Below, piece by piece: positions 1 through 64,000 of a DNA stretch of 64,000 nucleotides. Each line of letters opens with the position of its first letter. Position 1 is the stretch's first letter. Made by a program: the position numbers and the translations under genes. The notes beneath the pieces are model-generated. The model had not been told where the DNA came from. It searched no databases and saw only the letters and a program-made list of their open reading frames with translations. The stretch is from Rhodococcus triatomae BKS 15-14 (lineage in GTDB: Bacteria; Actinomycetota; Actinomycetes; Mycobacteriales; Mycobacteriaceae): the NCBI GenBank assembly GCA_000341795.1, contig AODO01000020.1, forward strand, positions 62,001 to 126,000, read 5' to 3'.

Positions 1-399
<399 letters not shown>

Positions 400-436
400 T
401 CACGCACGGGTCCCCGCGGGCACTCGGTCCGACCGC

Positions 437-736
437 TCACGCGGCGGAGTGGTCGTGCACCCACGGTGCCGGACTGATCTGCACCGCCACCGCTTCCCCC
501 TCCGTCGCGGACCGGATCACGCAGGTCGGTGGCGCCCAGACCGCACCGTTCTCCTGGAGGTAGATCGCCCGGTCCGGGTCGCCGCCGAGCAGGAAGGCGA
601 CGCCGCGGTCGTCCATTCCGAAACGGCCGGTCGCGTGCGCCGCGATACAGCGCGGAATCTCGGGCGGATAGTCGCCGGTGTCCAGGATCAGTTCCTCGTT
701 CGTGGTGTTGACCATTGTGACGCTCACGGTTGCCAT
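437..736 (-). CDS. hypothetical protein, 99 aa
   Basis: A small, probably cytoplasmic protein of no recognised family. The chosen ATG follows GAGGTGA about six bases upstream; an in-frame start 18 codons earlier lacks such a site. The sequence begins MATVSVTMVNTTNEELIL and looks like a beta-rich small domain. It has no signal peptide or membrane segment. It lies just downstream of the hypothetical gene ending at 848, in the same orientation, so the two may be cotranscribed. Function unknown. Confidence 0.6.
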   Translation of the reverse strand: MATVSVTMVNTTNEELILDTGDYPPEIPRCIAAHATGRFGMDDRGVAFLLGGDPDRAIYLQENGAVWAPPTCVIRSATEGEAVAVQISPAPWVHDHSAA

Positions 737-847
737 CGAATTCACCTCGAATCGTCCGGTTCGGGTCACACTCTGTTCAACAAATTTCACGCGTTCGACA
801 ATCCACTCGTGGCCGACGAACCGGCCGTGTCCCCGCCGTCACCTCCG

Positions 848-1348
848 TCATTCGGCGACGAGCGCGAACCCGGGACTACCGCCGTTCTCGGGCACGATGC
901 CGGCGACCACGACCCCGTGCCCCGACCGCACCTCGCCGTCCGCGCGGTACGCGCCGCTGTCGGTGCGGACCGGCTCGACCGTCGCGGAACCGCCGACCAG
1001 GGTCGACATGTTGAACCACACGACGCGGACCGGACCGGGCACGGTGTCCTCCGGAAGGTCGGTGTGCAACACCATGACGTCGGGGTCGGTCGTCGACCGC
1101 TCGACGTCTGCGTGCAGCACGTGAGTGCCGATCACCGGCTGGATCTGGAACGGGTGACTGAGCATCGAGGTCGGCGTGGACATCTGACCGATCCCGAGAT
1201 CGAGCAGATCGGTCGCCGCGCGCAGGTCGGTCGACGACTCGGCGACACCCTCCTTGCGCAACTCGGTCACCACGGAGGTGAGACCGGACCGGCAGAAGCG
1301 GGTGACGCGTGCCGGCGAGCGACGGGACGGGTTGTCGGCGGTCAGCAT
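848..1348 (-). CDS. hypothetical protein, 166 aa
   Basis: I do not recognise this protein. The ATG is preceded by GGAG with nine bases spacing, which supports translation. The N-terminal third is polar and basic; the remainder (from about residue 55) is a mixed, beta-rich stretch with no signal peptide, membrane helix or known catalytic motif. It is divergent from the 0358-like gene at 1520, and the 170 bases between them should carry two promoters. Antisense open frames exist here, but this frame has the more protein-like composition. Confidence 0.5.
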   Translation of the reverse strand: MLTADNPSRRSPARVTRFCRSGLTSVVTELRKEGVAESSTDLRAATDLLDLGIGQMSTPTSMLSHPFQIQPVIGTHVLHADVERSTTDPDVMVLHTDLPEDTVPGPVRVVWFNMSTLVGGSATVEPVRTDSGAYRADGEVRSGHGVVVAGIVPENGGSPGFALVAE

Positions 1349-1519
1349 CGAATGCTCCGGGGGTCGACGTGCCGAGGTGGTTCGGCCGTACCGTCCAGCG
1401 TAGGACCGTTAAGTCTCGATAACGCTGCCGTTCGGTAAGCATCGGAGCACCGGTTGCCGGTCACGCCGGCGGCGTTCGTATCGTCGAGCGCGACCACCGC
1501 GGACCGACCGGAGCTGATC

Positions 1520-2179
1520 TTGACCATTCACGTACTCGTGTGCGGCGACCACGCGCTGCCGGAATCCCTGTCGGCACTCCCCCGGACGAGCGCGCCCGAC
1601 CTTCCCGCGAAACCCGACTTCGACACCCTGCTGCCGACTCTCGACGAGGACACCGACGCCCGGCTCGTCGTCGTCGGCGGAGACGGCGCCCTCGCCGCGA
1701 CGGTGACCAGGCTGATGCGCGGAGAGCGGCTGCACGTCGAGGTCGCGTACGTCGCCGCCGAGCGGACGCCCGCGACGCGGCTGTACGGCCTTCCCGTCGC
1801 AGAGAGTGCCGCGCGGCTGGCGGTGTCCGGGTCCGCGTCGCAGCTCCCGCTGATCCGCGACGACTCCGGCACCGCCCTCGTCGGGGCGGCCACGATCACC
1901 GGCCCCGACGAGGGGCCGCTGGTCGGAGAGGCGTACGCCGATTCCGAACGCGTGTTCTCCGGGGAGATCACGGCGCTGCGGGTGACGCCCACGACCACCC
2001 TTCCGGGGGTACGCGCGAGTGCGGGTCGGCGTCTGCTGCGCACCCGCTGGCTGCCGGCGCGGGCGGTGCAGCTCGGCGCGGTCGGCGCGGTCGTGACCCG
2101 CGACGGCGTCACGACCCCGCGCGCGGTCAAGCGGTGCAGCTTCTACCGGGACGACCGCGGCTGGCTGCTGGTCCGCTGA
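1520..2179 (+). CDS. conserved protein resembling Rv0358, with a lipid-kinase-like glycine motif
   Basis: A protein of about 219 aa whose N-terminal part contains LVVVGGDGALAATV (about residues 49-62). This resembles the nucleotide-binding GGDG loop of diacylglycerol/NAD kinase-type domains, although no complete kinase domain is evident. The TTG at 1520 is preferred because GGAG sits six bases before it; an in-frame ATG at 1454 would add 22 residues of poor composition. By position between purA and an M50 protease it matches Rv0358 of M. tuberculosis (from memory, about 215 aa). The biochemical role is unknown. Confidence 0.7.
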   Translation: MTIHVLVCGDHALPESLSALPRTSAPDLPAKPDFDTLLPTLDEDTDARLVVVGGDGALAATVTRLMRGERLHVEVAYVAAERTPATRLYGLPVAESAARLAVSGSASQLPLIRDDSGTALVGAATITGPDEGPLVGEAYADSERVFSGEITALRVTPTTTLPGVRASAGRRLLRTRWLPARAVQLGAVGAVVTRDGVTTPRAVKRCSFYRDDRGWLLVR

Positions 2180-2215
2180 GCGACCCGCGGCGAACGTCGC
2201 GGCGATACTGGATTC

Positions 2216-2989
2216 ATGGCGTTCCCCGACACCCGCCGCTCCGCCGTCCGGCCGAGCCCGGTCTTCCTGGCCGTTCTGGCCGTCGCCGTCGCCGGCGGCG
2301 CAATGGCCTGGCGGGCCGCCCCGCAGTCGACGACCGCGAGTGTCGGGGTCTTCGTCCTCGTCGTCGCGGGCTGGGTGGTCACGGTCTGCCTCCACGAGTT
2401 CGCGCATGCCTACACCGCGTGGCGACACGGCGACCACGGTGTCGCGGCACGCGGCTACCTGACGTTGAACCCGCTCAGGTACAGCCACCCGCTGCTCTCG
2501 ATCGGACTGCCGGTGCTGTTCATCGCGTTGGGAGGCATCGGACTGCCCGGTGGGGCGGTGTACCTCCGGACGGATCAGCTGCCCCCGCGGGCCGTCCGGC
2601 AGATCACGCTCGCGGGGCCCGCTGTGAACGCGCTCGCCGCGGTCGTGCTGTTGACGGTGATCCGGTTGTTCGCGGACACCGAGTCCCACCCAGTGTTCTG
2701 GTGGGGGCTCGCCTTCCTCGCGTTCCTTCAGGTGACGGCGACCGTCCTGAACCTGATTCCGATCCCCGGGCTGGACGGCTATGCCGCGCTGGAGCCGTCG
2801 CTGTCGCCGAAGACCCGCCGCGCCCTCGACCAGTACAAGGGCGTCGGTCTGCTGGTGTTGGTCGCGTTGCTGTTCGTCCCGTCGGTCAACCGGGTGTTCT
2901 TCGACGCGATCTACGGGCTGTTCGAATTGTCCGGGGTGCCGGGCATCTGGGCCCGGTACGGCAACTCTCTGATGCGCTTCTGGCTGTGA
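2216..2989 (+). CDS. M50 (site-2) family intramembrane metalloprotease
   Basis: A polytopic membrane zinc protease of the site-2 type, 257 aa. The zinc-binding HEFAH motif is at residues 60-64, inside a hydrophobic segment, and the second metal-ligand motif NLIPIPGLDG is at 179-188. Five to six hydrophobic segments are visible. Such enzymes cleave substrates within the membrane. It starts 37 bases after the preceding gene and is probably cotranscribed with it. It corresponds by position and type to Rv0359. Substrate unknown; there is no PDZ domain, so it is not an RseP/Rip1-like protein. Confidence 0.85.
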   Translation: MAFPDTRRSAVRPSPVFLAVLAVAVAGGAMAWRAAPQSTTASVGVFVLVVAGWVVTVCLHEFAHAYTAWRHGDHGVAARGYLTLNPLRYSHPLLSIGLPVLFIALGGIGLPGGAVYLRTDQLPPRAVRQITLAGPAVNALAAVVLLTVIRLFADTESHPVFWWGLAFLAFLQVTATVLNLIPIPGLDGYAALEPSLSPKTRRALDQYKGVGLLVLVALLFVPSVNRVFFDAIYGLFELSGVPGIWARYGNSLMRFWL

Positions 2990-2995
2990 ACCCGA

Positions 2996-3862
2996 TCAGG
3001 ACCAGGCGTCGAGGACGATCCGCGCGGCCGTGACGACTGCGATCGGTTGATCGAACACGGGATGGTGCCCGGCCGCGGGCAACTCCACGACCAGCGCGTC
3101 CGGCCCGAACATCGGCCGCATCCGATCCAGCAGTTCCGGCGTGACGATGCCGTTCTCGCTGCGGAAGTAGGCGATGCGGCAGCCGGCGGTCGTCCCGTCG
3201 AGACTGCTGCGGCCCCCCTTGCCGATGCGGCTCGCGTCGAACTTCCAGCTGTAGCCGCCCTCGACCTCCTTCAGCGAGGCCCGCGCGATGTAGTCGAAGA
3301 CGTACGGTTCGGCGGTGTCCTGTGGCGGCACCAGACGGAACCGCTCGACCGCTGCGTCGACGGTCGGGTACACCTTCGGCGTCGACGTCTTCCGTTGGTC
3401 GCGCATCTCACGTTCCTCGGGCGTGAGGTCGCGGATCGGCGAGTCGAGGATGACGACGCCGTCGAGCCGGTCCCCGTACAGGGTCGACGCCGTGTAGGAG
3501 ACGATTCCGCCCATGCTGTGCCCGACGAGGGTGGGGCGTCCGGTGATGCCGCCCGCGGGGGCGACGGCGAGAACTTCCTCGACCCACTGTTCGAGGGTGT
3601 AGTCCTCGCGGTGTTCGCTGTCGCCGTGTCCGGACAGGTCGAGCGCAACGACGCGGCGTCCGACCGCGAGCTGCGGTGCGACGTGATCCCACCAGCGTGA
3701 ATGCGCCATGCCGCCGTGCACGAGCACGATGCCGGGCTGGTCGGGTTCGCCCCAGGCACGGAAGGCGATCGAGGTACCGCCGACGGTGACCCGCCCTGTC
3801 TCGACCGGCGCGGCGAGGGCGTCGACGAACCACTTCGGCGCCGACTCGTTGACATTGCTCAT
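2996..3862 (-). CDS. alpha/beta-fold hydrolase
   Basis: A soluble alpha/beta hydrolase of 288 aa, close to the usual family length. The oxyanion region reads LVHGGMAHS (about residues 47-55), the nucleophile elbow is GHSMGG with Ser116, and the C-terminal catalytic His lies in AAGHHPVFDQP. The likely acid is the Asp in the LDSP segment or one further on. There is no signal peptide, so it is cytoplasmic. The substrate (ester, epoxide or C-C bond) cannot be read from the sequence. It converges with the M50 protease gene only six bases away. Confidence 0.85.
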   Translation of the reverse strand: MSNVNESAPKWFVDALAAPVETGRVTVGGTSIAFRAWGEPDQPGIVLVHGGMAHSRWWDHVAPQLAVGRRVVALDLSGHGDSEHREDYTLEQWVEEVLAVAPAGGITGRPTLVGHSMGGIVSYTASTLYGDRLDGVVILDSPIRDLTPEEREMRDQRKTSTPKVYPTVDAAVERFRLVPPQDTAEPYVFDYIARASLKEVEGGYSWKFDASRIGKGGRSSLDGTTAGCRIAYFRSENGIVTPELLDRMRPMFGPDALVVELPAAGHHPVFDQPIAVVTAARIVLDAWS

Positions 3863-3902
3863 GAATCGAAGCTACTTCACGGCAATCCGGGCGGCTGCGC
3901 CG

Positions 3903-3948
3903 CCTGTGCGCGAGTTTGGTAGTCGGGGCTACCAAACTCGCGCACAGG
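3903..3948. terminator. 20-bp perfect stem-loop between two minus-strand genes
   Basis: Arms 3903-3922 and 3929-3948 are perfectly complementary around a six-base TCGGGG loop. The core reads TGTGCGCGAGTTTGGTAG. It lies between the aminotransferase stop (3958) and the hydrolase start (3862), so it probably ends aminotransferase transcription. No T tract follows on either strand. A close sequence relative of the arm occurs at 52628-52665. Confidence 0.7.
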
Positions 3949-3957
3949 GCGCGGCGC

Positions 3958-4869
3958 CTACAGCGCGGTGACCCAGCCGTGCAGGGTGTCGGACCGCAAC
4001 GCCGACGCGTGACGTTTGCGCAGCGCCTCCGAGAGTGGACCCGGCCGGCCGGTGCCGACGACGCGGCCGTCGACCTCGAGAACGGGTGCGACACCGGCCG
4101 AGGTGCCGGTCACGAACACCTCGTCCGCGATGTACAACTCGGTCAGGTCGACCGTCCGCTCGACGACCGGGATGCCGTCCTCGGCCGCGAGGGTGAGCAG
4201 GGTGCGCCGGTTGATGCCGTCGAGGATGTCGCACGACGCGTCCGGAGTGATCAGGGTGCCGCCCCGGACCAGGAAGATGTTGGCTGCGCTGAGTTCGCAG
4301 ACGTGCCCGTTGCCGTCGAGGAAGATCGCGTCGTCGTAGCCTGCGTCGATGGCGTCCTGCTTCGCGAGCACCGAGTTCACGTACGCGCCGTTGACCTTCG
4401 CCCGCGACGGGATCGCCGAGTCGGGGATGCGGCGCCACTGACTGGTCTTCAGGCGCATGCCGTCCTGGGGAACGATCGGCACCGCGTCGTAGACGAACAT
4501 GCTGACGGTGGTGTGGCACCCCCGAACCCGGGTGCCGGGGATGGACTCGTCGACGTGCACACTCGCCCGGACGAACACGTCCCCGGCCGGGTCGTTCGCC
4601 GCGACCAGTTCGGTTGCCGCCGAGACGAACCGACCGAAGTCCCACTCACCGGCGAACCGGTCCATGCCGATGATCTTGCAGGACTCGACCAGCCGCCGGT
4701 AGTGATCGGCGAGCCGGAAGGCGCTGCGGCGGGTGCCGTCCACGTGCACGGGGAACACCGTGTACACGCTGAGCCCGTAGAGGGTCGCCGAGGTCGCGAC
4801 GCCGAGCGTCGCCTGCGCGGCGTCGACGATCCGGTCACCGAAGTACACATGGGGATGCGGGTTGGCCAT
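3958..4869 (-). CDS. PLP-dependent class IV aminotransferase (branched-chain / D-amino acid / aminodeoxychorismate lyase fold)
   Basis: A fold-type IV PLP enzyme of 303 aa. The Schiff-base lysine is in RAKVNGAYVNS. The segment CELSAANIFLVRGG is the family's conserved cofactor-binding strand, and TGTSAGVAPV near the end matches the phosphate-binding loop. It resembles IlvE-type branched-chain aminotransferases more than PabC by its length, but the exact amino acid cannot be decided. The ATG at 4869 begins MANPHPHVYFGDR; a longer in-frame extension runs antisense to the next gene and is rejected. A strong hairpin follows its stop. Confidence 0.82.
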   Translation of the reverse strand: MANPHPHVYFGDRIVDAAQATLGVATSATLYGLSVYTVFPVHVDGTRRSAFRLADHYRRLVESCKIIGMDRFAGEWDFGRFVSAATELVAANDPAGDVFVRASVHVDESIPGTRVRGCHTTVSMFVYDAVPIVPQDGMRLKTSQWRRIPDSAIPSRAKVNGAYVNSVLAKQDAIDAGYDDAIFLDGNGHVCELSAANIFLVRGGTLITPDASCDILDGINRRTLLTLAAEDGIPVVERTVDLTELYIADEVFVTGTSAGVAPVLEVDGRVVGTGRPGPLSEALRKRHASALRSDTLHGWVTAL

Positions 4870-4966
4870 GGCGGGACAGGCTAGCGGAGTGTCCGCCGCA
4901 CCGCCCGCGAGTTTCGGCGGGTGTTCCTCCGCGCCCGACGTCCTCGGGAGCGGCACACTGAGCGAC

Positions 4967-5929
4967 ATGCTGCACCTACGGATCCTGTCGCCCGCCGACA
5001 TGACGGACGAAGCACTGCAGATCCTCGACGAGGAACCGGGGGTCAGTGGGCTCGCGGTACTCCGCGGCGCCGCCATCCGCCCGGTCGGTGACGTGATCCA
5101 CGCCGACATCGCGCGCGAGGTCGCCAACGACGTCGTCGAGAAACTCCGGGCCACCCGCCTGCACCACCACGGCACCATCGAGATCGAACCCGTGCACGCG
5201 TGGCTGTCCCGCGACGGGTTAGACGCCGAGTTGCGCAGCCCGGGCAGCAGTGCCGACACCGTCGTGTGGGCGGAGGTCGCGCAGCGCTCCTACGAGGACG
5301 TCGAACTCAACTGGACGTACCTGAGTTTCATGACGATGGCGACCCTGCTGGCGGGCATCGCGATCATCATCGACTCGCAGATCCTCACCATCGGGGCGAT
5401 GGTGCTCGGGCCGGAGTTCGGCGCCATTGCCGCGCTCGGCGTGGCGCTGGTCAAGCACCGCTACGTCCTGCTGGGCGCGGCCGTCCGCACACTGATCGTC
5501 GGCTTCACGGTTGCGATCGCCGCGACAACCGTCGCCGGCCTGACGGCGCGGGTGTTCGGCTGGGTGACACTGGCCGACGTCACCGGTCCCCGCCCGGACA
5601 CCGCGTTCATCTACGCCCCGGACAAATGGTCGTTCGTCGTCGCGATCATCGCGGCGGCGGCCGGCGTGCTCTCGCTCACCTCGTCCAAGCTCGGTGGCCT
5701 GTCGGGGGTGTTCATCTCGGTCACCACCGTCCCCGCCGCGGGCAACGTCGCGGTGGGCCTCGCCTTCGGCGCGTGGGACGAGGTGTCGGGCAGCACGCAG
5801 CAGCTCCTGCTGAACATCTTCGGCATGGCACTGGCCGGGTGGGCGACTCTGGCTGTCCAGCAGAAGGTGTGGTCCCGGGTGTCGGTGCGCCGGGCGCGCG
5901 CGCTCGACCGCAGACGCCGGATGCTGTAA
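4967..5929 (+). CDS. DUF389 family membrane protein
   Basis: A 320-aa integral membrane protein of the DUF389 family. The soluble N-terminal domain (about residues 1-110) is followed by roughly six hydrophobic segments, starting at LNWTYLSFMTMATLLAGI and including the family-typical SQILTIGAMVLGPEFG. DUF389 proteins have no settled function. The ATG at 4967 begins MLHLRILSPADMTDE. It is divergent from the aminotransferase, with 97 bases between the starts. The next reading frame downstream is a broken flavin-reductase-like gene 11 bases away, probably once in the same operon. Confidence 0.8.
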   Translation: MLHLRILSPADMTDEALQILDEEPGVSGLAVLRGAAIRPVGDVIHADIAREVANDVVEKLRATRLHHHGTIEIEPVHAWLSRDGLDAELRSPGSSADTVVWAEVAQRSYEDVELNWTYLSFMTMATLLAGIAIIIDSQILTIGAMVLGPEFGAIAALGVALVKHRYVLLGAAVRTLIVGFTVAIAATTVAGLTARVFGWVTLADVTGPRPDTAFIYAPDKWSFVVAIIAAAAGVLSLTSSKLGGLSGVFISVTTVPAAGNVAVGLAFGAWDEVSGSTQQLLLNIFGMALAGWATLAVQQKVWSRVSVRRARALDRRRRML

Positions 5930-5940
5930 GAGGTGCATGC

Positions 5941-6440
5941 ATGAGCGAGCGCGGACCGCACGAGACGTTCGAGCAGATCGTCGCCGAGCTGGACCCACCC
6001 GTGTACGTGGTCACCACCGCCACGGGTGGAGAGCGGTCCGGCTGCCTGGTCGGGTTCGCCATGCAGTCGAGCATCGACCCACCCGGTTCCTGGTGGGGTT
6101 GTCGGTCGCGAACCACACCCACGGGGTGGCGAGCGATGCCGACCACCTGGTCGTCCATCTGCTGCCGACCGGGGCATCCGATCTCGCGGACCTGTTCGGC
6201 GGCGAGACCGGCGACGAGATCGACAAGTTCGCGCGGTGTTCGTGGCACGAGGGCCCACACGGTCTGCCCGTACTCGACGGTGCGGCCGCCTGGTTCAGTG
6301 GCCGCATCCTCGATCGCATTCCGCTCGGCGACCACACCGGATTCGCACTCGAACCCGACGGCGGTTCCGGCCCGGCCGGTTCCGTCGAGATGATGACGAT
6401 GTCGGAGGTCGAGGGCCTTTCTCCGGGGCACGACGCCTGA
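5941..6440 (+). pseudogene. flavin reductase-like protein, frameshifted near base 6083
   Basis: The reading frame starts at ATG 5941 (AGAGG upstream) with MSERGPHETFEQIVAELD and runs through YVVTTATGGERSGCLVGFA, typical of the flavin-reductase FMN-binding split barrel. After IDPP the sense frame moves by one base and continues as RFLVGLSVANHTHGVASD to the stop at 6440. One extra C in the run at 6082-6084 would restore a protein of about 167 aa. The frame is therefore broken by a one-base deletion, either real or a sequencing error. If intact, it would be an FMN-dependent reductase or oxidase subunit. Confidence 0.8.
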
Positions 6441-6469
6441 CCGCGGACGCCGGGCGTGGCCGGTCGACG

Positions 6470-7462
6470 TCAGGACCGAACCGACCGTCCACCGTCGTCG
6501 CCACGTCCGACGTTGTTCGCGGCCGTCGCCGTCGCGATGTCGTGCAGGCCGGCGCGAAGCGAGTCGGGCGCCAGTACCTCGACGTCGGCCCCGAGCGCGG
6601 TCAACTGCTGCAGCGCGACGTCTTCGGATTCGAGCGCGAGGTCCAGTTCCACCCAGCCGCGGTCGTCCGCCGGCCCGGGCGTGACCCGCGCGGCCTCGGA
6701 CCCCACCACCGAGGGCAGAGATCGCAGCGCGACGGGTGAGAGACGCACCCGGCACCGGTACCGCAGGAGCGCCCGGTCGAACGCTGCTGCCGACGACGCC
6801 CACCACGCGGCGAGGTCGAAGTCGGCGGGGCGCAGCGCCTTCCCGTCGATCGGCGTCGCCGTCTGGATGCGCGAGACCCGATACGACAGGATGCGACCGC
6901 GGTGTGCGGCGACGAGATACCAGTGGCCCGCCTTCGCGACGAGGCCCAGCGGATCGAGGGTTCGCGTGGCGGTGCCCGCAGGCTTCCGGTAGGTGATGCG
7001 GACCCGTTCCCCGTCCAGGACCGCACGCGCGACGGTCGTCAATTGTGTTGAGCGAGTAGGACTGTCGAACCATCCCGGGGCGTCGACGTGCAACCTGCTG
7101 CGCCACATCTGCGCGCCCGCCCGCAACGGAAGGGGCATCGCACCGAGCAGTTTGGCCTCCGCCGCGGCGGTCTCCTCCCCGAGGCCGAGATCGTCGGCGA
7201 GCCCCGGAATGCCGAGCAACATCAGCGCCGACGTTTCGAGGGACGTCATGCCACTGAGTTTGGACTGCCAGCCGTCGAGCAGTCTGATGCCGCCGCCGGG
7301 GCCGGATTCCGTGTAGAGCGGCACACCCGCTGCGTGCAGTGCCGCGACGTCGCGGTACACCGTCCGGACCGACACCCCGAGCTGGTCCGCGAGGCGGTCG
7401 GCGGTCGTCCGCGCACCCCCCTCCAGGCGCAGCATCAGGGCCAACAGCCGACTCGATCGCAC
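6470..7462 (-). CDS. YafY/WYL-domain transcriptional regulator
   Basis: A DeoR/HTH_11-type N-terminal helix-turn-helix (TADRLADQLGVSVRTVYRDV) is followed by a WYL domain containing GHWYLVAAHRGRILSYRVSR, about 330 aa in all. Such regulators usually repress or activate a divergent neighbour in response to an unknown ligand bound by WYL. The GTG at 7462 gives the usual family start (RSSRLLALMLRL); a GTG at 7486 would add eight residues and lies inside a palindrome. The divergent gene at 7526 is the obvious target, with the palindrome at 7486-7502 as the likely operator. Confidence 0.85.
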   Translation of the reverse strand: MRSSRLLALMLRLEGGARTTADRLADQLGVSVRTVYRDVAALHAAGVPLYTESGPGGGIRLLDGWQSKLSGMTSLETSALMLLGIPGLADDLGLGEETAAAEAKLLGAMPLPLRAGAQMWRSRLHVDAPGWFDSPTRSTQLTTVARAVLDGERVRITYRKPAGTATRTLDPLGLVAKAGHWYLVAAHRGRILSYRVSRIQTATPIDGKALRPADFDLAAWWASSAAAFDRALLRYRCRVRLSPVALRSLPSVVGSEAARVTPGPADDRGWVELDLALESEDVALQQLTALGADVEVLAPDSLRAGLHDIATATAANNVGRGDDGGRSVRS

Positions 7463-7485
7463 GCGACGAGAATACGACGAAATCA

Positions 7486-7502
7486 CTGACAGGAGATGTC
7501 AG
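7486..7502. promoter_or_regulatory. candidate operator of the WYL regulator
   Basis: CTGACA and TGTCAG form perfect 6-bp inverted arms around GGAGA. The site lies between the divergent WYL regulator and oxidase genes and overlaps the alternative starts of both. Inferred autoregulatory operator. Confidence 0.55.
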
Positions 7503-7525
7503 GAATGCGGGCGCACACTGAGCGC

Positions 7526-7990
7526 ATGACCACCTGGCAGCAGTTCACCGACGAAGCCTCCGAACTCGCCGCGGCCGTGGCCGCCCGGCTGACCGCACAC
7601 AAGCACCACGTCATCGCCACCCTCCGCGCCGACGGGTCGCCGCGGGTCAGTGGCACCGAAGTGGAGACCTTTCTCGGCCTGCTGGTCCTCGGGTCGATGC
7701 CGAACGCCCGCAAGGTCCTGGACCTGCGCCGCGATCCGCGCTACGCGCTGCACTCGAATCCCGGCCACCACACGATGGACGGCGGTGACGCGAAGATATC
7801 GGGACACGCCCGCGAACTCGTCGGGAAGGAGAAGCGGGCGATCCGGGACTGCTACCCGGAGGATCCGGGTGGCGACGCACAGTACTTCGAACTGGGCATC
7901 GAGTCGGTGGTGCTGACCACGGTCTCGGACGACCGACTGCACGTCGACCTGTGGCGCCCCGGCGCCGGCGTCACGAGGTCGAGCCGATGA
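7526..7990 (+). CDS. pyridoxamine 5'-phosphate oxidase-like FMN-binding protein
   Basis: A 154-aa split-barrel protein. The N-terminal half reads HKHHVIATLRADGSPRVSGT and is typical of PNPOx-like F420/FMN-binding proteins; RKVLDLRRDPRYALHSNP follows as in the family. There is no membrane segment. The start at 7526 (MTTWQQF) is chosen by family habit; in-frame ATGs at 7496 and 7505 are possible and the latter has AGGAG nine bases upstream. It overlaps the next gene by ATGA, so the two are coupled. The true substrate or cofactor is unknown. Regulation by the divergent WYL protein is likely. Confidence 0.75.
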   Translation: MTTWQQFTDEASELAAAVAARLTAHKHHVIATLRADGSPRVSGTEVETFLGLLVLGSMPNARKVLDLRRDPRYALHSNPGHHTMDGGDAKISGHARELVGKEKRAIRDCYPEDPGGDAQYFELGIESVVLTTVSDDRLHVDLWRPGAGVTRSSR

Positions 7991-8904
7991 CCACGCCGGA
8001 CCTGCACGGGAAGGTCGCACTGGTCGCGGGCGCCACCCGCGGCGCAGGCAGGGCGATCGCCGTCGAACTGGCCCGCGCCGGCGCGTTCGTCTACGCGACC
8101 GGACGCAGCAGCCGGGCCGGGCGCTCCGAGATCGACCGGCCCGAGACCATCGAGGAGACAGGCGAACTCGTCGCCGCCGCCGGTGCCGGCGTGGCGCTGC
8201 GGGTCGACCATCTCGAACCCGATCAGGTGAAGGCACTCGTCGAACGGATCGACGCCGAACACGGCCGCCTCGACGTCCTCGTCAACGACATCTTCGGTGG
8301 CGACCGTTACGCCCAGTTCGGGACGACACTGTGGGAGCACGATCTGGACGGTGGCCTGCGGATGCTGCGGATGGGCATCGACACCCACGCGATCACCAGT
8401 CATGTCGCGCTCCCGCTGCTGATCCGCCGCCCCGGCGGGCTGGTCGTCGAGATGACCGACGGCACAGCCGAGTACAACGTCCGGTACCGGCACGAGACGG
8501 GCTTCTGGTACGACCTGGTGAAGGCGGCGGTGCAGCGAATGACCACCGCGCAGGCGTACGAACTGGCACCGCACGGCTGCGCGGCCGTCGCGCTCACACC
8601 GGGATGGCTGCGGTCCGAGAACATGCTCGACGCGTTCGGGGTCACCGAGGAGAGCTGGCGCGACGCGCTCGACAGGGTCCCGCACTTCGCGATCTCGGAG
8701 ACACCGACCTTCGTGGGTCGGGCGGTGGCCGCGCTCGCCGCGGACCCGGAGGCCGCCGAGTTCACCGGCCGGGTCGTCTCGAGCGGTCAACTCGCGCAGC
8801 GCTACGGGTTCACCGATGTGGACGGCTCCCGCCCGGACTGCTGGCGGTACCTGGTCGAGGTCCAGGACCCCGGGCTGCCCGCGAACACCGACGGCTACCG
8901 GTGA
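7987..8904 (+). CDS. short-chain dehydrogenase/reductase
   Basis: An SDR family oxidoreductase of 305 aa. The nucleotide-binding loop GATRGAGRAI is near residue 15, the structural NDIF replaces the common NNAG, and the catalytic Tyr-x-x-x-Lys is in WYDLVKAA. The length is greater than a classical 250-aa SDR, with insertions after the coenzyme fold. The start ATG overlaps the TGA of the upstream PNPOx-like gene, showing translational coupling. Substrate unknown. Together with the upstream gene it forms a small two-gene unit under probable WYL control. Confidence 0.85.
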   Translation: MTTPDLHGKVALVAGATRGAGRAIAVELARAGAFVYATGRSSRAGRSEIDRPETIEETGELVAAAGAGVALRVDHLEPDQVKALVERIDAEHGRLDVLVNDIFGGDRYAQFGTTLWEHDLDGGLRMLRMGIDTHAITSHVALPLLIRRPGGLVVEMTDGTAEYNVRYRHETGFWYDLVKAAVQRMTTAQAYELAPHGCAAVALTPGWLRSENMLDAFGVTEESWRDALDRVPHFAISETPTFVGRAVAALAADPEAAEFTGRVVSSGQLAQRYGFTDVDGSRPDCWRYLVEVQDPGLPANTDGYR

Positions 8905-8925
8905 CACCGGGCGGGCCGCCGCTCG

Positions 8926-9855
8926 TCACCAGGTGAGGTTCTCCTCGCAGCTCGACCCGTCGGCGGACGACTCCACCTGCACGGTGGCGTGTTCGAGGCC
9001 GTGGGTGTCGAGGACGGTCTTGGCGGCGCGCAGCACGTCCTGACTGTCGCCCTCGGTGGTCAGGTGCACGGTGGCGACGTCCATCCCGGTGGTCAGCGTC
9101 CACACGTGCAGGTCGTGGACGCCGGACACGCCCGGCAGGGCCTGCAGGTCGGCGCGCACCGCCTCGACGTCGACGTTCTCCGGGGACGCCTGGGTGAGGA
9201 TGCGGAGCGCCGCCGCGGCCAGCTTCACGGCACGCGGCACCACCCACAGCGAGATGAGCACACCGACGACGATGTCCGCGAAACTCCACTGGAACGCGAG
9301 GACGAGTGCACCGGCGATGAGGACACCGACCGAGCCGACGGCGTCGGCGAGCACTTCCAGGTATGCACCGCGCACGGCGAGGGAGTCCTTGGCGTCGGCG
9401 CGGAGCATCACCATCACGACGAGGTTGGCGGCGAGTCCGGCGGCGGCGGTCAACATCAGCGGGACGCCCGGGATCTCGGGGGCGTCGCCGATCCGCTCGA
9501 TCGCCTCGTACATCACCCAGACGGCGACGGCGAGCAGCAGGACCGCGTTCGCCATCGCGGTGAGCACCTCGGCGCGGTGCCATCCGAAGGTGCGGGCAGC
9601 CGCCTTGGAACCCTGCCGGGCCAGCAGCAGCGCGACGAGACCCATCGACATCCCCACGACGTCGGTGAGCATGTGGCCTGCGTCGGCCAGCAGGGCGAGC
9701 GATCCGATCGTGACGCCGACGACGACTTCGAGCACGAGGAATCCGACGAGGACGACGAGGGCGACGACCATGCGCCGGATGCGGGCGGTCGACGGACCGG
9801 CGCCGCCCGGCACCGGGCCGCCGTGTCCGTGTGCGTGTCCGTGCCCGGCTCCCAT
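8926..9855 (-). CDS. cation diffusion facilitator (CDF) metal exporter
   Basis: A CDF-family divalent metal/proton antiporter of 309 aa, probably exporting zinc or a similar ion. It has a His-rich N terminus (GHGHAHGHGG), six hydrophobic segments, and a C-terminal cytoplasmic domain with VHDLHVWTLTTG. The TM2 metal motif LADAGHMLTD keeps both ligands. TM5 reads YLEVLADAVGS, so a Glu occupies the position where many zinc CDFs have His. AGGGGA precedes the ATG. A palindrome 60-80 bases upstream is a candidate metal-sensor operator. It converges with the SDR gene. Confidence 0.9.
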   Translation of the reverse strand: MGAGHGHAHGHGGPVPGGAGPSTARIRRMVVALVVLVGFLVLEVVVGVTIGSLALLADAGHMLTDVVGMSMGLVALLLARQGSKAAARTFGWHRAEVLTAMANAVLLLAVAVWVMYEAIERIGDAPEIPGVPLMLTAAAGLAANLVVMVMLRADAKDSLAVRGAYLEVLADAVGSVGVLIAGALVLAFQWSFADIVVGVLISLWVVPRAVKLAAAALRILTQASPENVDVEAVRADLQALPGVSGVHDLHVWTLTTGMDVATVHLTTEGDSQDVLRAAKTVLDTHGLEHATVQVESSADGSSCEENLTW

Positions 9856-9915
9856 CGGCCTGTCCCCTCGTTCGACGATTCGCGTGCGAAGGTCGCTCGA
9901 ACCTTCCCCGGCATC

Positions 9916-9935
9916 ATATGCACGTATTCGCATAT
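9916..9935. promoter_or_regulatory. ATATGC-N8-GCATAT inverted repeat upstream of the CDF exporter
   Basis: Perfect 6-bp arms (9916-9921 and 9930-9935) in an unusually AT-rich patch between the CDF gene and the divergent serine hydrolase gene. The position and shape suit an ArsR/SmtB-type metal sensor, but no regulator is encoded next to it. Confidence 0.4.
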
Positions 9936-9982
9936 ATGAAAAGAGTGCCGTTGTCTTACACTTGAACTCAACTTCAATTAAG

Positions 9983-9996
9983 GTGACGGGCGTCAC
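9983..9996. promoter_or_regulatory. GTGACG-GG-CGTCAC palindrome
   Basis: A perfect 6-2-6 palindrome 30 bases before the start of the serine hydrolase gene at 10027. It lies where a -10/+1 region would be and could be an operator. Unproven. Confidence 0.3.
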
Positions 9997-10026
9997 ACTC
10001 CAGGCGTCTGCGAAGGGAACCGGCTC

Positions 10027-11166
10027 ATGGTGGAGATCCACGGAACCTGCGACACACGGTTCGAGGAACTGCGGGAGTCGCTGCGCCGCAACGTCGAGTC
10101 CGGCGAAGACCTCGGCGCATCCATCGCCGTCACGATCGACGGCGTACCGGTGGTCGACATCTGGGGCGGCTGGGCCGACACCGACCGCACGACGGCGTGG
10201 GAGCGCGACACGATCACCAACGTCTGGTCGTGCAGCAAGACGGTGACCGCACTCGCCGTCCTCGTGCTGATCGACCGGGGCCGCATCGACCCGTACGCCC
10301 TCGTCTCCAAGTACTGGCCGGAGTTCGCCGCCAACGGCAAGGACACCGTCGAGGTCCGGCAACTGCTGTCGCACACGTCGGGGGTGTCCGGGTGGCAGGA
10401 CCCGATCACACAGGAGGAGCTCTACGACCTCCCGCTCGCATGCGCCCGCCTCGCGGCCCAGGCACCGTGGTGGACGCCCGGCACCGCCTCCGGCTATCAG
10501 GCGATCAACCACGGGCACCTGCTCGGTGAACTGGTCCGCCGGGTCGACGGCCGGGGCCTGCAGCAGTTCGTCGCCGACGAGATCGCCGGTCCGCTCGGCG
10601 CCGACTTCCGCTTCGGCGTGGACCGCGCCGACTACGGCCGGGTCGCGAATGTCGTTCCACCGCCACCGCTTCCGATCGACCTCGCTTCCCTCGATCCCGA
10701 CTCGGTCCTCGTCAAGACGTTCGGCAACCCGCCGGTCGACGCGACCGTGTCGTGGACCGACGGCTGGCGCGGCGCGACGATCGGCGCCGCCAACGGACAC
10801 TCCAACGCACGTGCCCTCGCCCGCATCCAGTCCGCGATCGCCTGCGGCGGCACCGTGGACGGCGTCACGCTGCTCTCCCCCGACACCGTCGCGCTGATCT
10901 TCGAGAAGCAGTCCGACGGCGTCGACAACGTGCTCGGCGTGCCGGTCCGCTTCGGCATGGGTTTCGGACTGCCCACCCCGGAGTCGGTGCCCTACGTCCC
11001 GGAGGGCCGGATCTGTTTCTGGGGCGGGTGGGGTGGCTCGCAGATCGTGGTCGACACCGACCGCCGCGCGACGATCTCGTACACGATGAACCGGATGGGC
11101 GCCGGACTGCTCGGGTCCGAGCGTTCCGCGGAGTACGTGGCCGCCGCGTTCGCCGCACTGGACTGA
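10027..11166 (+). CDS. beta-lactamase-related serine hydrolase (class C / EstB type)
   Basis: A 379-aa serine hydrolase with a penicillin-binding/beta-lactamase fold. The nucleophile motif S-x-x-K is SCSK in [15 protein letters not shown] (about residue 76), and [10 protein letters not shown] is the family's conserved stretch. GYQAIN supplies the Y-x-N-like tyrosine region and FWGGWGGSQ sits in place of the KTG strand. No signal peptide is seen, so it is probably a cytoplasmic esterase or peptidase rather than an exported lactamase. It stands alone, divergent from the CDF exporter. Confidence 0.85.
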
Positions 11167-11224
11167 GCAGCGGTTCCTTCCGATCCGCCCGACAGCCGGA
11201 CGGGCTCGCGAGCGGCGTGGTCGC

Positions 11225-12367
11225 CTACTCCGGCGGATAGGCGGGATTCGGCACCGTCGGCGGCAGGGTCGCGATCGCCGAGATCCGGCTGAGCCCCGCC
11301 ACCTGCAGCAGGTCCACGATCAGCGACCGGATCTGCGCGAAGACGACTGTCGCCGAGATCCCTGCGTTCTCCACCAGTTCGGCCTTCGCGCCGACCGCGA
11401 CCGACCGCAGCACCCGCGCCGCCTCCGCCCGGTCCGGTTGCTGGCCGGGATCGGCGAGCACCACACGACGCAGCACGTCCACCGCGTGCGCGAGCTTCTC
11501 GACCTCGTCGACCAGCCTGGGATCGAGGATCTCGTCGTCCCGGACCAGCGACAGCGAACGCCGGGCCAGCACCCGGATGTTGCGCATCGCGTTGTCGATC
11601 GGATCCGCGGCCGCGGCGAGCCGGTCGAAACGCTCCCTGGACCCCCGGTACAGCGGCGACAGACGACTGATCTCCCGACCGCCGCTCAGACTCGATCGCA
11701 GGCCTTCGATCGTCGTCTGGGTGGTGCGGGCCTTGCGCAGCGCCGTCTCGATCGGCTTGGGATCGTTGGCGACGAGTCCGTCCGCGACCAACTGCAGCAC
11801 CTCCGAAGCCGTGCCGAGGATGTCCGCCGCGGTCTTGCGGGCCCGCAGCACCGGATGTACCGGCACGAGCGTGACCACCAGGAAACCGACGACACCACCG
11901 ATCAGGGCATCGAGCATCCGATCCGGTCCGCCGCCCTGCTGAGGCGGAATCAACGTCGCGACCAGAACCGCGGACGTCCCCGCCTGCATGGAGATGATCG
12001 GGCCACCGTCGAGGAAGATCGCCGTCGTCATCGCCAACGCGACGACGAGGGTGATCTGCCAGGCGCCGGTGCCGATGATCGCGATCAGCGTGTCACCGAC
12101 ACCGATTCCGACGGTGACACCGACGATCAGCTCGACCGATCGGCGCACCCGCGCACCCAGGGAGAGACCGAGCGACACCACCGCCGCTATCGGCGCGAAG
12201 AACGGGTCGTGGTGATGGAACAGATCGTTGGCGACGAACCAGGCGAGGCCCGCCGCCAACGCGCACTGCAGAACCGGGAACGCGGAGGCCCGCACCCGGA
12301 CAGTCGAAACACGCAGCCGCTCTCGCGCTCGACTGCGTGTGTACGGCCGAAACCTACTCGACGCCAA
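11225..12367 (-). CDS. FUSC family membrane protein (aromatic-acid-exporter-like)
   Basis: A 380-aa membrane protein. About six hydrophobic segments occupy residues 28-170 (for example FPVLQCALAAGLAWFVAN and ITLVVALAMTTAIFLDGG). A long helical cytoplasmic part follows, rich in Arg, Leu and Glu. This layout matches the fusaric acid resistance/YccS-like FUSC family. The substrate is unknown. The N terminus overlaps the end of the upstream DUF3151 gene by 14 bases, so the two are coupled. The true start could be a GTG about 20 codons later. Confidence 0.75.
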   Translation of the reverse strand: MASSRFRPYTRSRARERLRVSTVRVRASAFPVLQCALAAGLAWFVANDLFHHHDPFFAPIAAVVSLGLSLGARVRRSVELIVGVTVGIGVGDTLIAIIGTGAWQITLVVALAMTTAIFLDGGPIISMQAGTSAVLVATLIPPQQGGGPDRMLDALIGGVVGFLVVTLVPVHPVLRARKTAADILGTASEVLQLVADGLVANDPKPIETALRKARTTQTTIEGLRSSLSGGREISRLSPLYRGSRERFDRLAAAADPIDNAMRNIRVLARRSLSLVRDDEILDPRLVDEVEKLAHAVDVLRRVVLADPGQQPDRAEAARVLRSVAVGAKAELVENAGISATVVFAQIRSLIVDLLQVAGLSRISAIATLPPTVPNPAYPPE

Positions 12368-12770
12368 GCGCCTCGGCCGCCCGCGGATCGCAGTCCTCGA
12401 GCAGGTCGAGGCAGCGGGCGTGTTCGTCCGTCTCCCCGATCGACTTCGCTGCCCGGGCCAGCGCGGCGACGCAGCGGAGGAATCCGCGGTTCGGTTCGTG
12501 GCTGTAGGGAACCGGGCCGAAGCCCTTCCAGCCGTTGCGTCGCAACTGGTCGAGGCCCCGGTGGTATCCGGTGCGCGCGTACGCGTAGGCGGTGATCGTC
12601 TCGTCGTCGGCGAGCGCGGCCTCGGCGAGGTACGCCCAGGCGATCGACGCGGTGGGGTGGGCGGCCGCGACCTGCTTCGGATCGGCGCCGTTCAGCAGGT
12701 CCGATTCGGCGTCGTCGTCGCCGGGCAGGAGGGTGGGCTGGGGGCCGAGCAGGTCACCGAAGGAGGTCAT
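12354..12770 (-). CDS. DUF3151 family protein
   Basis: A 138-aa soluble protein of the actinobacterial DUF3151 family, starting MTSFGDLLGPQPTLLPGDD. It is helical, with segments such as AYLAEAALADDETITAYAYARTG (residues about 45-67) resembling a TPR-like pair. It corresponds to Rv0360c by family and position, and is divergent from the Rv0361-like gene. It has no known catalytic residues or membrane segment. Function unknown. Confidence 0.85.
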   Translation of the reverse strand: MTSFGDLLGPQPTLLPGDDDAESDLLNGADPKQVAAAHPTASIAWAYLAEAALADDETITAYAYARTGYHRGLDQLRRNGWKGFGPVPYSHEPNRGFLRCVAALARAAKSIGETDEHARCLDLLEDCDPRAAEALGVE

Positions 12771-12911
12771 GCGTCCATTGTGCTCGCACCACCCACGCAA
12801 CGATCCGGCGACACCCCCGGTGCACGAAGCGGACGCCCGCCGAGCGACCCGTAGGCTGCTCCCCGTGACGCGGTGATCGACGTCACCCCGAGACATCAGA
12901 GGGGGCCAGCC

Positions 12912-13544
12912 GTGCCGGACAACAGCGAACCGGACGAGGCGTCGCCAGGCGGATCGCCGTCGAGTGCACCGTCGGCCCCGCCCCCGGCGGCCGAGTCGGA
13001 GGCGCGGACGGTCGCCATCCCGCACGTCCCGCGCGCGACGCCCACCCGGATCGGCCCCGGAACCCCGCCCCCGCCCGGCACCGACGCGGCTCCGGCGCGT
13101 GTCCCCGAACCGGCGCCGAGCGGACGCCGTCGGTGGCCGCTGGTCGTCGCGGCCCTCGCCGTGCTCGCGATCGCGGCGGCCGGCATCGCGGTGCTGGCCG
13201 TCAAGGTCGGCGGCGGCGACTCCACCGAGGACGACGTGCGCGGCGCGATCACCGGGTTCGTGCAGGCCGTGGACCGCGGCGATCTCGCGGCGCTGCGGGC
13301 CGGCACGTGCGGCGAACTCGGCGCCTACTACCAGCAGGTCTCGGATGCCGACTTCGACTCGGTGTACCGCTCGGCGAACTCGGATCGCGCGGTCCCGATC
13401 CTCGACAGCATCGACGCCGTCGCCGTCACCGACGACACCGCGCTCGCGCAGGTCACGGTGCACACGGCGAATGCGGCCGCCTCCACGTCGGTCCGGTCGT
13501 TCGCCCTCGAACTGCAGGACGGCGTGTGGAAGGTGTGCAGTTAG
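12912..13544 (+). CDS. membrane-anchored protein resembling Rv0361
   Basis: A 210-aa protein with a long Pro/Ala/Ser-rich cytoplasmic N terminus (residues 1-75), one membrane helix (WPLVVAALAVLAIAAAGIAV, about 77-97) and an extracytoplasmic domain. The outer domain resembles the NTF2-like DUF4878 fold: FVQAVDRGDLAALRAGTCG, ending LELQDGVWKVCS, with two cysteines that could pair. The GTG at 12912 is chosen because the preceding in-frame codons read as non-coding. Its place next to DUF3151 and near fba matches Rv0361. Function unknown. Confidence 0.75.
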   Translation: MPDNSEPDEASPGGSPSSAPSAPPPAAESEARTVAIPHVPRATPTRIGPGTPPPPGTDAAPARVPEPAPSGRRRWPLVVAALAVLAIAAAGIAVLAVKVGGGDSTEDDVRGAITGFVQAVDRGDLAALRAGTCGELGAYYQQVSDADFDSVYRSANSDRAVPILDSIDAVAVTDDTALAQVTVHTANAAASTSVRSFALELQDGVWKVCS

Positions 13545-13582
13545 GACGTGACTTCTGATCCCGAAGGGGCGGAAGACGTGCC

Positions 13583-14425
13583 CTACAGGTCGGCGAGGGC
13601 GGGGAAGACGTCGGCCATGCCGACGGGCTTGCGGTGCAGCACCCGGTGCACGTCGCCGCTCACCCGCGAGAGGTCACCGTTCGCGACAGCCAGGTAGGAA
13701 CTGACCCAGCCGTCGACCTCCCACGGCTGGGCACCGAAACCGGCGCGCGACGCGTACGCCTCCTCCGGCGTCTCGCGGTGGTAGCCGATGGGCCGGCCGA
13801 GCGCCGCGGTCAACGCCTCCGCGACGTCCGCCATCGACAGGGCGTGCGGACCGGTCAGTTCGAGAGTCCGGCCGTCGAACCGGTCGGTCGCGAGTACCGC
13901 GGCGGCGACCTCGACGACGTCCGCCCGCGCGACCATCGCGGCGCGGCCGTGCCCGGCCGGACCGCGGATCACGTCGTCGTCGCCGATCATCGACGGCATC
14001 AGGTCGAGGTAGAGGTTGTCGCGCAGGAACGTGAAGTCCAGGCCGCTGTCCCGGATCGCCTGTTCGGTGTGCCAGTGGTCACGCCCGAAGGTGAACGTGC
14101 AGTCCGGCGCGGCCCCGACGAACGACACGTACACGATCCGACGCACCCCTGCGTCCACCGCGGCAGCGACCGCGGCGCGCTGCAGGTCGGCACGGTCGAC
14201 GGTCTCGGTCGCCGAGACCATGAAGAAGGTGTCGACACCGCGCAGCGCCGCGGACAGGCCCGGATCGCCGAACGCCGATCGGGCGACGGTCGCGCCCGGG
14301 AGCGACGGCGCCCGCGCGGGATCGCGGGTGATCAGGAGAGTTGGCGTGCCGACGACGGACAGCAACTCCGCGACGCCGCCGCCGAGGTGACCGGTCGCGC
14401 CGGACACGGCGACCCGCTCGCTCAT
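13583..14425 (-). CDS. NAD(P)H-binding NmrA/SDR-a5-like oxidoreductase
   Basis: An atypical SDR of 280 aa. The nucleotide-binding loop GATGHLGGGV is at residues 9-18, followed by a Rossmann fold with YVSFVGAAPD (about 98-107) and FTFLRDNLYLDLMP. The catalytic Tyr-Lys pair of classical SDRs is not evident, as is usual for the NmrA/azoreductase-like branch, so it may be a redox sensor or a quinone reductase. It is followed on the minus strand by nothing closer than the convergent gene at 13544. Confidence 0.8.
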   Translation of the reverse strand: MSERVAVSGATGHLGGGVAELLSVVGTPTLLITRDPARAPSLPGATVARSAFGDPGLSAALRGVDTFFMVSATETVDRADLQRAAVAAAVDAGVRRIVYVSFVGAAPDCTFTFGRDHWHTEQAIRDSGLDFTFLRDNLYLDLMPSMIGDDDVIRGPAGHGRAAMVARADVVEVAAAVLATDRFDGRTLELTGPHALSMADVAEALTAALGRPIGYHRETPEEAYASRAGFGAQPWEVDGWVSSYLAVANGDLSRVSGDVHRVLHRKPVGMADVFPALADL

Positions 14426-14452
14426 GCCTTCAGCCTACGACCGCCGAGACGA

Positions 14453-14510
14453 CGACAGTGCAGTTCCCGTCGCAATTGCCGGGTCGGCCGCGACGGGAAC
14501 TGCACTGTCG
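14453..14510. terminator. 21-bp perfect stem-loop downstream of fba
   Basis: Arms 14453-14473 and 14490-14510 pair without a mismatch around a 16-base loop. It starts eight bases past the fba stop codon. There is no T tract, as with other hairpins in this window. Confidence 0.8.
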
Positions 14511-14517
14511 GGGAGAA

Positions 14518-15555
14518 CTAACCCGCGGAGACGGAGCGCCCCGCGGACTTGAGGTCGTTGCACGCCTCGAGGACACGGGCCGTCATGCCTGCCTCGGCCT
14601 TCTTGAGGTAGCTGCGCGGGTCGTAGACCTTCTTGTTGCCGACCTCGCCGTCGATCTTGAGGACACCGTCGTAGTTGGTGAAGAAGTGACCGGCGATCGG
14701 ACGCGAGAACGCGTACTGGGTGTCGGTGTCGACGTTCATCTTCACGACGCCGTAGCGCAGCGAGTCCTCGATCTCGGACTTCAGCGAGCCCGAGCCGCCG
14801 TGGAAGACGAAGTCGAACGGCTGCGAACCGGCGGGCAGTCCGAGCTTCGCGGTCGCGGCCTCCTGGCCCTCCTTGAGGACCTCGGGCTTGAGGACGACGT
14901 TGCCGGGCTTGTAGACGCCGTGCACGTTGCCGAACGTCGCGGCGAGCAGGTACTTGCCGTTCTCGCCGACGCCGAGGGCGTCGACGGTCTTCTCGAAGTC
15001 CTCGCGCGAGGTGTACAGCTTGTCGTTGATCTCGGCCTCGACACCGTCCTCTTCGCCGCCGACGACGCCGATCTCGACCTCGAGGATGATGTTGGCGGCC
15101 TTCGACAGCTTCAGCAGGTCCTGCGCGATCTGCAGGTTCTCGTCGATCGGCACCGCGGAACCGTCCCACATGTGGGACTGGAACAGCGGGTTCAGTCCCT
15201 GGTTGACGCGCTCCTGCGAGATGGCCAGCAGCGGGCGGACGAAGCCGTCGAGCTTGTCCTTCGGGCAGTGGTCGGTGTGCAACGCGATGGTGACGTCGTA
15301 CCTGGCGGCGACCACGTGCGCGAACTCGGCGAGCGCGACGGCGCCGGTGACCATGTCCTTCACACCGAGACCGGAACCGAACTCGGCGCCACCGGTGGAG
15401 AACTGGATGATGCCGTCACTTCCGGCGTCCGCGAAGCCCTTGATGGCCGCGTTGATCGTCTCGGAGGAGGTGCAGTTGATGGCGGGGAAGGCGAACGAGT
15501 GTTCCTTGGCCCGTCCGAGCATCTCGGCGTAGACCTCGGGAGTTGCGATGGGCAC
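14518..15555 (-). CDS. fba: class II fructose-bisphosphate aldolase
   Basis: The glycolytic/gluconeogenic aldolase that interconverts fructose-1,6-bisphosphate with dihydroxyacetone phosphate and glyceraldehyde-3-phosphate. It is 345 aa. The class II zinc and catalytic motif ALHTDHCPKDKLDGF (Asp and His ligands), EVEIGVVGGEEDG, FGNVHGVYKPG, VFHGGSGS and KMNVDTDTQYAF are all present. The GTG at 15555 has GGAGG nine bases upstream; an ATG 24 bases earlier lies before that site and is rejected. The class, size and neighbourhood match Rv0363c. It ends in a strong hairpin and is divergent from the DedA pair. Confidence 0.97.
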   Translation of the reverse strand: MPIATPEVYAEMLGRAKEHSFAFPAINCTSSETINAAIKGFADAGSDGIIQFSTGGAEFGSGLGVKDMVTGAVALAEFAHVVAARYDVTIALHTDHCPKDKLDGFVRPLLAISQERVNQGLNPLFQSHMWDGSAVPIDENLQIAQDLLKLSKAANIILEVEIGVVGGEEDGVEAEINDKLYTSREDFEKTVDALGVGENGKYLLAATFGNVHGVYKPGNVVLKPEVLKEGQEAATAKLGLPAGSQPFDFVFHGGSGSLKSEIEDSLRYGVVKMNVDTDTQYAFSRPIAGHFFTNYDGVLKIDGEVGNKKVYDPRSYLKKAEAGMTARVLEACNDLKSAGRSVSAG

Positions 15556-15699
15556 GGCGACAGACCTCCACGTCGGCAATTCGGGTGCGCTCGGCCGATC
15601 GGGCCGGCAGCGTTGTTCCTAGCAGTATGGCAACTGTCCGGCACCACGTCTCGTGTGAGTCCGAGATCGGGCGATACGGGCACTGCCAGGGATCGGCGG

Positions 15700-15705
15700 T
15701 ACTGT
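15700..15705 (+). promoter_or_regulatory. -10 hexamer for a probable leaderless dedA transcript
   Basis: TACTGT sits seven bases before the GTG at 15713, the spacing expected if transcription begins at the start codon itself. No Shine-Dalgarno sequence is visible. Confidence 0.45.
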
Positions 15706-15712
15706 GGTCCGC

Positions 15713-16450
15713 GTGATTGTGCAGGCAGCCGCTGACCTCGGGACCGCAGGCCAGGACTCCGTGACGAATCTGGCGCTTCTGCCGGGATTCCTGGACCCGG
15801 TCAACCTCCTCAACTCGTTCGGCACATGGGTGCTGGTCGGACTGCTGGTGGTGGTGTTCATCGAGTCCGGCCTCCTGTTCCCGCTGCTGCCCGGCGACTC
15901 GCTGCTGTTCACGGCCGGTCTCATCGCTGCGTCGAAGTCCACCGAGGTCGAGCCGTTCGCGCCGCTGTGGGTGCTGATGGTGACCATCCCGATCGCCGCG
16001 TTCCTCGGTGACCAGGTGGGCTACTGGATCGGCGCGAAGGGCGGCGCCGCCCTGTTCAAGTCCGACGACGCCCGCTTCTTCAAGAAGAGCTACATCGACG
16101 AGTCGCATGCCTTCTTCGAGAAGCACGGCCCGATCACCATCTTCCTGGCCCGCTTCGTGCCGATCGTCCGGACGTTCGCGCCGCTGGTCGCGGGCGCCTC
16201 GAAGATGAAGTACTCGGTGTTCCTCACCTACAACGTCATCGGTGCCGTCGTCTGGGGCGCGGGCGTCACGCTGCTCGGCTACCTGCTCGGCCAGATCGGG
16301 TTCATCCGCGACAACGTCGACGTCATCTTCCTCCTCATCGTCTTCGTCTCCGTCATCCCGATCATGATCGAGGTCGTCAAGCGCTACTCGGCGTCCCGCA
16401 AGCGCAGCGTCACCGACACCCCGGCCGCCACGGACGAGTACACGCCGTAA
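15713..16450 (+). CDS. DedA family membrane protein (first of two)
   Basis: A 245-aa DedA/VTT-domain protein, a family implicated in lipid flipping across the cytoplasmic membrane. It has the amphipathic N-terminal GTWVLVGLLVVVFIESGL, then FPLLPGDSLLFTAG with the re-entrant loop residues, GDQVGYWIGAKGG, and FLARFVPIVRTFAPLVAGAS, carrying the family's essential Arg residues. It matches Rv0364 by position. Two GTG starts compete (15704 and 15713); the latter suits a leaderless transcript. A second DedA gene follows three bases after the stop. Confidence 0.88.
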   Translation: MIVQAAADLGTAGQDSVTNLALLPGFLDPVNLLNSFGTWVLVGLLVVVFIESGLLFPLLPGDSLLFTAGLIAASKSTEVEPFAPLWVLMVTIPIAAFLGDQVGYWIGAKGGAALFKSDDARFFKKSYIDESHAFFEKHGPITIFLARFVPIVRTFAPLVAGASKMKYSVFLTYNVIGAVVWGAGVTLLGYLLGQIGFIRDNVDVIFLLIVFVSVIPIMIEVVKRYSASRKRSVTDTPAATDEYTP

Positions 16451-16453
16451 TCG

Positions 16454-17104
16454 ATGACGTTCGCAGCCCCTGACCTGGGGTCCTTCGCGAGCGTCGGACC
16501 CGTGGTGGTGTGGGCGCTCGTCGTCACGTTCGTCTTCCTCGAGTGCGCGTTCGTCGTCGGCCTGTTCCTGCCCGGTGACTCGATGCTGCTCACCGCGGGC
16601 ATCGTCCTGGCCGGTCACTCCGCGGGCGCGGCACACATCTGGTCGCTCTCGGCCGGCGCGGCGGCCGCCGCGATCGCAGGCAACCAGGTCGGTTACTCGA
16701 TCGGACATCGCAGCGGCCACCATCTCGTCGCCCGCCGCAACGGCCGCTACGTCAACACCGCGAATCTTCACAAGGTCAACGCGCTGCTCGACCGGAACGG
16801 GTTCTGGTCCGTGCTGATCGCCCGCTGGATTCCGTGGGTCCGGACGCTGTGTCCGCTCGTCGCCGGCGCGGCCCGGATGAACCACCGCACGTACACGATC
16901 GCCAGCACGCTCGGCGCCCTCGCGTGGGCACCGGTCCTGCTGCTGCTCGGGTTCTACGCGGGCGAGTTCCTCGAACGCGTGCCGTGGTTGCTGCCCGCAG
17001 TGCTCGCCGTGCTCGTCGTCGCCCTGGTCGTGGGAACCGTCGTCGGTGTGGCGCAGTACCGGCAGGAACTGGCGAAGCCCGCCGAGGACTACGAGGTCGA
17101 CTGA
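16454..17104 (+). CDS. DedA family membrane protein (second of two)
   Basis: A 216-aa DedA/VTT-domain protein. It has ECAFVVGLFLPGDSMLLTAG (re-entrant loop), GNQVGYSIGHRSG, and LIARWIPWVRTLCPLVAGAA, matching the family core, plus four to five hydrophobic segments. It starts three bases after the first DedA gene, so the two are cotranscribed. It is clearly a paralogue of its neighbour but divergent, with a shorter C-terminal tail. A role in undecaprenyl-phosphate or phospholipid flipping is known for some DedA proteins; which lipid these two handle cannot be read here. Confidence 0.87.
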   Translation: MTFAAPDLGSFASVGPVVVWALVVTFVFLECAFVVGLFLPGDSMLLTAGIVLAGHSAGAAHIWSLSAGAAAAAIAGNQVGYSIGHRSGHHLVARRNGRYVNTANLHKVNALLDRNGFWSVLIARWIPWVRTLCPLVAGAARMNHRTYTIASTLGALAWAPVLLLLGFYAGEFLERVPWLLPAVLAVLVVALVVGTVVGVAQYRQELAKPAEDYEVD

Positions 17105-17114
17105 CTCACGGACC

Positions 17115-17603
17115 TCAGCGGCCGCCGCGGCGACGGTGCCGGTCGAGGGCGGCGACGAGGAGACGTTGCACGACCTCGCCGGTGCGCGGCCCGGGCGTCA
17201 CCACCGACACCCACGACTGCGCCGCGTACGCCGGGTGCGGGAGTACCCGATCGGCTTCGGCGAAGTCGTACTCGTCCCGGTGTCGGGCGTGCTCGGCGGG
17301 GTCGAAGCCCAGCAATTCCCGGAACACGTCACGGCCGACTCCGATGTTCAGCCGGTAGACGCCGTCGCGGTCCAGCCGTGACGCGGTGTCGAAGCCGGGC
17401 ACGTCCTGCGTGACGATCGTCGAGAACGGAAAACGCCGGTCGTCGCTGTCGGCGTCGAAGACGAACACGTCGCCCCACGCGCCCTCGGGTGCTCCCGTGT
17501 CGGCGCTCGCGACGACGGCGACCGCGCCGTCGACACCGGAGACCACCGCCAGGGCCTCCTCGAACGTCCACGTGTCGTCGGGTGGAGTCGTCATGTCGGC
17601 CAC
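17115..17603 (-). CDS. DUF6194-like protein
   Basis: A soluble protein of 162 aa starting at a GTG with GAGG seven bases upstream. It contains WGDVFVFDADSDD, RFPFSTIVTQDVPGFDTASR, and YRLNIGVGRDVFRELLG, which I recognise as a DUF6194-type domain found in many actinobacteria. No known catalytic motif or membrane segment is seen. It begins nine bases after the stop of the GH76 gene and probably shares its transcript. The two genes converge with the DedA pair. Function unknown. Confidence 0.7.
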   Translation of the reverse strand: MADMTTPPDDTWTFEEALAVVSGVDGAVAVVASADTGAPEGAWGDVFVFDADSDDRRFPFSTIVTQDVPGFDTASRLDRDGVYRLNIGVGRDVFRELLGFDPAEHARHRDEYDFAEADRVLPHPAYAAQSWVSVVTPGPRTGEVVQRLLVAALDRHRRRGGR

Positions 17604-17612
17604 GTCAGGACC

Positions 17613-18776
17613 TCACCCTTCGCTCGCGGTGCTACCGGGCCACGGCGAGGGCACCGTGCCCGCCGCGACACACGCGGCCTCCATGAGCATCCAGCCGCCG
17701 AGTTGCACCGACAGGTCCCGTTCGGCGATGGCCGAGGACCGCACCGTCCCGCCGGTGAAGGTGGACACGCCCGCACCGAAACCCGGGAGCCTGGCCGGGC
17801 TCGCCCAGTCGGCACCGAACAGCGGCTGCCCCTCCACCTGGAGCCGGTTCTCCCAGGCCGCGTGCGCGGAGTCGAGGACGATCTGCGCGGCCCCACTCCT
17901 GGCCAGCCTGCTGGCGTCGTCCGTGCCCGGCAGGTGCGCGGCGACGTGCGCGAGGTAACGAGCAAGGATGCCGTTGAACAGGCCGCCGTCGCCGCCCCCA
18001 CCGCCGACGATCACCCCGTCGACGGTCAGATGCTTGTCGACGGCGTCGACGAGGGCATGCACCCGCAACGCGTGCCGGGGCTCGTCGAGGCTGCGGGCCA
18101 GTTCCGTCTCCGCGCCGAGCACCACGCCCTGGCAGTAGCTGTAGACGGCGCGGTCCAGGATGCCGGCCGGGGCGGACTTGCCGGGGGCGAAGCGGATGCC
18201 GTCCAGGATCAGCCCGGTCGCCGGATCCTTGAGAGTGCGGTCGATCCAGTCGGTCATCGCCTGGGCGCGGAGCAGCCGCCCCGTGCGAGCCAACAGGATC
18301 GCGGCCGGACCGTTCGCGGGAGCGTTGTAGAAGTCCGAATGGACGCGCCACGGGATGCCGCCACCGGAGTCCGGGCTCCACGCCTCCCACAGCTCGCTCT
18401 CCAGGTCCGCGATCGGCCTGCGGTACTGGAGTCGTTGCAGTCGCTGCGCCCGCTCCAGCGCGATACCCAACCAGGCCATGTCGTCGTAGTAGTTGTTGGT
18501 CCACCCGGTCAGGTTCCGAATGCGGTGGGCCCGCGCGATCTTCGTGATCCTGCGACGACGACGCGGAGTGGGGTCACGGTCGGCGGCGTCGACGGCACAG
18601 TCGAGCAGATGCGCCTGCCACCAGTAGTGCCAGCTGAGGAACAGCCGCTCGCGCCGTGTCTGCGGCCAGGCGACCACCGCGAGGCTGGTGCCGGGCAGCG
18701 CCCACAGCCGCCGAACGTGCCGGGTGACCACCGCCGCTTCCGCGGCATCCGCCCGCCCCCACCACTCGTCCTGCAT
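17613..18776 (-). CDS. glycoside hydrolase family 76 (alpha-1,6-mannanase-like) protein
   Basis: A 387-aa alpha/alpha-barrel protein of the GH76 type. It has an Asp-Asp pair in NNYYDDMAWLGIALER (residues 98-99), the candidate catalytic/binding pair, and the family-typical SYCQGVVLGAETEL and NGILARYLAHVAAH. GH76 enzymes cut alpha-1,6-mannan, the backbone of mycobacterial-type lipomannan. There is no signal peptide, which suggests a cytoplasmic enzyme acting on an intracellular glycan. It matches Rv0365c by type and position. Activity is inferred from the family only. Confidence 0.78.
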   Translation of the reverse strand: MQDEWWGRADAAEAAVVTRHVRRLWALPGTSLAVVAWPQTRRERLFLSWHYWWQAHLLDCAVDAADRDPTPRRRRRITKIARAHRIRNLTGWTNNYYDDMAWLGIALERAQRLQRLQYRRPIADLESELWEAWSPDSGGGIPWRVHSDFYNAPANGPAAILLARTGRLLRAQAMTDWIDRTLKDPATGLILDGIRFAPGKSAPAGILDRAVYSYCQGVVLGAETELARSLDEPRHALRVHALVDAVDKHLTVDGVIVGGGGGDGGLFNGILARYLAHVAAHLPGTDDASRLARSGAAQIVLDSAHAAWENRLQVEGQPLFGADWASPARLPGFGAGVSTFTGGTVRSSAIAERDLSVQLGGWMLMEAACVAAGTVPSPWPGSTASEG

Positions 18777-18810
18777 GACAACCGATCTTGCCGACTTACG
18801 CCGCCATCCG

Positions 18811-19482
18811 CTACCAGCTGCGGGACAGGTCGGCGTGTTGCCGAATCCATGCGTGCATGGCGATCCCCGCGGCGACACCGGCATTGATGCTCCGCGTGGA
18901 GCCGAACTGCGCGATGGACACGGTGGTCGTGGCGCACTGTTTGGCGTGATCGCTGACGCCGGGTCCCTCCTGCCCGAACAGCAGGATGCAGTTGCGCGGC
19001 AGGCTCGCGGTCTCCAGCGGAACCGACCCGGGAACGTTGTCGACCGCGACGATCGCAAGGTTCTCGACGGCCGCGTACCGGAACAGGTCCTCTGCGGTCT
19101 CGTGATGGACGATGTGCTGGTAGCGGTCGGTGACCATCGCGCCGCGGCGGTTCCAACGGCGACGTCCCACGATGTGCACGGCCGCGGCGGCGAACGCGTT
19201 CGCGGTGCGCACGACCGTACCGATGTTGGCGTCGTGGCCGAAGTTCTCGATCGCGACGTGGAAGGGGTGCCGCCGCGCGTCGATGTCGGCGACGATCGCC
19301 TCCCGGCTCCAGTAGCGGTACGCGTCGACGACGTTGCGGCGGTCACCGCCCGCGAGCAGTTCCGGGTCGTAGCGGGGGTCGTCGGCGGGCTCGTCCGCGT
19401 GTTCGACGTCCCACGGGCCGACGCCGTGCGGATGCTCTCCCCACTCGGTGGGTCCGGGTTCGCCGGAGCCGTTGACGCTCAT
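18811..19482 (-). CDS. SpoU (TrmH) family RNA 2'-O-methyltransferase
   Basis: A SPOUT-fold RNA methyltransferase of 223 aa that would transfer a methyl group from S-adenosylmethionine to a ribose in rRNA or tRNA. SPOUT motif 1 is NIGTVVRTANAF, motif 2 is LLFGQEGPGVS and motif 3 is SINAGVAAGIAMHAW. An acidic N-terminal tail of about 60 residues precedes the fold. It corresponds to Rv0380c. The ATG at 19482 starts MSVNGSGEPGPTEWGEH; a longer frame upstream is not coding. The target nucleotide is unknown. Confidence 0.88.
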   Translation of the reverse strand: MSVNGSGEPGPTEWGEHPHGVGPWDVEHADEPADDPRYDPELLAGGDRRNVVDAYRYWSREAIVADIDARRHPFHVAIENFGHDANIGTVVRTANAFAAAAVHIVGRRRWNRRGAMVTDRYQHIVHHETAEDLFRYAAVENLAIVAVDNVPGSVPLETASLPRNCILLFGQEGPGVSDHAKQCATTTVSIAQFGSTRSINAGVAAGIAMHAWIRQHADLSRSW

Positions 19483-19535
19483 GCCGCCATTCTCCCGGGT
19501 CACGTGCACGCCGACCGCGCAGCCCCCCGGACGGC

Positions 19536-19554
19536 GGAGGCGGCTGTCGCCTCC
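19536..19554. terminator. 7-bp stem-loop downstream of the 40-aa peptide gene
   Basis: GGAGGCG and CGCCTCC arms around a GCTGT loop, starting 14 bases past the stop of the 40-aa gene on the minus strand. Likely terminator. Confidence 0.5.
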
Positions 19555-19567
19555 TGCGGTACCTGCG

Positions 19568-19690
19568 TCAGACGATCCCGAGGAATCCGCCGAATCCGGC
19601 GACACCGGAGAGCGCGCCTCCGAAGCCGGAGAGATACGTCCCGTATCCACCGAGTTCGTGGAGGAGATCGATGAACTGGTCGAAGGTCAT
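19568..19690 (-). CDS. 40-aa hydrophobic peptide, possible mycolate-membrane channel (PorA/PorH-like)
   Basis: A tiny glycine-rich, weakly acidic, amphipathic peptide starting MTFDQFIDLLHELGG and ending GGFLGIV. AAGGA precedes the ATG and a hairpin follows the stop, which supports a real gene. It aligns without gaps to the 47-aa peptide encoded at 19912-20055, with about half of the positions identical. There is no signal peptide. Its size, charge and lack of a leader recall the small alpha-helical porins PorA/PorH of Corynebacterium, but homology is inferred from these features only. Confidence 0.6.
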   Translation of the reverse strand: MTFDQFIDLLHELGGYGTYLSGFGGALSGVAGFGGFLGIV

Positions 19691-19857
19691 GGCGGTCCTT
19701 GGGTGACGCACGGATTCCGTGCGGACGGTGGACCGTCGGCGCGAGCGGCAACCGGCACCGACGGAACGATCCGAGACCGGCTCGTCGATCGCGAACGTTA
19801 CGGCAACACCGAAGGATCATGGGGTGTGAAAGTCACGATCTGCACACCCCGGAAACA

Positions 19858-19898
19858 CCTGTGGGCGGGTACCGCGCGATGCGGTACCCGCCCACAGG
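19858..19898. terminator. 18-bp perfect stem-loop after the 47-aa peptide gene
   Basis: Arms 19858-19875 and 19881-19898 pair perfectly around a GCGAT loop. It starts 14 bases past the stop of the 47-aa gene. It separates that transcript from the 40-aa gene, so the two paralogues are separate units. Confidence 0.8.
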
Positions 19899-19911
19899 CG
19901 AGGGTTAACGC

Positions 19912-20055
19912 TTACGCGCCAGCCGAGCCGCCGACGACGCTCTCGACGGAGCCGCCGAACTCGACGATGCCGGAGAGCGCATCGCCGACGCCGGTGAGGA
20001 GGTTGCCGAAGTCGCCGAGGGCGGTGAGCAGCTCGATAGCCTGATCGAAGTCCAT
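19912..20055 (-). CDS. 47-aa hydrophobic peptide, paralogue of the 40-aa peptide
   Basis: It starts MDFDQAIELLTALGDFGN and continues LLTGVGDALSGIVEFGG, with a small Ser/Gly/Ala tail (GGSAGA). The shared pattern with the 40-aa peptide is M-x-FDQ-x-I-x-LL, LG-x-x-G, and ALSG. AAAAGGA stands eight bases before the ATG. A promoter with a good -35/-10 pair lies about 90-120 bases upstream and a perfect hairpin follows the stop, giving a complete single-gene unit. Net acidic, amphipathic, no leader. Possible small outer-membrane channel or mycolated peptide; not proven. Confidence 0.65.
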   Translation of the reverse strand: MDFDQAIELLTALGDFGNLLTGVGDALSGIVEFGGSVESVVGGSAGA

Positions 20056-20144
20056 GGTGTTCCTTTTCGTCGAGCGCAGCTGGCGGGCCGCACTGGGCTT
20101 GTGATCGGAGCCGACATCACGATTCGATGACGACAACGAGGGCA

Positions 20145-20173
20145 ACGATATGGACGCGTAACCAAACCCTCAA
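20145..20173 (-). promoter_or_regulatory. promoter of the 47-aa peptide gene
   Basis: On the minus strand TTGAGG (20168-20173) and TATCGT (20145-20150) are separated by exactly 17 bases. The predicted transcript start near 20138 would leave an untranslated leader of about 80 bases. Confidence 0.55.
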
Positions 20174-20210
20174 GCGCTACGCCGGTGAGTTAGGTCACAC
20201 ACAGGCACCA

Positions 20211-20225
20211 TTAACGTTCCGTTAA
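20211..20225. promoter_or_regulatory. TTAACG-TTC-CGTTAA palindrome upstream of the peptide promoter
   Basis: A perfect 6-3-6 palindrome about 40 bases upstream of the -35 of the 47-aa gene, in the short gap after the lipoprotein gene. This position suits an activator site. The factor is unknown. Confidence 0.4.
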
Positions 20226-20235
20226 CGAGGGCTTT

Positions 20236-20814
20236 TCAGAAAGTTTCGTTGGATTCCGGGCCGATTTCGAACCCGTGACCAGTTTCGTCGTTTTTGCATC
20301 TTGCGCCGGCATGCGTAGATGTGCATGTGAACCCGAACGAGGCAACGGACTGCCCCACCGGCAGCACCGGATCGTCCTCACCCGAGGTGTAGACGACGCC
20401 GCCCGCACACAGGAACTCCGCCGGGCCCGCGGTGGTCACGCGGATGCCCGTACCCCAGGCGATCATGCAGTTGTCGGGCCGCGGCGGGATCGGTGCCGTG
20501 GGACCCTGACAGCCCGCTTCCACGCGGGTCGCCAGTTCGATGATTCCGCACTGGAAACCGCCGGTCGGCGCGGTGAAGTAGACGGCCTCGTTGCGCTTGT
20601 AGGTGGTGGTCGCCGCGGCGGTCGTCGTCGGCGTCGCGGTGACCGTGGTCGTCGTGGCCGTGGGCGCCGAGGTAGTCGGAGCAGGCGCCGACGACACCGG
20701 CGCCGACACGACCCCGACCGTCGCCGCCTCCGGCGCGTCGGAGCCCCCGCAACCCGCCACCGCGAAGGCGGCCACCGCCGCACCCGTCACGATCACAACT
20801 CGACCGAAATCCAC
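20236..20814 (-). CDS. secreted lipoprotein with Thr/Pro-rich linker
   Basis: A 192-aa lipoprotein. The hydrophobic leader ends in the lipobox VAGC (Cys near residue 22), so the mature protein is lipid-anchored outside the membrane. A Ser/Thr/Pro/Ala-rich linker (about residues 30-75) is followed by a small domain with six cysteines (for example FQCGIIELATRVEAGCQG and FTCTSTHAGARCKND) that may form disulfides. The GTG at 20814 is chosen because GGAGGAG stands just upstream of it. It resembles secreted mycobacterial proteins of unknown role. Single gene. Confidence 0.75.
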   Translation of the reverse strand: MDFGRVVIVTGAAVAAFAVAGCGGSDAPEAATVGVVSAPVSSAPAPTTSAPTATTTTVTATPTTTAAATTTYKRNEAVYFTAPTGGFQCGIIELATRVEAGCQGPTAPIPPRPDNCMIAWGTGIRVTTAGPAEFLCAGGVVYTSGEDDPVLPVGQSVASFGFTCTSTHAGARCKNDETGHGFEIGPESNETF

Positions 20815-20901
20815 CCGACACTCCTCCATTCACGCGACCGGAACCGACCCTACGGGTCCTCTCGGGGGTGAGATAACCCACCACGTCCCTGGAGTGTGGC
20901 G

Positions 20902-21687
20902 TCACGTACGGGTGAGGCGAGAGTTGATCGCACGATTCAGCCAGGCCGGAGCGAACCGAGATGCGAGCAACATCACCCGCGCCTGCCGACCGACTGGATG
21001 GTGCACCCGCGGAAACCGGCCACGCCTCCCGACGGCCGACACGATCTCGTCCGCGACGTCCTCCGCGGTGAGCCGGACCCCGAGCGAGGCGACGGCCGCC
21101 GTGTGCATGCCCTCGACCATCGCGGTCTGCACGAACAGGGGCCAGATCGCGAGAACCCGTATCCCCGCCGAGCGCCACTCCAGTTCGAGCGCCTCCGTGA
21201 GACCCCGGACCGCGAACTTCGTCGCGCTGTACGTCGCGAGTTCGGGTTGCCCGTAGATCGCCGACGCCGAACACAGGTTCACCAGCACCGATCCCGGTGT
21301 GGCGGCGAGGTGTGGATGGGCGACGGCGCATCCGTTGACGACGCCGCGGACGTTGACGTCGACCATCCGTTGATGCACCGCCGGATCGGTCTGCGCGAAC
21401 GGCCCCGACGCCAGCACCCCGGCGTTGTTGACCAGCACGTCGAGACGCCCACCCGTCACCGACACGAACTCGGCGAGCCGTTCCCTCCACTGGTCCGCGT
21501 CGGTGACGTCGAGAACGCCGGTGTGCACCGCACCTCCCCCGACGCGGATTTCCTCGGCGAGGGACGTGAGCCCGCCCTGGTCCACGTCGAAGGCCCCGAC
21601 GAGCCATCCGTCGCGGGCGAACCGCAGCGCCGTCGCCCGCCCGATCCCGGCGGCCGCCCCCGTGACGACCACCGCGCGCGCCGTCAT
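20902..21687 (-). CDS. short-chain dehydrogenase/reductase
   Basis: A classical SDR of 261 aa: coenzyme loop TGAAAGIGRA (residues 9-18), NNAG (about 87-90), catalytic Ser in NLCSASAIYG and catalytic Tyr-x-x-x-Lys in TYSATKFAV. The Asp after the second strand (AFDVDQGG) favours NAD over NADP. The start ATG overlaps the stop of the YhhN gene by ATGA, so the two are translated together. The substrate is not identifiable. The C-terminal segment with RFPRVHHPVGRQ is family-typical for membrane-linked lipid SDRs. Confidence 0.87.
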   Translation of the reverse strand: MTARAVVVTGAAAGIGRATALRFARDGWLVGAFDVDQGGLTSLAEEIRVGGGAVHTGVLDVTDADQWRERLAEFVSVTGGRLDVLVNNAGVLASGPFAQTDPAVHQRMVDVNVRGVVNGCAVAHPHLAATPGSVLVNLCSASAIYGQPELATYSATKFAVRGLTEALELEWRSAGIRVLAIWPLFVQTAMVEGMHTAAVASLGVRLTAEDVADEIVSAVGRRGRFPRVHHPVGRQARVMLLASRFAPAWLNRAINSRLTRT

Positions 21688-22364
21688 TCGGTCATGCCCT
21701 CCACGAGCAGGGCCTGTGCAGCGGCGTAACTGGCGAGGATGGCGGCCTCCGCGACACGCCGGCCGGTGTGACCGCGGACGAACAGCCGCCTCACCACGAT
21801 CAGGCCGTCGGAGCCGGTGAACAGGATCCCGCCGAGCGCGATCCGGCTACGGGGGTCGGCGTTCGGCACCGGTGTCCCCGCGACGACGCGGGCACCGGGT
21901 GCGAGCGCGGGATCCGCGGACAGCGTCGACGTGGTCCCGAGCACCGCGCCGTAGGCCGTCAGTGTCGGCGCGACCGCGGCGGCGCGGGCCCGTAGGAGAC
22001 CCGCGGCGCCGAGCCATCCGAGCAGGCGCGGGACCAGTGCGGGTGCCGTCGGACGGGCACCACGGCGCGCCAGGACGGCCGAGTAGCCGAGCTGCATCAC
22101 CGCGAAGGATCGGGCGCCGTTCCGCAGCCGTGCGTCGTCGTCGGGATCGATCATGAACGCGTCGCCGACCGTGGCGGCGGCGAGCGACCCGAGCAGCAGC
22201 CCGGTGTCGAGGCGGTCGATGTTCCCGCGCCGTCGGAGCACACGAGCCGCCAGTGCAGGCGCGATGAGTGGTTTCGCGGCCCACTGCAACTTCTCGTTCT
22301 CCGTGACGGCGCCGACGACGGTCGCCGCGGTCGCGCCCAGGAACACGACGTGCTCGAGTTTCAT
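21684..22364 (-). CDS. lysoplasmalogenase-like YhhN family membrane protein
   Basis: A membrane protein of 226 aa with seven to eight short hydrophobic segments, matching the YhhN/TMEM86 family whose characterised members hydrolyse the vinyl ether bond of lysoplasmalogens. Conserved family stretches include KPLIAPALAARV and LLLGSLAAATVGDAFMID (GD-x-FM). GGAGGTGGGC precedes the ATG at 22364. It overlaps the downstream SDR gene by four bases; together they suggest an ether-lipid or fatty aldehyde function. The activity is inferred from family only. Confidence 0.75.
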   Translation of the reverse strand: MKLEHVVFLGATAATVVGAVTENEKLQWAAKPLIAPALAARVLRRRGNIDRLDTGLLLGSLAAATVGDAFMIDPDDDARLRNGARSFAVMQLGYSAVLARRGARPTAPALVPRLLGWLGAAGLLRARAAAVAPTLTAYGAVLGTTSTLSADPALAPGARVVAGTPVPNADPRSRIALGGILFTGSDGLIVVRRLFVRGHTGRRVAEAAILASYAAAQALLVEGMTE

Positions 22365-22454
22365 GCCCACCTCCGGTTCGGATACTTCGGATGACGGTAG
22401 CCGCCCCGCCGGGCCATATCCTCGAGTCACCGGAAAGCGGAGGAAAGGCGGGCG

Positions 22455-23054
22455 ATGGTCTTCGTCAAGATGTGCGGGCTGCGGGACGAGGACACCGTGG
22501 ATCACGCGGTGGCGCTCGGAGTGGACGCGGTCGGCTTCGTCCTCGCCGACAGCCCCCGGCAGGTGACGGCGGCGGACGCCGCGCGATTGCGTGGGCGGGT
22601 GCCCGACGGCGTGCTCGCGGTCGGGGTGTACGTCCGGATGTCGCTCGACGAGATCGTCGCGACGGCGGCCGAGGCGCGGCTCGACCACGTCCAGGTGCAC
22701 GACCTGCGTTCCGCGGACGACGTCCGGGTGCTGCACGACGCCGGTCTGACGGTGATCCGCGCCGTCAACACCGGCGGCGCCGACACCGTCGACGCAGACT
22801 ACGGCGCCGACCTGCTGCTCGTCGACGGTGCCGTCGCGGGCGCGGGCGCGACGTGGGACTGGCAGGACCGCAGCGCACTGCCGACGGGCCGGTGGATTCT
22901 CGCCGGCGGACTGACGCCGGACAACGTGGCGCGGGCGGTCGCGACGTCCGGCGCGTGGGGCGTCGACGTGTCCAGTGGCATCGAATCGAGCCGCGGCGTC
23001 AAGAACCACGAGCTGATGACCGCGTTCGCGGCAGCGGTGCGATCGAGGCCCTGA
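22455..23054 (+). CDS. trpF: phosphoribosylanthranilate isomerase
   Basis: A TIM-barrel isomerase of 199 aa that converts N-(5-phosphoribosyl)anthranilate to the carboxyphenylamino-deoxyribulose phosphate in tryptophan synthesis. Catalytic Cys7 is in VKMCGLRD and catalytic Asp124 in LLLVDGAVAG; the phosphate loops are ILAGGLTPDNV and GVDVSSGIES. It stands alone, far from any trp gene, and is divergent from the YhhN gene. Most actinobacteria lack trpF because HisA/PriA does both reactions, so a free copy is notable. It converges with galK. Confidence 0.9.
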   Translation: MVFVKMCGLRDEDTVDHAVALGVDAVGFVLADSPRQVTAADAARLRGRVPDGVLAVGVYVRMSLDEIVATAAEARLDHVQVHDLRSADDVRVLHDAGLTVIRAVNTGGADTVDADYGADLLLVDGAVAGAGATWDWQDRSALPTGRWILAGGLTPDNVARAVATSGAWGVDVSSGIESSRGVKNHELMTAFAAAVRSRP

Positions 23055-23068
23055 CCGCGCGTCAGGGC
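23048..23068. terminator. stem-loop containing both stop codons of trpF and galK
   Basis: GCCCTGAC and GTCAGGGC form a perfect 8-bp stem around CGCGC. The trpF TGA (23052-23054) lies in the left arm and the galK stop (23062-23064) in the right arm. It could serve as a bidirectional terminator. Confidence 0.6.
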
Positions 23069-24252
23069 ACCGGGGTCAGGCGCCTCGCCGCGACTCCTCC
23101 GGTGCCCGAGCGCAGGAACGCGGGATCCACGAGGCCCCGCGTTCTCGCGTTCGACAGCACCTGCCCGGCAACCCGTTCCACGTCCGCGGCGTCGACGAGC
23201 GCGATCGCCGAGCCGCCGAATCCGCCACCGGTCATCCGCGCCCCGTGCGCGCCGGCCGCGAGTGCCGCGTCGACGGCGCTGTCGAGTTCGGGACAGGACA
23301 CCTCGAAATCGTCGCGAAGCGAGATGTGGGAGGCGGTGAGCAGCGGCCCGATGTCGCGGACGTTGCCGGATTCCAACAGCCGCAACGTCTCCCGCACGCG
23401 TTCGATCTCGGTGACGACGTGCCGGCCGCGGCGCGCGAGCAACAGGTCTCCCAGTTGCCCGAGTTCACCCTCGCTCGCGTACCGCAACGTCGGAACTCCG
23501 AGCACCGTCGCCGCCGTCTCCACCGACCGGCGTCGCTCGGCGTACTGTCCGTCGACGAGTCGGTGCGGGGCGCGGGTGTCGATCACCAGCAGCGCGAGAC
23601 CCGCGGCGGCGAGGTCGAGCGGTACGGGCGCGACCGAGCCGTCGCCCGAATCCACCAACAGGGCGTGGCCTGCCCTGCCCCGCAGGGCTATCGCCTGGTC
23701 CATGCCGCCCGTGGGAGCGAGCGCGATCCCGTTCTCCGCCGCCACACACGCCGCCGCGAGCACGCAGCGTCCGGCATCGTCGGTCGGCGTGCCGACGAGG
23801 TCCGCGACGGCGATCGCCAGCGCACACTCCAACGCCGCCGAACTCGACAGTCCCGCCCCGACCGGGACCGAGGACACCACGGCGACGTCGACACCGAAAC
23901 TGTTGCCGCACACTCCTCCCCGACGCATCGCCCACACCACACCCGCCAGGTACGCCGGCCACCCCGACGGCTCCCCCGGCGCGACCTCGTCCACCGCGCC
24001 GTCCCAGGCACCGAGGTGCGAACGAAACCGCAGGCGTCCGTCCGTCCGCTCACGCACCGCGACGGCGGTGCTGTGCGCGAGCGCGATCGGCAGCGACAAC
24101 CCGCCCGCGTAGTCGACGTGCTCGCCGATCAGGTTGACCCGGCCCGGCGCCGCCCACACCCCGTCCGGCTCGTCACCGAACGCCGCCCGGAAGCGGTCCG
24201 CGGCCGTCGCCGCGAGCTCGGCGTCGGCCATCGCCGCCACCCATTCGGTCAC
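23062..24252 (-). CDS. galK: galactokinase
   Basis: A GHMP kinase of 396 aa that phosphorylates galactose with ATP in the Leloir pathway. It has the galactokinase signature GRVNLIGEHVDYAGG (residues 37-51), the ATP loop PVGAGLSSSAALE (130-142), NGIALAPTGGMDQ with the catalytic Asp, and GARMTGGGFGGSAIAL near the C terminus. The GTG start at 24252 overlaps the galT stop as GTGA, so the genes are coupled. galT precedes it in the same operon; galE is not in the window. Confidence 0.95.
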   Translation of the reverse strand: MTEWVAAMADAELAATAADRFRAAFGDEPDGVWAAPGRVNLIGEHVDYAGGLSLPIALAHSTAVAVRERTDGRLRFRSHLGAWDGAVDEVAPGEPSGWPAYLAGVVWAMRRGGVCGNSFGVDVAVVSSVPVGAGLSSSAALECALAIAVADLVGTPTDDAGRCVLAAACVAAENGIALAPTGGMDQAIALRGRAGHALLVDSGDGSVAPVPLDLAAAGLALLVIDTRAPHRLVDGQYAERRRSVETAATVLGVPTLRYASEGELGQLGDLLLARRGRHVVTEIERVRETLRLLESGNVRDIGPLLTASHISLRDDFEVSCPELDSAVDAALAAGAHGARMTGGGFGGSAIALVDAADVERVAGQVLSNARTRGLVDPAFLRSGTGGVAARRLTPVP

Positions 24253-25358
24253 GACGTCGATCCCGTCGCGACGGCGCGCAACCGGCTGGCGATCGCCTCC
24301 GGCGTCGTGTCCGAGATCCATGCCCCCATGCCGGATTCCGATGCGGCGAGATACTTCATGCGATGTGGTGACCGCATCAGGGAGAACGCCTGCAGGTACA
24401 ACCGTCCGAGGTCGCGCTCCGTCCCCACCGGCGCCTGGTGCCAGCCCGCGATGTACGGCAACCGGTCGACCCCGTCGAAGCAGCGGTCGAACCGGGACAG
24501 CAGTTCGGGCCAGAGCACGGCGATCTCGTCGAGTTCGGCGTCGTCGAGTTCGGTGAGGTCGGCGACGTCGCGATGCGGTGCGACGTGCACCTCCACCGGC
24601 CAGCGCGCGGCGACCGGAACGTACGCGCTCCAGTGCCGTCCCTCGACGACGATGCGGGTGCCCGCGCGACGTTCGCCGTCCAGGACGTCGCGCAGCAGCA
24701 GTCCGCCGGTACGTCTGCGGTGCTCACGTGACTGCCGCAGCAACGCCTCGGTGCGCGGCGTCGGCACGGGGTAGGCGTAGATCTGACCGTGCGGATGCGA
24801 CAGCGTCACACCGATCTCCGCGCCCCGGTTCTCGAAGCAGTACACCTGCGCGACGCCGGGCATCGCGGAGAGCTCGCGGGTGCGGTCGACGAGCGCCGCC
24901 AGCACCGTCCGCACCCGAGCGGGTTCGAGGTCGGCGAACGAACGGTCGTGGTCGCTGTCGAAGCACACCACCTCGCAGCGCCCGGTCGCCGGCGCCTGCG
25001 GCCACAGCCGCTCACCGTCGACGAGGTCGCCGGCGGCGGCGGCCCCGAACGAGAAGGAAGGAAAGCGGTTCTCGAACACCGCGACCTCGTAGTCTCCGGA
25101 CGGGATCTCGGTCGCGACCCCGCCGGGTCGGCTCGGGCACAGCGGGCAGTCCGCCGTCGCCGGATGGAACGTGCGGGAATTGCGGTGCGAGGCGTAGGTG
25201 ACCCACTCGCCGGTCAGCACGTCGTATCGCATGACCGACGTCGCCGCGACGGGACCGAGGCCACGGGTGTCGACGGCGTCGCGGACGGCGTCACGTCCGT
25301 CGTAGTAGATCAGTTCCCGCCCGTCGGCGAGGCGAGTGGACGTCTTCCGAATCGACAC
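24249..25358 (-). CDS. galT: galactose-1-phosphate uridylyltransferase
   Basis: A HIT-superfamily enzyme of 369 aa that exchanges galactose-1-phosphate and UDP-glucose. The active-site HPHGQ is at residues 188-192, with the nucleophilic His in the second position. A zinc site is likely at CPLC (71-74). Other matches are AVFENRFPSFSF, VYCFENRGAEIGV and HVAPHRDVADL. It heads the galT-galK unit and starts 36 bases after pyrE begins its own strand-mate run. Promoter elements were not identified. Confidence 0.95.
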   Translation of the reverse strand: MSIRKTSTRLADGRELIYYDGRDAVRDAVDTRGLGPVAATSVMRYDVLTGEWVTYASHRNSRTFHPATADCPLCPSRPGGVATEIPSGDYEVAVFENRFPSFSFGAAAAGDLVDGERLWPQAPATGRCEVVCFDSDHDRSFADLEPARVRTVLAALVDRTRELSAMPGVAQVYCFENRGAEIGVTLSHPHGQIYAYPVPTPRTEALLRQSREHRRRTGGLLLRDVLDGERRAGTRIVVEGRHWSAYVPVAARWPVEVHVAPHRDVADLTELDDAELDEIAVLWPELLSRFDRCFDGVDRLPYIAGWHQAPVGTERDLGRLYLQAFSLMRSPHRMKYLAASESGMGAWISDTTPEAIASRLRAVATGSTS

Positions 25359-25394
25359 CGGCCCACCATAGGCGGCGGATCCGGACGGGGCTGC

Positions 25395-25925
25395 CTACAG
25401 GCCGAGGTCGGCGAGGCCGAGGAGGGAGCGGTACTCGACGCCCTCGGCGGCGATGACCTCGTCGGCGCCGGTGGCGCGGTCGACGACGGTTGCCACACCG
25501 ACGACGATCGCGCCCGCGTCACGGAGCGCACGCACCGCCGTCAGCGGGGAATTGCCGGTGGTGGTGGTGTCCTCGACGACGAGCACCCGCTTGCCGGTGA
25601 CGTCCGGGCCCTCGATCTGCCGCTGCATGCCGTGCGCCTTCGCCGCCTTGCGCACCACGAACGCGTCGATCGGGCGGCCAGGAGCGTGCATGACGGCGAG
25701 CGCGACGGGGTCGGCTCCCATGGTGAGCCCACCGACGGCGTCGAAGTCCCAGTCGGCGACGAGCTCGCGCAGCAGCGAGCCGATCAGCGGGCCGGCGCGG
25801 TGATGCAGGGTCGCGCGGCGCAGGTCCACGTAGTAGTCGGCTTCCTTGCCCGACGACAGGGTGACCTTGCCGTGGACCACAGCCAGCTCACGCACGAGCC
25901 CGGCGAGCTCAGCCTTCTCCGTCAT
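25395..25925 (-). CDS. pyrE: orotate phosphoribosyltransferase
   Basis: A type I phosphoribosyltransferase of 176 aa making orotidine monophosphate from orotate and PRPP in pyrimidine synthesis. The PRPP-binding motif is VLVVEDTTTTGNS (about residues 113-125), and SGKEADYYVDLRRATL near the N terminus is typical of PyrE. The size is that of the short actinobacterial form. It lies between the LemA-like gene and galT on the same strand. Position next to the TtfA-like gene matches Rv0382c-Rv0383c. Confidence 0.95.
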   Translation of the reverse strand: MTEKAELAGLVRELAVVHGKVTLSSGKEADYYVDLRRATLHHRAGPLIGSLLRELVADWDFDAVGGLTMGADPVALAVMHAPGRPIDAFVVRKAAKAHGMQRQIEGPDVTGKRVLVVEDTTTTGNSPLTAVRALRDAGAIVVGVATVVDRATGADEVIAAEGVEYRSLLGLADLGL

Positions 25926-25999
25926 CGAACCGCTCCCTCTTCACATCCATGTCGACGTCCGTTTGTCGAAGAAAGAGCCTAGTCGCGGTGGCGCAGTGG

Positions 26000-26611
26000 T
26001 CAGAGAGTGGCACCCTCCGCCGACTTCGCGCCCGCGTCGGCAGGTGCCGGCAGTGCGTCGCCACCGCGCGGCTCCGACTCCGTGGCGACCGCCTCGAACA
26101 GGGTCGCCGGGGTCGCACCGAACATCCGCGCGAGCGGCCGGGTCGGGAGTCGGTGGAGCAGTCCGTTCATCGTCGCGGCCTGGTCGTTGTAGACGCGCGC
26201 CGCGCCGGCGAGCCGTTGCTCGGTGGTCTGGAGGTCGAGAACGGGACGCTGGATCGTCCAGTCGTTCTTCACGGCCGGGTCGGCGACCGCGACACCGGTC
26301 ACCCCGTGCAGTGCGACGGACAGCGCGTTCTCGGCTCCGGCCCGGTCACGCAGCGTGAGGCCCTGATCGCGCACGCCGATCGCGAAGGATCGGGCGCCGG
26401 CGAGCGGGCCGGTCAACGACGAGTCCAGGCCCGCGGCGCGGGCCGCGACGACCAGGGTCTCGGTCTGTTCGTGACGTCGCTCGATTTCCGTTTCGAGGAG
26501 CGCGAGGCTGGCGGTGAGATTCGTGGTGCATCGCCGCACGCGGCGTGCAACGGCCGCCACCCAACAACACACAACCAGGGCAACAACCACCACAATCGCC
26601 ACAACAGTCAC
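26000..26611 (-). CDS. divergent LemA family membrane protein
   Basis: A 203-aa protein with one N-terminal membrane helix (VVAIVVVVALVVCCWVAAVA) and a long helical outer or inner domain. The pattern LLETEIERRHEQTETLV (about residues 38-54) and ARVYNDQAATMNGLLHRLP followed by LARMFG match the LemA fold's conserved ends, although overall identity to typical LemA is low. The role of LemA proteins is unclear. It sits between the TtfA-like gene and pyrE, on the same strand, and may share their transcript. Confidence 0.65.
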   Translation of the reverse strand: MTVVAIVVVVALVVCCWVAAVARRVRRCTTNLTASLALLETEIERRHEQTETLVVAARAAGLDSSLTGPLAGARSFAIGVRDQGLTLRDRAGAENALSVALHGVTGVAVADPAVKNDWTIQRPVLDLQTTEQRLAGAARVYNDQAATMNGLLHRLPTRPLARMFGATPATLFEAVATESEPRGGDALPAPADAGAKSAEGATL

Positions 26612-26673
26612 GGGGGTGGAATCTACCCACTTCGGGCATCACCCGCCACAACGGTCACGCACGCGACAGGGGA

Positions 26674-27363
26674 TCAGTCGTCGTTGAGATCCAGCGGATG
26701 CGGACGGGGCCGGCCCGGATCGTGCACGCTGCCCGAGCGGCTGCCCGTCGCCTCGGCCACCGGCGGGAGAACGTGGAGGATGCCGGACAGTCGCGAGACG
26801 GCCTCGATCGCGGCCTCCCAGTCCCGGCCACTGCTCGTGATCGGCAGTGAGCCGAGCGTCCAGTCGCCCTCGCTCCACAGCATCTGCACCTGCGGCGGAA
26901 CCGACTCGGTGAACGTCACCATCCGCTGGTCACACACCCGCCGGGCGATCTCGAGATCGGTCGCGAAGACCACCCGCGGGCCGATCGCGCCGAGCAGGTT
27001 GAGGTCGGTGTCCTTGGGTGGCGGCGTCGACTTCAGCCGAAGGTCGATGTCGACGTCCGAGCCGTAGGTCCGCTGAACGGCGACGATCGTCAGCGACTCC
27101 GGCAGGTCGAAGAGCACGAAACTCTCGCCCCGCCGCGTGCCGTGCACGACGTCGACCGCGCCGAGATACTCCTGCCGGGCCAACGCCGCACGATGCCAGT
27201 TGGACGGAAGGTGGTCGTCGGACTCGTGGTAGACGTAGCCCTGCGCCTTCGCCCACATCTGCCGGACCCGTCCGAACTGCTCACGACGGCTGCGATCGAC
27301 ATACAACAACACGACCGCACCTGCGAGCGCGATCGCCGATAGTCCGAACCAGATGAGAGTCAT
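26674..27363 (-). CDS. TtfA-like protein (trehalose monomycolate transport factor family)
   Basis: A 229-aa protein with one N-terminal membrane helix (LIWFGLSAIALAGAVVLLYV) and a soluble domain of about 160 residues, ending in a Pro-rich acidic tail. In M. tuberculosis the gene in this place, next to pyrE and clpB, is Rv0383c (TtfA), an essential partner of the mycolate flippase MmpL3. The assignment rests on topology and position; this protein is somewhat shorter than the mycobacterial one. If right, it helps move trehalose monomycolate to the outer membrane. Confidence 0.6.
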   Translation of the reverse strand: MTLIWFGLSAIALAGAVVLLYVDRSRREQFGRVRQMWAKAQGYVYHESDDHLPSNWHRAALARQEYLGAVDVVHGTRRGESFVLFDLPESLTIVAVQRTYGSDVDIDLRLKSTPPPKDTDLNLLGAIGPRVVFATDLEIARRVCDQRMVTFTESVPPQVQMLWSEGDWTLGSLPITSSGRDWEAAIEAVSRLSGILHVLPPVAEATGSRSGSVHDPGRPRPHPLDLNDD

Positions 27364-27414
27364 TGCACGTCACAATATCCAGCCGGACCGACACGCGCGG
27401 CACTCGGCTCGAAC

Positions 27415-28395
27415 TCAGTTGCCACCGAACTCACCCAGATCCGGAATGTGGGTGCTGATGATGACGCGTGCGACGACCGTGCCGTCCGGACCGGGGTCAC
27501 CCTGCACGAGCACGGTCTCGCCCACCGCGAGTTCGTCGACGCTGCTCGCACCGATTGCGATCACCTGGGTCGACGCATCGGTCGTCACCGTCACACTGGA
27601 CCCGCCGATCCCGTCGAGGATCAGAGTGGACCCGTCGTTGGAGCGCACGCTTCCGACCGCGGCGCCCGCCGCGCCGATCGCCTCACCCACGCCACCGGGG
27701 ATCCGCGAGAAGTCGGGCGGTTGAATCTCCTCGTCCTCCGACTGCGGTGTACTCGGGGCCGGCGCGGAGGTGGGCGGCAAGGCACGGGCGGACGTGGGCG
27801 CGGAGGCCGTCGAGTCGTCGTCGCCACCCGAGAACAGCATCGCGCCGACGCCGATCACCGCGACGAGCAACAGGCCGGCGACCGTCGCAGCGGCGATCAG
27901 AACCCCCTTGCCGGGTCCCTTCTTTCCGCCGCCCGGCTGCTCCTGCCGGTACGGCTGGTTCGGGTCGCCCGGCGGCGGATATCCGGTCTGCTGCCCGGCG
28001 TGGTCCGTCGGATACGCCTGCGTTGCATTCGGCTGCTGCCCACCCTGGTAGGCCTCGTACGTCGGATACGCCTGCGTCGGGTTCGGCTGCTGGCCACCCT
28101 GATACGCCTCGTACGTCGGGTACGCCTGCGTCGGGTTCGGCTGCTGGCCACCCTGATACGCGCCGTACGTCGGGTACGCCTGCGTGGGCTGGTCGGGGTG
28201 CGCGGGAATCGCCTGCGTGGGCCCGCCGCCATAGGCTTCCGTCGGGTTCGCGGTGTACCGCGGCGCATCCATCTGCTCGGTCGGCTGATCCGGTGTCTGC
28301 GGCGTCGGGCGCGGCGCCCAGTCCGACGTCGGATCGGGGTCGACGGGCAACGCCTCGGTGCCGTCGGGGGTGCGCCGATCGTCCTGATTGCTCAT
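27415..28395 (-). CDS. repeat-rich membrane protein with a DUF5666-like outer domain
   Basis: A 326-aa protein. The cytoplasmic N terminus (to about residue 170) is rich in Pro, Gln, Tyr and Gly and holds three tandem copies of an 18-residue repeat of the form QPNPTQAYPTYEAYQGGQ. A membrane helix follows (VLIAAATVAGLLLVAVIGVG), then an acidic linker and a beta-rich outer domain with STLILDGIGGSSVTVTTDA, resembling DUF5666. The ATG at 28395 (MSNQDDRRTPDG) is preferred. Cytoplasmic PQY-rich tails often bind other proteins; the function here is unknown. Confidence 0.7.
   Translation of the reverse strand: MSNQDDRRTPDGTEALPVDPDPTSDWAPRPTPQTPDQPTEQMDAPRYTANPTEAYGGGPTQAIPAHPDQPTQAYPTYGAYQGGQQPNPTQAYPTYEAYQGGQQPNPTQAYPTYEAYQGGQQPNATQAYPTDHAGQQTGYPPPGDPNQPYRQEQPGGGKKGPGKGVLIAAATVAGLLLVAVIGVGAMLFSGGDDDSTASAPTSARALPPTSAPAPSTPQSEDEEIQPPDFSRIPGGVGEAIGAAGAAVGSVRSNDGSTLILDGIGGSSVTVTTDASTQVIAIGASSVDELAVGETVLVQGDPGPDGTVVARVIISTHIPDLGEFGGN
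28026..28187. repeat. three 54-bp tandem repeats within the coding region
   Basis: Near-identical 54-bp units (period exact from 28026, 28080 and 28134) encode the 18-residue repeat. The first unit carries the most changes. Being a multiple of three, copy number can vary without breaking the frame. Confidence 0.85.
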
Positions 28396-28502
28396 GGTTC
28401 GGTCCTGCTCTTTCCGCCGGGTCGGGCCGACCATCCAGAGTAGGGCCCGATTCTGAGGCGCGCCTGTGATGCAGTGGCGAGACTACGCCCGAACCGGCTG
28501 GA

Positions 28503-29246
28503 TCACTGCAGAGCTTCCCAGGTGACGGGCTTCGTCATCGCGGCCGGGAACTTCTTGCGGACGTAGCTGGTCAGATCCGCCACGTGGTCGCGCATCGCCT
28601 GTTCGGCAGCCGTCGCATCACCCGCGTCGATGGCCGCGAGGATCGCGACGTGCGCAGCATGGACCTTCGCACGCCGAGCGGACGGATACTCCACACCGAC
28701 CGCCACTCCCTCGAAGATCCCGTCGACGGCGTCGATCAGGTAGCCGAACAGTACGTTGCCCGACGCCATCGCGATGACGTCGTGGAACACCGTGTTCGTT
28801 TCCACGAACACATCGAGATCGCGGAGGTTCTCCCCCATCTTCGCGACCGCATCTGCGAGAACCCGGCGCTGCTCGTCGGTGGCCCGTTCGGCGGCGAGGC
28901 GAGCAGCCATCGGCTCGAGCCCGGCGCGGGCTTCGACGATCGTCGAGAAGGGTGCACCCTCGAACTGCAGGAGCAGTCCGAGACTGTTCATCAAGTGGGT
29001 TCCGTCGGGCTTCTCCACCGTGGGACCGCCACCGGGCCCGGGCTTGAGGGAGATCGCCCCGGACAGTTCGAGATAGCGCAGCGCTTCCCGCAGGGTGCCG
29101 CGACCGACCTGGTATTCCTCCAGCATGATGCGCTCGGAGGGCAGTTTGTCCCCGCGCACGAGCCCCTGTCGGTGTATCTCCCCCACGATGCGACGCGCGA
29201 TGATCATCGCGGTCTTCTGCGGACGTCCGGTCTTGTTGACGACCAT
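28503..29246 (-). CDS. FadR-type (FCD) GntR transcriptional regulator
   Basis: A 247-aa regulator. The winged helix-turn-helix reads RGDKLPSERIMLEEYQVGRGTLREALRYL across residues 30-60, and a C-terminal all-helical FCD ligand domain follows with FHDVIAMASGNVLFGYL and HAAHVAILAAIDAGDATAAE. The FCD metal/ligand His residues are visible in these stretches. The ATG at 29246 has GGGGAA upstream. The target is not adjacent; the repeated TGCATCCCC boxes just upstream are candidates for autoregulation. Confidence 0.85.
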   Translation of the reverse strand: MVVNKTGRPQKTAMIIARRIVGEIHRQGLVRGDKLPSERIMLEEYQVGRGTLREALRYLELSGAISLKPGPGGGPTVEKPDGTHLMNSLGLLLQFEGAPFSTIVEARAGLEPMAARLAAERATDEQRRVLADAVAKMGENLRDLDVFVETNTVFHDVIAMASGNVLFGYLIDAVDGIFEGVAVGVEYPSARRAKVHAAHVAILAAIDAGDATAAEQAMRDHVADLTSYVRKKFPAAMTKPVTWEALQ

Positions 29247-29269
29247 TGCCGTTCCCCCTGTGTCCCCTT

Positions 29270-29321
29270 CGAGCAGTGCATCCCCGATGCGCTGCATCCC
29301 CCGACGAGCAGTGCATCCCCG
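29270..29321. repeat. direct repeats upstream of the GntR regulator
   Basis: CGAGCAGTGCATCCCCG occurs at 29270-29286 and again at 29305-29321, and the shorter TGCATCCCC occurs a third time at 29293-29301. They lie in the likely promoter of the regulator gene and may be binding sites. Confidence 0.5.
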
Positions 29322-29611
29322 TGCACCGCCCCCACCGAACCTTGCCTGCGGAGTTGCTAGCGCACCTTACCGGTGAGCGGAGAAGGTGGAGTGTCATCCG
29401 CGGGCAATGTGGCGTCCGCCTCACCCGGGGGATCACATTCGGGCCCGATTTGTCTTGTGGACAGACGTGACATGTGTCTCAATCGAGCCTTGCCCAATCG
29501 GTTGATCCACACGAATGATGCCGATAGTTTCGATCGAGTGCCCAGTGGGCACCGCCTCGCATTCGGCGCAGCATGTCTCGCCCCTCACGAGACATGGGCC
29601 GGATGCGTCAA
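29322..29611. other. non-coding stretch upstream of the GntR gene
   Basis: No credible gene was found here. Short frames on both strands have no ribosome-binding site or protein-like composition. It probably holds the regulator's promoter and a spacer before the clpB terminator. Confidence 0.5.
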
Positions 29612-29657
29612 CACAGACGCACGGTCCTAATTCCCCCTCCAGGACCGTGCGTCTGTG
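29612..29657. terminator. 17-bp perfect stem-loop downstream of clpB
   Basis: Arms 29612-29628 and 29641-29657 pair without mismatch around a 12-base loop. It begins 44 bases past the clpB stop on the minus strand. Confidence 0.75.
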
Positions 29658-29700
29658 CTCGGTGGCCCCCCGATTCGCACGGGGCGCCGGCCCTGTGCGA

Positions 29701-32253
29701 TCAGCCGAGCACGAGGTGATCCCCGTCCTCGGTGACGCCGACGGGCACCGTGTCGCCGTCGTGCACCTCACCGGCGAGCAGCTTCTTCGCCAGCTGGTCG
29801 CCGATCGCCTGCTGGATGAGCCTGCGCAGCGGACGCGCGCCGTACAGCGGGTCGTATCCCCGAACCGCCAGCCACATCCGGGCCGCGGGCGACACGTCGA
29901 GCGTGAGCCTGCGCGCCTGCAGCCGGGTGGCGAGCTGCGCGAGCTGGATGTCGACGATCGACTCCAACTGCTCCTCCGACAGCGGATCGAAGACGACCAC
30001 GTCGTCCAGCCGGTTCACGAACTCCGGCTTGAACGCGGACCGCACCGCCGCCATCACCTGTTCCTTGTCGCCACCCGCACCGAGGTTCGAGGTGAGGATC
30101 AGGATGGTGTTGCGGAAGTCGACGGTCCGCCCCTGCCCGTCCGTCAGCCTGCCGTCGTCGAGCACCTGCAGCAGGATGTCGAACACGTCCGGATGCGCCT
30201 TCTCGACCTCGTCGAACAGCACGACGGAGTACGGGCGCCTGCGGACCGCCTCGGTCAGCTGACCACCCGACTCGTAACCGACGTAGCCGGGGGGCGCACC
30301 GACGAGCCGTGCGACCGCGTGCTTCTCGCTGTACTCCGACATGTCGATCCGCACCATCGCGCGTTCGTCGTCGAACAGGAAGTCCGCGAGGGCCTTCGCG
30401 AGCTCCGTCTTGCCGACACCGGTCGGGCCGAGGAACAGGAACGAGCCGGTCGGCCGGTTCGGGTCGGCCACCCCGGCACGGGCACGGCGCACCGCGTCGG
30501 AGACGGCCTGCACGGCATCGGCCTGGCCGACCACGCGCTTACCGAGCTCGGTCTCCATCCGGAGCAGCTTGGCGGTCTCGCCCTCCATCATCCGGCCGGC
30601 CGGGATACCGGTCCACGCCGCGACGACGTCGGCGACGTCGTCGGGACCGACCTCCTCCTTCAGCATGACGTCACCGTCGGAGGCACCACCGGACGCCTCG
30701 ACCGCGGCGGCGAGCTTCTTCTCCAGCTCGGGAATGCGGCCGTAACGCAGTTCGGCAGCCTTGCCGAGGTCGCCGTCGCGTTCGGCCCGCTCGGACTCGC
30801 CGCGCAGCTCCTCGAGCTGTTCCTTGATCCCGCGGACCGAGTCGATCGCCTGCTTCTCGTTCTGCCAGCGTGCATTGAGCTGACTGAGCTTCTCGCGGTC
30901 GTCGGCCAGTTCCTCACGGAGTTTGGCGAGCCGCTCCTGGGAGGCGGCGTCCGTCTCCTTGGTCAGTGCCATCTCCTCGATCTCGAGCTGACGCACCTTC
31001 CGTTCGACCTCGTCGATCTCGACGGGCCGGGAGTCGATCTCCATCCGCAGCCTGGACGCGGCCTCGTCGACGAGGTCGATCGCCTTGTCCGGCAGGAAGC
31101 GCGAGGTGATGTACCGGTCGGACAGGGCCGCGGCCGCGACCAGCGCCGAGTCGGTGATGCGCACACCGTGGTGCACCTCGTACCGCTCCTTGAGACCGCG
31201 CAGGATGCCGACGGTGTCCTCGACGGACGGCTCGCCGACGAGCACCTGCTGGAAGCGACGTTCGAGGGCCGCGTCCTTCTCGATGTACTTGCGGTACTCC
31301 TCGAGGGTGGTCGCACCGACCAGCCGCAGCTCGCCGCGCGCGAGCATCGGCTTGATCATGTTGCCGGCATCCATCGCGGACTCGCCGGTCGCGCCGGCAC
31401 CGACGATGGTGTGCAGCTCGTCGATGAAGGTGATGACCTGACCTGCGGAGTTCTTGATGTCGTCGAGGACGGCCTTGAGGCGCTCCTCGAACTCGCCGCG
31501 GTACTTCGCGCCGGCGACCATCGACCCGAGGTCGAGGGAGATGACGGTCTTGCCGCGCAGCGACTCGGGGACGTCGCCCGCGACGATGCGCTGCGCGAGG
31601 CCCTCGACGATGGCGGTCTTGCCGACGCCGGGTTCACCGATGAGCACCGGGTTGTTCTTGGTGCGGCGGCTGAGCACCTGGACGACGCGCCGGATCTCGG
31701 TGTCGCGGCCGATGACGGGGTCGAGCTTGCCCTCACGGGCGCGGGCCGTGAGGTCGGTGGAGTACTTCTCCAGCGCCTGGTAGCTGCCCTCCGGGTCGGG
31801 GCTGGTGACGCGGGCGCTGCCGCGCACGGTCGTGAACGCGTCGCGCAGTGCCTGCGGGGTCGCGCCGTGCCCGTTCAGCAACTTCGCCACGTCACCGTCG
31901 CCGGACGCGAGACCGAACAGCACGTGCTCGGTCGAGACGTACTCGTCGTCCATCTCGGTCGCGAGGTGCTGGGCGGCGGTGATCGCGGCGATGGCCTCGC
32001 GACCGAGCTGCGGCTGGGTGGTGGCACCGGTCGCGCGGGGCAACCGATCCACGAGCGTCTGCGCCTCGCGGTGCACGACGGCGGGATCGACCCCGACGGC
32101 CTTGAGCAGCGGCGACGCGATGCCGTCGGTCTGGTCGAGCAGTGCGGCCAGCAGGTGCGCCGGACGGATGTCCGGGTTGCCGGCAGCGGATGCGGACTGC
32201 AGGGCGGCCGTCAAGGCTGCCTGAGTCTTGGTGGTTGGAGAGAACGAGTCCAC
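29701..32253 (-). CDS. clpB: ATP-dependent disaggregase ClpB
   Basis: An 850-aa Hsp100 chaperone that, with DnaK, pulls apart aggregated proteins. It has an N-terminal Clp_N domain (1-145), first AAA+ domain with Walker A GEPGVGKT (206-213) and Walker [10 protein letters not shown], a long coiled-coil middle domain (about 390-520), and second AAA+ domain with [12 protein letters not shown] near residue 605 and Walker [12 protein letters not shown]. Length and layout are full. A HAIR operator lies 117 bases upstream, so HspR should repress it along with the dnaK operon. A perfect hairpin follows. Matches Rv0384c. Confidence 0.97.
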
Positions 32254-32369
32254 TGGTCACCCCTCTTGGAAGGCTTCGGACGCCGCCGCGTGGGGGACGG
32301 CGACGAATCGGTCTCGCCGTCGAGCCTAGGCTGGCTCGAGGCGCTGTCGCTATCAACAACGTCCAAAAG

Positions 32370-32390
32370 GTTGAGTCTGTTCCGCTCAAC
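32370..32390. promoter_or_regulatory. HAIR operator (HspR site) upstream of clpB
   Basis: GTTGAGT-N7-GCTCAAC, close to the HspR consensus CTTGAGT-N7-ACTCAAG. It lies in the 199-base gap between clpB and the divergent sulfatase gene. HspR is encoded at 59039-59437. Confidence 0.8.
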
Positions 32391-32452
32391 TTTGACTTTC
32401 TTGCATCATCACCCCGTCGGCGGACTCGTGCCTCTGCAAAGCTGGCGCCGTG

Positions 32453-34468
32453 ATGGACGACGCACCTCGACACGCCGGACCTGCGAGTCCCGTCCCCGCT
32501 ACCACCACGGTCGATCGCCGCCGCGTCCTGAAGTCCGGTATGGCGGCCGGCGTCGGTCTCGTGGCGACCGCGCTCGGCAGCGGCGTCGCGGCCGCCGGAT
32601 CCCGGCGACCGAACATCCTCCTCCTCGTCAGCGAGGACTGTGGCGCACAGCATCTCGGGATCTACGGCGGGAACGCCACCACCCCGACCATCGACGCGCT
32701 GGCCGCCGACGGCGTCCGCTGGACGAATGCGTTCGCGGCGGCGCCGGTCTGTGCACCGTCCCGGTTCGCGATGATCACCGGAGTCGAACCGGAACGGTCG
32801 GCGCCCGCCAATCACATGCGGGCAGCCGGCTCGCTGCCGCCCGAACTGAACGGGGCCGGATGGACGCAGTACCTGCGCGACGCCGGGTACTACTGCACCA
32901 ACAACGCCAAGGAGGACTACAACGCCTCCGGCCTGGACCTCACCCGAACCTGGGACGAGTCGTCACCGTCCGCGCATTGGCACAACCGCCCGGCCGGCGC
33001 GCCCTTCTACGCGGTCTTCAACCCAACCATGACGCACGAGCTCTCGATGGCGTTCGCCCTGCCCGGCGCCGACGCACTCCCCGCCGGGATCACCACTCCG
33101 TACCTCCGCGAGCTGGCCGCGGCCCACGCAGTGGCCCCGACCCCGATCCTCGGCGGACCGACCAGGCCCCAGGACGTCCGGATTCCGAGTTACCACCCGG
33201 ACACACCGACCACCCGCAACGACGCCGCCACCTATCTCAACCAGATCAACCAGATGGACTCCGAGCTCGCCGTCCGCCTGCGGGAGCTCGAGGAGGCAGG
33301 CGTCGCCGACGACACGATCGTGCTGTACTTCAGCGACCACGGCGGCGTCCTGCCGCGGTCGAAACGGTTCTGTTACGACAGCGGTCTGCGGATTCCGCTG
33401 GTGGCCCGGTTCGGACGCAACGTCGCGCATCACGCACCGGCCGCGCGCGGATCGTCGGTGGACGACGTCGTCGGCGTGAGCGTCGACCTCGCGCCCACAG
33501 TGCTGTCGCTCGCCGGTCTCCCGGTGCCGCGGTGGATGAACGGGGACTCGTTCGTGCGGCCGACCCGCCGCACCGGACTCGCGTTCGGGATGCGCAACCG
33601 GATGGACGAACGCTACGACTTCGTCCGCACCGTCCGCGACGAACGTTTCCGCTACATCCGCAACTACATGCCGCACGTCCCACACGGCCAGCACATCCAA
33701 TTCATGTGGCTGCAGGCCGGCTACCGAGAATGGGACGTCCTCCGCGAACAGGGCCGGCTGCCGGACCATCAGGCCGGGTTCTGGGCCGAGCGCCCCGCCG
33801 AAGAGCTCTACGACGTGTGGAGCGATCCCGATGAGACCACCAACCTCGTGGACCGACCCGAGTACGCCACCGAACTGTCCCGGCTGCGCGAAGCCCTCGA
33901 CGACCACATCCTCGCGATCAACGACAACGGCTTCATCCCCGAGGGTTCTGGCGCCGAGGGATACCTCCCGAGCCGGTCCCCCGCCGACCACCCGTTGCGG
34001 GAGGTGATGCGCGTCGCGGCGCTCGCCATCACCCGGGACTGCCGGAACCTGACGGCGTTCCTCCGGTCACTCGACCATCCGAACCCTGTTGTGCGGTTCT
34101 GGGCGGCCAGTGGCCTGCGACTGCTCGGCACTGGATCGGCGCCCGAGGCGGCGGCCGTCGACACCGCGCTGGGCCGAGAGCCATCGCCACACGTTCAGGT
34201 CGTGCTGGCGGAGTCGCTCGTCGTCGCCGTCGACGACCGCGCCGCCCTGGACCGGCTGGCCTGGTTGCTCACCGAGCACCCTGACGGGTGGGTCCGGCTG
34301 CAGTCGGCGAACGCCCTGGACCGGGTCGGCGCGCGGGCGCTGCCGGTTGTCGACGCGCTCCGCGCCGCGTCCTCCGGGGTCGGTGGATCGGACGCGGTCG
34401 CCCACACGCGGACCGCGGCAGCACACACCGTTCGAGCACTGGAAGGTCGCTCAGCCGGGGTGCCCTGA
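32453..34468 (+). CDS. Tat-exported sulfatase with C-terminal HEAT-like repeats
   Basis: A 671-aa arylsulfatase-family hydrolase. The twin-arginine leader reads DRRRVLKSGMAAGVGLVATA (21-40), so it is exported folded. The formylglycine signature C-x-P-x-R is CAPSRF with Cys100; metal ligands are likely in LLLVSEDCGAQH and YFSDHGG. The last 130 residues (from LREVMRVAALAIT) form helical pairs resembling HEAT repeats, unusual on a sulfatase. A GTG one codon earlier is possible. It is divergent from clpB and shares its promoter gap. Its end overlaps the next gene by 18 bases, antisense. Confidence 0.88.
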   Translation: MDDAPRHAGPASPVPATTTVDRRRVLKSGMAAGVGLVATALGSGVAAAGSRRPNILLLVSEDCGAQHLGIYGGNATTPTIDALAADGVRWTNAFAAAPVCAPSRFAMITGVEPERSAPANHMRAAGSLPPELNGAGWTQYLRDAGYYCTNNAKEDYNASGLDLTRTWDESSPSAHWHNRPAGAPFYAVFNPTMTHELSMAFALPGADALPAGITTPYLRELAAAHAVAPTPILGGPTRPQDVRIPSYHPDTPTTRNDAATYLNQINQMDSELAVRLRELEEAGVADDTIVLYFSDHGGVLPRSKRFCYDSGLRIPLVARFGRNVAHHAPAARGSSVDDVVGVSVDLAPTVLSLAGLPVPRWMNGDSFVRPTRRTGLAFGMRNRMDERYDFVRTVRDERFRYIRNYMPHVPHGQHIQFMWLQAGYREWDVLREQGRLPDHQAGFWAERPAEELYDVWSDPDETTNLVDRPEYATELSRLREALDDHILAINDNGFIPEGSGAEGYLPSRSPADHPLREVMRVAALAITRDCRNLTAFLRSLDHPNPVVRFWAASGLRLLGTGSAPEAAAVDTALGREPSPHVQVVLAESLVVAVDDRAALDRLAWLLTEHPDGWVRLQSANALDRVGARALPVVDALRAASSGVGGSDAVAHTRTAAAHTVRALEGRSAGVP

Positions 34469-34999
34469 CGGCGCCCGCTCGCGCACCTCCCGATGTCGCG
34501 GGTCCCGCTCCCGGCGCGGCACCAGCAGGACGCCGAACCCGACCGCAACGGCGAAACAGCACAACGTGATCCACGGCCACGCGGTCAGCGTGACCGAGTC
34601 CGTCTGCACGTCCACGCCGGGCCCGAACGACGCGTGTCGGAGTTCGTCGTCTCCGACGAACCAGAAGACCGTCGTGGCGGCCACCGCGGCGACGACGATC
34701 GTGACGTATCCCGCCACGAGGGGCCGGTACGTCGGGCTCGCGCGCCACAGCGCGATCACCACCAGCGCACACGCCAACGCCAGCAGGACCGACCCGGTGG
34801 GCCCGTCGACGCCCTGGCCCGACATGCCTTCGACGACACCGGGGCGCTCCACGTCCGCAGCGGTGAGATCGGACGAGTCCGGGATCACGGTGCCGAGGCC
34901 ACGCGCCCACGGCATCACCGTGCCGATCGCGGCCACGGCCGCCACCCCGAGCAGTGCGAGCGACCATCGCGTGGCGGGCGTCCGGGCCGGTGACGTCAC
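34451..34999 (-). CDS. conserved membrane protein at the end of the mce operon
   Basis: A 182-aa protein with four hydrophobic segments (near residues 13-30, 70-87, 92-114 and 140-160) and no recognised family. It overlaps the upstream Mce-associated gene by ATGA and is therefore the tenth and last gene of the operon. Its position suggests a membrane partner of the Mce transporter, but no conserved motif confirms this. The 3' end overlaps the convergent sulfatase gene. Confidence 0.65.
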   Translation of the reverse strand: MTSPARTPATRWSLALLGVAAVAAIGTVMPWARGLGTVIPDSSDLTAADVERPGVVEGMSGQGVDGPTGSVLLALACALVVIALWRASPTYRPLVAGYVTIVVAAVAATTVFWFVGDDELRHASFGPGVDVQTDSVTLTAWPWITLCCFAVAVGFGVLLVPRRERDPRHREVRERAPSGHPG

Positions 35000-35781
35000 G
35001 GCGCCGGTGCGGGCGCCGGTGCGGCGGGCGAGTCGACACCGGGCGAGGACGGATCCGTGGGGAGCGCGCCGGGCCCACCGGCACCGACCGACCCGTCCTG
35101 TGCGGTCCCGGCGATGCCCGCGACATCGGTGATCAGCCAGTCGTCACCGCGGTCCAGCGTGATCGTGTAGGGGGTGACCGTGTTGATTCCCTCGGGATTC
35201 TGCGTGCTCGTCATGTGCGTGGACACGAACACCTGGACGACGTACTCGTCGTCGCTCCTGATGTCGACGGTCGTCGCCGCGATGAGCTTCGCGGTCTGCG
35301 ACCACTGCACCTCCTGGATCAGCGGGGTCAGGGTCTGTACCGCCACGTCGAACCGCGACGTGAGTTCGGGCGCCGTGCCCTCCTTCAGCGCAGCGGCCCA
35401 CGGGTCGAGGTCGCCGAACTCGAACTGGGCGGCACCGACGGCGTACGAACCGGCGACGTCCTCTGCGGTGTGCGCGTCCCGGGTCGCCTGCTGGGCTGCG
35501 GCGAGCTCGTCCGATCGCCGGTCCAGGAGCACCGCGAGGACACCGGTCACGACCAGCGCGACCGCGCACAGGGCCGCGAGCCCGACGACGACGGGGTGCC
35601 GCCTCGGATTCGAGTACTCCCTCAATCGCGCACCGGCCGACTGCTTCTCGACGACCTTGGCGGACTTCTTCTTCTTTTTCTTCTTCGGCTTGCCGACCAT
35701 CGCCGCCTTCTCCGCGTGGTCGTCGGCCGGCGTCGTGTCCCGGGCGTCCCCGTCGAGGTTCGTTCGGCTGTCGATGGTCAT
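34996..35781 (-). CDS. Mce-associated membrane protein
   Basis: A 261-aa protein of the mycobacterial Mas/OmamA type. It has a charged cytoplasmic start with a lysine run (KPKKKKKKKSAK), one membrane helix (VVVGLAALCAVALVVTGVLAVL, about residues 63-84), and an outer NTF2-like domain ending YTITLDRGDDWLITDVAGI, then a Pro/Ala-rich tail. Such proteins stabilise Mce complexes in mycobacteria. GGAG precedes the ATG. It follows the sixth MCE gene by 19 bases. Confidence 0.8.
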   Translation of the reverse strand: MTIDSRTNLDGDARDTTPADDHAEKAAMVGKPKKKKKKKSAKVVEKQSAGARLREYSNPRRHPVVVGLAALCAVALVVTGVLAVLLDRRSDELAAAQQATRDAHTAEDVAGSYAVGAAQFEFGDLDPWAAALKEGTAPELTSRFDVAVQTLTPLIQEVQWSQTAKLIAATTVDIRSDDEYVVQVFVSTHMTSTQNPEGINTVTPYTITLDRGDDWLITDVAGIAGTAQDGSVGAGGPGALPTDPSSPGVDSPAAPAPAPAP

Positions 35782-35800
35782 GGTGGAGCTCCGATCTGTC

Positions 35801-36760
35801 TCAGTTCGGGACGGTCACGTTCAGGTGCAGGCTTCCGTCGGGCATCGCACCCATCGCCTGCTGCACGAGGGATGCGATGTCGACGGTGGACAGCAGGCTC
35901 CCGTAGCTCCGCACCGAGGGCAGCAACGTCGACGCGAAGTCCCCGGCCTGCGGCGAGTACTCGGTGGCGAGGGCGGCGCCGCGGTCCAGGACCGGTCGCC
36001 ACCGTTCCCGGATGATCTGCCCGCCGTTGGTGTAGTCGGCGAATCTGCGGACCTTGACGATGACCTTCCGCAGTTCGTCACCGGTCATCTCCAGTTCCGG
36101 CCGCATCGGTCGCGTCGACGGACCCACCCAGTCACCACGCTGGATCAGCGAGGAGGAATCGCGAATGATGTTGACCAGCGCCGGCTGCGAGTGGATCATC
36201 GTCGCCGCCAGGACCTCCGCGGCGGGCGTCAACCGGTCGACCGCCTCGTCGGTGCCTGCGAGCGCCGTCGAGATCGTGTCGATCAGTTCGTTGACGAGAG
36301 CGGGGTCCACCTGATCGAGCAGTCTCCGGGTGGAGCCGAGAAGCTCCGGCACCGATGCCGGGGTCGCGGCTGCGGTCGCCGTCAACTGCTGACCGTCCGC
36401 GATCACCGGACCGTCGTCACCCACGTCCGGATAGATGAAGAGTCCACTCTCACCGATCATCGACTGGTTCTCGATGACGAAACGACTCGCGACCGGAATC
36501 TCGTACGCCGCATCGACATCGGCGGTGATCTCGATGTCCGCTCCACTGTCCGCCACCGAGGTGACGTTGCCGATGGGGACTCCCCGGTACAGGACGGCCG
36601 AGCCGGCGTGCAGACCGTTGGACGTCGGCGCACTGATCGACATCGTCGTCCGCTGCGCGGTCGGACTCGTCCCGAGCACCCCCGTCGCCACGTAGGCGAG
36701 CGCCGCCACGAACACCACGACCGTCGCGACGATCGACAGCACTCCACGGCGTGTGGTCAT
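35801..36760 (-). CDS. MCE family protein, position F
   Basis: A 319-aa lipid-transfer protein with one N-terminal helix (VLSIVATVVVFVAALAYVAT) and an MlaD/MCE domain (about residues 38-115) with HAGSAVLYRGVPIGNVTSV. The long helical tail beyond is typical of the mycobacterial MCE tube. There is no lipobox. It starts on an ATGA overlap with the upstream E gene. It is the last of six MCE proteins, which together would form a hexameric channel carrying lipids across the envelope. Confidence 0.85.
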   Translation of the reverse strand: MTTRRGVLSIVATVVVFVAALAYVATGVLGTSPTAQRTTMSISAPTSNGLHAGSAVLYRGVPIGNVTSVADSGADIEITADVDAAYEIPVASRFVIENQSMIGESGLFIYPDVGDDGPVIADGQQLTATAAATPASVPELLGSTRRLLDQVDPALVNELIDTISTALAGTDEAVDRLTPAAEVLAATMIHSQPALVNIIRDSSSLIQRGDWVGPSTRPMRPELEMTGDELRKVIVKVRRFADYTNGGQIIRERWRPVLDRGAALATEYSPQAGDFASTLLPSVRSYGSLLSTVDIASLVQQAMGAMPDGSLHLNVTVPN

Positions 36761-37782
36761 CGCAGCGCCCCCATCATCCGCAGGACCGAGGTGACCGACC
36801 TGGTGGTGTCACTGTCACCGAAGGAGATCCTGTCCAGCGCGATCGCACCGTTGGCCGCGAACGGCACGAGCTGGTTGTCGTACAGGCCGACCAGCTTGCC
36901 ACCGTTGCCCGCCAGTTCCGTCGAGCTCTCCGAGTACGAGCGCAGAATCGGAACGAGCTGGTCCAGGAACGGATTCAGCTGCGCCAGCCGCGGCACCAGC
37001 CACATGAGGCCCGCGTTGAGGTTGTCGACGCCTGCGATCAGTTTGAATCCACCGTCGACGGCACCGAAGACGGCGCCGATGCCGAACCGGCCGTCGGCGC
37101 CGAACGCCTTGCCGAGCGAGGCCGGGTCGGATGCGACGGAGGTCGTGGACCGTCGCAGGCTCTCGATGACGGCATCGAGCTCGTTCGTCCCCGCGGCGAG
37201 ATCCGCGATGGTCTCGGCGCCCACCCGCGAGGCGCCGGGCAGATCGCCGCCGGGCACGTCGACCGACGCGTTGACCTCCCGGACGGCATCCTGAACACGC
37301 ATGATCGAGCCCGCTGCCATGAAGTCGGCGAGATTGGTGATGATGTCCTCGATCTGCGGGCCGGGATCGGTGTCGGACAGGGGAATCGCGTCACCGTCCT
37401 CGAGGTACTCGGTGGTCTGCTCGGACGGCGGGACGAGCGCAACGTAGATGTCGCCGAGGATCGTCGTCTGCCGCAGTTCCGCCTTGCTCCCCTTCGGCAC
37501 CTGGGCCTGTGGCGAGAGCGACAGGGTGAGACGCGCGGCGTCCGGCACCAGTTCGATGTCCTCGAGTGTGCCGATCTGAGCTCCGCGCGAGAGCACGCGC
37601 GCCCCGAGCGGCAGGTTCACCACGGACACGAAGTCGACGTGGATCTCCTTGCCGCCGGAGCCCCCGGCCACCAGACGCGGCAACGTGTTCGCCGGATTCA
37701 CACCCTGTCCGGCGAACACCACGCCCAGCGCGGCGACGACCGCACCGATCCCCACGATCAGACCCGGACGTCGACGGATCAT
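36757..37782 (-). CDS. MCE family protein, position E
   Basis: A 341-aa MCE protein: N-terminal helix (LIVGIGAVVAALGVVFAG), MCE domain with NLPLGARVLSRGAQIGTLEDI and TTILGDIYVALVPP, then a long helical part. In characterised mycobacterial operons the fifth gene is usually a lipoprotein (LprK/LprN). Here no cysteine follows the leader, so it is not lipidated. Starts and stops overlap neighbours by four bases on both sides. Substrate unknown. Confidence 0.83.
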   Translation of the reverse strand: MIRRRPGLIVGIGAVVAALGVVFAGQGVNPANTLPRLVAGGSGGKEIHVDFVSVVNLPLGARVLSRGAQIGTLEDIELVPDAARLTLSLSPQAQVPKGSKAELRQTTILGDIYVALVPPSEQTTEYLEDGDAIPLSDTDPGPQIEDIITNLADFMAAGSIMRVQDAVREVNASVDVPGGDLPGASRVGAETIADLAAGTNELDAVIESLRRSTTSVASDPASLGKAFGADGRFGIGAVFGAVDGGFKLIAGVDNLNAGLMWLVPRLAQLNPFLDQLVPILRSYSESSTELAGNGGKLVGLYDNQLVPFAANGAIALDRISFGDSDTTRSVTSVLRMMGALR

Positions 37783-38873
37783 CGCCCGCCCCCTTGGATC
37801 GCCGAGGCCACGACGGCCGGGAGGTCCACGACGGCGGCGTTGCCTGTCTGCGGATCACAACTGCCGGGCTCGACCTGGTTGAGGACCAGGCACGTGGCGT
37901 CGGAGGCGTCGGCCGCGAAGCGGGGTCCCTGCAGGTCCAGCGAGATCGCTCCGGGTCTGCGGCCGACCGCCGCGGTGAGTCCCGTGGTGATCGCAGGCAG
38001 CTTCTGGGTGATCGCGGTCAGATTCGCGACCGCAGCGGGGTCGACGGGCTGCCCACCACTGGGGATGCTCTCGAGAAGTGGCGCCAGATGGTCACTCAGC
38101 AGGTGGTCCAGTCCGACGCCGAGCCGGCCGAACCCGATGAAGATGTCGGCGAAGTCGCCGAACAGGACACCCATGAAGTTGGTGAGCGACGCGGCGTTCC
38201 GGCCGACATCCGTGATGGCCGTCCAGTTCTCGTCTGCCAGGTCGGTGAGGACGGTGAGGTTGTCGAACACCGTCCGCATCCGGGCGAGGAATTCATCGGG
38301 GTCCGACATGAAGCCCGCCAGGTTCTCGATCGTCCGGTTCAGGTCGCCGCCGGTGCCGCGGAGTTGACCGCTCGCCGCCGCCAGTGCATTGCCGACCGGC
38401 GCCGACGAGTCGGGGCCCGCGCCACCGATCTCGTCGAACATCGTCGTGAACGAGTCGAAGGCGGTGCTGACCGAGATCGGGGTCGCGGTGCGCGACAACG
38501 GGACACACTCGTCCGGGTCCAGCTCGGCGCCACCCGTCGCCTCGGCGCCGACGAGTTCGAGGCGACGATCGGCGAGGACGGAGTTGTTCACGGCCAGTAC
38601 CCGGACGTCGGCGGCCACCGGCCGGTCGTCGATCGTCATCCTCACGGTGACGTGGCCCCGGTCGGGAGTGACCTCGGTGACCCGCCCCACCTTGACGCCG
38701 CGGATGTTGACGGCGTTGCCCGCATACAGACCCGCCGAGTCGGACAGCTGCGCGCACAGCGACCGGGTGTCCGACGTCGACGACTGCCGTAGTACCACCA
38801 CACCACCGGCCAGCACGGCCGTCACCACGGCCGCGACGACCAGCGCCTGCCACCGACTCCAGCTTCTCAACAT
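37779..38873 (-). CDS. MCE family protein, position D (LprK-like domain, no lipobox)
   Basis: A 364-aa MCE protein. The MCE domain reads LCAQLSDSAGLYAGNAVNIR followed by GVKVGRVTEVTP and SVLADRRLELVGAE, then CVPLSRTATPISVS. This pattern, with paired cysteines and LSRTATP, recalls the LprK-type (normally E) subclass, which suggests the usual order has changed. The leader (QALVVAAVVTAVLAGGVVVL) has no lipobox. The C-terminal part holds two further cysteines. The ATG at 38873 overlaps the end of the upstream gene by seven bases. Confidence 0.83.
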   Translation of the reverse strand: MLRSWSRWQALVVAAVVTAVLAGGVVVLRQSSTSDTRSLCAQLSDSAGLYAGNAVNIRGVKVGRVTEVTPDRGHVTVRMTIDDRPVAADVRVLAVNNSVLADRRLELVGAEATGGAELDPDECVPLSRTATPISVSTAFDSFTTMFDEIGGAGPDSSAPVGNALAAASGQLRGTGGDLNRTIENLAGFMSDPDEFLARMRTVFDNLTVLTDLADENWTAITDVGRNAASLTNFMGVLFGDFADIFIGFGRLGVGLDHLLSDHLAPLLESIPSGGQPVDPAAVANLTAITQKLPAITTGLTAAVGRRPGAISLDLQGPRFAADASDATCLVLNQVEPGSCDPQTGNAAVVDLPAVVASAIQGGGR

Positions 38874-39883
38874 GCCCGCCCCGCAATCGGGACACACAGG
38901 GTGGAGCCGTCGACGACCCGATCCCCGAGATCCATCGACACCCCCTGTGGATCCACCACCGCGGCAACCCGATCCACGAGGGCACGCACCTGCGCGATCG
39001 CCTCGTTCATGTCGGCGGTCAACGCACCGAGTGCCTCGCCGCTGGTGCCCGCCTCGTCCAGCACGCCCTGCAGTCGCTGGGTGTACGGCTCGTCGAATAT
39101 GTCGCCCATGTAGAGCACCAGCCGGGACAGCGCGTCGAAGGTCACCATCCCGCGATCCTTGTAGCCGACCATGACCGGCAGGGTGGCCCGCACGCGCCGG
39201 ATCATCTCCCGAAGGGCGTCGCGCTGGCCTGCCAGTTCCGTGGTGTACTCCGCTCCCAGGTCGGCGAGGCTCGTCAGCTGCGCCTGCTGCCTGTCCAGGA
39301 GCTCCGTCAGGTCTGCCACGTTCGAGACGATGCCGCGAACCGCGCCGGGTTCGCTGTCGAGCATGTCGGTCACCGCGACCGTCGTGTCACGCATCGTCGT
39401 CGCGTCGATCTGCGTACTCAGTCCCGCCGCCTGGTCGAGCACCTCGGCCGTGGAGTAGGGCACGGACGTGCGTTCCGCCGGGATCGTCGTGTCACCCAGG
39501 GGCTGTGCGCCTGCAGGAACCAGGGCCACGTACGCGCCGCCGACCACGGTCAGCATCCGCACGTCCAGGGAGGTCTGATCGCCGAGGAAGACGGTGTCCT
39601 CGACGTCGAGCGTCACGTCGACGTGGTCGTCACGGAGGTCGACGGCGCTCACCTTGCCGACCGGGATGCCCGCGATGCGCACCTCGGTACCGGTGGTGAC
39701 GCCCCCGCTCTCACTCATCTGTGCGTGAACCTGGGTGCGTCCCGGTGGGTGCAGGTAGAGCAGCGAGGTCACCGCCGTCACCACCACGAGGACGATCGTC
39801 ACCCCGATCGCCCACATAGCCTGCGTCCTGGGGGTCACATCCTCGCGGATGGAGAAGTCCTGCAATCGATTCAGCCATTGCAC
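38867..39883 (-). CDS. MCE family protein, position C
   Basis: A 338-aa MCE protein with an N-terminal helix (MWAIGVTIVLVVVTAVTSLL) and an MCE domain containing GVTTGTEVRIAGIPVGKVSA and RMLTVVGGAYVALVPAG. A helical tail with repeated charged residues follows to a short Cys-containing end. The GTG at 39883 is preferred; it lies inside the end of the B gene (13-base overlap), consistent with coupled translation. Assigned to the MCE family with confidence; the letter only reflects gene order. Confidence 0.83.
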   Translation of the reverse strand: MQWLNRLQDFSIREDVTPRTQAMWAIGVTIVLVVVTAVTSLLYLHPPGRTQVHAQMSESGGVTTGTEVRIAGIPVGKVSAVDLRDDHVDVTLDVEDTVFLGDQTSLDVRMLTVVGGAYVALVPAGAQPLGDTTIPAERTSVPYSTAEVLDQAAGLSTQIDATTMRDTTVAVTDMLDSEPGAVRGIVSNVADLTELLDRQQAQLTSLADLGAEYTTELAGQRDALREMIRRVRATLPVMVGYKDRGMVTFDALSRLVLYMGDIFDEPYTQRLQGVLDEAGTSGEALGALTADMNEAIAQVRALVDRVAAVVDPQGVSMDLGDRVVDGSTLCVPIAGRAC

Positions 39884-40890
39884 AGTGTCAGCCTCCCGCC
39901 GCCGAGCAGGACCTCGCCCATGTCGGGCAGCTCCGCGTTCCCCTGCGAGCACCCGTCGTCGAAGCCGACGCGGTTCATGGACGCGTTCAGGGTGCGTGTC
40001 ACCGTCGGCACCACCGAGAGCACGTCGGTGAGCTGGGCCGTGTCCGGGATGGCCTCCATCAGCCGCGCCGTCAGATGGTCGTGACCACCGAGCCCGAGAT
40101 CGAACACACTCTCCAGGACCCGGACGATCGGCGGATAGACGTCGGCGCCGCCACCGAAGGCGCTCTTGAGCCGCTCGAGGTTGACCTCAAGGGTGTCGAA
40201 CAGCATCGCCATGTTGTCCATCAGCGTCTCGACGATCTCGGACTTCCCCTCGAGTTGCTCGGAGACGACCCCGAGGTTGGTGACGATCACGGAGATCACC
40301 TCCCGCTTGTCGGCGGCGTATCGGGTGAGCCTGTCGATGTCGCCGAGCACGTCACCGATCCCGACCCCCTCGTCCCCCTGGACGAGGTGCAGCATGTTGG
40401 TCGCGAAGGTGTTGAACACCTCCGGGTCGGCTCCCTGCAGGATCGGACGCAGACCGTTGAACAGCCGGGTGATGTCGAACGAGCCGGTCGTCATCGTCAT
40501 CGGAATCGTCGAGCCGTGCGGCACCTGGCCCGGATCCCCCCGGCTCTCCTCGTCCTTGGCGATCGCCAGGTAGCGCTGACCGACCAGACTCTGGAAACGG
40601 ATCGACAGCCGGTCGCGCCCGGTCAGTGTCCGGGACTCCTGAACGGTGAACTCCACCACGGCATTTCCGGACGACTGCAGCTCGATGTCGGTCACCTTGC
40701 CGACCTGGACGCCGCGGATACGCACGTCGGCGTTCTTACGCAGCCCGAAGACGTCGGAGAACTCGGCGCGATACGTCTCGACGTCCCCCCCGACCGGACG
40801 GTTGATCGCCTGCACGATCGCGTAGACCGCGAGGATCACGACCGCAAGCACCAACAGCAGGCGGGTGACCGCCGAACCCACGCTCCTCAC
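39871..40890 (-). CDS. MCE family protein, position B
   Basis: A 339-aa MCE protein. The membrane helix is LLLVLAVVILAVYAIVQAI; the MCE domain has SDVFGLRKNADVRIRGVQVG and FQSLVGQRYLAIAKDEES, the most canonical of the six. A long helical region follows, ending with a conserved-looking DDGCSQGNAELPDMG tail that could form a disulfide with the final cysteine. The GTG start overlaps the A gene stop as GTGA. One subunit of the inferred hexameric lipid channel. Confidence 0.86.
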   Translation of the reverse strand: MRSVGSAVTRLLLVLAVVILAVYAIVQAINRPVGGDVETYRAEFSDVFGLRKNADVRIRGVQVGKVTDIELQSSGNAVVEFTVQESRTLTGRDRLSIRFQSLVGQRYLAIAKDEESRGDPGQVPHGSTIPMTMTTGSFDITRLFNGLRPILQGADPEVFNTFATNMLHLVQGDEGVGIGDVLGDIDRLTRYAADKREVISVIVTNLGVVSEQLEGKSEIVETLMDNMAMLFDTLEVNLERLKSAFGGGADVYPPIVRVLESVFDLGLGGHDHLTARLMEAIPDTAQLTDVLSVVPTVTRTLNASMNRVGFDDGCSQGNAELPDMGEVLLGGGRLTLCNG

Positions 40891-41909
40891 GATCCCGCCC
40901 CCACCCGTGCTGCGATCAGGTTCAGCGGGGTGCTCACGCCCGGAACGACGTCGAGGTTCGCCGACACCGAGACCGTGGTGCGTCCCGTCGTCGCGTCGGT
41001 GTGGAAGACGCCGCCGAACCGGTCGATCAGGGTGCCGACCTGTTCGGGGGTGACCCCGCTCAGCGCACCGCCGAGCGGGGTGGTGACCGAGGTGACCATG
41101 TCGAGCACCGACGCGAGCGGGCCGGCACCGGTGAACAGCAGACCGAGTCCGGAGAAGAGCGTGCCGATGTCGCCGATCATCGAATGCACCCGGGCGACGT
41201 ACGGCCGGTCGAGCAGGTCGTCGGTGTTCACGAGGGTCTCGAGCGCGGTCACCGCACCCGCTCCGGCTTCCCCGACACCGTCGACGGCATCGGCGGCGGT
41301 CGGCAACAGGGTGCGCACCGGAGCGGCATCGGCCTGTTGCAGTGTCTGCAGCGCGAGCGTGGCGGTGGTGAGGAACGGGGTCATCCGAATGGTGGTGTCG
41401 CTCACGTCGTTCAGGAGTTCCGTCAGTTCCGGAGTCAGGACGGGAAGGGTGAACGCCCCCGCGCTGCGGACCGCGGCCGTGATCGTGTGGTCCGACGGCG
41501 GCGTCGCCATCACGATGGTGTCGCCGGAGGACAACGGCGCCCCCGACGTCGTGGGGACGAGCCGGACGGCGTCCGAACCGAACAGGTTGCGGGAGACGAA
41601 GCTGACCTGTGAGTCCACGGTCAGCTTCCCGATCGAGACGTCGTCGACGCACACGTCCATTCGCGTGACCGCGCGGTCGGAGATGTCCAACCCGCACACG
41701 GTTCCGACGGTCTCGCCGCGCAGATCGACGGGGACCCCGGCCTGGATCCCGTCCGGCACGGCCGGTGTGACGATCGTGAACCGGGCGGTGGGATCGTCAC
41801 CCGCGAACGGGTTGACCACGACCATCGCGCCCGCGACGCCGGCGATCAGAACCGCGGCGAGGCCGCGGACGCGCAGCGTTCCGGCAGAAGGTTCGCCCAC
41901 CCCACTCAT
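40887..41909 (-). CDS. MCE family protein, position A
   Basis: A 340-aa MCE protein: hydrophobic helix (GLAAVLIAGVAGAMVVVNPF), MCE domain with GIQAGVPVDLRGETVGTVCG and RNLFGSDAVRLVPTTSG, then a helical tail with repeated Leu/Thr/Ala heptads. The MCE domain is rather divergent from the Mce1-4 classes. It starts on an ATGA overlap with the second YrbE gene. It leads the six MCE genes of the operon. Confidence 0.83.
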   Translation of the reverse strand: MSGVGEPSAGTLRVRGLAAVLIAGVAGAMVVVNPFAGDDPTARFTIVTPAVPDGIQAGVPVDLRGETVGTVCGLDISDRAVTRMDVCVDDVSIGKLTVDSQVSFVSRNLFGSDAVRLVPTTSGAPLSSGDTIVMATPPSDHTITAAVRSAGAFTLPVLTPELTELLNDVSDTTIRMTPFLTTATLALQTLQQADAAPVRTLLPTAADAVDGVGEAGAGAVTALETLVNTDDLLDRPYVARVHSMIGDIGTLFSGLGLLFTGAGPLASVLDMVTSVTTPLGGALSGVTPEQVGTLIDRFGGVFHTDATTGRTTVSVSANLDVVPGVSTPLNLIAARVGAGS

Positions 41910-42775
41910 GCGAAGTTCAGGCCCGAGTTCAGGCCCCAGAACATCAGGGACAGGACCATGTTGACGGCGACGATGGCGACCAGGCTCGCGCGGATCGCGC
42001 GGCCGGAGGCGATACCGACGCCCTCGGGGCCGCCACTGGCGAAGAAGCCGTAGTAGGTGTGCGCGATGATCACCGCGACCGCGAACACCACCACCTTGAT
42101 CGTCGAGTACAGGACGTCGACCGGACTCACGAACGCCTCCACGTAGCGGTCGTAGGCACCGGCGGACTGTCCGTAGAAGACGCTCACGACGACGCGAGAT
42201 GCCAGGAACGCCATGCACAACGACACGAGGTAGAAGGGGACGATCGCCGCGACGCCGGCGACGACGCGGGTACCGACGACGAACGGGATGGGCCGGATCG
42301 CCTGGGCCTCGAGTGCATCGATCTCCTCGGAGATGCGCATCGACCCGATTTCGGCGGTCATGCGGCAACCGGCCTGTGCCGCGAACCCGACCGCGGCGAT
42401 CATCGGAGCCATCTCCCGGGTGGCGGCGTATCCGGTGATCAGTCCCGCCATCGGGGAGAGGTTCAGGGAGGACAGGCTGGTGACACCGAGAATGCCGATC
42501 ATCCCGCCGACCGAGAGCCCGAGGATCGCCAGCACGCCCGCGATGCCGCCGCCGACGATGATCGAGCCGTTGCCCCACGTCGTCTCGGAGAACGCGGCGA
42601 GGGTCTGCCTGCGGTAGACGCGGATCGTGTGCGGCAGCCCGGCGAGGACGTCGACGATGAAGGTGACGAGGCGGCCGACGTGTTCGAGGGGGCGTCCCGC
42701 GGTGCCCGCGGCGTCCCGCAGTCGGCCGCCCTCGTTCCAGTGCCGGCTCGGTACGTGCGTGGTGCGTCCGAACAC
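41906..42775 (-). CDS. yrbEB: YrbEB-type permease of the Mce transporter
   Basis: A 289-aa MlaE-family permease with about five to six membrane segments. The conserved core includes LITGYAATREMAPMIAAVGF, GCRMTAEIGSMRISEEIDAL and FYLVSLCMAFLASRVVV. The EIGSMRISEEIDALE stretch contacts the ATPase (MceG) in this family. No ATPase gene is present in the operon, as is usual in mycobacteria, where MceG is encoded elsewhere. It starts one base after the YrbEA gene stop and forms the transport core with it. Confidence 0.93.
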   Translation of the reverse strand: MFGRTTHVPSRHWNEGGRLRDAAGTAGRPLEHVGRLVTFIVDVLAGLPHTIRVYRRQTLAAFSETTWGNGSIIVGGGIAGVLAILGLSVGGMIGILGVTSLSSLNLSPMAGLITGYAATREMAPMIAAVGFAAQAGCRMTAEIGSMRISEEIDALEAQAIRPIPFVVGTRVVAGVAAIVPFYLVSLCMAFLASRVVVSVFYGQSAGAYDRYVEAFVSPVDVLYSTIKVVVFAVAVIIAHTYYGFFASGGPEGVGIASGRAIRASLVAIVAVNMVLSLMFWGLNSGLNFA

Positions 42776-42776
42776 G

Positions 42777-43565
42777 TCAGATCACCTGGACCGGGATGAA
42801 CAGGGTGGTCACCTGGGTGATGATCACGTTGAGGACCATCGACGCCACGATGCCGAGCACGACCGCGGCGTTCACCGCGTCGGCGACACCGCGGGCGCCG
42901 CCCGAGGCTTCCAGTCCGCGCCGGGCCGCGATGACGACCACCACGAACCCGAAGACCAGGGACTTGATCAGGCAGATCGCCAGATCGGTGGTGGAGGCGT
43001 AGCTGCCGAAGGACTGCCAGTACGAACCCGAGACCACGCCCTGGCCGACGACCGAGACGGTGAAGCTCGCCGCGATCGCGATGACGATGATCAGGATCGA
43101 CAGCACCGGTGCGACGAGGACCATCGCCACCATTCTGGGCGCGACCAGCCGACGGGTCGGATCGATGCCGAGTACCCGCATCGCGTCGATCTCCTCCCGC
43201 ACGGTGCGGGCTCCGAGGTCGGCGGCGATGGCCGAGGCACCCGCGCCGCCGAGCAGCAACGCGGCGGCCATGGGCGCACCCTGCTGGATGACTCCCATGC
43301 CACCGACGGCACCGGCCATCGACGTTGCTCCGAGGTTGCTCGTGAGGCCACCGATCTGAACCGAGACGATGACACCGAAGGGCACGGCCATCAGCAGGGC
43401 GGGCAGCACCGTGATGCTGAGCAGGAACCAGGCCTGCACGATCGCCTCCCGGAACGGGAACCGTCCGCCCACGATGTCGGCCAGCGCGATGACCGGCGTC
43501 CGCACGCCGAGACGCACCGTGCGACCGAAGCCGAGCACGCTCGAGGCCATCGGCACCTGGCACAC
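42777..43565 (-). CDS. yrbEA: YrbEA-type permease of the Mce transporter
   Basis: A 262-aa MlaE-family permease: AIVQAWFLLSITVLPALLMA, then the conserved LGARTVREEIDAMRVLGIDP loop that docks the ATPase, and RLVAPRMVAMVLVAPVLSI. It is first in the ten-gene operon and partners with YrbEB. The start may be the GTG at 43565 or the ATG at 43550 (AGG five bases before). Two palindromes lie 12-61 bases upstream, and a TetR gene is divergent, so repression by that regulator is likely. Confidence 0.92.
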   Translation of the reverse strand: MCQVPMASSVLGFGRTVRLGVRTPVIALADIVGGRFPFREAIVQAWFLLSITVLPALLMAVPFGVIVSVQIGGLTSNLGATSMAGAVGGMGVIQQGAPMAAALLLGGAGASAIAADLGARTVREEIDAMRVLGIDPTRRLVAPRMVAMVLVAPVLSILIIVIAIAASFTVSVVGQGVVSGSYWQSFGSYASTTDLAICLIKSLVFGFVVVVIAARRGLEASGGARGVADAVNAAVVLGIVASMVLNVIITQVTTLFIPVQVI

Positions 43566-43576
43566 CCCCCGCCACG

Positions 43577-43594
43577 ACCAAGCGGTTGCTTGGT
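43577..43594. promoter_or_regulatory. ACCAAGC-N4-GCTTGGT palindrome upstream of the mce operon
   Basis: Perfect 7-bp arms around GGTT, within 30 bases of the first mce gene start. The shape suits a TetR-family dimer; a tetR gene is divergent at 43791. Confidence 0.6.
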
Positions 43595-43601
43595 TTTGAA
43601 A

Positions 43602-43626
43602 CGCTGATACTGAATCAGTGTCAGCG
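43602..43626. promoter_or_regulatory. 25-bp near-perfect palindrome between mce and tetR
   Basis: CGCTGATACTGA and TCAGTGTCAGCG arms (one mismatch) around a single A. With the palindrome eight bases away it forms a compact regulatory region. Probably a second operator, possibly for the same TetR protein. Confidence 0.6.
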
Positions 43627-43790
43627 CCGGAACGCGACGAGTATCACACAGGCATGTGGGTCATGTCACACACTTTCGGCCGATGCAGGTTAAACCCGCT
43701 GCCGTCGTTGCCGTCCGCGTCTCACATGCCCGATTCGGCACCATCGGCCACTTGTCCACGTGAGACGAACGAGTGAGATACGTTCATCTC

Positions 43791-44408
43791 GTGTCCAGTG
43801 CCGCAAGGAGCAGCTCCCGCGCCGAACGACGCGTCACGATCGAGCGTGCGCAGACGGCGACGATTGCCCGCGCCGCGGCCGACGAGTTCCGGAACGCCGG
43901 CGTCAGGCGGGCCAGCATCGACCGCATCGCCGACGCGGCCGGCGTCAGTCGCAGCACCCTCTACCGCCGGTTCCCCAGGAAGGAAGACCTGCTCGGCGAG
44001 GTCGTCGTCCAGCTGCGCCACAGCTACGCCGGGGAGATCGGATCCCGCATCGTCGGGACGGATCCACGCACGGCACTCGTCGAGATCTTCGTCGTCGCGG
44101 TGACCGGGTTCCGATCGGACACCCTGGTGCAGAAGATCCTGGCCGATCAGCCCGAGGCGCTCGAGATGTTCGTGGGCTTCGAGGCGCCGCAGGTGGAGAC
44201 GCTGATACGGGAGTTCAGCAAGGGCATCGCGGACTCGCTGCGCGCGGTCGGCGCGTCGATGCCCGATCAGGATCTGCGTCAGGCCTCCGAGACCGTCTTC
44301 CGGTTGATCACGTCGTTCGCCCTGACACCCACGCACTCGTTCGACCTCGACGACCCCGACGCGGTGCGTCAGTACGCCACGAAGGTCCTCGCCCCGATGA
44401 TCTGGTGA
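43791..44408 (+). CDS. TetR family transcriptional regulator
   Basis: A 205-aa regulator. The helix-turn-helix reads ASIDRIADAAGVSRSTLYRR (about residues 40-59), preceded by the usual IARAAADEFRNAGV helix, and a helical ligand domain follows. The GTG at 43791 is chosen because TACGTT stands seven bases before it, as for a leaderless transcript; a GTG at 43773 is the alternative. It is divergent from the mce operon, across two palindromes, and is its most likely repressor. Ligand unknown, perhaps an acyl-CoA or sterol-type lipid. Confidence 0.85.
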   Translation: MSSAARSSSRAERRVTIERAQTATIARAAADEFRNAGVRRASIDRIADAAGVSRSTLYRRFPRKEDLLGEVVVQLRHSYAGEIGSRIVGTDPRTALVEIFVVAVTGFRSDTLVQKILADQPEALEMFVGFEAPQVETLIREFSKGIADSLRAVGASMPDQDLRQASETVFRLITSFALTPTHSFDLDDPDAVRQYATKVLAPMIW

Positions 44409-44491
44409 ACCGACGGAGTGGCGTCACCGCGGCCGCATTCCAGCAGGCCCGGGCGGAATACGCGCGGATTCCGTTCTGGCAGGATGCCCCC

Positions 44492-44779
44492 ATGAGTCTC
44501 CAGCACAACACCTACTTCGACGACGCCGTGCAGAGCGTCGCCTACCAGCGATCGGCGGGCCGCGCCTCCGTCGGCGTCATGGACGCCGGACAGTACCACT
44601 TCGGCACCGACGCCCCCGAGCGCATGACCGTCGTCGACGGAGAACTCCGTGTGAAGCTCCCCGGCGCCGAGTGGCAGCAGTTCCCGGCCGGCACCAGCTT
44701 CGAGGTGCCGGGTTCGAGTGGGTTCGACCTCGAGGTCGAGGTGCCCACGGCCTACCTCTGCGAGTACCTCGAAGGCTGA
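44492..44779 (+). CDS. ppnP: pyrimidine/purine nucleoside phosphorylase
   Basis: A 95-aa cupin-like protein of the PpnP (YaiE, DUF1255) family that splits nucleosides with phosphate to free bases and pentose-1-phosphate. It has NTYFDDAVQSVAYQ, SVGVMDAGQYHFGTD, ERMTVVDGELRVKLPG and the closing CEYLEG typical of the family; the length is the family's usual 93-95 aa. CAGGA stands a few bases before the ATG. It follows tetR by 83 bases on the same strand. Confidence 0.9.
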   Translation: MSLQHNTYFDDAVQSVAYQRSAGRASVGVMDAGQYHFGTDAPERMTVVDGELRVKLPGAEWQQFPAGTSFEVPGSSGFDLEVEVPTAYLCEYLEG

Positions 44780-45111
44780 TTCGCCGACTCCACGTCTCAC
44801 GCTCCACTGCCGGACCGGTCGGCGTGGGTCGGGCCGGCCGAGGTGCAGGGATCGATTCACGCCGCCGGAAACGGTGCGCGGGCCCGAGCGTCCCCTCCGC
44901 AGTGACGATGAACATCCCGGTCGGGGTCGTGCGTCGCGGGTGACCTGACTAGTCTCGACAGGGCGTCAGTTAGGTGGCGGGTAACCGGACCCCATCGGGG
45001 CCGACACCACATCTGCTGTTGTACGAGATATTGGTCACTGTCACCACCACGTGGCCGAGACGAGATGCGAACACCAATCGCGTCTGCTGAGACGGGAGCA
45101 AAGAACAGAAC
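44780..45111. other. non-coding region upstream of icd
   Basis: No credible gene is present. It must carry the icd promoter; TTGTAC near 45019 and AT-rich bases after it are weak candidates. No strong hairpin or operator was recognised. Confidence 0.5.
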
Positions 45112-47349
<2,238 letters not shown>

Positions 47350-47373
47350 GCCGGAACGCACCCCGCCACGTGG

Positions 47374-47410
47374 CGACGGGCCCGCACCCTTCCCGGGTGC
47401 GGGCCCGTCG
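47374..47410. terminator. 16-bp perfect stem-loop between convergent genes
   Basis: Arms 47374-47389 and 47395-47410 with a TTCCC loop, midway between the icd stop (47349) and the stop of the convergent gene (47435). It can end transcription from both sides. Confidence 0.85.
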
Positions 47411-47434
47411 TCGTTCGGCGGTGCCGTCCGGCGG

Positions 47435-49312
47435 TCACGGGATCGCTTCGGTGCCCGGCACCACGACGCCGACCGGTCCCGATCCGAGGCACAGTTCCAG
47501 GCCCGGGGTGACGGGCCGCACCGACAGCGCCGACCCGGTCCCGTAGATCCGCACGAACGCCTGGTGCAGACCGGCCCGCACGGGCACGTCCACCGGCGCA
47601 CCTGCACCGAGACCGACCGAGACCGTCCCGTCGACGGACGCGTGATAGTTGAGCACCGCCGTCCACTCCCAGATCATCAGCGGCCCGCTCAGCGGTACGT
47701 CCCCACCGGCCGGGCCGATGCGGGTGCCGCAGCCGGGCTCCTGTCCCTGCACCGTCCAGCGCGTCGGGTCAACGGTCGCGGACACCAGACGGCCCGACTG
47801 GTCGAGAGCGCGCAACTCCGATGTCGACGAGGCGAACGCGGGACGGTCGGTGAGCGGCCCGAACACCCGGGAGGCCATGTTCCACGGCGCCGCGACCGGC
47901 AGCAGCGTCATCAGCGACACCGGCTGGTCGAGCAGCGGCACGTCCCGGTGTTCCGCCAGCGAATCCCGGGCGGCGGCCAGGTACCCGGCCCCGGGGTTGG
48001 CCTCCCAGCTGCGCGCGAACGTCACCGTCGACCAGAGACAGGAGGTGACGAGCAGGGCCGTGATCGCCGCGACGAACGGTGGCGTGGAAACGGGCTGCAG
48101 CAGCGGCCCGACGCGTCCGAGATCGGGGCGGCGCGGCGCCCGGATCAGCAGCGCGAGCCCGAGCACGAGCATGACGGCGCTGTCGCTCGTGTATCTCAGT
48201 GACTGCGCAATCTCGTAGACGGTGTCGGGGCCGGAGCGGGCCAGCATCATCGCCACTTCCGAGGCCGCGACGTACGCGACCATCGTCACCCACACCCACC
48301 CGGTCCGCTGCTTGCATCGCAGTGTCAGGACGACGGCGAGGGCGACCACGGCCCAGGCCGCGACGACCAGACCGGTCGGCGGGATCGCCCACGGAGGGCC
48401 CGGCGGCCACCGCTCCCATCGCCACGGGCCACCGAGCAGGGCGGGCACGACGCCGAGGCTGGTTCCGTGGTGCACGAACATCGCCGCCTCGGCGGGTGCC
48501 GGAAAACGTAGCTCCGAGTCGACGACGGCGAGGTACACGGCAGCCCACGCCCCGAGAACGGCACCGCACCCGAGCCACAACGGCCGGCCGGACCGCCACG
48601 CGGCGAGCACCGGAGAACGGGTCCCGTCGACCCGCGCCGCCAGCGCGACGACGGCGAACGCGACGAACGGAACGAGGACCGACTTCTCGAAGAACGCCAG
48701 CGCGACGACTGTCACCACGGTGCCCGTCAGCGCGTACCTGCGGCGACCGGTGCGGGCGAGCAGCAGTGCGTCACCCGCCACCCAGGCGAGCGCTGCCTGC
48801 AGCGGCAGCGAGTTCAAGCCGGCCGCCCACCATGCGAACGGCGGCAGGGTCAGCGGGGTGAACAGGTACAGCGCCAGCACTGCCGGCAGCACCGGGCGTG
48901 GGCCCAGCACCAGCCACAACACGCGCAGCACGGCGAGAGCGGCCAGCAGCTGCAGCGCAATCAGCGTTGCAGCGGGCACCGACCACTGCAGGGGCGCGAG
49001 CATCGTCGTCACACCGGCGACGAGGAAGGCCGCAGGCATGAAGTGGCCGTCGTGGTCGTAGAACAGGAACTCCGGCGAGAGCAGCGGCATCGCGGACGAG
49101 CGTCCGATGAGGATCAGGTCGTCCCAGTAGAGGTTGCCGCCGAGGACGAGCGACCCACGGACGACGGCCTGAGCGGCGATCAGCACCAGCGCGGTGCCGA
49201 GCACCACCCGTGGCGACGGCGGCCATGTGCGGAGGAGCCGTCCGACCGCGTCCGACTGCGCCGTCACGGTCGACGCCCTCTGCGTGTCGACCGTCACCGC
49301 GTCAGCACCCAC
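47435..49312 (-). CDS. large polytopic membrane protein, possibly a GT-C glycosyltransferase
   Basis: A 625-aa protein with about eleven hydrophobic segments in its first 440 residues and an outer C-terminal beta-rich domain of about 150 residues. NLYWDDLILIGRS in the first outer loop has the Asp-Asp pair often seen in GT-C glycosyltransferases, and DHDGHFMPAAFLVAG follows. No complete GT-C signature is present, so the call is tentative. Such enzymes use polyprenyl-linked sugars outside the membrane, which would suit arabinogalactan or lipoglycan work. Single gene, convergent with icd. Confidence 0.6.
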   Translation of the reverse strand: MGADAVTVDTQRASTVTAQSDAVGRLLRTWPPSPRVVLGTALVLIAAQAVVRGSLVLGGNLYWDDLILIGRSSAMPLLSPEFLFYDHDGHFMPAAFLVAGVTTMLAPLQWSVPAATLIALQLLAALAVLRVLWLVLGPRPVLPAVLALYLFTPLTLPPFAWWAAGLNSLPLQAALAWVAGDALLLARTGRRRYALTGTVVTVVALAFFEKSVLVPFVAFAVVALAARVDGTRSPVLAAWRSGRPLWLGCGAVLGAWAAVYLAVVDSELRFPAPAEAAMFVHHGTSLGVVPALLGGPWRWERWPPGPPWAIPPTGLVVAAWAVVALAVVLTLRCKQRTGWVWVTMVAYVAASEVAMMLARSGPDTVYEIAQSLRYTSDSAVMLVLGLALLIRAPRRPDLGRVGPLLQPVSTPPFVAAITALLVTSCLWSTVTFARSWEANPGAGYLAAARDSLAEHRDVPLLDQPVSLMTLLPVAAPWNMASRVFGPLTDRPAFASSTSELRALDQSGRLVSATVDPTRWTVQGQEPGCGTRIGPAGGDVPLSGPLMIWEWTAVLNYHASVDGTVSVGLGAGAPVDVPVRAGLHQAFVRIYGTGSALSVRPVTPGLELCLGSGPVGVVVPGTEAIP

Positions 49313-49354
49313 CTTTCGCCTCGCCGTCCCTGGATCACGCAGCCCACCGGTTCG

Positions 49355-50053
49355 TCACCGGCTCCTCGGAAGCGCAGCCCGGAACCGTTCGAAACGGTCC
49401 ACGAGCTCGGACGGGCATGCCAGCGCAGGCAGGTGACCGCTGTCGATCTCGTCCGGCTCGATGCCGAGCCGCTCCCGCACGACACGGCGCATGAAGTCCG
49501 CGGGGAACAACCGGTCACTGCGTGCGAGCAGGAACCGTGTCGGCACGTCGGGCCACGCGGGCATCGGGATCGTCTGTTCGAAAGGGGTGTTGGACTGTTG
49601 CCGGGCGCCGTCCAGCGCGACGGCGAGAACGTCGGCGGGGACGTCGTGCAGGAACGTGACCATCGGGTCGAACTCGGCGTCGGGGTCGCGGCCCTCCCGG
49701 ATGTCGAGGGTCCGCCTGGCGGCCTCCTGACCGGTGTTCGACCACCAGTCGCCGGGCACCTCGCCCTCGGCCGGGATCATCGCCGCGACGAGCACGGCGA
49801 GGCGCACGTCGATGCGCGGACAGAGAAGCGGGACGAGCAGTCCCGCCATCGACTGCGCCACCAGGATCACGTCGGAACGGTCGCCGACCGCATCCACCAC
49901 GACGTCGGCGTACTCGCGCAGTCCGGCGGCGTCGTCGTCACTCGGCAGGTCCGGCGCGATCACCTCGTGACCGCGCGCCCGCAGTCGCGGAGTGACGAAC
50001 TGCCAGTACGCCGCGTCACCTCCGGCACCGGGCAGCAGCACGTAGGTCGCCAT
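49355..50053 (-). CDS. alpha/beta-fold hydrolase
   Basis: A small alpha/beta hydrolase of 232 aa of the salicylate-esterase/EstA-like type. The oxyanion loop is LLPGAGGDAAYW (6-17), the nucleophile elbow is AQSMAG with Ser68, and the C-terminal His is in SGHLPALACP. The catalytic Asp is likely in LARSDRLFP. No leader or membrane segment. It precedes the large membrane protein gene on the same strand by 42 bases and may share its transcript. Substrate unknown. Confidence 0.83.
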   Translation of the reverse strand: MATYVLLPGAGGDAAYWQFVTPRLRARGHEVIAPDLPSDDDAAGLREYADVVVDAVGDRSDVILVAQSMAGLLVPLLCPRIDVRLAVLVAAMIPAEGEVPGDWWSNTGQEAARRTLDIREGRDPDAEFDPMVTFLHDVPADVLAVALDGARQQSNTPFEQTIPMPAWPDVPTRFLLARSDRLFPADFMRRVVRERLGIEPDEIDSGHLPALACPSELVDRFERFRAALPRSR

Positions 50054-50126
50054 GGTGCGAGGCTAGCGCCTGCGCGTCCTCCCGGCGGTTCTCGCCACCG
50101 AGAGGACGCACGAGGCGGCGCGTCGC

Positions 50127-51710
50127 CTACACCGAGCGGGCGGAGCCTTCCCAGTACCGGGCCCGCAGTGCCTTCTTGTCGAGCTTTCCGATCGGCGTCA
50201 GCGGGAGGGAGTCGACGAAGTCGACGGTCTTCGGGGCGTGCACCGCGCCCTTCGCGTCCTTGACCATGGCGGACAGCTCGGCGCCGTCGACGCTCTGACC
50301 GTCACGCAGGACGACGCACGCCTTGACCGCCTCGCCCCACTTCTCGTCGGGGACACCGACGACGGCGACGGACGCGACGGCGGGGTGCGCGGAGATGACG
50401 TCCTCGATCTCCCGGGGGAAGACGTTGAATCCGCCGGTGACGATCATGTCCTTCTTGCGGTCGACGATGAACAGGAAGCCGTCCTTGTCGGCGCGGGCGA
50501 TGTCGCCGGTGTGCAGCCACCCACCCTTCAACGCCTCGGCGGTCTCCGCGGGCTTGTTCCAGTACTCCTTCATCACCAGCGGTCCCCGGACGCAGATCTC
50601 GCCGAGCTCGCCGCGAGGCACCTCGTTGAGGTCGTCGTCGAGCAGCTTGACGTTCAGCCACGGCACCGGACGACCGCAGGACGCGAGCCGGTCCAGGTCC
50701 CCGTTCGTCGGAGCTTCCAGGAGATGCTCCTCCTTGCGCAGCACCGAGATGGTCATGCCGCACTCGGACTGACCGAAGTACTGGAAGAAGATCGGCCCGA
50801 ACTTCTCGATGCCCTCCCGCAGCCGCGCCGGGGACATCGCGGACGCGCCGTAGTACAGGGTCTGCAGGCTGGATACGTCACGGGTCTGCAGGTCGGGGTG
50901 ATCGAGCAGCATGTAGATCATCGTCGGGACCAGCATCGTCGCCGTGATCTTGTGCTTCTCGATCGCCTCGAGCACCGCGCCGGGCTCGAAGGCGGGCAGT
51001 ACGACGAGCGAACCTCCCCGCATCAGGGTCGGAACGAAGAACGCCATGCCGGCATGCGATAGCGGCGTGCAGGCCAGGAAGCGCATCTCGTCCGGCCACT
51101 GCCACTCGGCCATCTGGATCTGCGGCAGCGTGACGCCGGAGGCGAACGTGTTGACCACGCCCTTCGGCTTGCCGGTGGTGCCGCCGGTGTAGACCATGCT
51201 CGACGCGTCGTCGCCGTCGACGTCCGCGGCGACGAGGGGGGCCGGTTCGAAGCCCGCGGCCAACGCGAGGATGTCGGTGCCCACCTCGGAGGGGCCGAGC
51301 GAGAAGAAGTTCTTCAGGGTGGGGACCGTGGCCTTGAGTTCGGCAGCGCGGCCCTCGAAGGCGGTCGGGTCGAAGATCAGTGTCTCGATCTCGGCGTCGC
51401 CGAGGATGTAGGTGTGGTCGTCGACGGACCCCATCGGCGCGAGGGCGGTGTTGCGGCAGCCGAGAATCATCTGCGATCCGACGCTGATCAGGACCTCGGG
51501 GCGGTTCTTCGACAGCATCGCCACCGTGGAGCCCTTGCCGATGCCCTGCGAGGCGAGTGCCTGAACGAAGCTGCTGATCTGGTCACGCATCTGTCCGCCG
51601 GTGAGCACCACGTCGCCGAGGTACAGCGCGGGCCGGTCGGCGTTCCGGTCGAGCGCGGTGATCAGCAGGTCCGCAAGGAACTGCGGCCGATGCAGGACGT
51701 CGGTGGTCAT
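50127..51710 (-). CDS. acyl-CoA synthetase (FadD-type AMP-forming ligase)
   Basis: A 527-aa adenylate-forming ligase. The AMP loop is SMVYTGGTTGKPKGVV (about residues 170-185), followed by YFGQSECGMT, GGWLHTGDIARADKDG and the terminal catalytic Lys in PIGKLDKKALR. It activates a carboxylic acid to its acyl-CoA; whether fatty, sterol-derived or aromatic cannot be read. The ATG at 51710 begins MTTDVLHRPQFLADLL. A KstR-like half-palindrome lies 62-75 bases upstream. It is divergent from the FNR-type reductase gene. Confidence 0.87.
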   Translation of the reverse strand: MTTDVLHRPQFLADLLITALDRNADRPALYLGDVVLTGGQMRDQISSFVQALASQGIGKGSTVAMLSKNRPEVLISVGSQMILGCRNTALAPMGSVDDHTYILGDAEIETLIFDPTAFEGRAAELKATVPTLKNFFSLGPSEVGTDILALAAGFEPAPLVAADVDGDDASSMVYTGGTTGKPKGVVNTFASGVTLPQIQMAEWQWPDEMRFLACTPLSHAGMAFFVPTLMRGGSLVVLPAFEPGAVLEAIEKHKITATMLVPTMIYMLLDHPDLQTRDVSSLQTLYYGASAMSPARLREGIEKFGPIFFQYFGQSECGMTISVLRKEEHLLEAPTNGDLDRLASCGRPVPWLNVKLLDDDLNEVPRGELGEICVRGPLVMKEYWNKPAETAEALKGGWLHTGDIARADKDGFLFIVDRKKDMIVTGGFNVFPREIEDVISAHPAVASVAVVGVPDEKWGEAVKACVVLRDGQSVDGAELSAMVKDAKGAVHAPKTVDFVDSLPLTPIGKLDKKALRARYWEGSARSV

Positions 51711-51771
51711 GGAAACTCCGCTCAGATAGGCGCCGGGGTGCGTGTGCTGCCTCACACAGTAGATCGAAAAC

Positions 51772-51785
51772 TGACACATGTTCTA
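51772..51785. promoter_or_regulatory. KstR-like operator candidate
   Basis: On the minus strand TAGAACATGTGTCA fits the sterol-regulator KstR consensus T-N2-AAC-N2-GTT-N2-A with one mismatch. It stands upstream of the acyl-CoA synthetase gene. Short motif, so the chance of coincidence is real. Confidence 0.3.
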
Positions 51786-51859
51786 GTGGTTGCGCAAGGA
51801 CGAGCGGTACACCTGCGGATGTTGCGCATCGATATCCGCTCGACTGCGGCCGAGCCGCA

Positions 51860-51865
51860 TATCAT
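51860..51865 (+). promoter_or_regulatory. -10 hexamer for a probable leaderless reductase transcript
   Basis: TATCAT is seven bases before the GTG at 51873, the spacing of a leaderless mRNA. No ribosome-binding site precedes the GTG. Confidence 0.5.
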
Positions 51866-51872
51866 GCACGGC

Positions 51873-52622
51873 GTGAAGGAGCAGGAGTTGGACCTGTGGA
51901 CGGCGACGGTCGTCCAGCATCACCGGCTGCGCGAGGACCTCGCGGTCATTCGCCTCGAAGGTGAGTTCGTCCCGTTCGCAGCCGGGCAGTCGGTCGGCGT
52001 CATCGTCCCGCAGAACCCCAACGTGGGACGGCGCTACTCCCCCGCTCTGCCTCCGTCACTGGACGGCAAGCTCGAGTTCCACGTGCGTGCGGTCCCCGCC
52101 GGCTGGCTCAGTCGCGCCATCGTCACCGACACGGTCGTCGGTGACGAGTGGCAGATCGCCCCGGCGAGCGGGCGTCTCGCCGTCGACCGCGACGCCCGGG
52201 AGGTCATCATGGTCGCGGGTGGCACCGGGCTGGCCCCGCTGCGCGCGATCATCCTCGACCTGACACGGCGGCCGAATCCGCCGCAGGTGTTCCTCTTCGT
52301 CGGCGGCAGGCACCCCCGCGACCTGTACGCCTCCGACATGCTGTGGCTGCTCGACGAGCAACTCGACTGGCTGACCGTGATCCCGGTCGTGGAGGAGATC
52401 CACGACCCCGCGTGGCCCGACGAATGGTACGAACGGGTCCGCGGTGCTCCCGCTTACGGCGACGACCACTTCATCCAGGGCACGCTCGCCGAGGTCGTCA
52501 GCTCCTACGGCGCGTACGTCGACCACCAGGTACTGGTGGTCGGATCGCCGGGGATGGTGCGTTCGACGGTGCGGGCGCTCGTCGACAGCGGCACCCCCGC
52601 AGGGTCGATCCAGGTCGGCTGA
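51873..52622 (+). CDS. ferredoxin/flavodoxin-NADP reductase-like (FNR) protein, no globin domain
   Basis: A 249-aa FAD/NAD-binding reductase. It has the FAD loop RRYSPALPPS, the NAD loop VAGGTGLAPLRAI (about residues 111-123), and the closing VVGSPGMVRSTVRAL. It aligns end to end with the reductase half of the flavohaemoprotein at 57604-58767 (shared GWVS/GWLS, LAVDR/LGVDR and LFVGG stretches), but lacks the globin. So it looks like a paralogue that lost or never had the haem domain. GTG start (or ATG at 51864) with a -10 box just upstream. Electron partner unknown. Confidence 0.85.
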   Translation: MKEQELDLWTATVVQHHRLREDLAVIRLEGEFVPFAAGQSVGVIVPQNPNVGRRYSPALPPSLDGKLEFHVRAVPAGWLSRAIVTDTVVGDEWQIAPASGRLAVDRDAREVIMVAGGTGLAPLRAIILDLTRRPNPPQVFLFVGGRHPRDLYASDMLWLLDEQLDWLTVIPVVEEIHDPAWPDEWYERVRGAPAYGDDHFIQGTLAEVVSSYGAYVDHQVLVVGSPGMVRSTVRALVDSGTPAGSIQVG

Positions 52623-52627
52623 CCCGG

Positions 52628-52665
52628 TGCGCGAGTTCGGCGGTTGCCACCACCGAACTCGCGCA
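52628..52665. terminator. 13-bp stem-loop between convergent reductase and ABC genes
   Basis: TGCGCGAGTTCGG and CCGAACTCGCGCA form a perfect stem around 12 bases (two more G-C pairs inside). It lies six bases after the reductase stop and six before the livF stop. Its arm is nearly the same as that of the hairpin at 3903-3948. Confidence 0.75.
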
Positions 52666-52670
52666 GGTCG

Positions 52671-53408
52671 TCAACTCGCCGTCCGGCCGAAGTAGGCGTC
52701 GCGCAGGACCGCCAGGTCGTCGATCGCCCCGGCGGGCGAATCCATCACCACCTTGCCGATGTCGAGGACGACGACGTGATCGGCGACGCTCATCGCGGCT
52801 TCCACCGCCTGCTCGACCAGCAGTACCGCCAGTCCCGTCTCCTTCAGCGCCTGGACTCGTTCCATCACCTCACCGACGACGACGGGCGCGAGTCCACCCG
52901 ACGGTTCGTCGAGCAGCAGGAGTGTGGGGTTCGACATCAACGCCTGCCCGATGGCGAGCATCTGCTGCTGCCCGCCGGACATCGATCCGGCGAGCAGCGC
53001 CCGCTTGTCGCCGAGAATCGGGAACAGGTCGTAGATCCGCTCGACGTCGCCGCGCAGGGCGGAGCGCCGCATCCGGCGGGTGTACCCGCCGAGCAGCAGG
53101 TTCTGCTCCACCGTCTGCCGGTGGAAGACCCTCTTGCCCTCCTGGACGTACGCCATTCCGCTGCGGACCCGCCGGTGTGCGGGCATCGACGAGATGTCGT
53201 CGCCACCGAACTCGACCGAACCCGCCGAGACCTTGTTCAGCCCGGAGATCGCGCGCAGGGTGCTGGTCTTCCCGGCCCCGTTGCGGCCGAGCAACGCGGT
53301 CACCTGCCCCGGCCGGACGTCCAGGTCGACCCCCCACACAACCCGCATGTCCCCGTAGCCGGTTTCCAGATCTCTTACGCGCAGAATCGGTTTCGCCACG
53401 TCGGTCAC
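52671..53408 (-). CDS. livF: ABC transporter ATPase, LivF type
   Basis: A 245-aa ATPase of the branched-chain amino acid (HAAT) class. Walker A is GRNGAGKTS (41-49), the signature is SGGQQQML and Walker B is LLLLDEPSGGLAP. It powers the importer encoded directly upstream. The GTG start has GGAGGTGA upstream and overlaps the stop of the fusion gene as GTGA. It is last in the four-gene unit. The substrate is set by the binding protein and remains unknown. Confidence 0.93.
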   Translation of the reverse strand: MTDVAKPILRVRDLETGYGDMRVVWGVDLDVRPGQVTALLGRNGAGKTSTLRAISGLNKVSAGSVEFGGDDISSMPAHRRVRSGMAYVQEGKRVFHRQTVEQNLLLGGYTRRMRRSALRGDVERIYDLFPILGDKRALLAGSMSGGQQQMLAIGQALMSNPTLLLLDEPSGGLAPVVVGEVMERVQALKETGLAVLLVEQAVEAAMSVADHVVVLDIGKVVMDSPAGAIDDLAVLRDAYFGRTAS

Positions 53409-55237
53409 GGTGTCACCTCCCGGGTGTGTGCGGCGTCGTCGCCGGCGACGACGCCGAGGTACTCGCCGAGCACCCGGGGATCGTGCTCGATCTCGGCGGG
53501 GACGCCGTCCGCGATCACCTCTCCCTGCGCGAGGACGACGATACGGTCGGCCAGCGAGAGCACCAGCCGGAAGTTGTGTTCCACCAGGACGACGGTCGCG
53601 CCCGCGTCCCGCAGTCCGCGGATGATGTCGGCGAGCCGCTCCACCTCGTCCTCGTCCAGCCCGGACGCGACCTCGTCGAGGAGGAGGACCTGCGGCCTGG
53701 CCACGACCGCACGCGCGACCTCGAGGAGTCGACGCATTCCCAGCGGCAGCGCGGACGCCGTCTCTCCCGCCAGGTGCGCCATTCCGACGAGTTCCAGCGC
53801 CCGCATGCTCTCGTCGCGGTCGGCGGCACGCACCCGCCGGAAGCCCGGCAGTCGCAGCACGGTCGACGCCATCGACGACCGGGCGGTGCTGTAGCGGCCG
53901 GATGCGACGGCCTCGAGGACGGAGATCTCGTCCGGGATGTTCGGGGTCTGGAAGGTGCGAGCCACCCCGATCCGCGCCACCCGGTACGGGCTCGAACCCT
54001 GGATCTCGTTGTCGCCAACCAGGATCCGACCGGAGTCTGGCTTGTAGAAACCGCAGATCATGTTGAGGGTGGTGGTCTTGCCCGAGCCGTTGGGCCCGAT
54101 CAGTGCGGTCACCTCTCCGGGTTGCGCGTTCAGCGTGACCCCGCGCAGGGCCTGGTTTCCGCCGAACGCCTTGCCCAGTCCGTCGACCGTCAGAGGCCGT
54201 CCGTCGATGGGCGCGACCTCCACCGCTCCGGTCGCGGCGCCGGTCGGAACTCCGCCGACCGGACCGAGGTCTGCCGCGCGGTCCAGGCGGCCGACCACCA
54301 CCTTCCCGATGCGCGCCAGCCCACCGCTCAGCAGTACGCCGCCGACGAGGAGCAGACCGCCGTAGACGACGAGTGCGTACTCCTGGAAGTCGCTGGCCTG
54401 ATTGGGGCCGAACTGCATGATCGCCGCGCCGATCGCGGCGCCGTAGACGCTGGCCGCCCCGCCGAGGATGCAGGCGGCGAGAACCGAGGTGGCGAACGTG
54501 AATCCGAACGCCTCCGGCGAGATGTACAGGTCCAGGTTGGCGAACAGGGCACCGGCCAGTCCCGCCGGGAACGCACCGATTGCGTAGCCGAGTACCTTCA
54601 TCCGGAACACCGAAACACCGAGCGAGGACGCCAGGACCGGGCTCTGCTTGAGGGTGCGGAACGCGATTCCGTGCCGCGACACGACCAGGTTGCGGGTGAC
54701 GGCGAACCATCCGACGGTGACCACGACGATCACGATGTAGAAGCCCTCGGGCGTGAGTGCCCGACCGAACAGCGTGGCGGGTTCGATGCCGCTGAGCCCG
54801 TTGCGTCCGCCCGTCGTCTCGCCGAACACGGCAATGATGTCCGGCACCAGCAGAACGAGGAAGAACGACGTCATCGCCAGGGACCAGCTGCCGAGTCGCA
54901 GTCCCGGTATGCCGGTGGCGATTCCGACGACGAGCGCGACGGCGCCGGCCGCGACGAGTTGCAACGCCAGATCGGTGTGGCCACGCTCCGACATCAGGCC
55001 GGCGGTGTAGGCGCCCGCCGCGTACATCGCCGCCTGCCCGAGGGCCAGCTCACCCGCATACCCGAGGCTCAGGCTCAGTCCGCTGACGACCAGCGCGAGT
55101 ATGCACGCGAGTTGCACCTGCCGTGTCATGGCGTAGCCGAGACCGAGACTCGGCAGCAGCAGGAGGAGAACGCCGACGGCGAGCGGGTACACCCAACCGG
55201 GGATCGCGCGCACTGCGCGCCAGATCTGCATGGTCAC
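53405..55237 (-). CDS. ABC importer fusion protein: LivM permease joined to LivG ATPase
   Basis: A 610-aa fusion. Residues 1-320 are a LivM permease with about nine hydrophobic segments and the family core GYAGELALGQAAMYAAGAY. Residues 345-610 are a LivG ATPase with Walker A GPNGSGKTT (381-389), Walker B VLLLDEVASGLDE and the switch His in LVEHNFRLV. The signature reads LPLGMRR rather than the usual Ser-Gly-Gly-Gln form. The start is GTG with a GTGA overlap of livH. Fusion fixes a 1:1 ratio of the two subunits. Confidence 0.92.
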   Translation of the reverse strand: MTMQIWRAVRAIPGWVYPLAVGVLLLLLPSLGLGYAMTRQVQLACILALVVSGLSLSLGYAGELALGQAAMYAAGAYTAGLMSERGHTDLALQLVAAGAVALVVGIATGIPGLRLGSWSLAMTSFFLVLLVPDIIAVFGETTGGRNGLSGIEPATLFGRALTPEGFYIVIVVVTVGWFAVTRNLVVSRHGIAFRTLKQSPVLASSLGVSVFRMKVLGYAIGAFPAGLAGALFANLDLYISPEAFGFTFATSVLAACILGGAASVYGAAIGAAIMQFGPNQASDFQEYALVVYGGLLLVGGVLLSGGLARIGKVVVGRLDRAADLGPVGGVPTGAATGAVEVAPIDGRPLTVDGLGKAFGGNQALRGVTLNAQPGEVTALIGPNGSGKTTTLNMICGFYKPDSGRILVGDNEIQGSSPYRVARIGVARTFQTPNIPDEISVLEAVASGRYSTARSSMASTVLRLPGFRRVRAADRDESMRALELVGMAHLAGETASALPLGMRRLLEVARAVVARPQVLLLDEVASGLDEDEVERLADIIRGLRDAGATVVLVEHNFRLVLSLADRIVVLAQGEVIADGVPAEIEHDPRVLGEYLGVVAGDDAAHTREVTP

Positions 55238-56094
55238 ACAATCCTTTCGTGCACCCGGCCGAAGAGGCCGGCGGGCCGGACCATCAGAATCACGATCAGC
55301 ACGACGAACACGGCGATGTTGCTGTACTGGCTGCCGAGTTCGAGGGCGGCGAAGGATTCGACGACTCCGACCGTCATCCCGCCGATCAGCGCACCGGGCA
55401 GTGATCCGAAGCCGCCGATCGCCAGCGCCACGAAACCCTTGATGGCGAGCGCCGCGCCGAGGGTGGCGACGGCGAAGGTCTTCGGACCCACGAACAGCCC
55501 GAGGAACCCGGCCAGGGCGCCGGACGCGGCGAACGCACCGAGGGCGAGGGCGCGGACGTTGACTCCACGCAGCGTCGCCGCCTCCCGGTCCTCCGAGACG
55601 CCCAGCATGGCGAGCCCGGTCATCGTGCGCCTGCCGATCAGGCCGAGGACGATCACCAGGACGGTCGCCAGGACCAGCAGTGTGATCTCCACCGGATAGG
55701 TCCGGCCGCCGAGTACGGTGATCGGTTCGTTCGAGCCGAAGAACGGGACGGTCAAAGGCTCACTGCCCCAGATCAACTGGGTTGCCCCGTTGAGCAGTGT
55801 CGCCGCCCCCAGGGTCGTGACCAGCTGGGTCTGATGGTCCGCCACCGGCCGGACCGCGACGATCTCCTCCAGTCCGGCGAGGATCATCACGGTGACGGTG
55901 GCCAGGACCGCGACCACGAGCACGGGAAGCTCCAGCGTGACAAGTCCGGTGTACGCGACGAAGGTGCCCACCATCATCAGCTGCGCCTGCGCGAAGTTGA
56001 AGGTGTGGGACGAGATGAAGACGATGTTGTACCCGATCGCGACGAGCGCGTAGACGGCTCCGAGCGCGAGCCCGGACCAGAGAATGGTCATCAC
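55234..56094 (-). CDS. livH: ABC importer permease, LivH type
   Basis: A 286-aa branched-chain-type permease with about eight hydrophobic segments. It has SGLALGAVYALVAIGYNIVF and FNFAQAQLMMVGTFVAYTG, and the ATPase-contact stretch MLGVSEDREAATLRGVNVRA. It pairs with the permease half of the fusion protein. It begins 55 bases after the binding-protein gene and overlaps the fusion gene by four bases. It belongs to the same operon as livK, the fusion and livF. Confidence 0.93.
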   Translation of the reverse strand: MMTILWSGLALGAVYALVAIGYNIVFISSHTFNFAQAQLMMVGTFVAYTGLVTLELPVLVVAVLATVTVMILAGLEEIVAVRPVADHQTQLVTTLGAATLLNGATQLIWGSEPLTVPFFGSNEPITVLGGRTYPVEITLLVLATVLVIVLGLIGRRTMTGLAMLGVSEDREAATLRGVNVRALALGAFAASGALAGFLGLFVGPKTFAVATLGAALAIKGFVALAIGGFGSLPGALIGGMTVGVVESFAALELGSQYSNIAVFVVLIVILMVRPAGLFGRVHERIV

Positions 56095-56149
56095 TCACTC
56101 CTCCCGGCGGCGCGCGGCCTCTCGGCCCGCGCCGCCGGTTGCTCGAAGG

Positions 56150-57367
56150 TCAGGCGGCGGGGTTTCCGTACTGTCCGTTCAGCAGCTTGCTCGGCGGCAC
56201 GTACCGGTACCCGTCCTGCTCGAGGTTGGGCGAGTGCGACTCCGCACTGTACCGGTACCGGGGCAGGAACGCGGTCTGCGCCGCGTCGAGCACCGACCGG
56301 TCCTCCAGCGCTTCCGCCAGCTTCGCCGAATCTCCTGTGTCACCCACTTTTTCGGCCGCCGCCGCGACGAGACCGAACGGGTCGTAGTTGTCGGCGAGGA
56401 TCAGCGTCGAGGGGATCTGCCCCTTGGCCGCCATCGCGTCGACCATCGCGTTCACGGCTGCGTCGTTCGGGTCGTGCACGGTGCTCGGGAACACCTGCAG
56501 CACAAGATTGTCCACCGCGGGCGTGCCGAGCACGCCGTCGGGCGCCGGCGTTGCCACGAGGCTGGTGCCGGCGACGGAGGTGTTGCCGATCAGCGGGATG
56601 TTCCAGCCGAGGCGCTCGAGGCTGGTGAGCAGGTAGCCGAGCGGGGCGCCGTACGCGTCGACGACGAGCGCCTCGGCGCCCCGGTTGCGCAGCGCCTGCA
56701 GCTGGGCGGTCATGTCGAGGGCCGCGACGTCGTACTCCTCGCTGCCCGCGCTGCTCACGCCCGCCTCCGTCAGCGAGTGCGCCATCGCCTCGCTGAACGC
56801 CTCGCCGTAGGCGCTGCTGCCGTGGACGACTCCGACGTTCCGGTAGCCGCGCTCCTTCGCGTACCCGGCGATCGAGGTGGCGTACTCGGCGGGCGACGGC
56901 GAGAGGTCGAAGTTGAGCGGGAACGTCTCCGGATCGGCGGAATCCGCTGTGGGACCGACATTGAACGAGAGGATGCGGTTCTGAGCGAGGACGGGCAGCG
57001 TGGCCGCCGAGACGGTCGACAGTCCCGAGTTCAGGTACAGATCGGGCTTGTTGCCGGACGCGATCGCCTCCCGCAGGTTCGTGACCGCCTTGGTGGCGTC
57101 ACCCCCGTCGTCGACGACGGTCAGTTCGACCTGACGGCCACCGATTCCGCCGCGCGCGTTCACGGCGTCCGCCCCGGCCTGCGCGGCGAGGATCGAGGTC
57201 TTCGCGTTCGCCGCCAGCGCACCCTGACCGCTGATCGCGCCGGTCACGAGCACCCGGTAGGGACCGTCCGTCGATCCACCGGCCTCGGACGTCGAGCCGG
57301 AACACCCGGTCAGCGCGAGGGTGGACGCGGCGAGCGCCCCGACGAGCACGGAATGCCTCTTGTTCAT
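56150..57367 (-). CDS. livK: ABC importer substrate-binding lipoprotein, LivK type
   Basis: A 405-aa periplasmic-binding-protein-type I domain, lipid-anchored by the lipobox LALTGC (Cys22). The mature protein begins SGSTSEAGGSTDGPYRV and keeps the family pattern of two lobes (LVTGAISGQGALAANAKTSI; VNARGGIGGRQVELTVVDDG). It captures the substrate for the importer. The identity of that substrate cannot be read; relatives bind amino acids, short acyl or aromatic acids. The 236 bases upstream, before the flavohaemoprotein stop, should hold its promoter. Confidence 0.9.
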   Translation of the reverse strand: MNKRHSVLVGALAASTLALTGCSGSTSEAGGSTDGPYRVLVTGAISGQGALAANAKTSILAAQAGADAVNARGGIGGRQVELTVVDDGGDATKAVTNLREAIASGNKPDLYLNSGLSTVSAATLPVLAQNRILSFNVGPTADSADPETFPLNFDLSPSPAEYATSIAGYAKERGYRNVGVVHGSSAYGEAFSEAMAHSLTEAGVSSAGSEEYDVAALDMTAQLQALRNRGAEALVVDAYGAPLGYLLTSLERLGWNIPLIGNTSVAGTSLVATPAPDGVLGTPAVDNLVLQVFPSTVHDPNDAAVNAMVDAMAAKGQIPSTLILADNYDPFGLVAAAAEKVGDTGDSAKLAEALEDRSVLDAAQTAFLPRYRYSAESHSPNLEQDGYRYVPPSKLLNGQYGNPAA

Positions 57368-57603
57368 TCAGGTCTCCTGGATTCCTCACAAGCACGCGCT
57401 TGTTCGGATCGGAGCCTAGGAATGGCGTCGTGGGCCACACCAGATTTCGTCCCACTGAGGGGGAAACGCAACCCACTGCACTGCAACGGGTTTGGACAAT
57501 TCGTCGATCCGGCACCGAGGCGGTGCGACGTCCGATCAGGAAGATGCGAGTGCGGACCGGCCGCCGCGTGGACCCGCGACGGCACGCCTCCGCGCGAGGC
57601 CGC

Positions 57604-58767
57604 TCAGAACAGTGGGTCGTGCCGGACGTTCTCCATCGGTGTGCCCTTGGCCTGGAGGCGGTACTTGACGGTTCGCACCGTCGACGGCGAACCGACGATC
57701 TGGATGTCGCGGTCTTCCCATGTCCCGAACTCGGCGACCACCTCGCCGAGCTTGCCGGTCAGTCGCTCGCTCATTCCGGGCGGCGTGACGGGGGGCGGGT
57801 CGGTGTGCCACCACGGGTTGACGTTCTCCTCGGACACGGGGATGACCGTCAGCCACGGATTCGTCCGCGCCAGCTGCCACAGCGTCTCGAGGTCGTACAG
57901 GTCGCACGGGTAGGTGCCGCCCACGAAGAGGTGCACGCGCGGGTTGTTCCCTCGCATCGCCATCTCCATGATCTGCGCGCGAAGCGGCGCGATACCGGTC
58001 CCGGACGCGATCATCAGCTGGTCCCGCCCGGTCGTGCGGTCGACGCCGAGGCTGCCCAGCGGCGCGCTCAGGCTCCAGCGTTCCCCGGGGGTGACGCCCC
58101 GGACCATCGCCGGACTCACCCACCCGCCGGCCACGCGGCGGACGTGGAACTCGATCTGCCCCGCGTCGTTCGCCGGGATCGCGGGCGAGAGGTACCGCCA
58201 CATGCGAGGACGGGACGGCACCGACACGCCCACGTACTGTCCGGCGCCGTAGGTCATCGGCTGGTCGAGCTGCAGTCGCACGATCGCGACGTCCTGCAAC
58301 ACCTGCTTGTGCTCGACGACGGTGCCCGTCCAGGTACCCGGCCCGTCTCCGGAGTTGATCTCGCCGAGCATGACCGCGGCGATGAGCGCGACGGCCTCAC
58401 GCCATGCGAGGTCGACCTCCTCGGTCCACAGTTCGGTGCCCGCGAACCGCTCGAGCGTGGAGATCAGGGTGCCGCCGACGGCGATGAAGTGGTCCTCGGT
58501 GATCCCGTAGCGGCGATGGTCGCGACCCAGCTGGACGAGGAAGGACTGGACCTTGTCCATGTCGTCGAGGTTCTCGACGACGTAGGCGATGGCCTCGAGG
58601 AGCCGGTCGGCCTGCATCTCCATGACGGCCGGAAAGATCTCGCGCATGTCCGGGTACTTGGCGAAGAGGATCGAGTAGAACGACCGCGTCACCCCGATGC
58701 CGCCGTCGTCCGCGGCCGCGAGGGCCTTGAACGTCGTTCGGATGTGTGAAACAGCCGTCGAATCCAC
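57604..58767 (-). CDS. flavohaemoprotein (globin plus FNR reductase), Rv0385-like type II
   Basis: A 387-aa protein with an N-terminal globin (residues 1-135) and a C-terminal FAD/NAD reductase (about 150-387). Globin landmarks are Tyr31 (B10), Phe45 (CD1), Gln52 (E7) and proximal His84 in LGRDHRRYGIT. The reductase has RYLSPAIP and IASGTGIAPLRAQ. It resembles the mycobacterial type II branch (Rv0385) more than NO-detoxifying Hmp. The GTG at 58767 has GGGGA upstream; a TTG nine codons earlier is possible. A palindrome lies in its leader, and a promoter just upstream. Confidence 0.88.
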   Translation of the reverse strand: MDSTAVSHIRTTFKALAAADDGGIGVTRSFYSILFAKYPDMREIFPAVMEMQADRLLEAIAYVVENLDDMDKVQSFLVQLGRDHRRYGITEDHFIAVGGTLISTLERFAGTELWTEEVDLAWREAVALIAAVMLGEINSGDGPGTWTGTVVEHKQVLQDVAIVRLQLDQPMTYGAGQYVGVSVPSRPRMWRYLSPAIPANDAGQIEFHVRRVAGGWVSPAMVRGVTPGERWSLSAPLGSLGVDRTTGRDQLMIASGTGIAPLRAQIMEMAMRGNNPRVHLFVGGTYPCDLYDLETLWQLARTNPWLTVIPVSEENVNPWWHTDPPPVTPPGMSERLTGKLGEVVAEFGTWEDRDIQIVGSPSTVRTVKYRLQAKGTPMENVRHDPLF

Positions 58768-58827
58768 TGCAGGTTCCCCGTTCTGCACAGGCAACGGCCC
58801 ACCGCAGTCCCCGGCAGGCCGTGGTCA

Positions 58828-58847
58828 CCCACGGCGGTCGCCGTGGG
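58828..58847. promoter_or_regulatory. 20-bp palindrome in the flavohaemoprotein leader
   Basis: CCCACGGCG-GT-CGCCGTGGG, perfect 9-bp arms, located right after the predicted transcript start and before the start codon. It may be a repressor operator or an RNA hairpin. Confidence 0.55.
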
Positions 58848-58856
58848 GTTTCAGAG

Positions 58857-58886
58857 AGTCTAGGCGACCAGAGGTACAGGTGTGAA
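58857..58886 (-). promoter_or_regulatory. promoter of the flavohaemoprotein gene
   Basis: On the minus strand TTCACA (58881-58886) and TAGACT (58857-58862) are 18 bases apart. The transcript would begin near 58850. Confidence 0.55.
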
Positions 58887-59038
58887 GCTGTGCGACCAGT
58901 GTGATCATGTGACCCACGTCGCCTTGTGCGGTTCCCGGACCTGCGCGGACACGCCCCTGCAGCGGGGGATGACACCGCTCGTCACCTCGCGGCCCCGAGG
59001 TTACCCAGCTCGGAACCGGGCCGCGCGCGAATGGGTGA

Positions 59039-59437
59039 TCAGCGCTCGTGCCGGGGCTTCCAGACCACGATCGAGTTGCGCGGAGCGGGCACCAGATCAC
59101 GACGGTAGCCGGCGGCGAGCCGCGCGATCTCGGCCGCCATCTCGGTGACCCGCGCCTGCAGTGCCTCGACCTGATTCGTCAGCTCGATGATGCGTTTGAT
59201 CCCCGCGAGGTTGACGCCTTCGTCCTGCGACAGACGCTGCACCTCACGGAGCAGCGCGACGTCGCGGGGCGAGTACCGGCGGCCGCCGCCGGTCGTCCGG
59301 TGCGGGATGACGAGACCGAGCCGGTCGTAGTTGCGCAGGGTCTGGGCGTGCATGCCCGCGAGCTCGGCGGCCACCGAGATCACGAAGACCTGGGCGTCGG
59401 GGTCGAGTGGCCCGTCGCTGCTCTGCTGGTCGGTCAT
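59039..59437 (-). CDS. hspR: heat-shock repressor HspR (MerR family)
   Basis: A 132-aa MerR-type repressor. It has VFVISVAAELAGMHAQTLRN and YDRLGLVIPHRTTGGGRRYS as the DNA-binding part, then a coiled-coil (LTNQVEALQARVTEMAAEIARL) and the terminal IVVWKPRHER. HspR with DnaK as corepressor shuts off the dnaK operon and clpB by binding HAIR elements. It is the last gene of the dnaK-grpE-dnaJ-hspR operon. GGAGGTGA precedes the ATG at 59437; a GTG one codon earlier is possible. Confidence 0.95.
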   Translation of the reverse strand: MTDQQSSDGPLDPDAQVFVISVAAELAGMHAQTLRNYDRLGLVIPHRTTGGGRRYSPRDVALLREVQRLSQDEGVNLAGIKRIIELTNQVEALQARVTEMAAEIARLAAGYRRDLVPAPRNSIVVWKPRHER

Positions 59438-59480
59438 CACTCACCTCCGTTGCGTCCCGACGTCGTGCGTGGGCGGGCCG

Positions 59481-60668
59481 TCATGCGCCTGCCCATCCTG
59501 CGCGTGGATCGAATCCGCTGGCCTTCTCCGCCTCGAGATAAGCGTTCAGCGCCTCGGTGGCCTTGTCGTCGAGGTGGGTCGGCACGGCGACCTTCACGGT
59601 GACGAGCAGGTCGCCCGCACCTCCGGACCGCTTGGGGACACCGCGCCCGCGGACCCGCAGGATCCTGCCGTCGGCCGTGCCCGCGGGCACCTTGACACCG
59701 ACGCGGCCCTCCAGGGTCGGCACGGAAATCGTGGTGCCGAGAACCAGTTCGCCGTAGCTGACGGGCACGATGACGGTGAGGTCGTCACCGTTGCGCCCGA
59801 ACACCGTGTCCGCCGTGACGTGCACCGTGACGTACAGGTCGCCCGACGGTGCGCCGCGCAGACCTGCTTCGCCCTGTCCGGCGAGGCGGATCTTCTGTCC
59901 GTCGCTGACGCCCGACGGGATGCGCACCGTGATGTTCCGGGTGCGGTTCTGCACGCCGGTGCCGTGGCAGTCGGTGCAGGGGTCGTCGATGATCGACCCG
60001 GTGCCGCGACAGTCGTCGCACGGCTCGCTGAAGCCGAACGCACCCTGGTTGCGACTGACGATGCCGGAGCCGTTGCAGTGTGGGCACACGCGCGGGCTGG
60101 TGCCGGGCTTGGCACCGCTGCCGTGGCAGGTTGTGCACGCGGCGGGGCTGGTCAGGCGCAGCGGGACCGTGGTGCCGGTGGTCGCGTCGCGGAACGGGAG
60201 GGTGATCTCGGCTTCGACGTCGGCGCCGCGCTTCGGCCGCGACGCGGTCGCGGTCCGGCCGCCCCGGCCACCGCCGAAGAGCCCGCCGAAGATGTCGCCG
60301 AGTCCGCTGTCGTTGCCTGCGCCCCCACCGAACAGGTCACCGATGTTGAACTCGCCACCACCGAATCCGCCTCCACCAGTGGTGGTGTACCCGCCACCGG
60401 GCGCGTATCCGCCGCGCCCGAAGCCGCCGGAGGCGAACATCGCGCGGGTTTCGTCGTACTCCTTGCGCTTGGCCGGATCGGTCAGGACGCCCTTGGCCTC
60501 GGTGACCGCCTTGTAGCGTTCCTCGGCCGCGGTGTCGCCCGGATTGGCGTCCGGGTGCAGCTCCCGCGACAGCTTGCGGTACGCCTTCTTGATCTCGTCC
60601 TGTGATGCGTCGGGGGAGACGCCCAGGTCCTTGTAGAAGTCCTTCTCGATCCACTCCCGTTGGCTCAC
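59481..60668 (-). CDS. dnaJ: chaperone DnaJ
   Basis: A 395-aa J-protein that delivers clients to DnaK and stimulates its ATPase. J-domain with HPD (in [11 protein letters not shown]), a Gly/Phe-rich region (about residues 75-140), and a zinc domain of four C-x-x-C-x-G-x-G units ([32 protein letters not shown]), then two substrate-binding barrels. The start is the GTG at 60668, with AGGAGG upstream; the longer frame is rejected. It lies between grpE and hspR in the heat-shock operon. Confidence 0.96.
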
Positions 60669-60702
60669 CGGGCGTCTCCTCCTCTCGCTGTTTTCTGTGT
60701 AC

Positions 60703-61262
60703 TTACTGTGCGGGCTCGTCGGCGGCAGGCTCACCGTCGGTGACGGTCACCATCGCGTGACGGAGCACGCGGTCGCCGATCCTGTACCCCTTGCGCAGCA
60801 CCGTGCCGAGCACCGGGTGGTGCCCCTCCCCCTCCATCTGCACGGCTTCGTGCAGATCGGGGACGAAGGTGTCACCCTCCTCGCCGAACGCGACCAGACC
60901 GATGCCCTCGAGAACTCCGGAGAGCTTGTCGGACAGCGCCTTCAGCGGACCCGTCTCCAGGTCGCCGTGCGCCCGGGCGCGATCGAGGTCGTCGGCGACG
61001 TCGAGGAACTTGCCGACGATCGAGATCGTGGTGTTCTCCACCGCCTCGGCCTGCCGGATCTTGAACTTGCGCAGGTCGTTCGCGTGGTCCGCCTTGGCGT
61101 AGCCCAGGTCCTTGACGGCCTGGTCCCGCTCCTCGGTGACCTTGGCGAGTTCGTCCACCTCGACGACCTCGGCCGCGGCCCCGGCCGCCGCATCGGCGGC
61201 CGGGGTGGTGGTGGCGTCCACGTCGGGCGTGTCGGCCGGTTCGCGGTCGGGGTTCTCCGCGG

Positions 61263-61266
<4 letters not shown>
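60703..61266 (-). CDS. grpE: nucleotide exchange factor GrpE
   Basis: A 187-aa DnaK nucleotide exchange factor. An acidic Ala/Pro-rich tail (1-35) is followed by a long coiled coil ([20 protein letters not shown] and onward) and the C-terminal beta-domain with [13 protein letters not shown] and [20 protein letters not shown], the family signature. The GTG start overlaps the dnaK stop as GTGA. It helps DnaK release ADP and substrate. Second gene of the operon. Confidence 0.95.
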
Positions 61267-63104
<1,838 letters not shown>

Positions 63105-63183
63105 GGTGTTTCCTCCTACGTGTTGCGCCCGCGCCGGGCCTGGTGGCCGGTTCGGCGTGGGTCTTCTCAGCTTCCTCACCCTA

Positions 63184-63204
63184 AGTGAGTGGCACGCGCT
63201 CAAG
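63184..63204. promoter_or_regulatory. second, imperfect HAIR element upstream of dnaK
   Basis: AGTGAGT-N7-GCTCAAG. The right arm keeps CTCAAG and the left differs from CTTGAGT at two positions. Its start is 55 bases from the perfect element, about five helical turns. Confidence 0.6.
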
Positions 63205-63238
63205 TTTGCACCCGACCCCGATGGGGAGTCAAACCAAA

Positions 63239-63259
63239 CTTGAGTCGACCACACTCAAG
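63239..63259. promoter_or_regulatory. perfect HAIR element (HspR operator) upstream of dnaK
   Basis: CTTGAGT-CGACCAC-ACTCAAG matches the HspR consensus at every arm position. It sits 135-155 bases before the dnaK start. Confidence 0.93.
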
Positions 63260-63397
63260 GCTGTCGATCTGCTCAACCGGTCGGAATCGGAATTTGTTCC
63301 CCTCACCCCTCCGCGACGTCATTGGTGACGAACGTCACGAGGCCGCGCACCACGACGACACCCGACGTCCGGCACCCCGGGCCGACACCGGGCCCGG

Positions 63398-64000
63398 TCA
63401 CTCACTGCGCAGCGACAGCACCAGGCGTGACTGCCGCCGCACCAGCATGCTGGGCACCCATTCCGCATCCACCAGTTCGATGTGATCACTGTGCTCCAGC
63501 AGCCGACGAAGCACGACCTGTGCCTCCAGCCGGGCGAGCGCCGCACCGACACAGAAGTGGGTCCCTCGACCGAACGACATGTGCGACTTGAGGTTCGGAC
63601 GGTTCAGCCGCACCTCGTCCGGTGCCTCGAACACCGCCGGATCGCGGTTCGCCGCGCCCCACAACAGGGTGAGGTGGCTTCCCGCCGCGAGCGGGACGCC
63701 ACCGAGTGAGGTCTGCCGGGTGACGTGCCGGTGATGCCCCCGGAACGGCGGCTCGTAACGGAGCACCTCGTCCAGGAACGGGGCGACCAGGGCCGGGTCC
63801 GCACGCACCAGCGCCTGCAGGTCGGCCCGGTCGGCGAGCACCCGTGCCGCGGACCCGATCAGCGCGGCCGTGGACTCGCCCCCCGCGCCGACGAGTTGCA
63901 CGAGAATCAGTACCGCCTCGTCGGCACGCACGGCGCCGTCGGCGCAGGCCCGGGCGAGGTCGCCGAGCAGGTCGTCGCGCGGATCACGCTGCGCTCGTTC
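63398..64000 (-). CDS. cytochrome P450, C-terminal part (cut by window edge)
   Basis: The 3' 200 codons of a P450 monooxygenase. The I-helix reads LVQLVGAGGESTAALIG (oxygen-activating acid-Thr pair replaced by Glu-Ser-Thr), then the K-helix EVLRYEPPFRG and the haem loop FGRGTHFCVGAALARLEAQ with the axial Cys. The frame is open to base 64000, so the start lies outside the window; the GTG at 63931 is internal. Substrate unknown. The gene is upstream of no other window gene; dnaK lies downstream, on the same strand. Confidence 0.95.
   Translation of the reverse strand, partial: ERAQRDPRDDLLGDLARACADGAVRADEAVLILVQLVGAGGESTAALIGSAARVLADRADLQALVRADPALVAPFLDEVLRYEPPFRGHHRHVTRQTSLGGVPLAAGSHLTLLWGAANRDPAVFEAPDEVRLNRPNLKSHMSFGRGTHFCVGAALARLEAQVVLRRLLEHSDHIELVDAEWVPSMLVRRQSRLVLSLRSE

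Follow-up and report, generated by a model that had tools for sequence, protein, structure and literature searches.

The locus and its features

The window, which is the whole stretch of 64,000 nucleotides analyzed here, belongs to Rhodococcus triatomae BKS 15-14. Two short frames of 40 and 47 codons lie on its minus strand, as had been predicted from the letters alone. The predicted ribosome-binding sites are also present: in each gene an AAGGA motif ends 5 nt before the ATG. The features of the locus are as follows.

19912..20055, minus strand: gene of a 47-aa leaderless, acidic, amphipathic peptide (MDFDQAIELL...), the main family member; frame, AAGGA and a syntenic ortholog in Rhodococcus sp. 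RD6.2
19568..19690, minus strand: gene of a 40-aa paralog (MTFDQFIDLL...), which is probably a second peptide gene or has arisen by recent duplication; AAGGA
19856..19900, minus strand: 20-bp hairpin directly 3′ of the 47-aa gene; −46 kcal/mol, z −8.5; nearly identical in RD6.2
19536..19554, minus strand: 7-bp hairpin behind the 40-aa gene; folding of the region is at the level of shuffles (z −0.24)
20056..20121, minus strand: conserved leader before the start codon of the 47-aa gene; 2 differences in 66 nt from RD6.2, fold z 0.29, no Rfam match
20145..20173, minus strand: promoter-like TTGAGG-N17-TATCGT upstream of the 47-aa gene, read by eye; similar pair in RD6.2
20184..20199, minus strand: CRP/GlxR-like site TGTGACCTAACTCACC; TGTG-N7-TCAC recurs upstream of related genes

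The 47-aa frame is a real gene. In RD6.2, a member of the same genus (g1), the same genes flank an ortholog of it. With the divergent tail excluded, the two genes differ by 7 synonymous and 3 nonsynonymous changes in 37 aligned codons (dN 0.037, dS 0.30). The orthologs of two Prescottella genomes (G186 and G216, genus g10) differ by 4 synonymous and 0 nonsynonymous changes over 45 codons. The gene is under purifying selection and syntenic. A conserved frame at a conserved position exists for the 47-aa gene in RD6.2, and Prescottella has orthologs; the RD6.2 locus lacks the shorter neighbor. All ten glycine codons of the 47-aa gene are GGC, yet its codon adaptation as a whole is average (53rd percentile). 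A plasmid-borne family was considered and rejected: the 47-aa peptide gave 0 matches at E ≤ 1 in a plasmid collection. The PDB sequence search with this peptide returned a de novo design as its sole match.

The 40-aa frame is likely a gene too, with weaker support than the 47-aa frame. The two peptides show 53% identity in a gap-free alignment, which agrees with the original prediction of paralogs with about half of their residues in common.

Properties of the peptides

The peptides had been described as leaderless, acidic, glycine-rich and amphipathic, and each of these traits is borne out. Net charge is −3 for the 40-aa and −7 for the 47-aa peptide, with glycine contents of 28% and 21%, and no leader is apparent in either when judged by eye. 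The best 18-residue hydrophobic moment is significant for each peptide (p = 0.001, 2000 shuffles). Three orthologs or relatives reach p = 0.03–0.05, and in one relative from genus g24 (G028) the moment falls short of significance (p = 0.25). AlphaFold2 models (five sequences), weak evidence for such short peptides, predict one helix in the 47-mer (residues 3–44, pLDDT 81) and two in the 40-mer (3–15 and 17–39, pLDDT 69). Serine residues are present in both window peptides, and the RD6.2 and Prescottella peptides carry a serine at or near the C-terminal end.

Transcription signals

A hairpin of its own had been claimed for each gene. This applies to the 47-aa gene, whose strong hairpin is kept in RD6.2 and is likely a transcription terminator or the 3′ end of the unit, whereas the fold behind the 40-aa gene is unremarkable. 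The hairpin of the 47-aa gene has no T-run and is absent from the list of the terminator scan. No Rfam element was found around the peptide genes at gathering scores. As to the clear promoter that had been reported, a scan with the sigma-70 consensus found none, and what stands is the pair read by eye upstream of the 47-aa gene.

The TGTG-N7-TCAC motif before the 47-aa gene has a form which we take to resemble CRP/GlxR sites. It occurs at −132 to −145 from the start codon in all five genes of the window, RD6.2 and Prescottella type, which represent two lineages, and in none of three genes of the type found in G002 and G029. Scanning the window alone gave no significant result for such a site (3 matches against 0.94 expected; 8 of 100 shuffles). 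The recurrence upstream of five related genes is suggestive and may be a lead toward CRP-type control. Upstream of the peptide genes of both G002 and G029 there is an AT-rich, Fur/Zur-like stretch (TTGTTATTGRTTRTCATT...), which suggests that this subtype is under metal-dependent control.

Genomic neighborhood

A position beside mycolate-transport and lipid genes had been taken to fit a role in the mycomembrane; this did not hold up. In 18 scanned frames, some of them overlapping and covering part of the window, the neighbors are ordinary and include a SpoU methylase, a GH76 protein, a Thr-rich secreted-looking protein, an SDR, a YhhN protein, galK and galT. The large frame at 29701–32253 (850 aa) is ClpB. 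The scanned neighbors include no groEL, ppk2 or MytC gene and no recognizable antitoxin or immunity gene, and no PorA-like partner was recognized in the window. The Thr-rich protein (20236–20829, minus strand), secreted or lipoprotein-like, has no NCBIfam match, and a frame nested in it has no Pfam match; in RD6.2, too, the 47-aa gene has a similar frame upstream of it.

Distribution of the family

Relatives of the window peptides are found in Prescottella (G101, G186, G216), in the congener G002 and in genomes of other genera (G029, twice, and G006, G036, G028, G077 and G087). Two profile searches matched 21 and 20 of 401 genomes of the taxonomic family at E ≤ 0.01, with several of the matches in long frames; matches inside long frames were discounted as chance by frame length (for example G093:C7, the g9 genomes, G391, G420 and G571). 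The spread is patchy: three of the six g1 genomes have no match at E ≤ 0.1. Among 249 genomes drawn from across the order, two gave a match to the profile, namely the window's own genome and one with a frame of 373 aa.

A wider profile, with PorACj-type and g4 seeds added, matched 44 of 321 genomes. Short, leaderless-looking frames were thereby assigned to genera g1, g2, g3, g4, g6, g10, g14, g21, g24, g25 and g28. This list combines wider-profile matches with frames that were read; g6 and g28 rest on one locus reading, the frames of G007, G250 and G151 come from the wider-profile search outside the reading of loci, and g3 is taken as Corynebacterium from its porH genes.

Three of these loci have features of their own. 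In G118 (g14, C163) a leaderless-looking protein of 91 aa consists of LSGSGD/LTGSGD-like repeats, with a weak Pfam match to LbR_Ice_bind (E 0.0017); it may be an enlarged version of the small peptides. G114 (g6; 1492–1845, minus strand) encodes leaderless-looking peptides of 33 and 34 aa in tandem, both ending in FFS. In G087 (8830–9684) a CAAX-protease-like (Rce1) gene adjoins the 90-aa family relative.

Comparison with the porins of Corynebacterium

Several kinds of small or pore-forming mycomembrane protein can be set beside the window peptides. PorACj of C. jeikeium is described as a leaderless, helical protein of 40 aa which forms a homooligomeric anion-selective channel (PMC3792995). With the absence of a leader judged by eye and helices predicted, the window peptides share its character as a short, leaderless, helical and amphipathic peptide. 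PorACj proteins (NF038022) resemble them in length (38–47 aa), in the lack of an apparent leader, in the helical amphipathic form and in a glycine-rich core. The differences are that the window peptides are more acidic, belong to a genus other than Corynebacterium, match no NCBIfam model at E ≤ 1 (porin models included) and lie outside the groEL2-ppk2 locus.

PorH (NF033938), the partner of PorA in a mycomembrane channel, shares an N-terminal M-D/E-hydrophobic start, an L-G/D-x-F pattern and acidity with the window peptides; however, it is usually longer, has a Ser-rich tail and is paired with PorA in one operon. PorA (NF033925) is of the same size class, leaderless and arranged in tandem, but the window peptides lack its C-terminal K/D-L-I/L-G-L motif. 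MspA porins (PF09203) have only their presumed role in common with them, as hydrophilic pores of the mycomembrane. The MspA protein is a β-barrel octamer with a signal peptide (PMC9233653), its profile spans 179 positions, and it is unrelated to the window peptides; in Pfam these gave one spurious weak match and, at 40 and 47 aa against about 180 residues, no MspA domain.

Profiles were compared with hhalign. The PorACj set held six PorACj-type sequences collected with NF038022 independently of the window (the PorH-type protein of a seventh genome was left out). The PorH and PorA sets, 16 of the listed sequences each, came from loci found with NF033938. The window family, here called W, comprised 10 sequences, or 15 in a larger version.

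W scored 35.9 against PorACj, the best of the profiles tested, where 200 column shuffles gave 9.4 ± 2.2 (maximum 17.6) and the reversed profile 16.7. With 15 sequences the score was 38.7, equaled by none of 150 column shuffles. Against PorH it was 24.6 (z 7.0, 0 of 149 shuffles as good; reversed 18.2), and 25.0 with 15 sequences (0 of 149). Against PorA it was 13.3 (z 2.2, 5 of 150 shuffles as good; reversed higher, 15.7), and 14.9 with 15 sequences (1 of 150); similarity to PorA proper is marginal. The peptides of genus g4 gave 21.6 (z 3.6; 2 of 150 shuffles as good). Accepted relatives served as yardsticks: PorACj and PorH score 25.9 (z 7.1), PorACj and PorA 19.1 (z 4.5), PorH and PorA 16.2 (z 5.9; reversed 20.8). 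By this measure the distance between W and PorACj is no greater than the distances among the accepted relatives.

A further set T, made of five sequences from g24 and g21, scored 34.5 against W (z 8.7) and 36.2 against PorACj (z 15.1), with z 7.2 against PorH and z 7.4 against PorA. The comparison of T with W is not fully independent because T was found via the window profile; that of T with PorACj is independent. A simple glycine-rich composition could inflate such scores, and the reversed control of T against PorACj reaches 23.7. Column order does count: when alignments are shuffled or reversed, the greater part of the score disappears.

Direct searches point the same way. The 90-aa relative in G087, itself found by the window profile, matches NF038022 with E 5e-5 and 23.2 bits, just under the cut-off of 28 bits. 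A window-family profile (A4) run over 101 g3 genomes gave 70 mostly weak rows at E ≤ 10, for some of which the locus was read. The best and four others fall on porin-type genes, where a uniform spread, in an estimate which ignores composition, would place about 0.03. The best row (G321, E 0.003) falls on a PorACj-type gene that NF038022 picked up as well. The four others are a PorH gene in G440 (E 0.4, at the same place as an NF033938 match), a PorA-like frame in G489 which adjoins a PorH-like one (E 0.9), and two PorH-like frames in G468 (E 0.19 and 0.20), the latter judged by eye and absent among the NF033938 matches listed. The second-best row lies inside a 523-aa frame in G494. At the G468 locus (374–2329, minus strand) small frames of PorH-like and PorA-like type form three pairs in tandem, an apparent expansion of the porin locus.

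Relatives beside MytC-like genes

All three g24 genomes examined (G077, G028 and G093) hold the family peptide, a second leaderless-looking peptide of 48 aa and a hydrolase frame on one strand; the hydrolases of G077 and G028 cluster by BLAST, and the G093 frame was matched by eye. The G077 hydrolase is an Esterase in Pfam and has the Cmt1 entries 8qhf and 4h18 as its best PDB matches (E 5e-79). The enzyme of these entries is called MytC and mycoloylates PorA in vitro, as described in PMC11927696. The second small peptide of g24 was considered as PorA-like, and the comparison was not significant (z 2.1; 5 of 150 shuffles).

In g21 (G106 and G090) the frame that comes after the peptide shares the N-terminal pattern of the g24 hydrolase, as judged by eye. 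The g4 genome G113 has four small peptides, flanked by a GroEL gene on one side and another Cmt1-like gene (E 4e-50) on the other. The classical porin position is beside GroEL2, between groEL2 and ppk2, according to PMC3792995 and PMC5944148; it is not the position of the window peptide genes, which have the SpoU methylase, the Thr-rich protein, the SDR and others beside them.

Relation to MspA porins

Small helical pores are assigned to Corynebacterium and MspA-type pores to the other mycolate genera treated in PMC9233653, which also places MspA-type channels in two Rhodococcus species. Among the g1 genomes (G000–G005) MspA-family matches range from 1 to 19, counts which may include fragments. 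The window genome and RD6.2 have one each, three congeners without a detected peptide have 19, 19 and 11, and G002, with its diverged peptide, has 10.

Across genera, all 11 peptide-bearing ones have 0–2 MspA matches, as do 6 of the 20 others (one-sided Mann–Whitney p = 2.0e-4; 2.7e-4 without g1). This test uses one genome per genus (G000 for g1), treats genera as independent of phylogeny and rests on uneven peptide detection; some genera (for example g10, G014) are counted on a genome other than the one with the detected peptide. MspA is fully absent from 5 of the 11 peptide-bearing genera and 2 of the 20 others (p = 0.067). A Fisher p of 0.012 obtained for MspA-less genera predates the g6 and g28 peptides and is superseded by the value of 0.067 that includes them.

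Interpretation

We propose that the 47-aa peptide is a divergent member, from outside Corynebacterium, of the PorACj/PorH type, whose leaderless helical peptides form channels in the mycomembrane, and that the 40-aa paralog probably belongs to this type as well. We put the probability of this reading at roughly 0.65. The idea of a PorA/PorH equivalent was part of the original prediction. Profile similarity to PorACj and PorH, the recovery of g3 porin-type genes, adjacency to MytC-like genes in two genera and the inverse relation to MspA speak for it; the likeness to PorA itself is marginal.

For the window peptides we infer export, mycomembrane location, mycoloylation, channel formation and regulation along the following lines. 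The peptides would be exported in the same way as the Corynebacterium micro-porins and become part of the mycomembrane, perhaps once an enzyme of MytC/Cmt1 type has O-mycoloylated a serine. There they would oligomerize, with the polar helix faces lining a water-filled channel for small solutes. Such oligomeric helical channels are proposed by likeness to PorACj and to the PorA/PorH pore of Corynebacterium (PMC12632848). The 47-aa gene may form its own transcription unit, with the strong hairpin at its end and perhaps control of cAMP-CRP type. The 40-aa copy could be either a partner subunit or the product of a recent duplication.

Other readings have to be weighed. The peptides may be small, possibly mycoloylated components without a pore, structural like ProtX of C. 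glutamicum and tying the mycomembrane to the cell wall; we consider this unlikely. ProtX is described as a leaderless protein of 38 aa which is mycoloylated on its penultimate serine (PMC5310785) and linked to the wall (PMC12632848). Going by these descriptions, size and leaderless nature fit it as well as they fit a channel, and the serines at or near the end of the RD6.2 and Prescottella peptides agree with it. However, ProtX is reported to be dissimilar to PorA and PorH (PMC5310785), whereas the window family is similar to PorACj and PorH. A membrane-active peptide of another kind (for example type I toxin-like, a leaderless bacteriocin or a surfactant that is secreted) would likewise be short, amphipathic and predicted to be helical, and its porin resemblance would then stem from simple glycine-rich composition alone. 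This is highly improbable: the peptides are acidic, not basic, most of the profile score vanishes on shuffling or reversal, relatives are linked to a MytC-like gene, and the scanned neighbors offer no recognizable antitoxin or immunity gene.

A third alternative concerns the shorter frame and is compatible with the channel reading. The 40-aa frame could be a decaying or non-functional duplicate, with the 47-aa gene alone of importance; we regard this as possible though somewhat doubtful. The RD6.2 locus has no ortholog of the 40-aa gene, its codon adaptation reaches only the 20th percentile of 188 windows taken from 12 genes, the hairpin behind it is unremarkable, and its dN/dS relative to the 47-aa gene is about 0.5. 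Yet frame, start and AAGGA are all intact, the amphipathicity is strong (p = 0.001), and tandem porin-type genes are frequent in Corynebacterium.

Outlook

The channel reading may be carried further, in a tentative form to which we give slightly less than even odds. Leaderless helical micro-porins would be general among mycolate bacteria as a second pore system, one which replaces the MspA barrel; lineages with MspA lost or reduced, such as the window clade with one match against 10–19 in four congeners, would rely on them, and a MytC-type enzyme, in some genera encoded in the same cluster, would modify them. A small channel-forming protein from R. erythropolis was reportedly described by Lichtinger et al. 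in 2000 and could be a precedent. In the open-license literature we found nothing on PorACj/PorH-like peptides outside Corynebacterium, a search beyond which most subscription papers lie.

How solutes pass the mycomembrane and how leaderless peptides arrive there are the questions addressed by these genes. The PorACj-like genes, which occur in as many as ten further genera and in some cases beside a MytC-like gene, are candidates for testing both in harmless species. They belong to a class that length filters can miss, and micro-pore peptides could extend to a wider range of bacteria than Corynebacterium.
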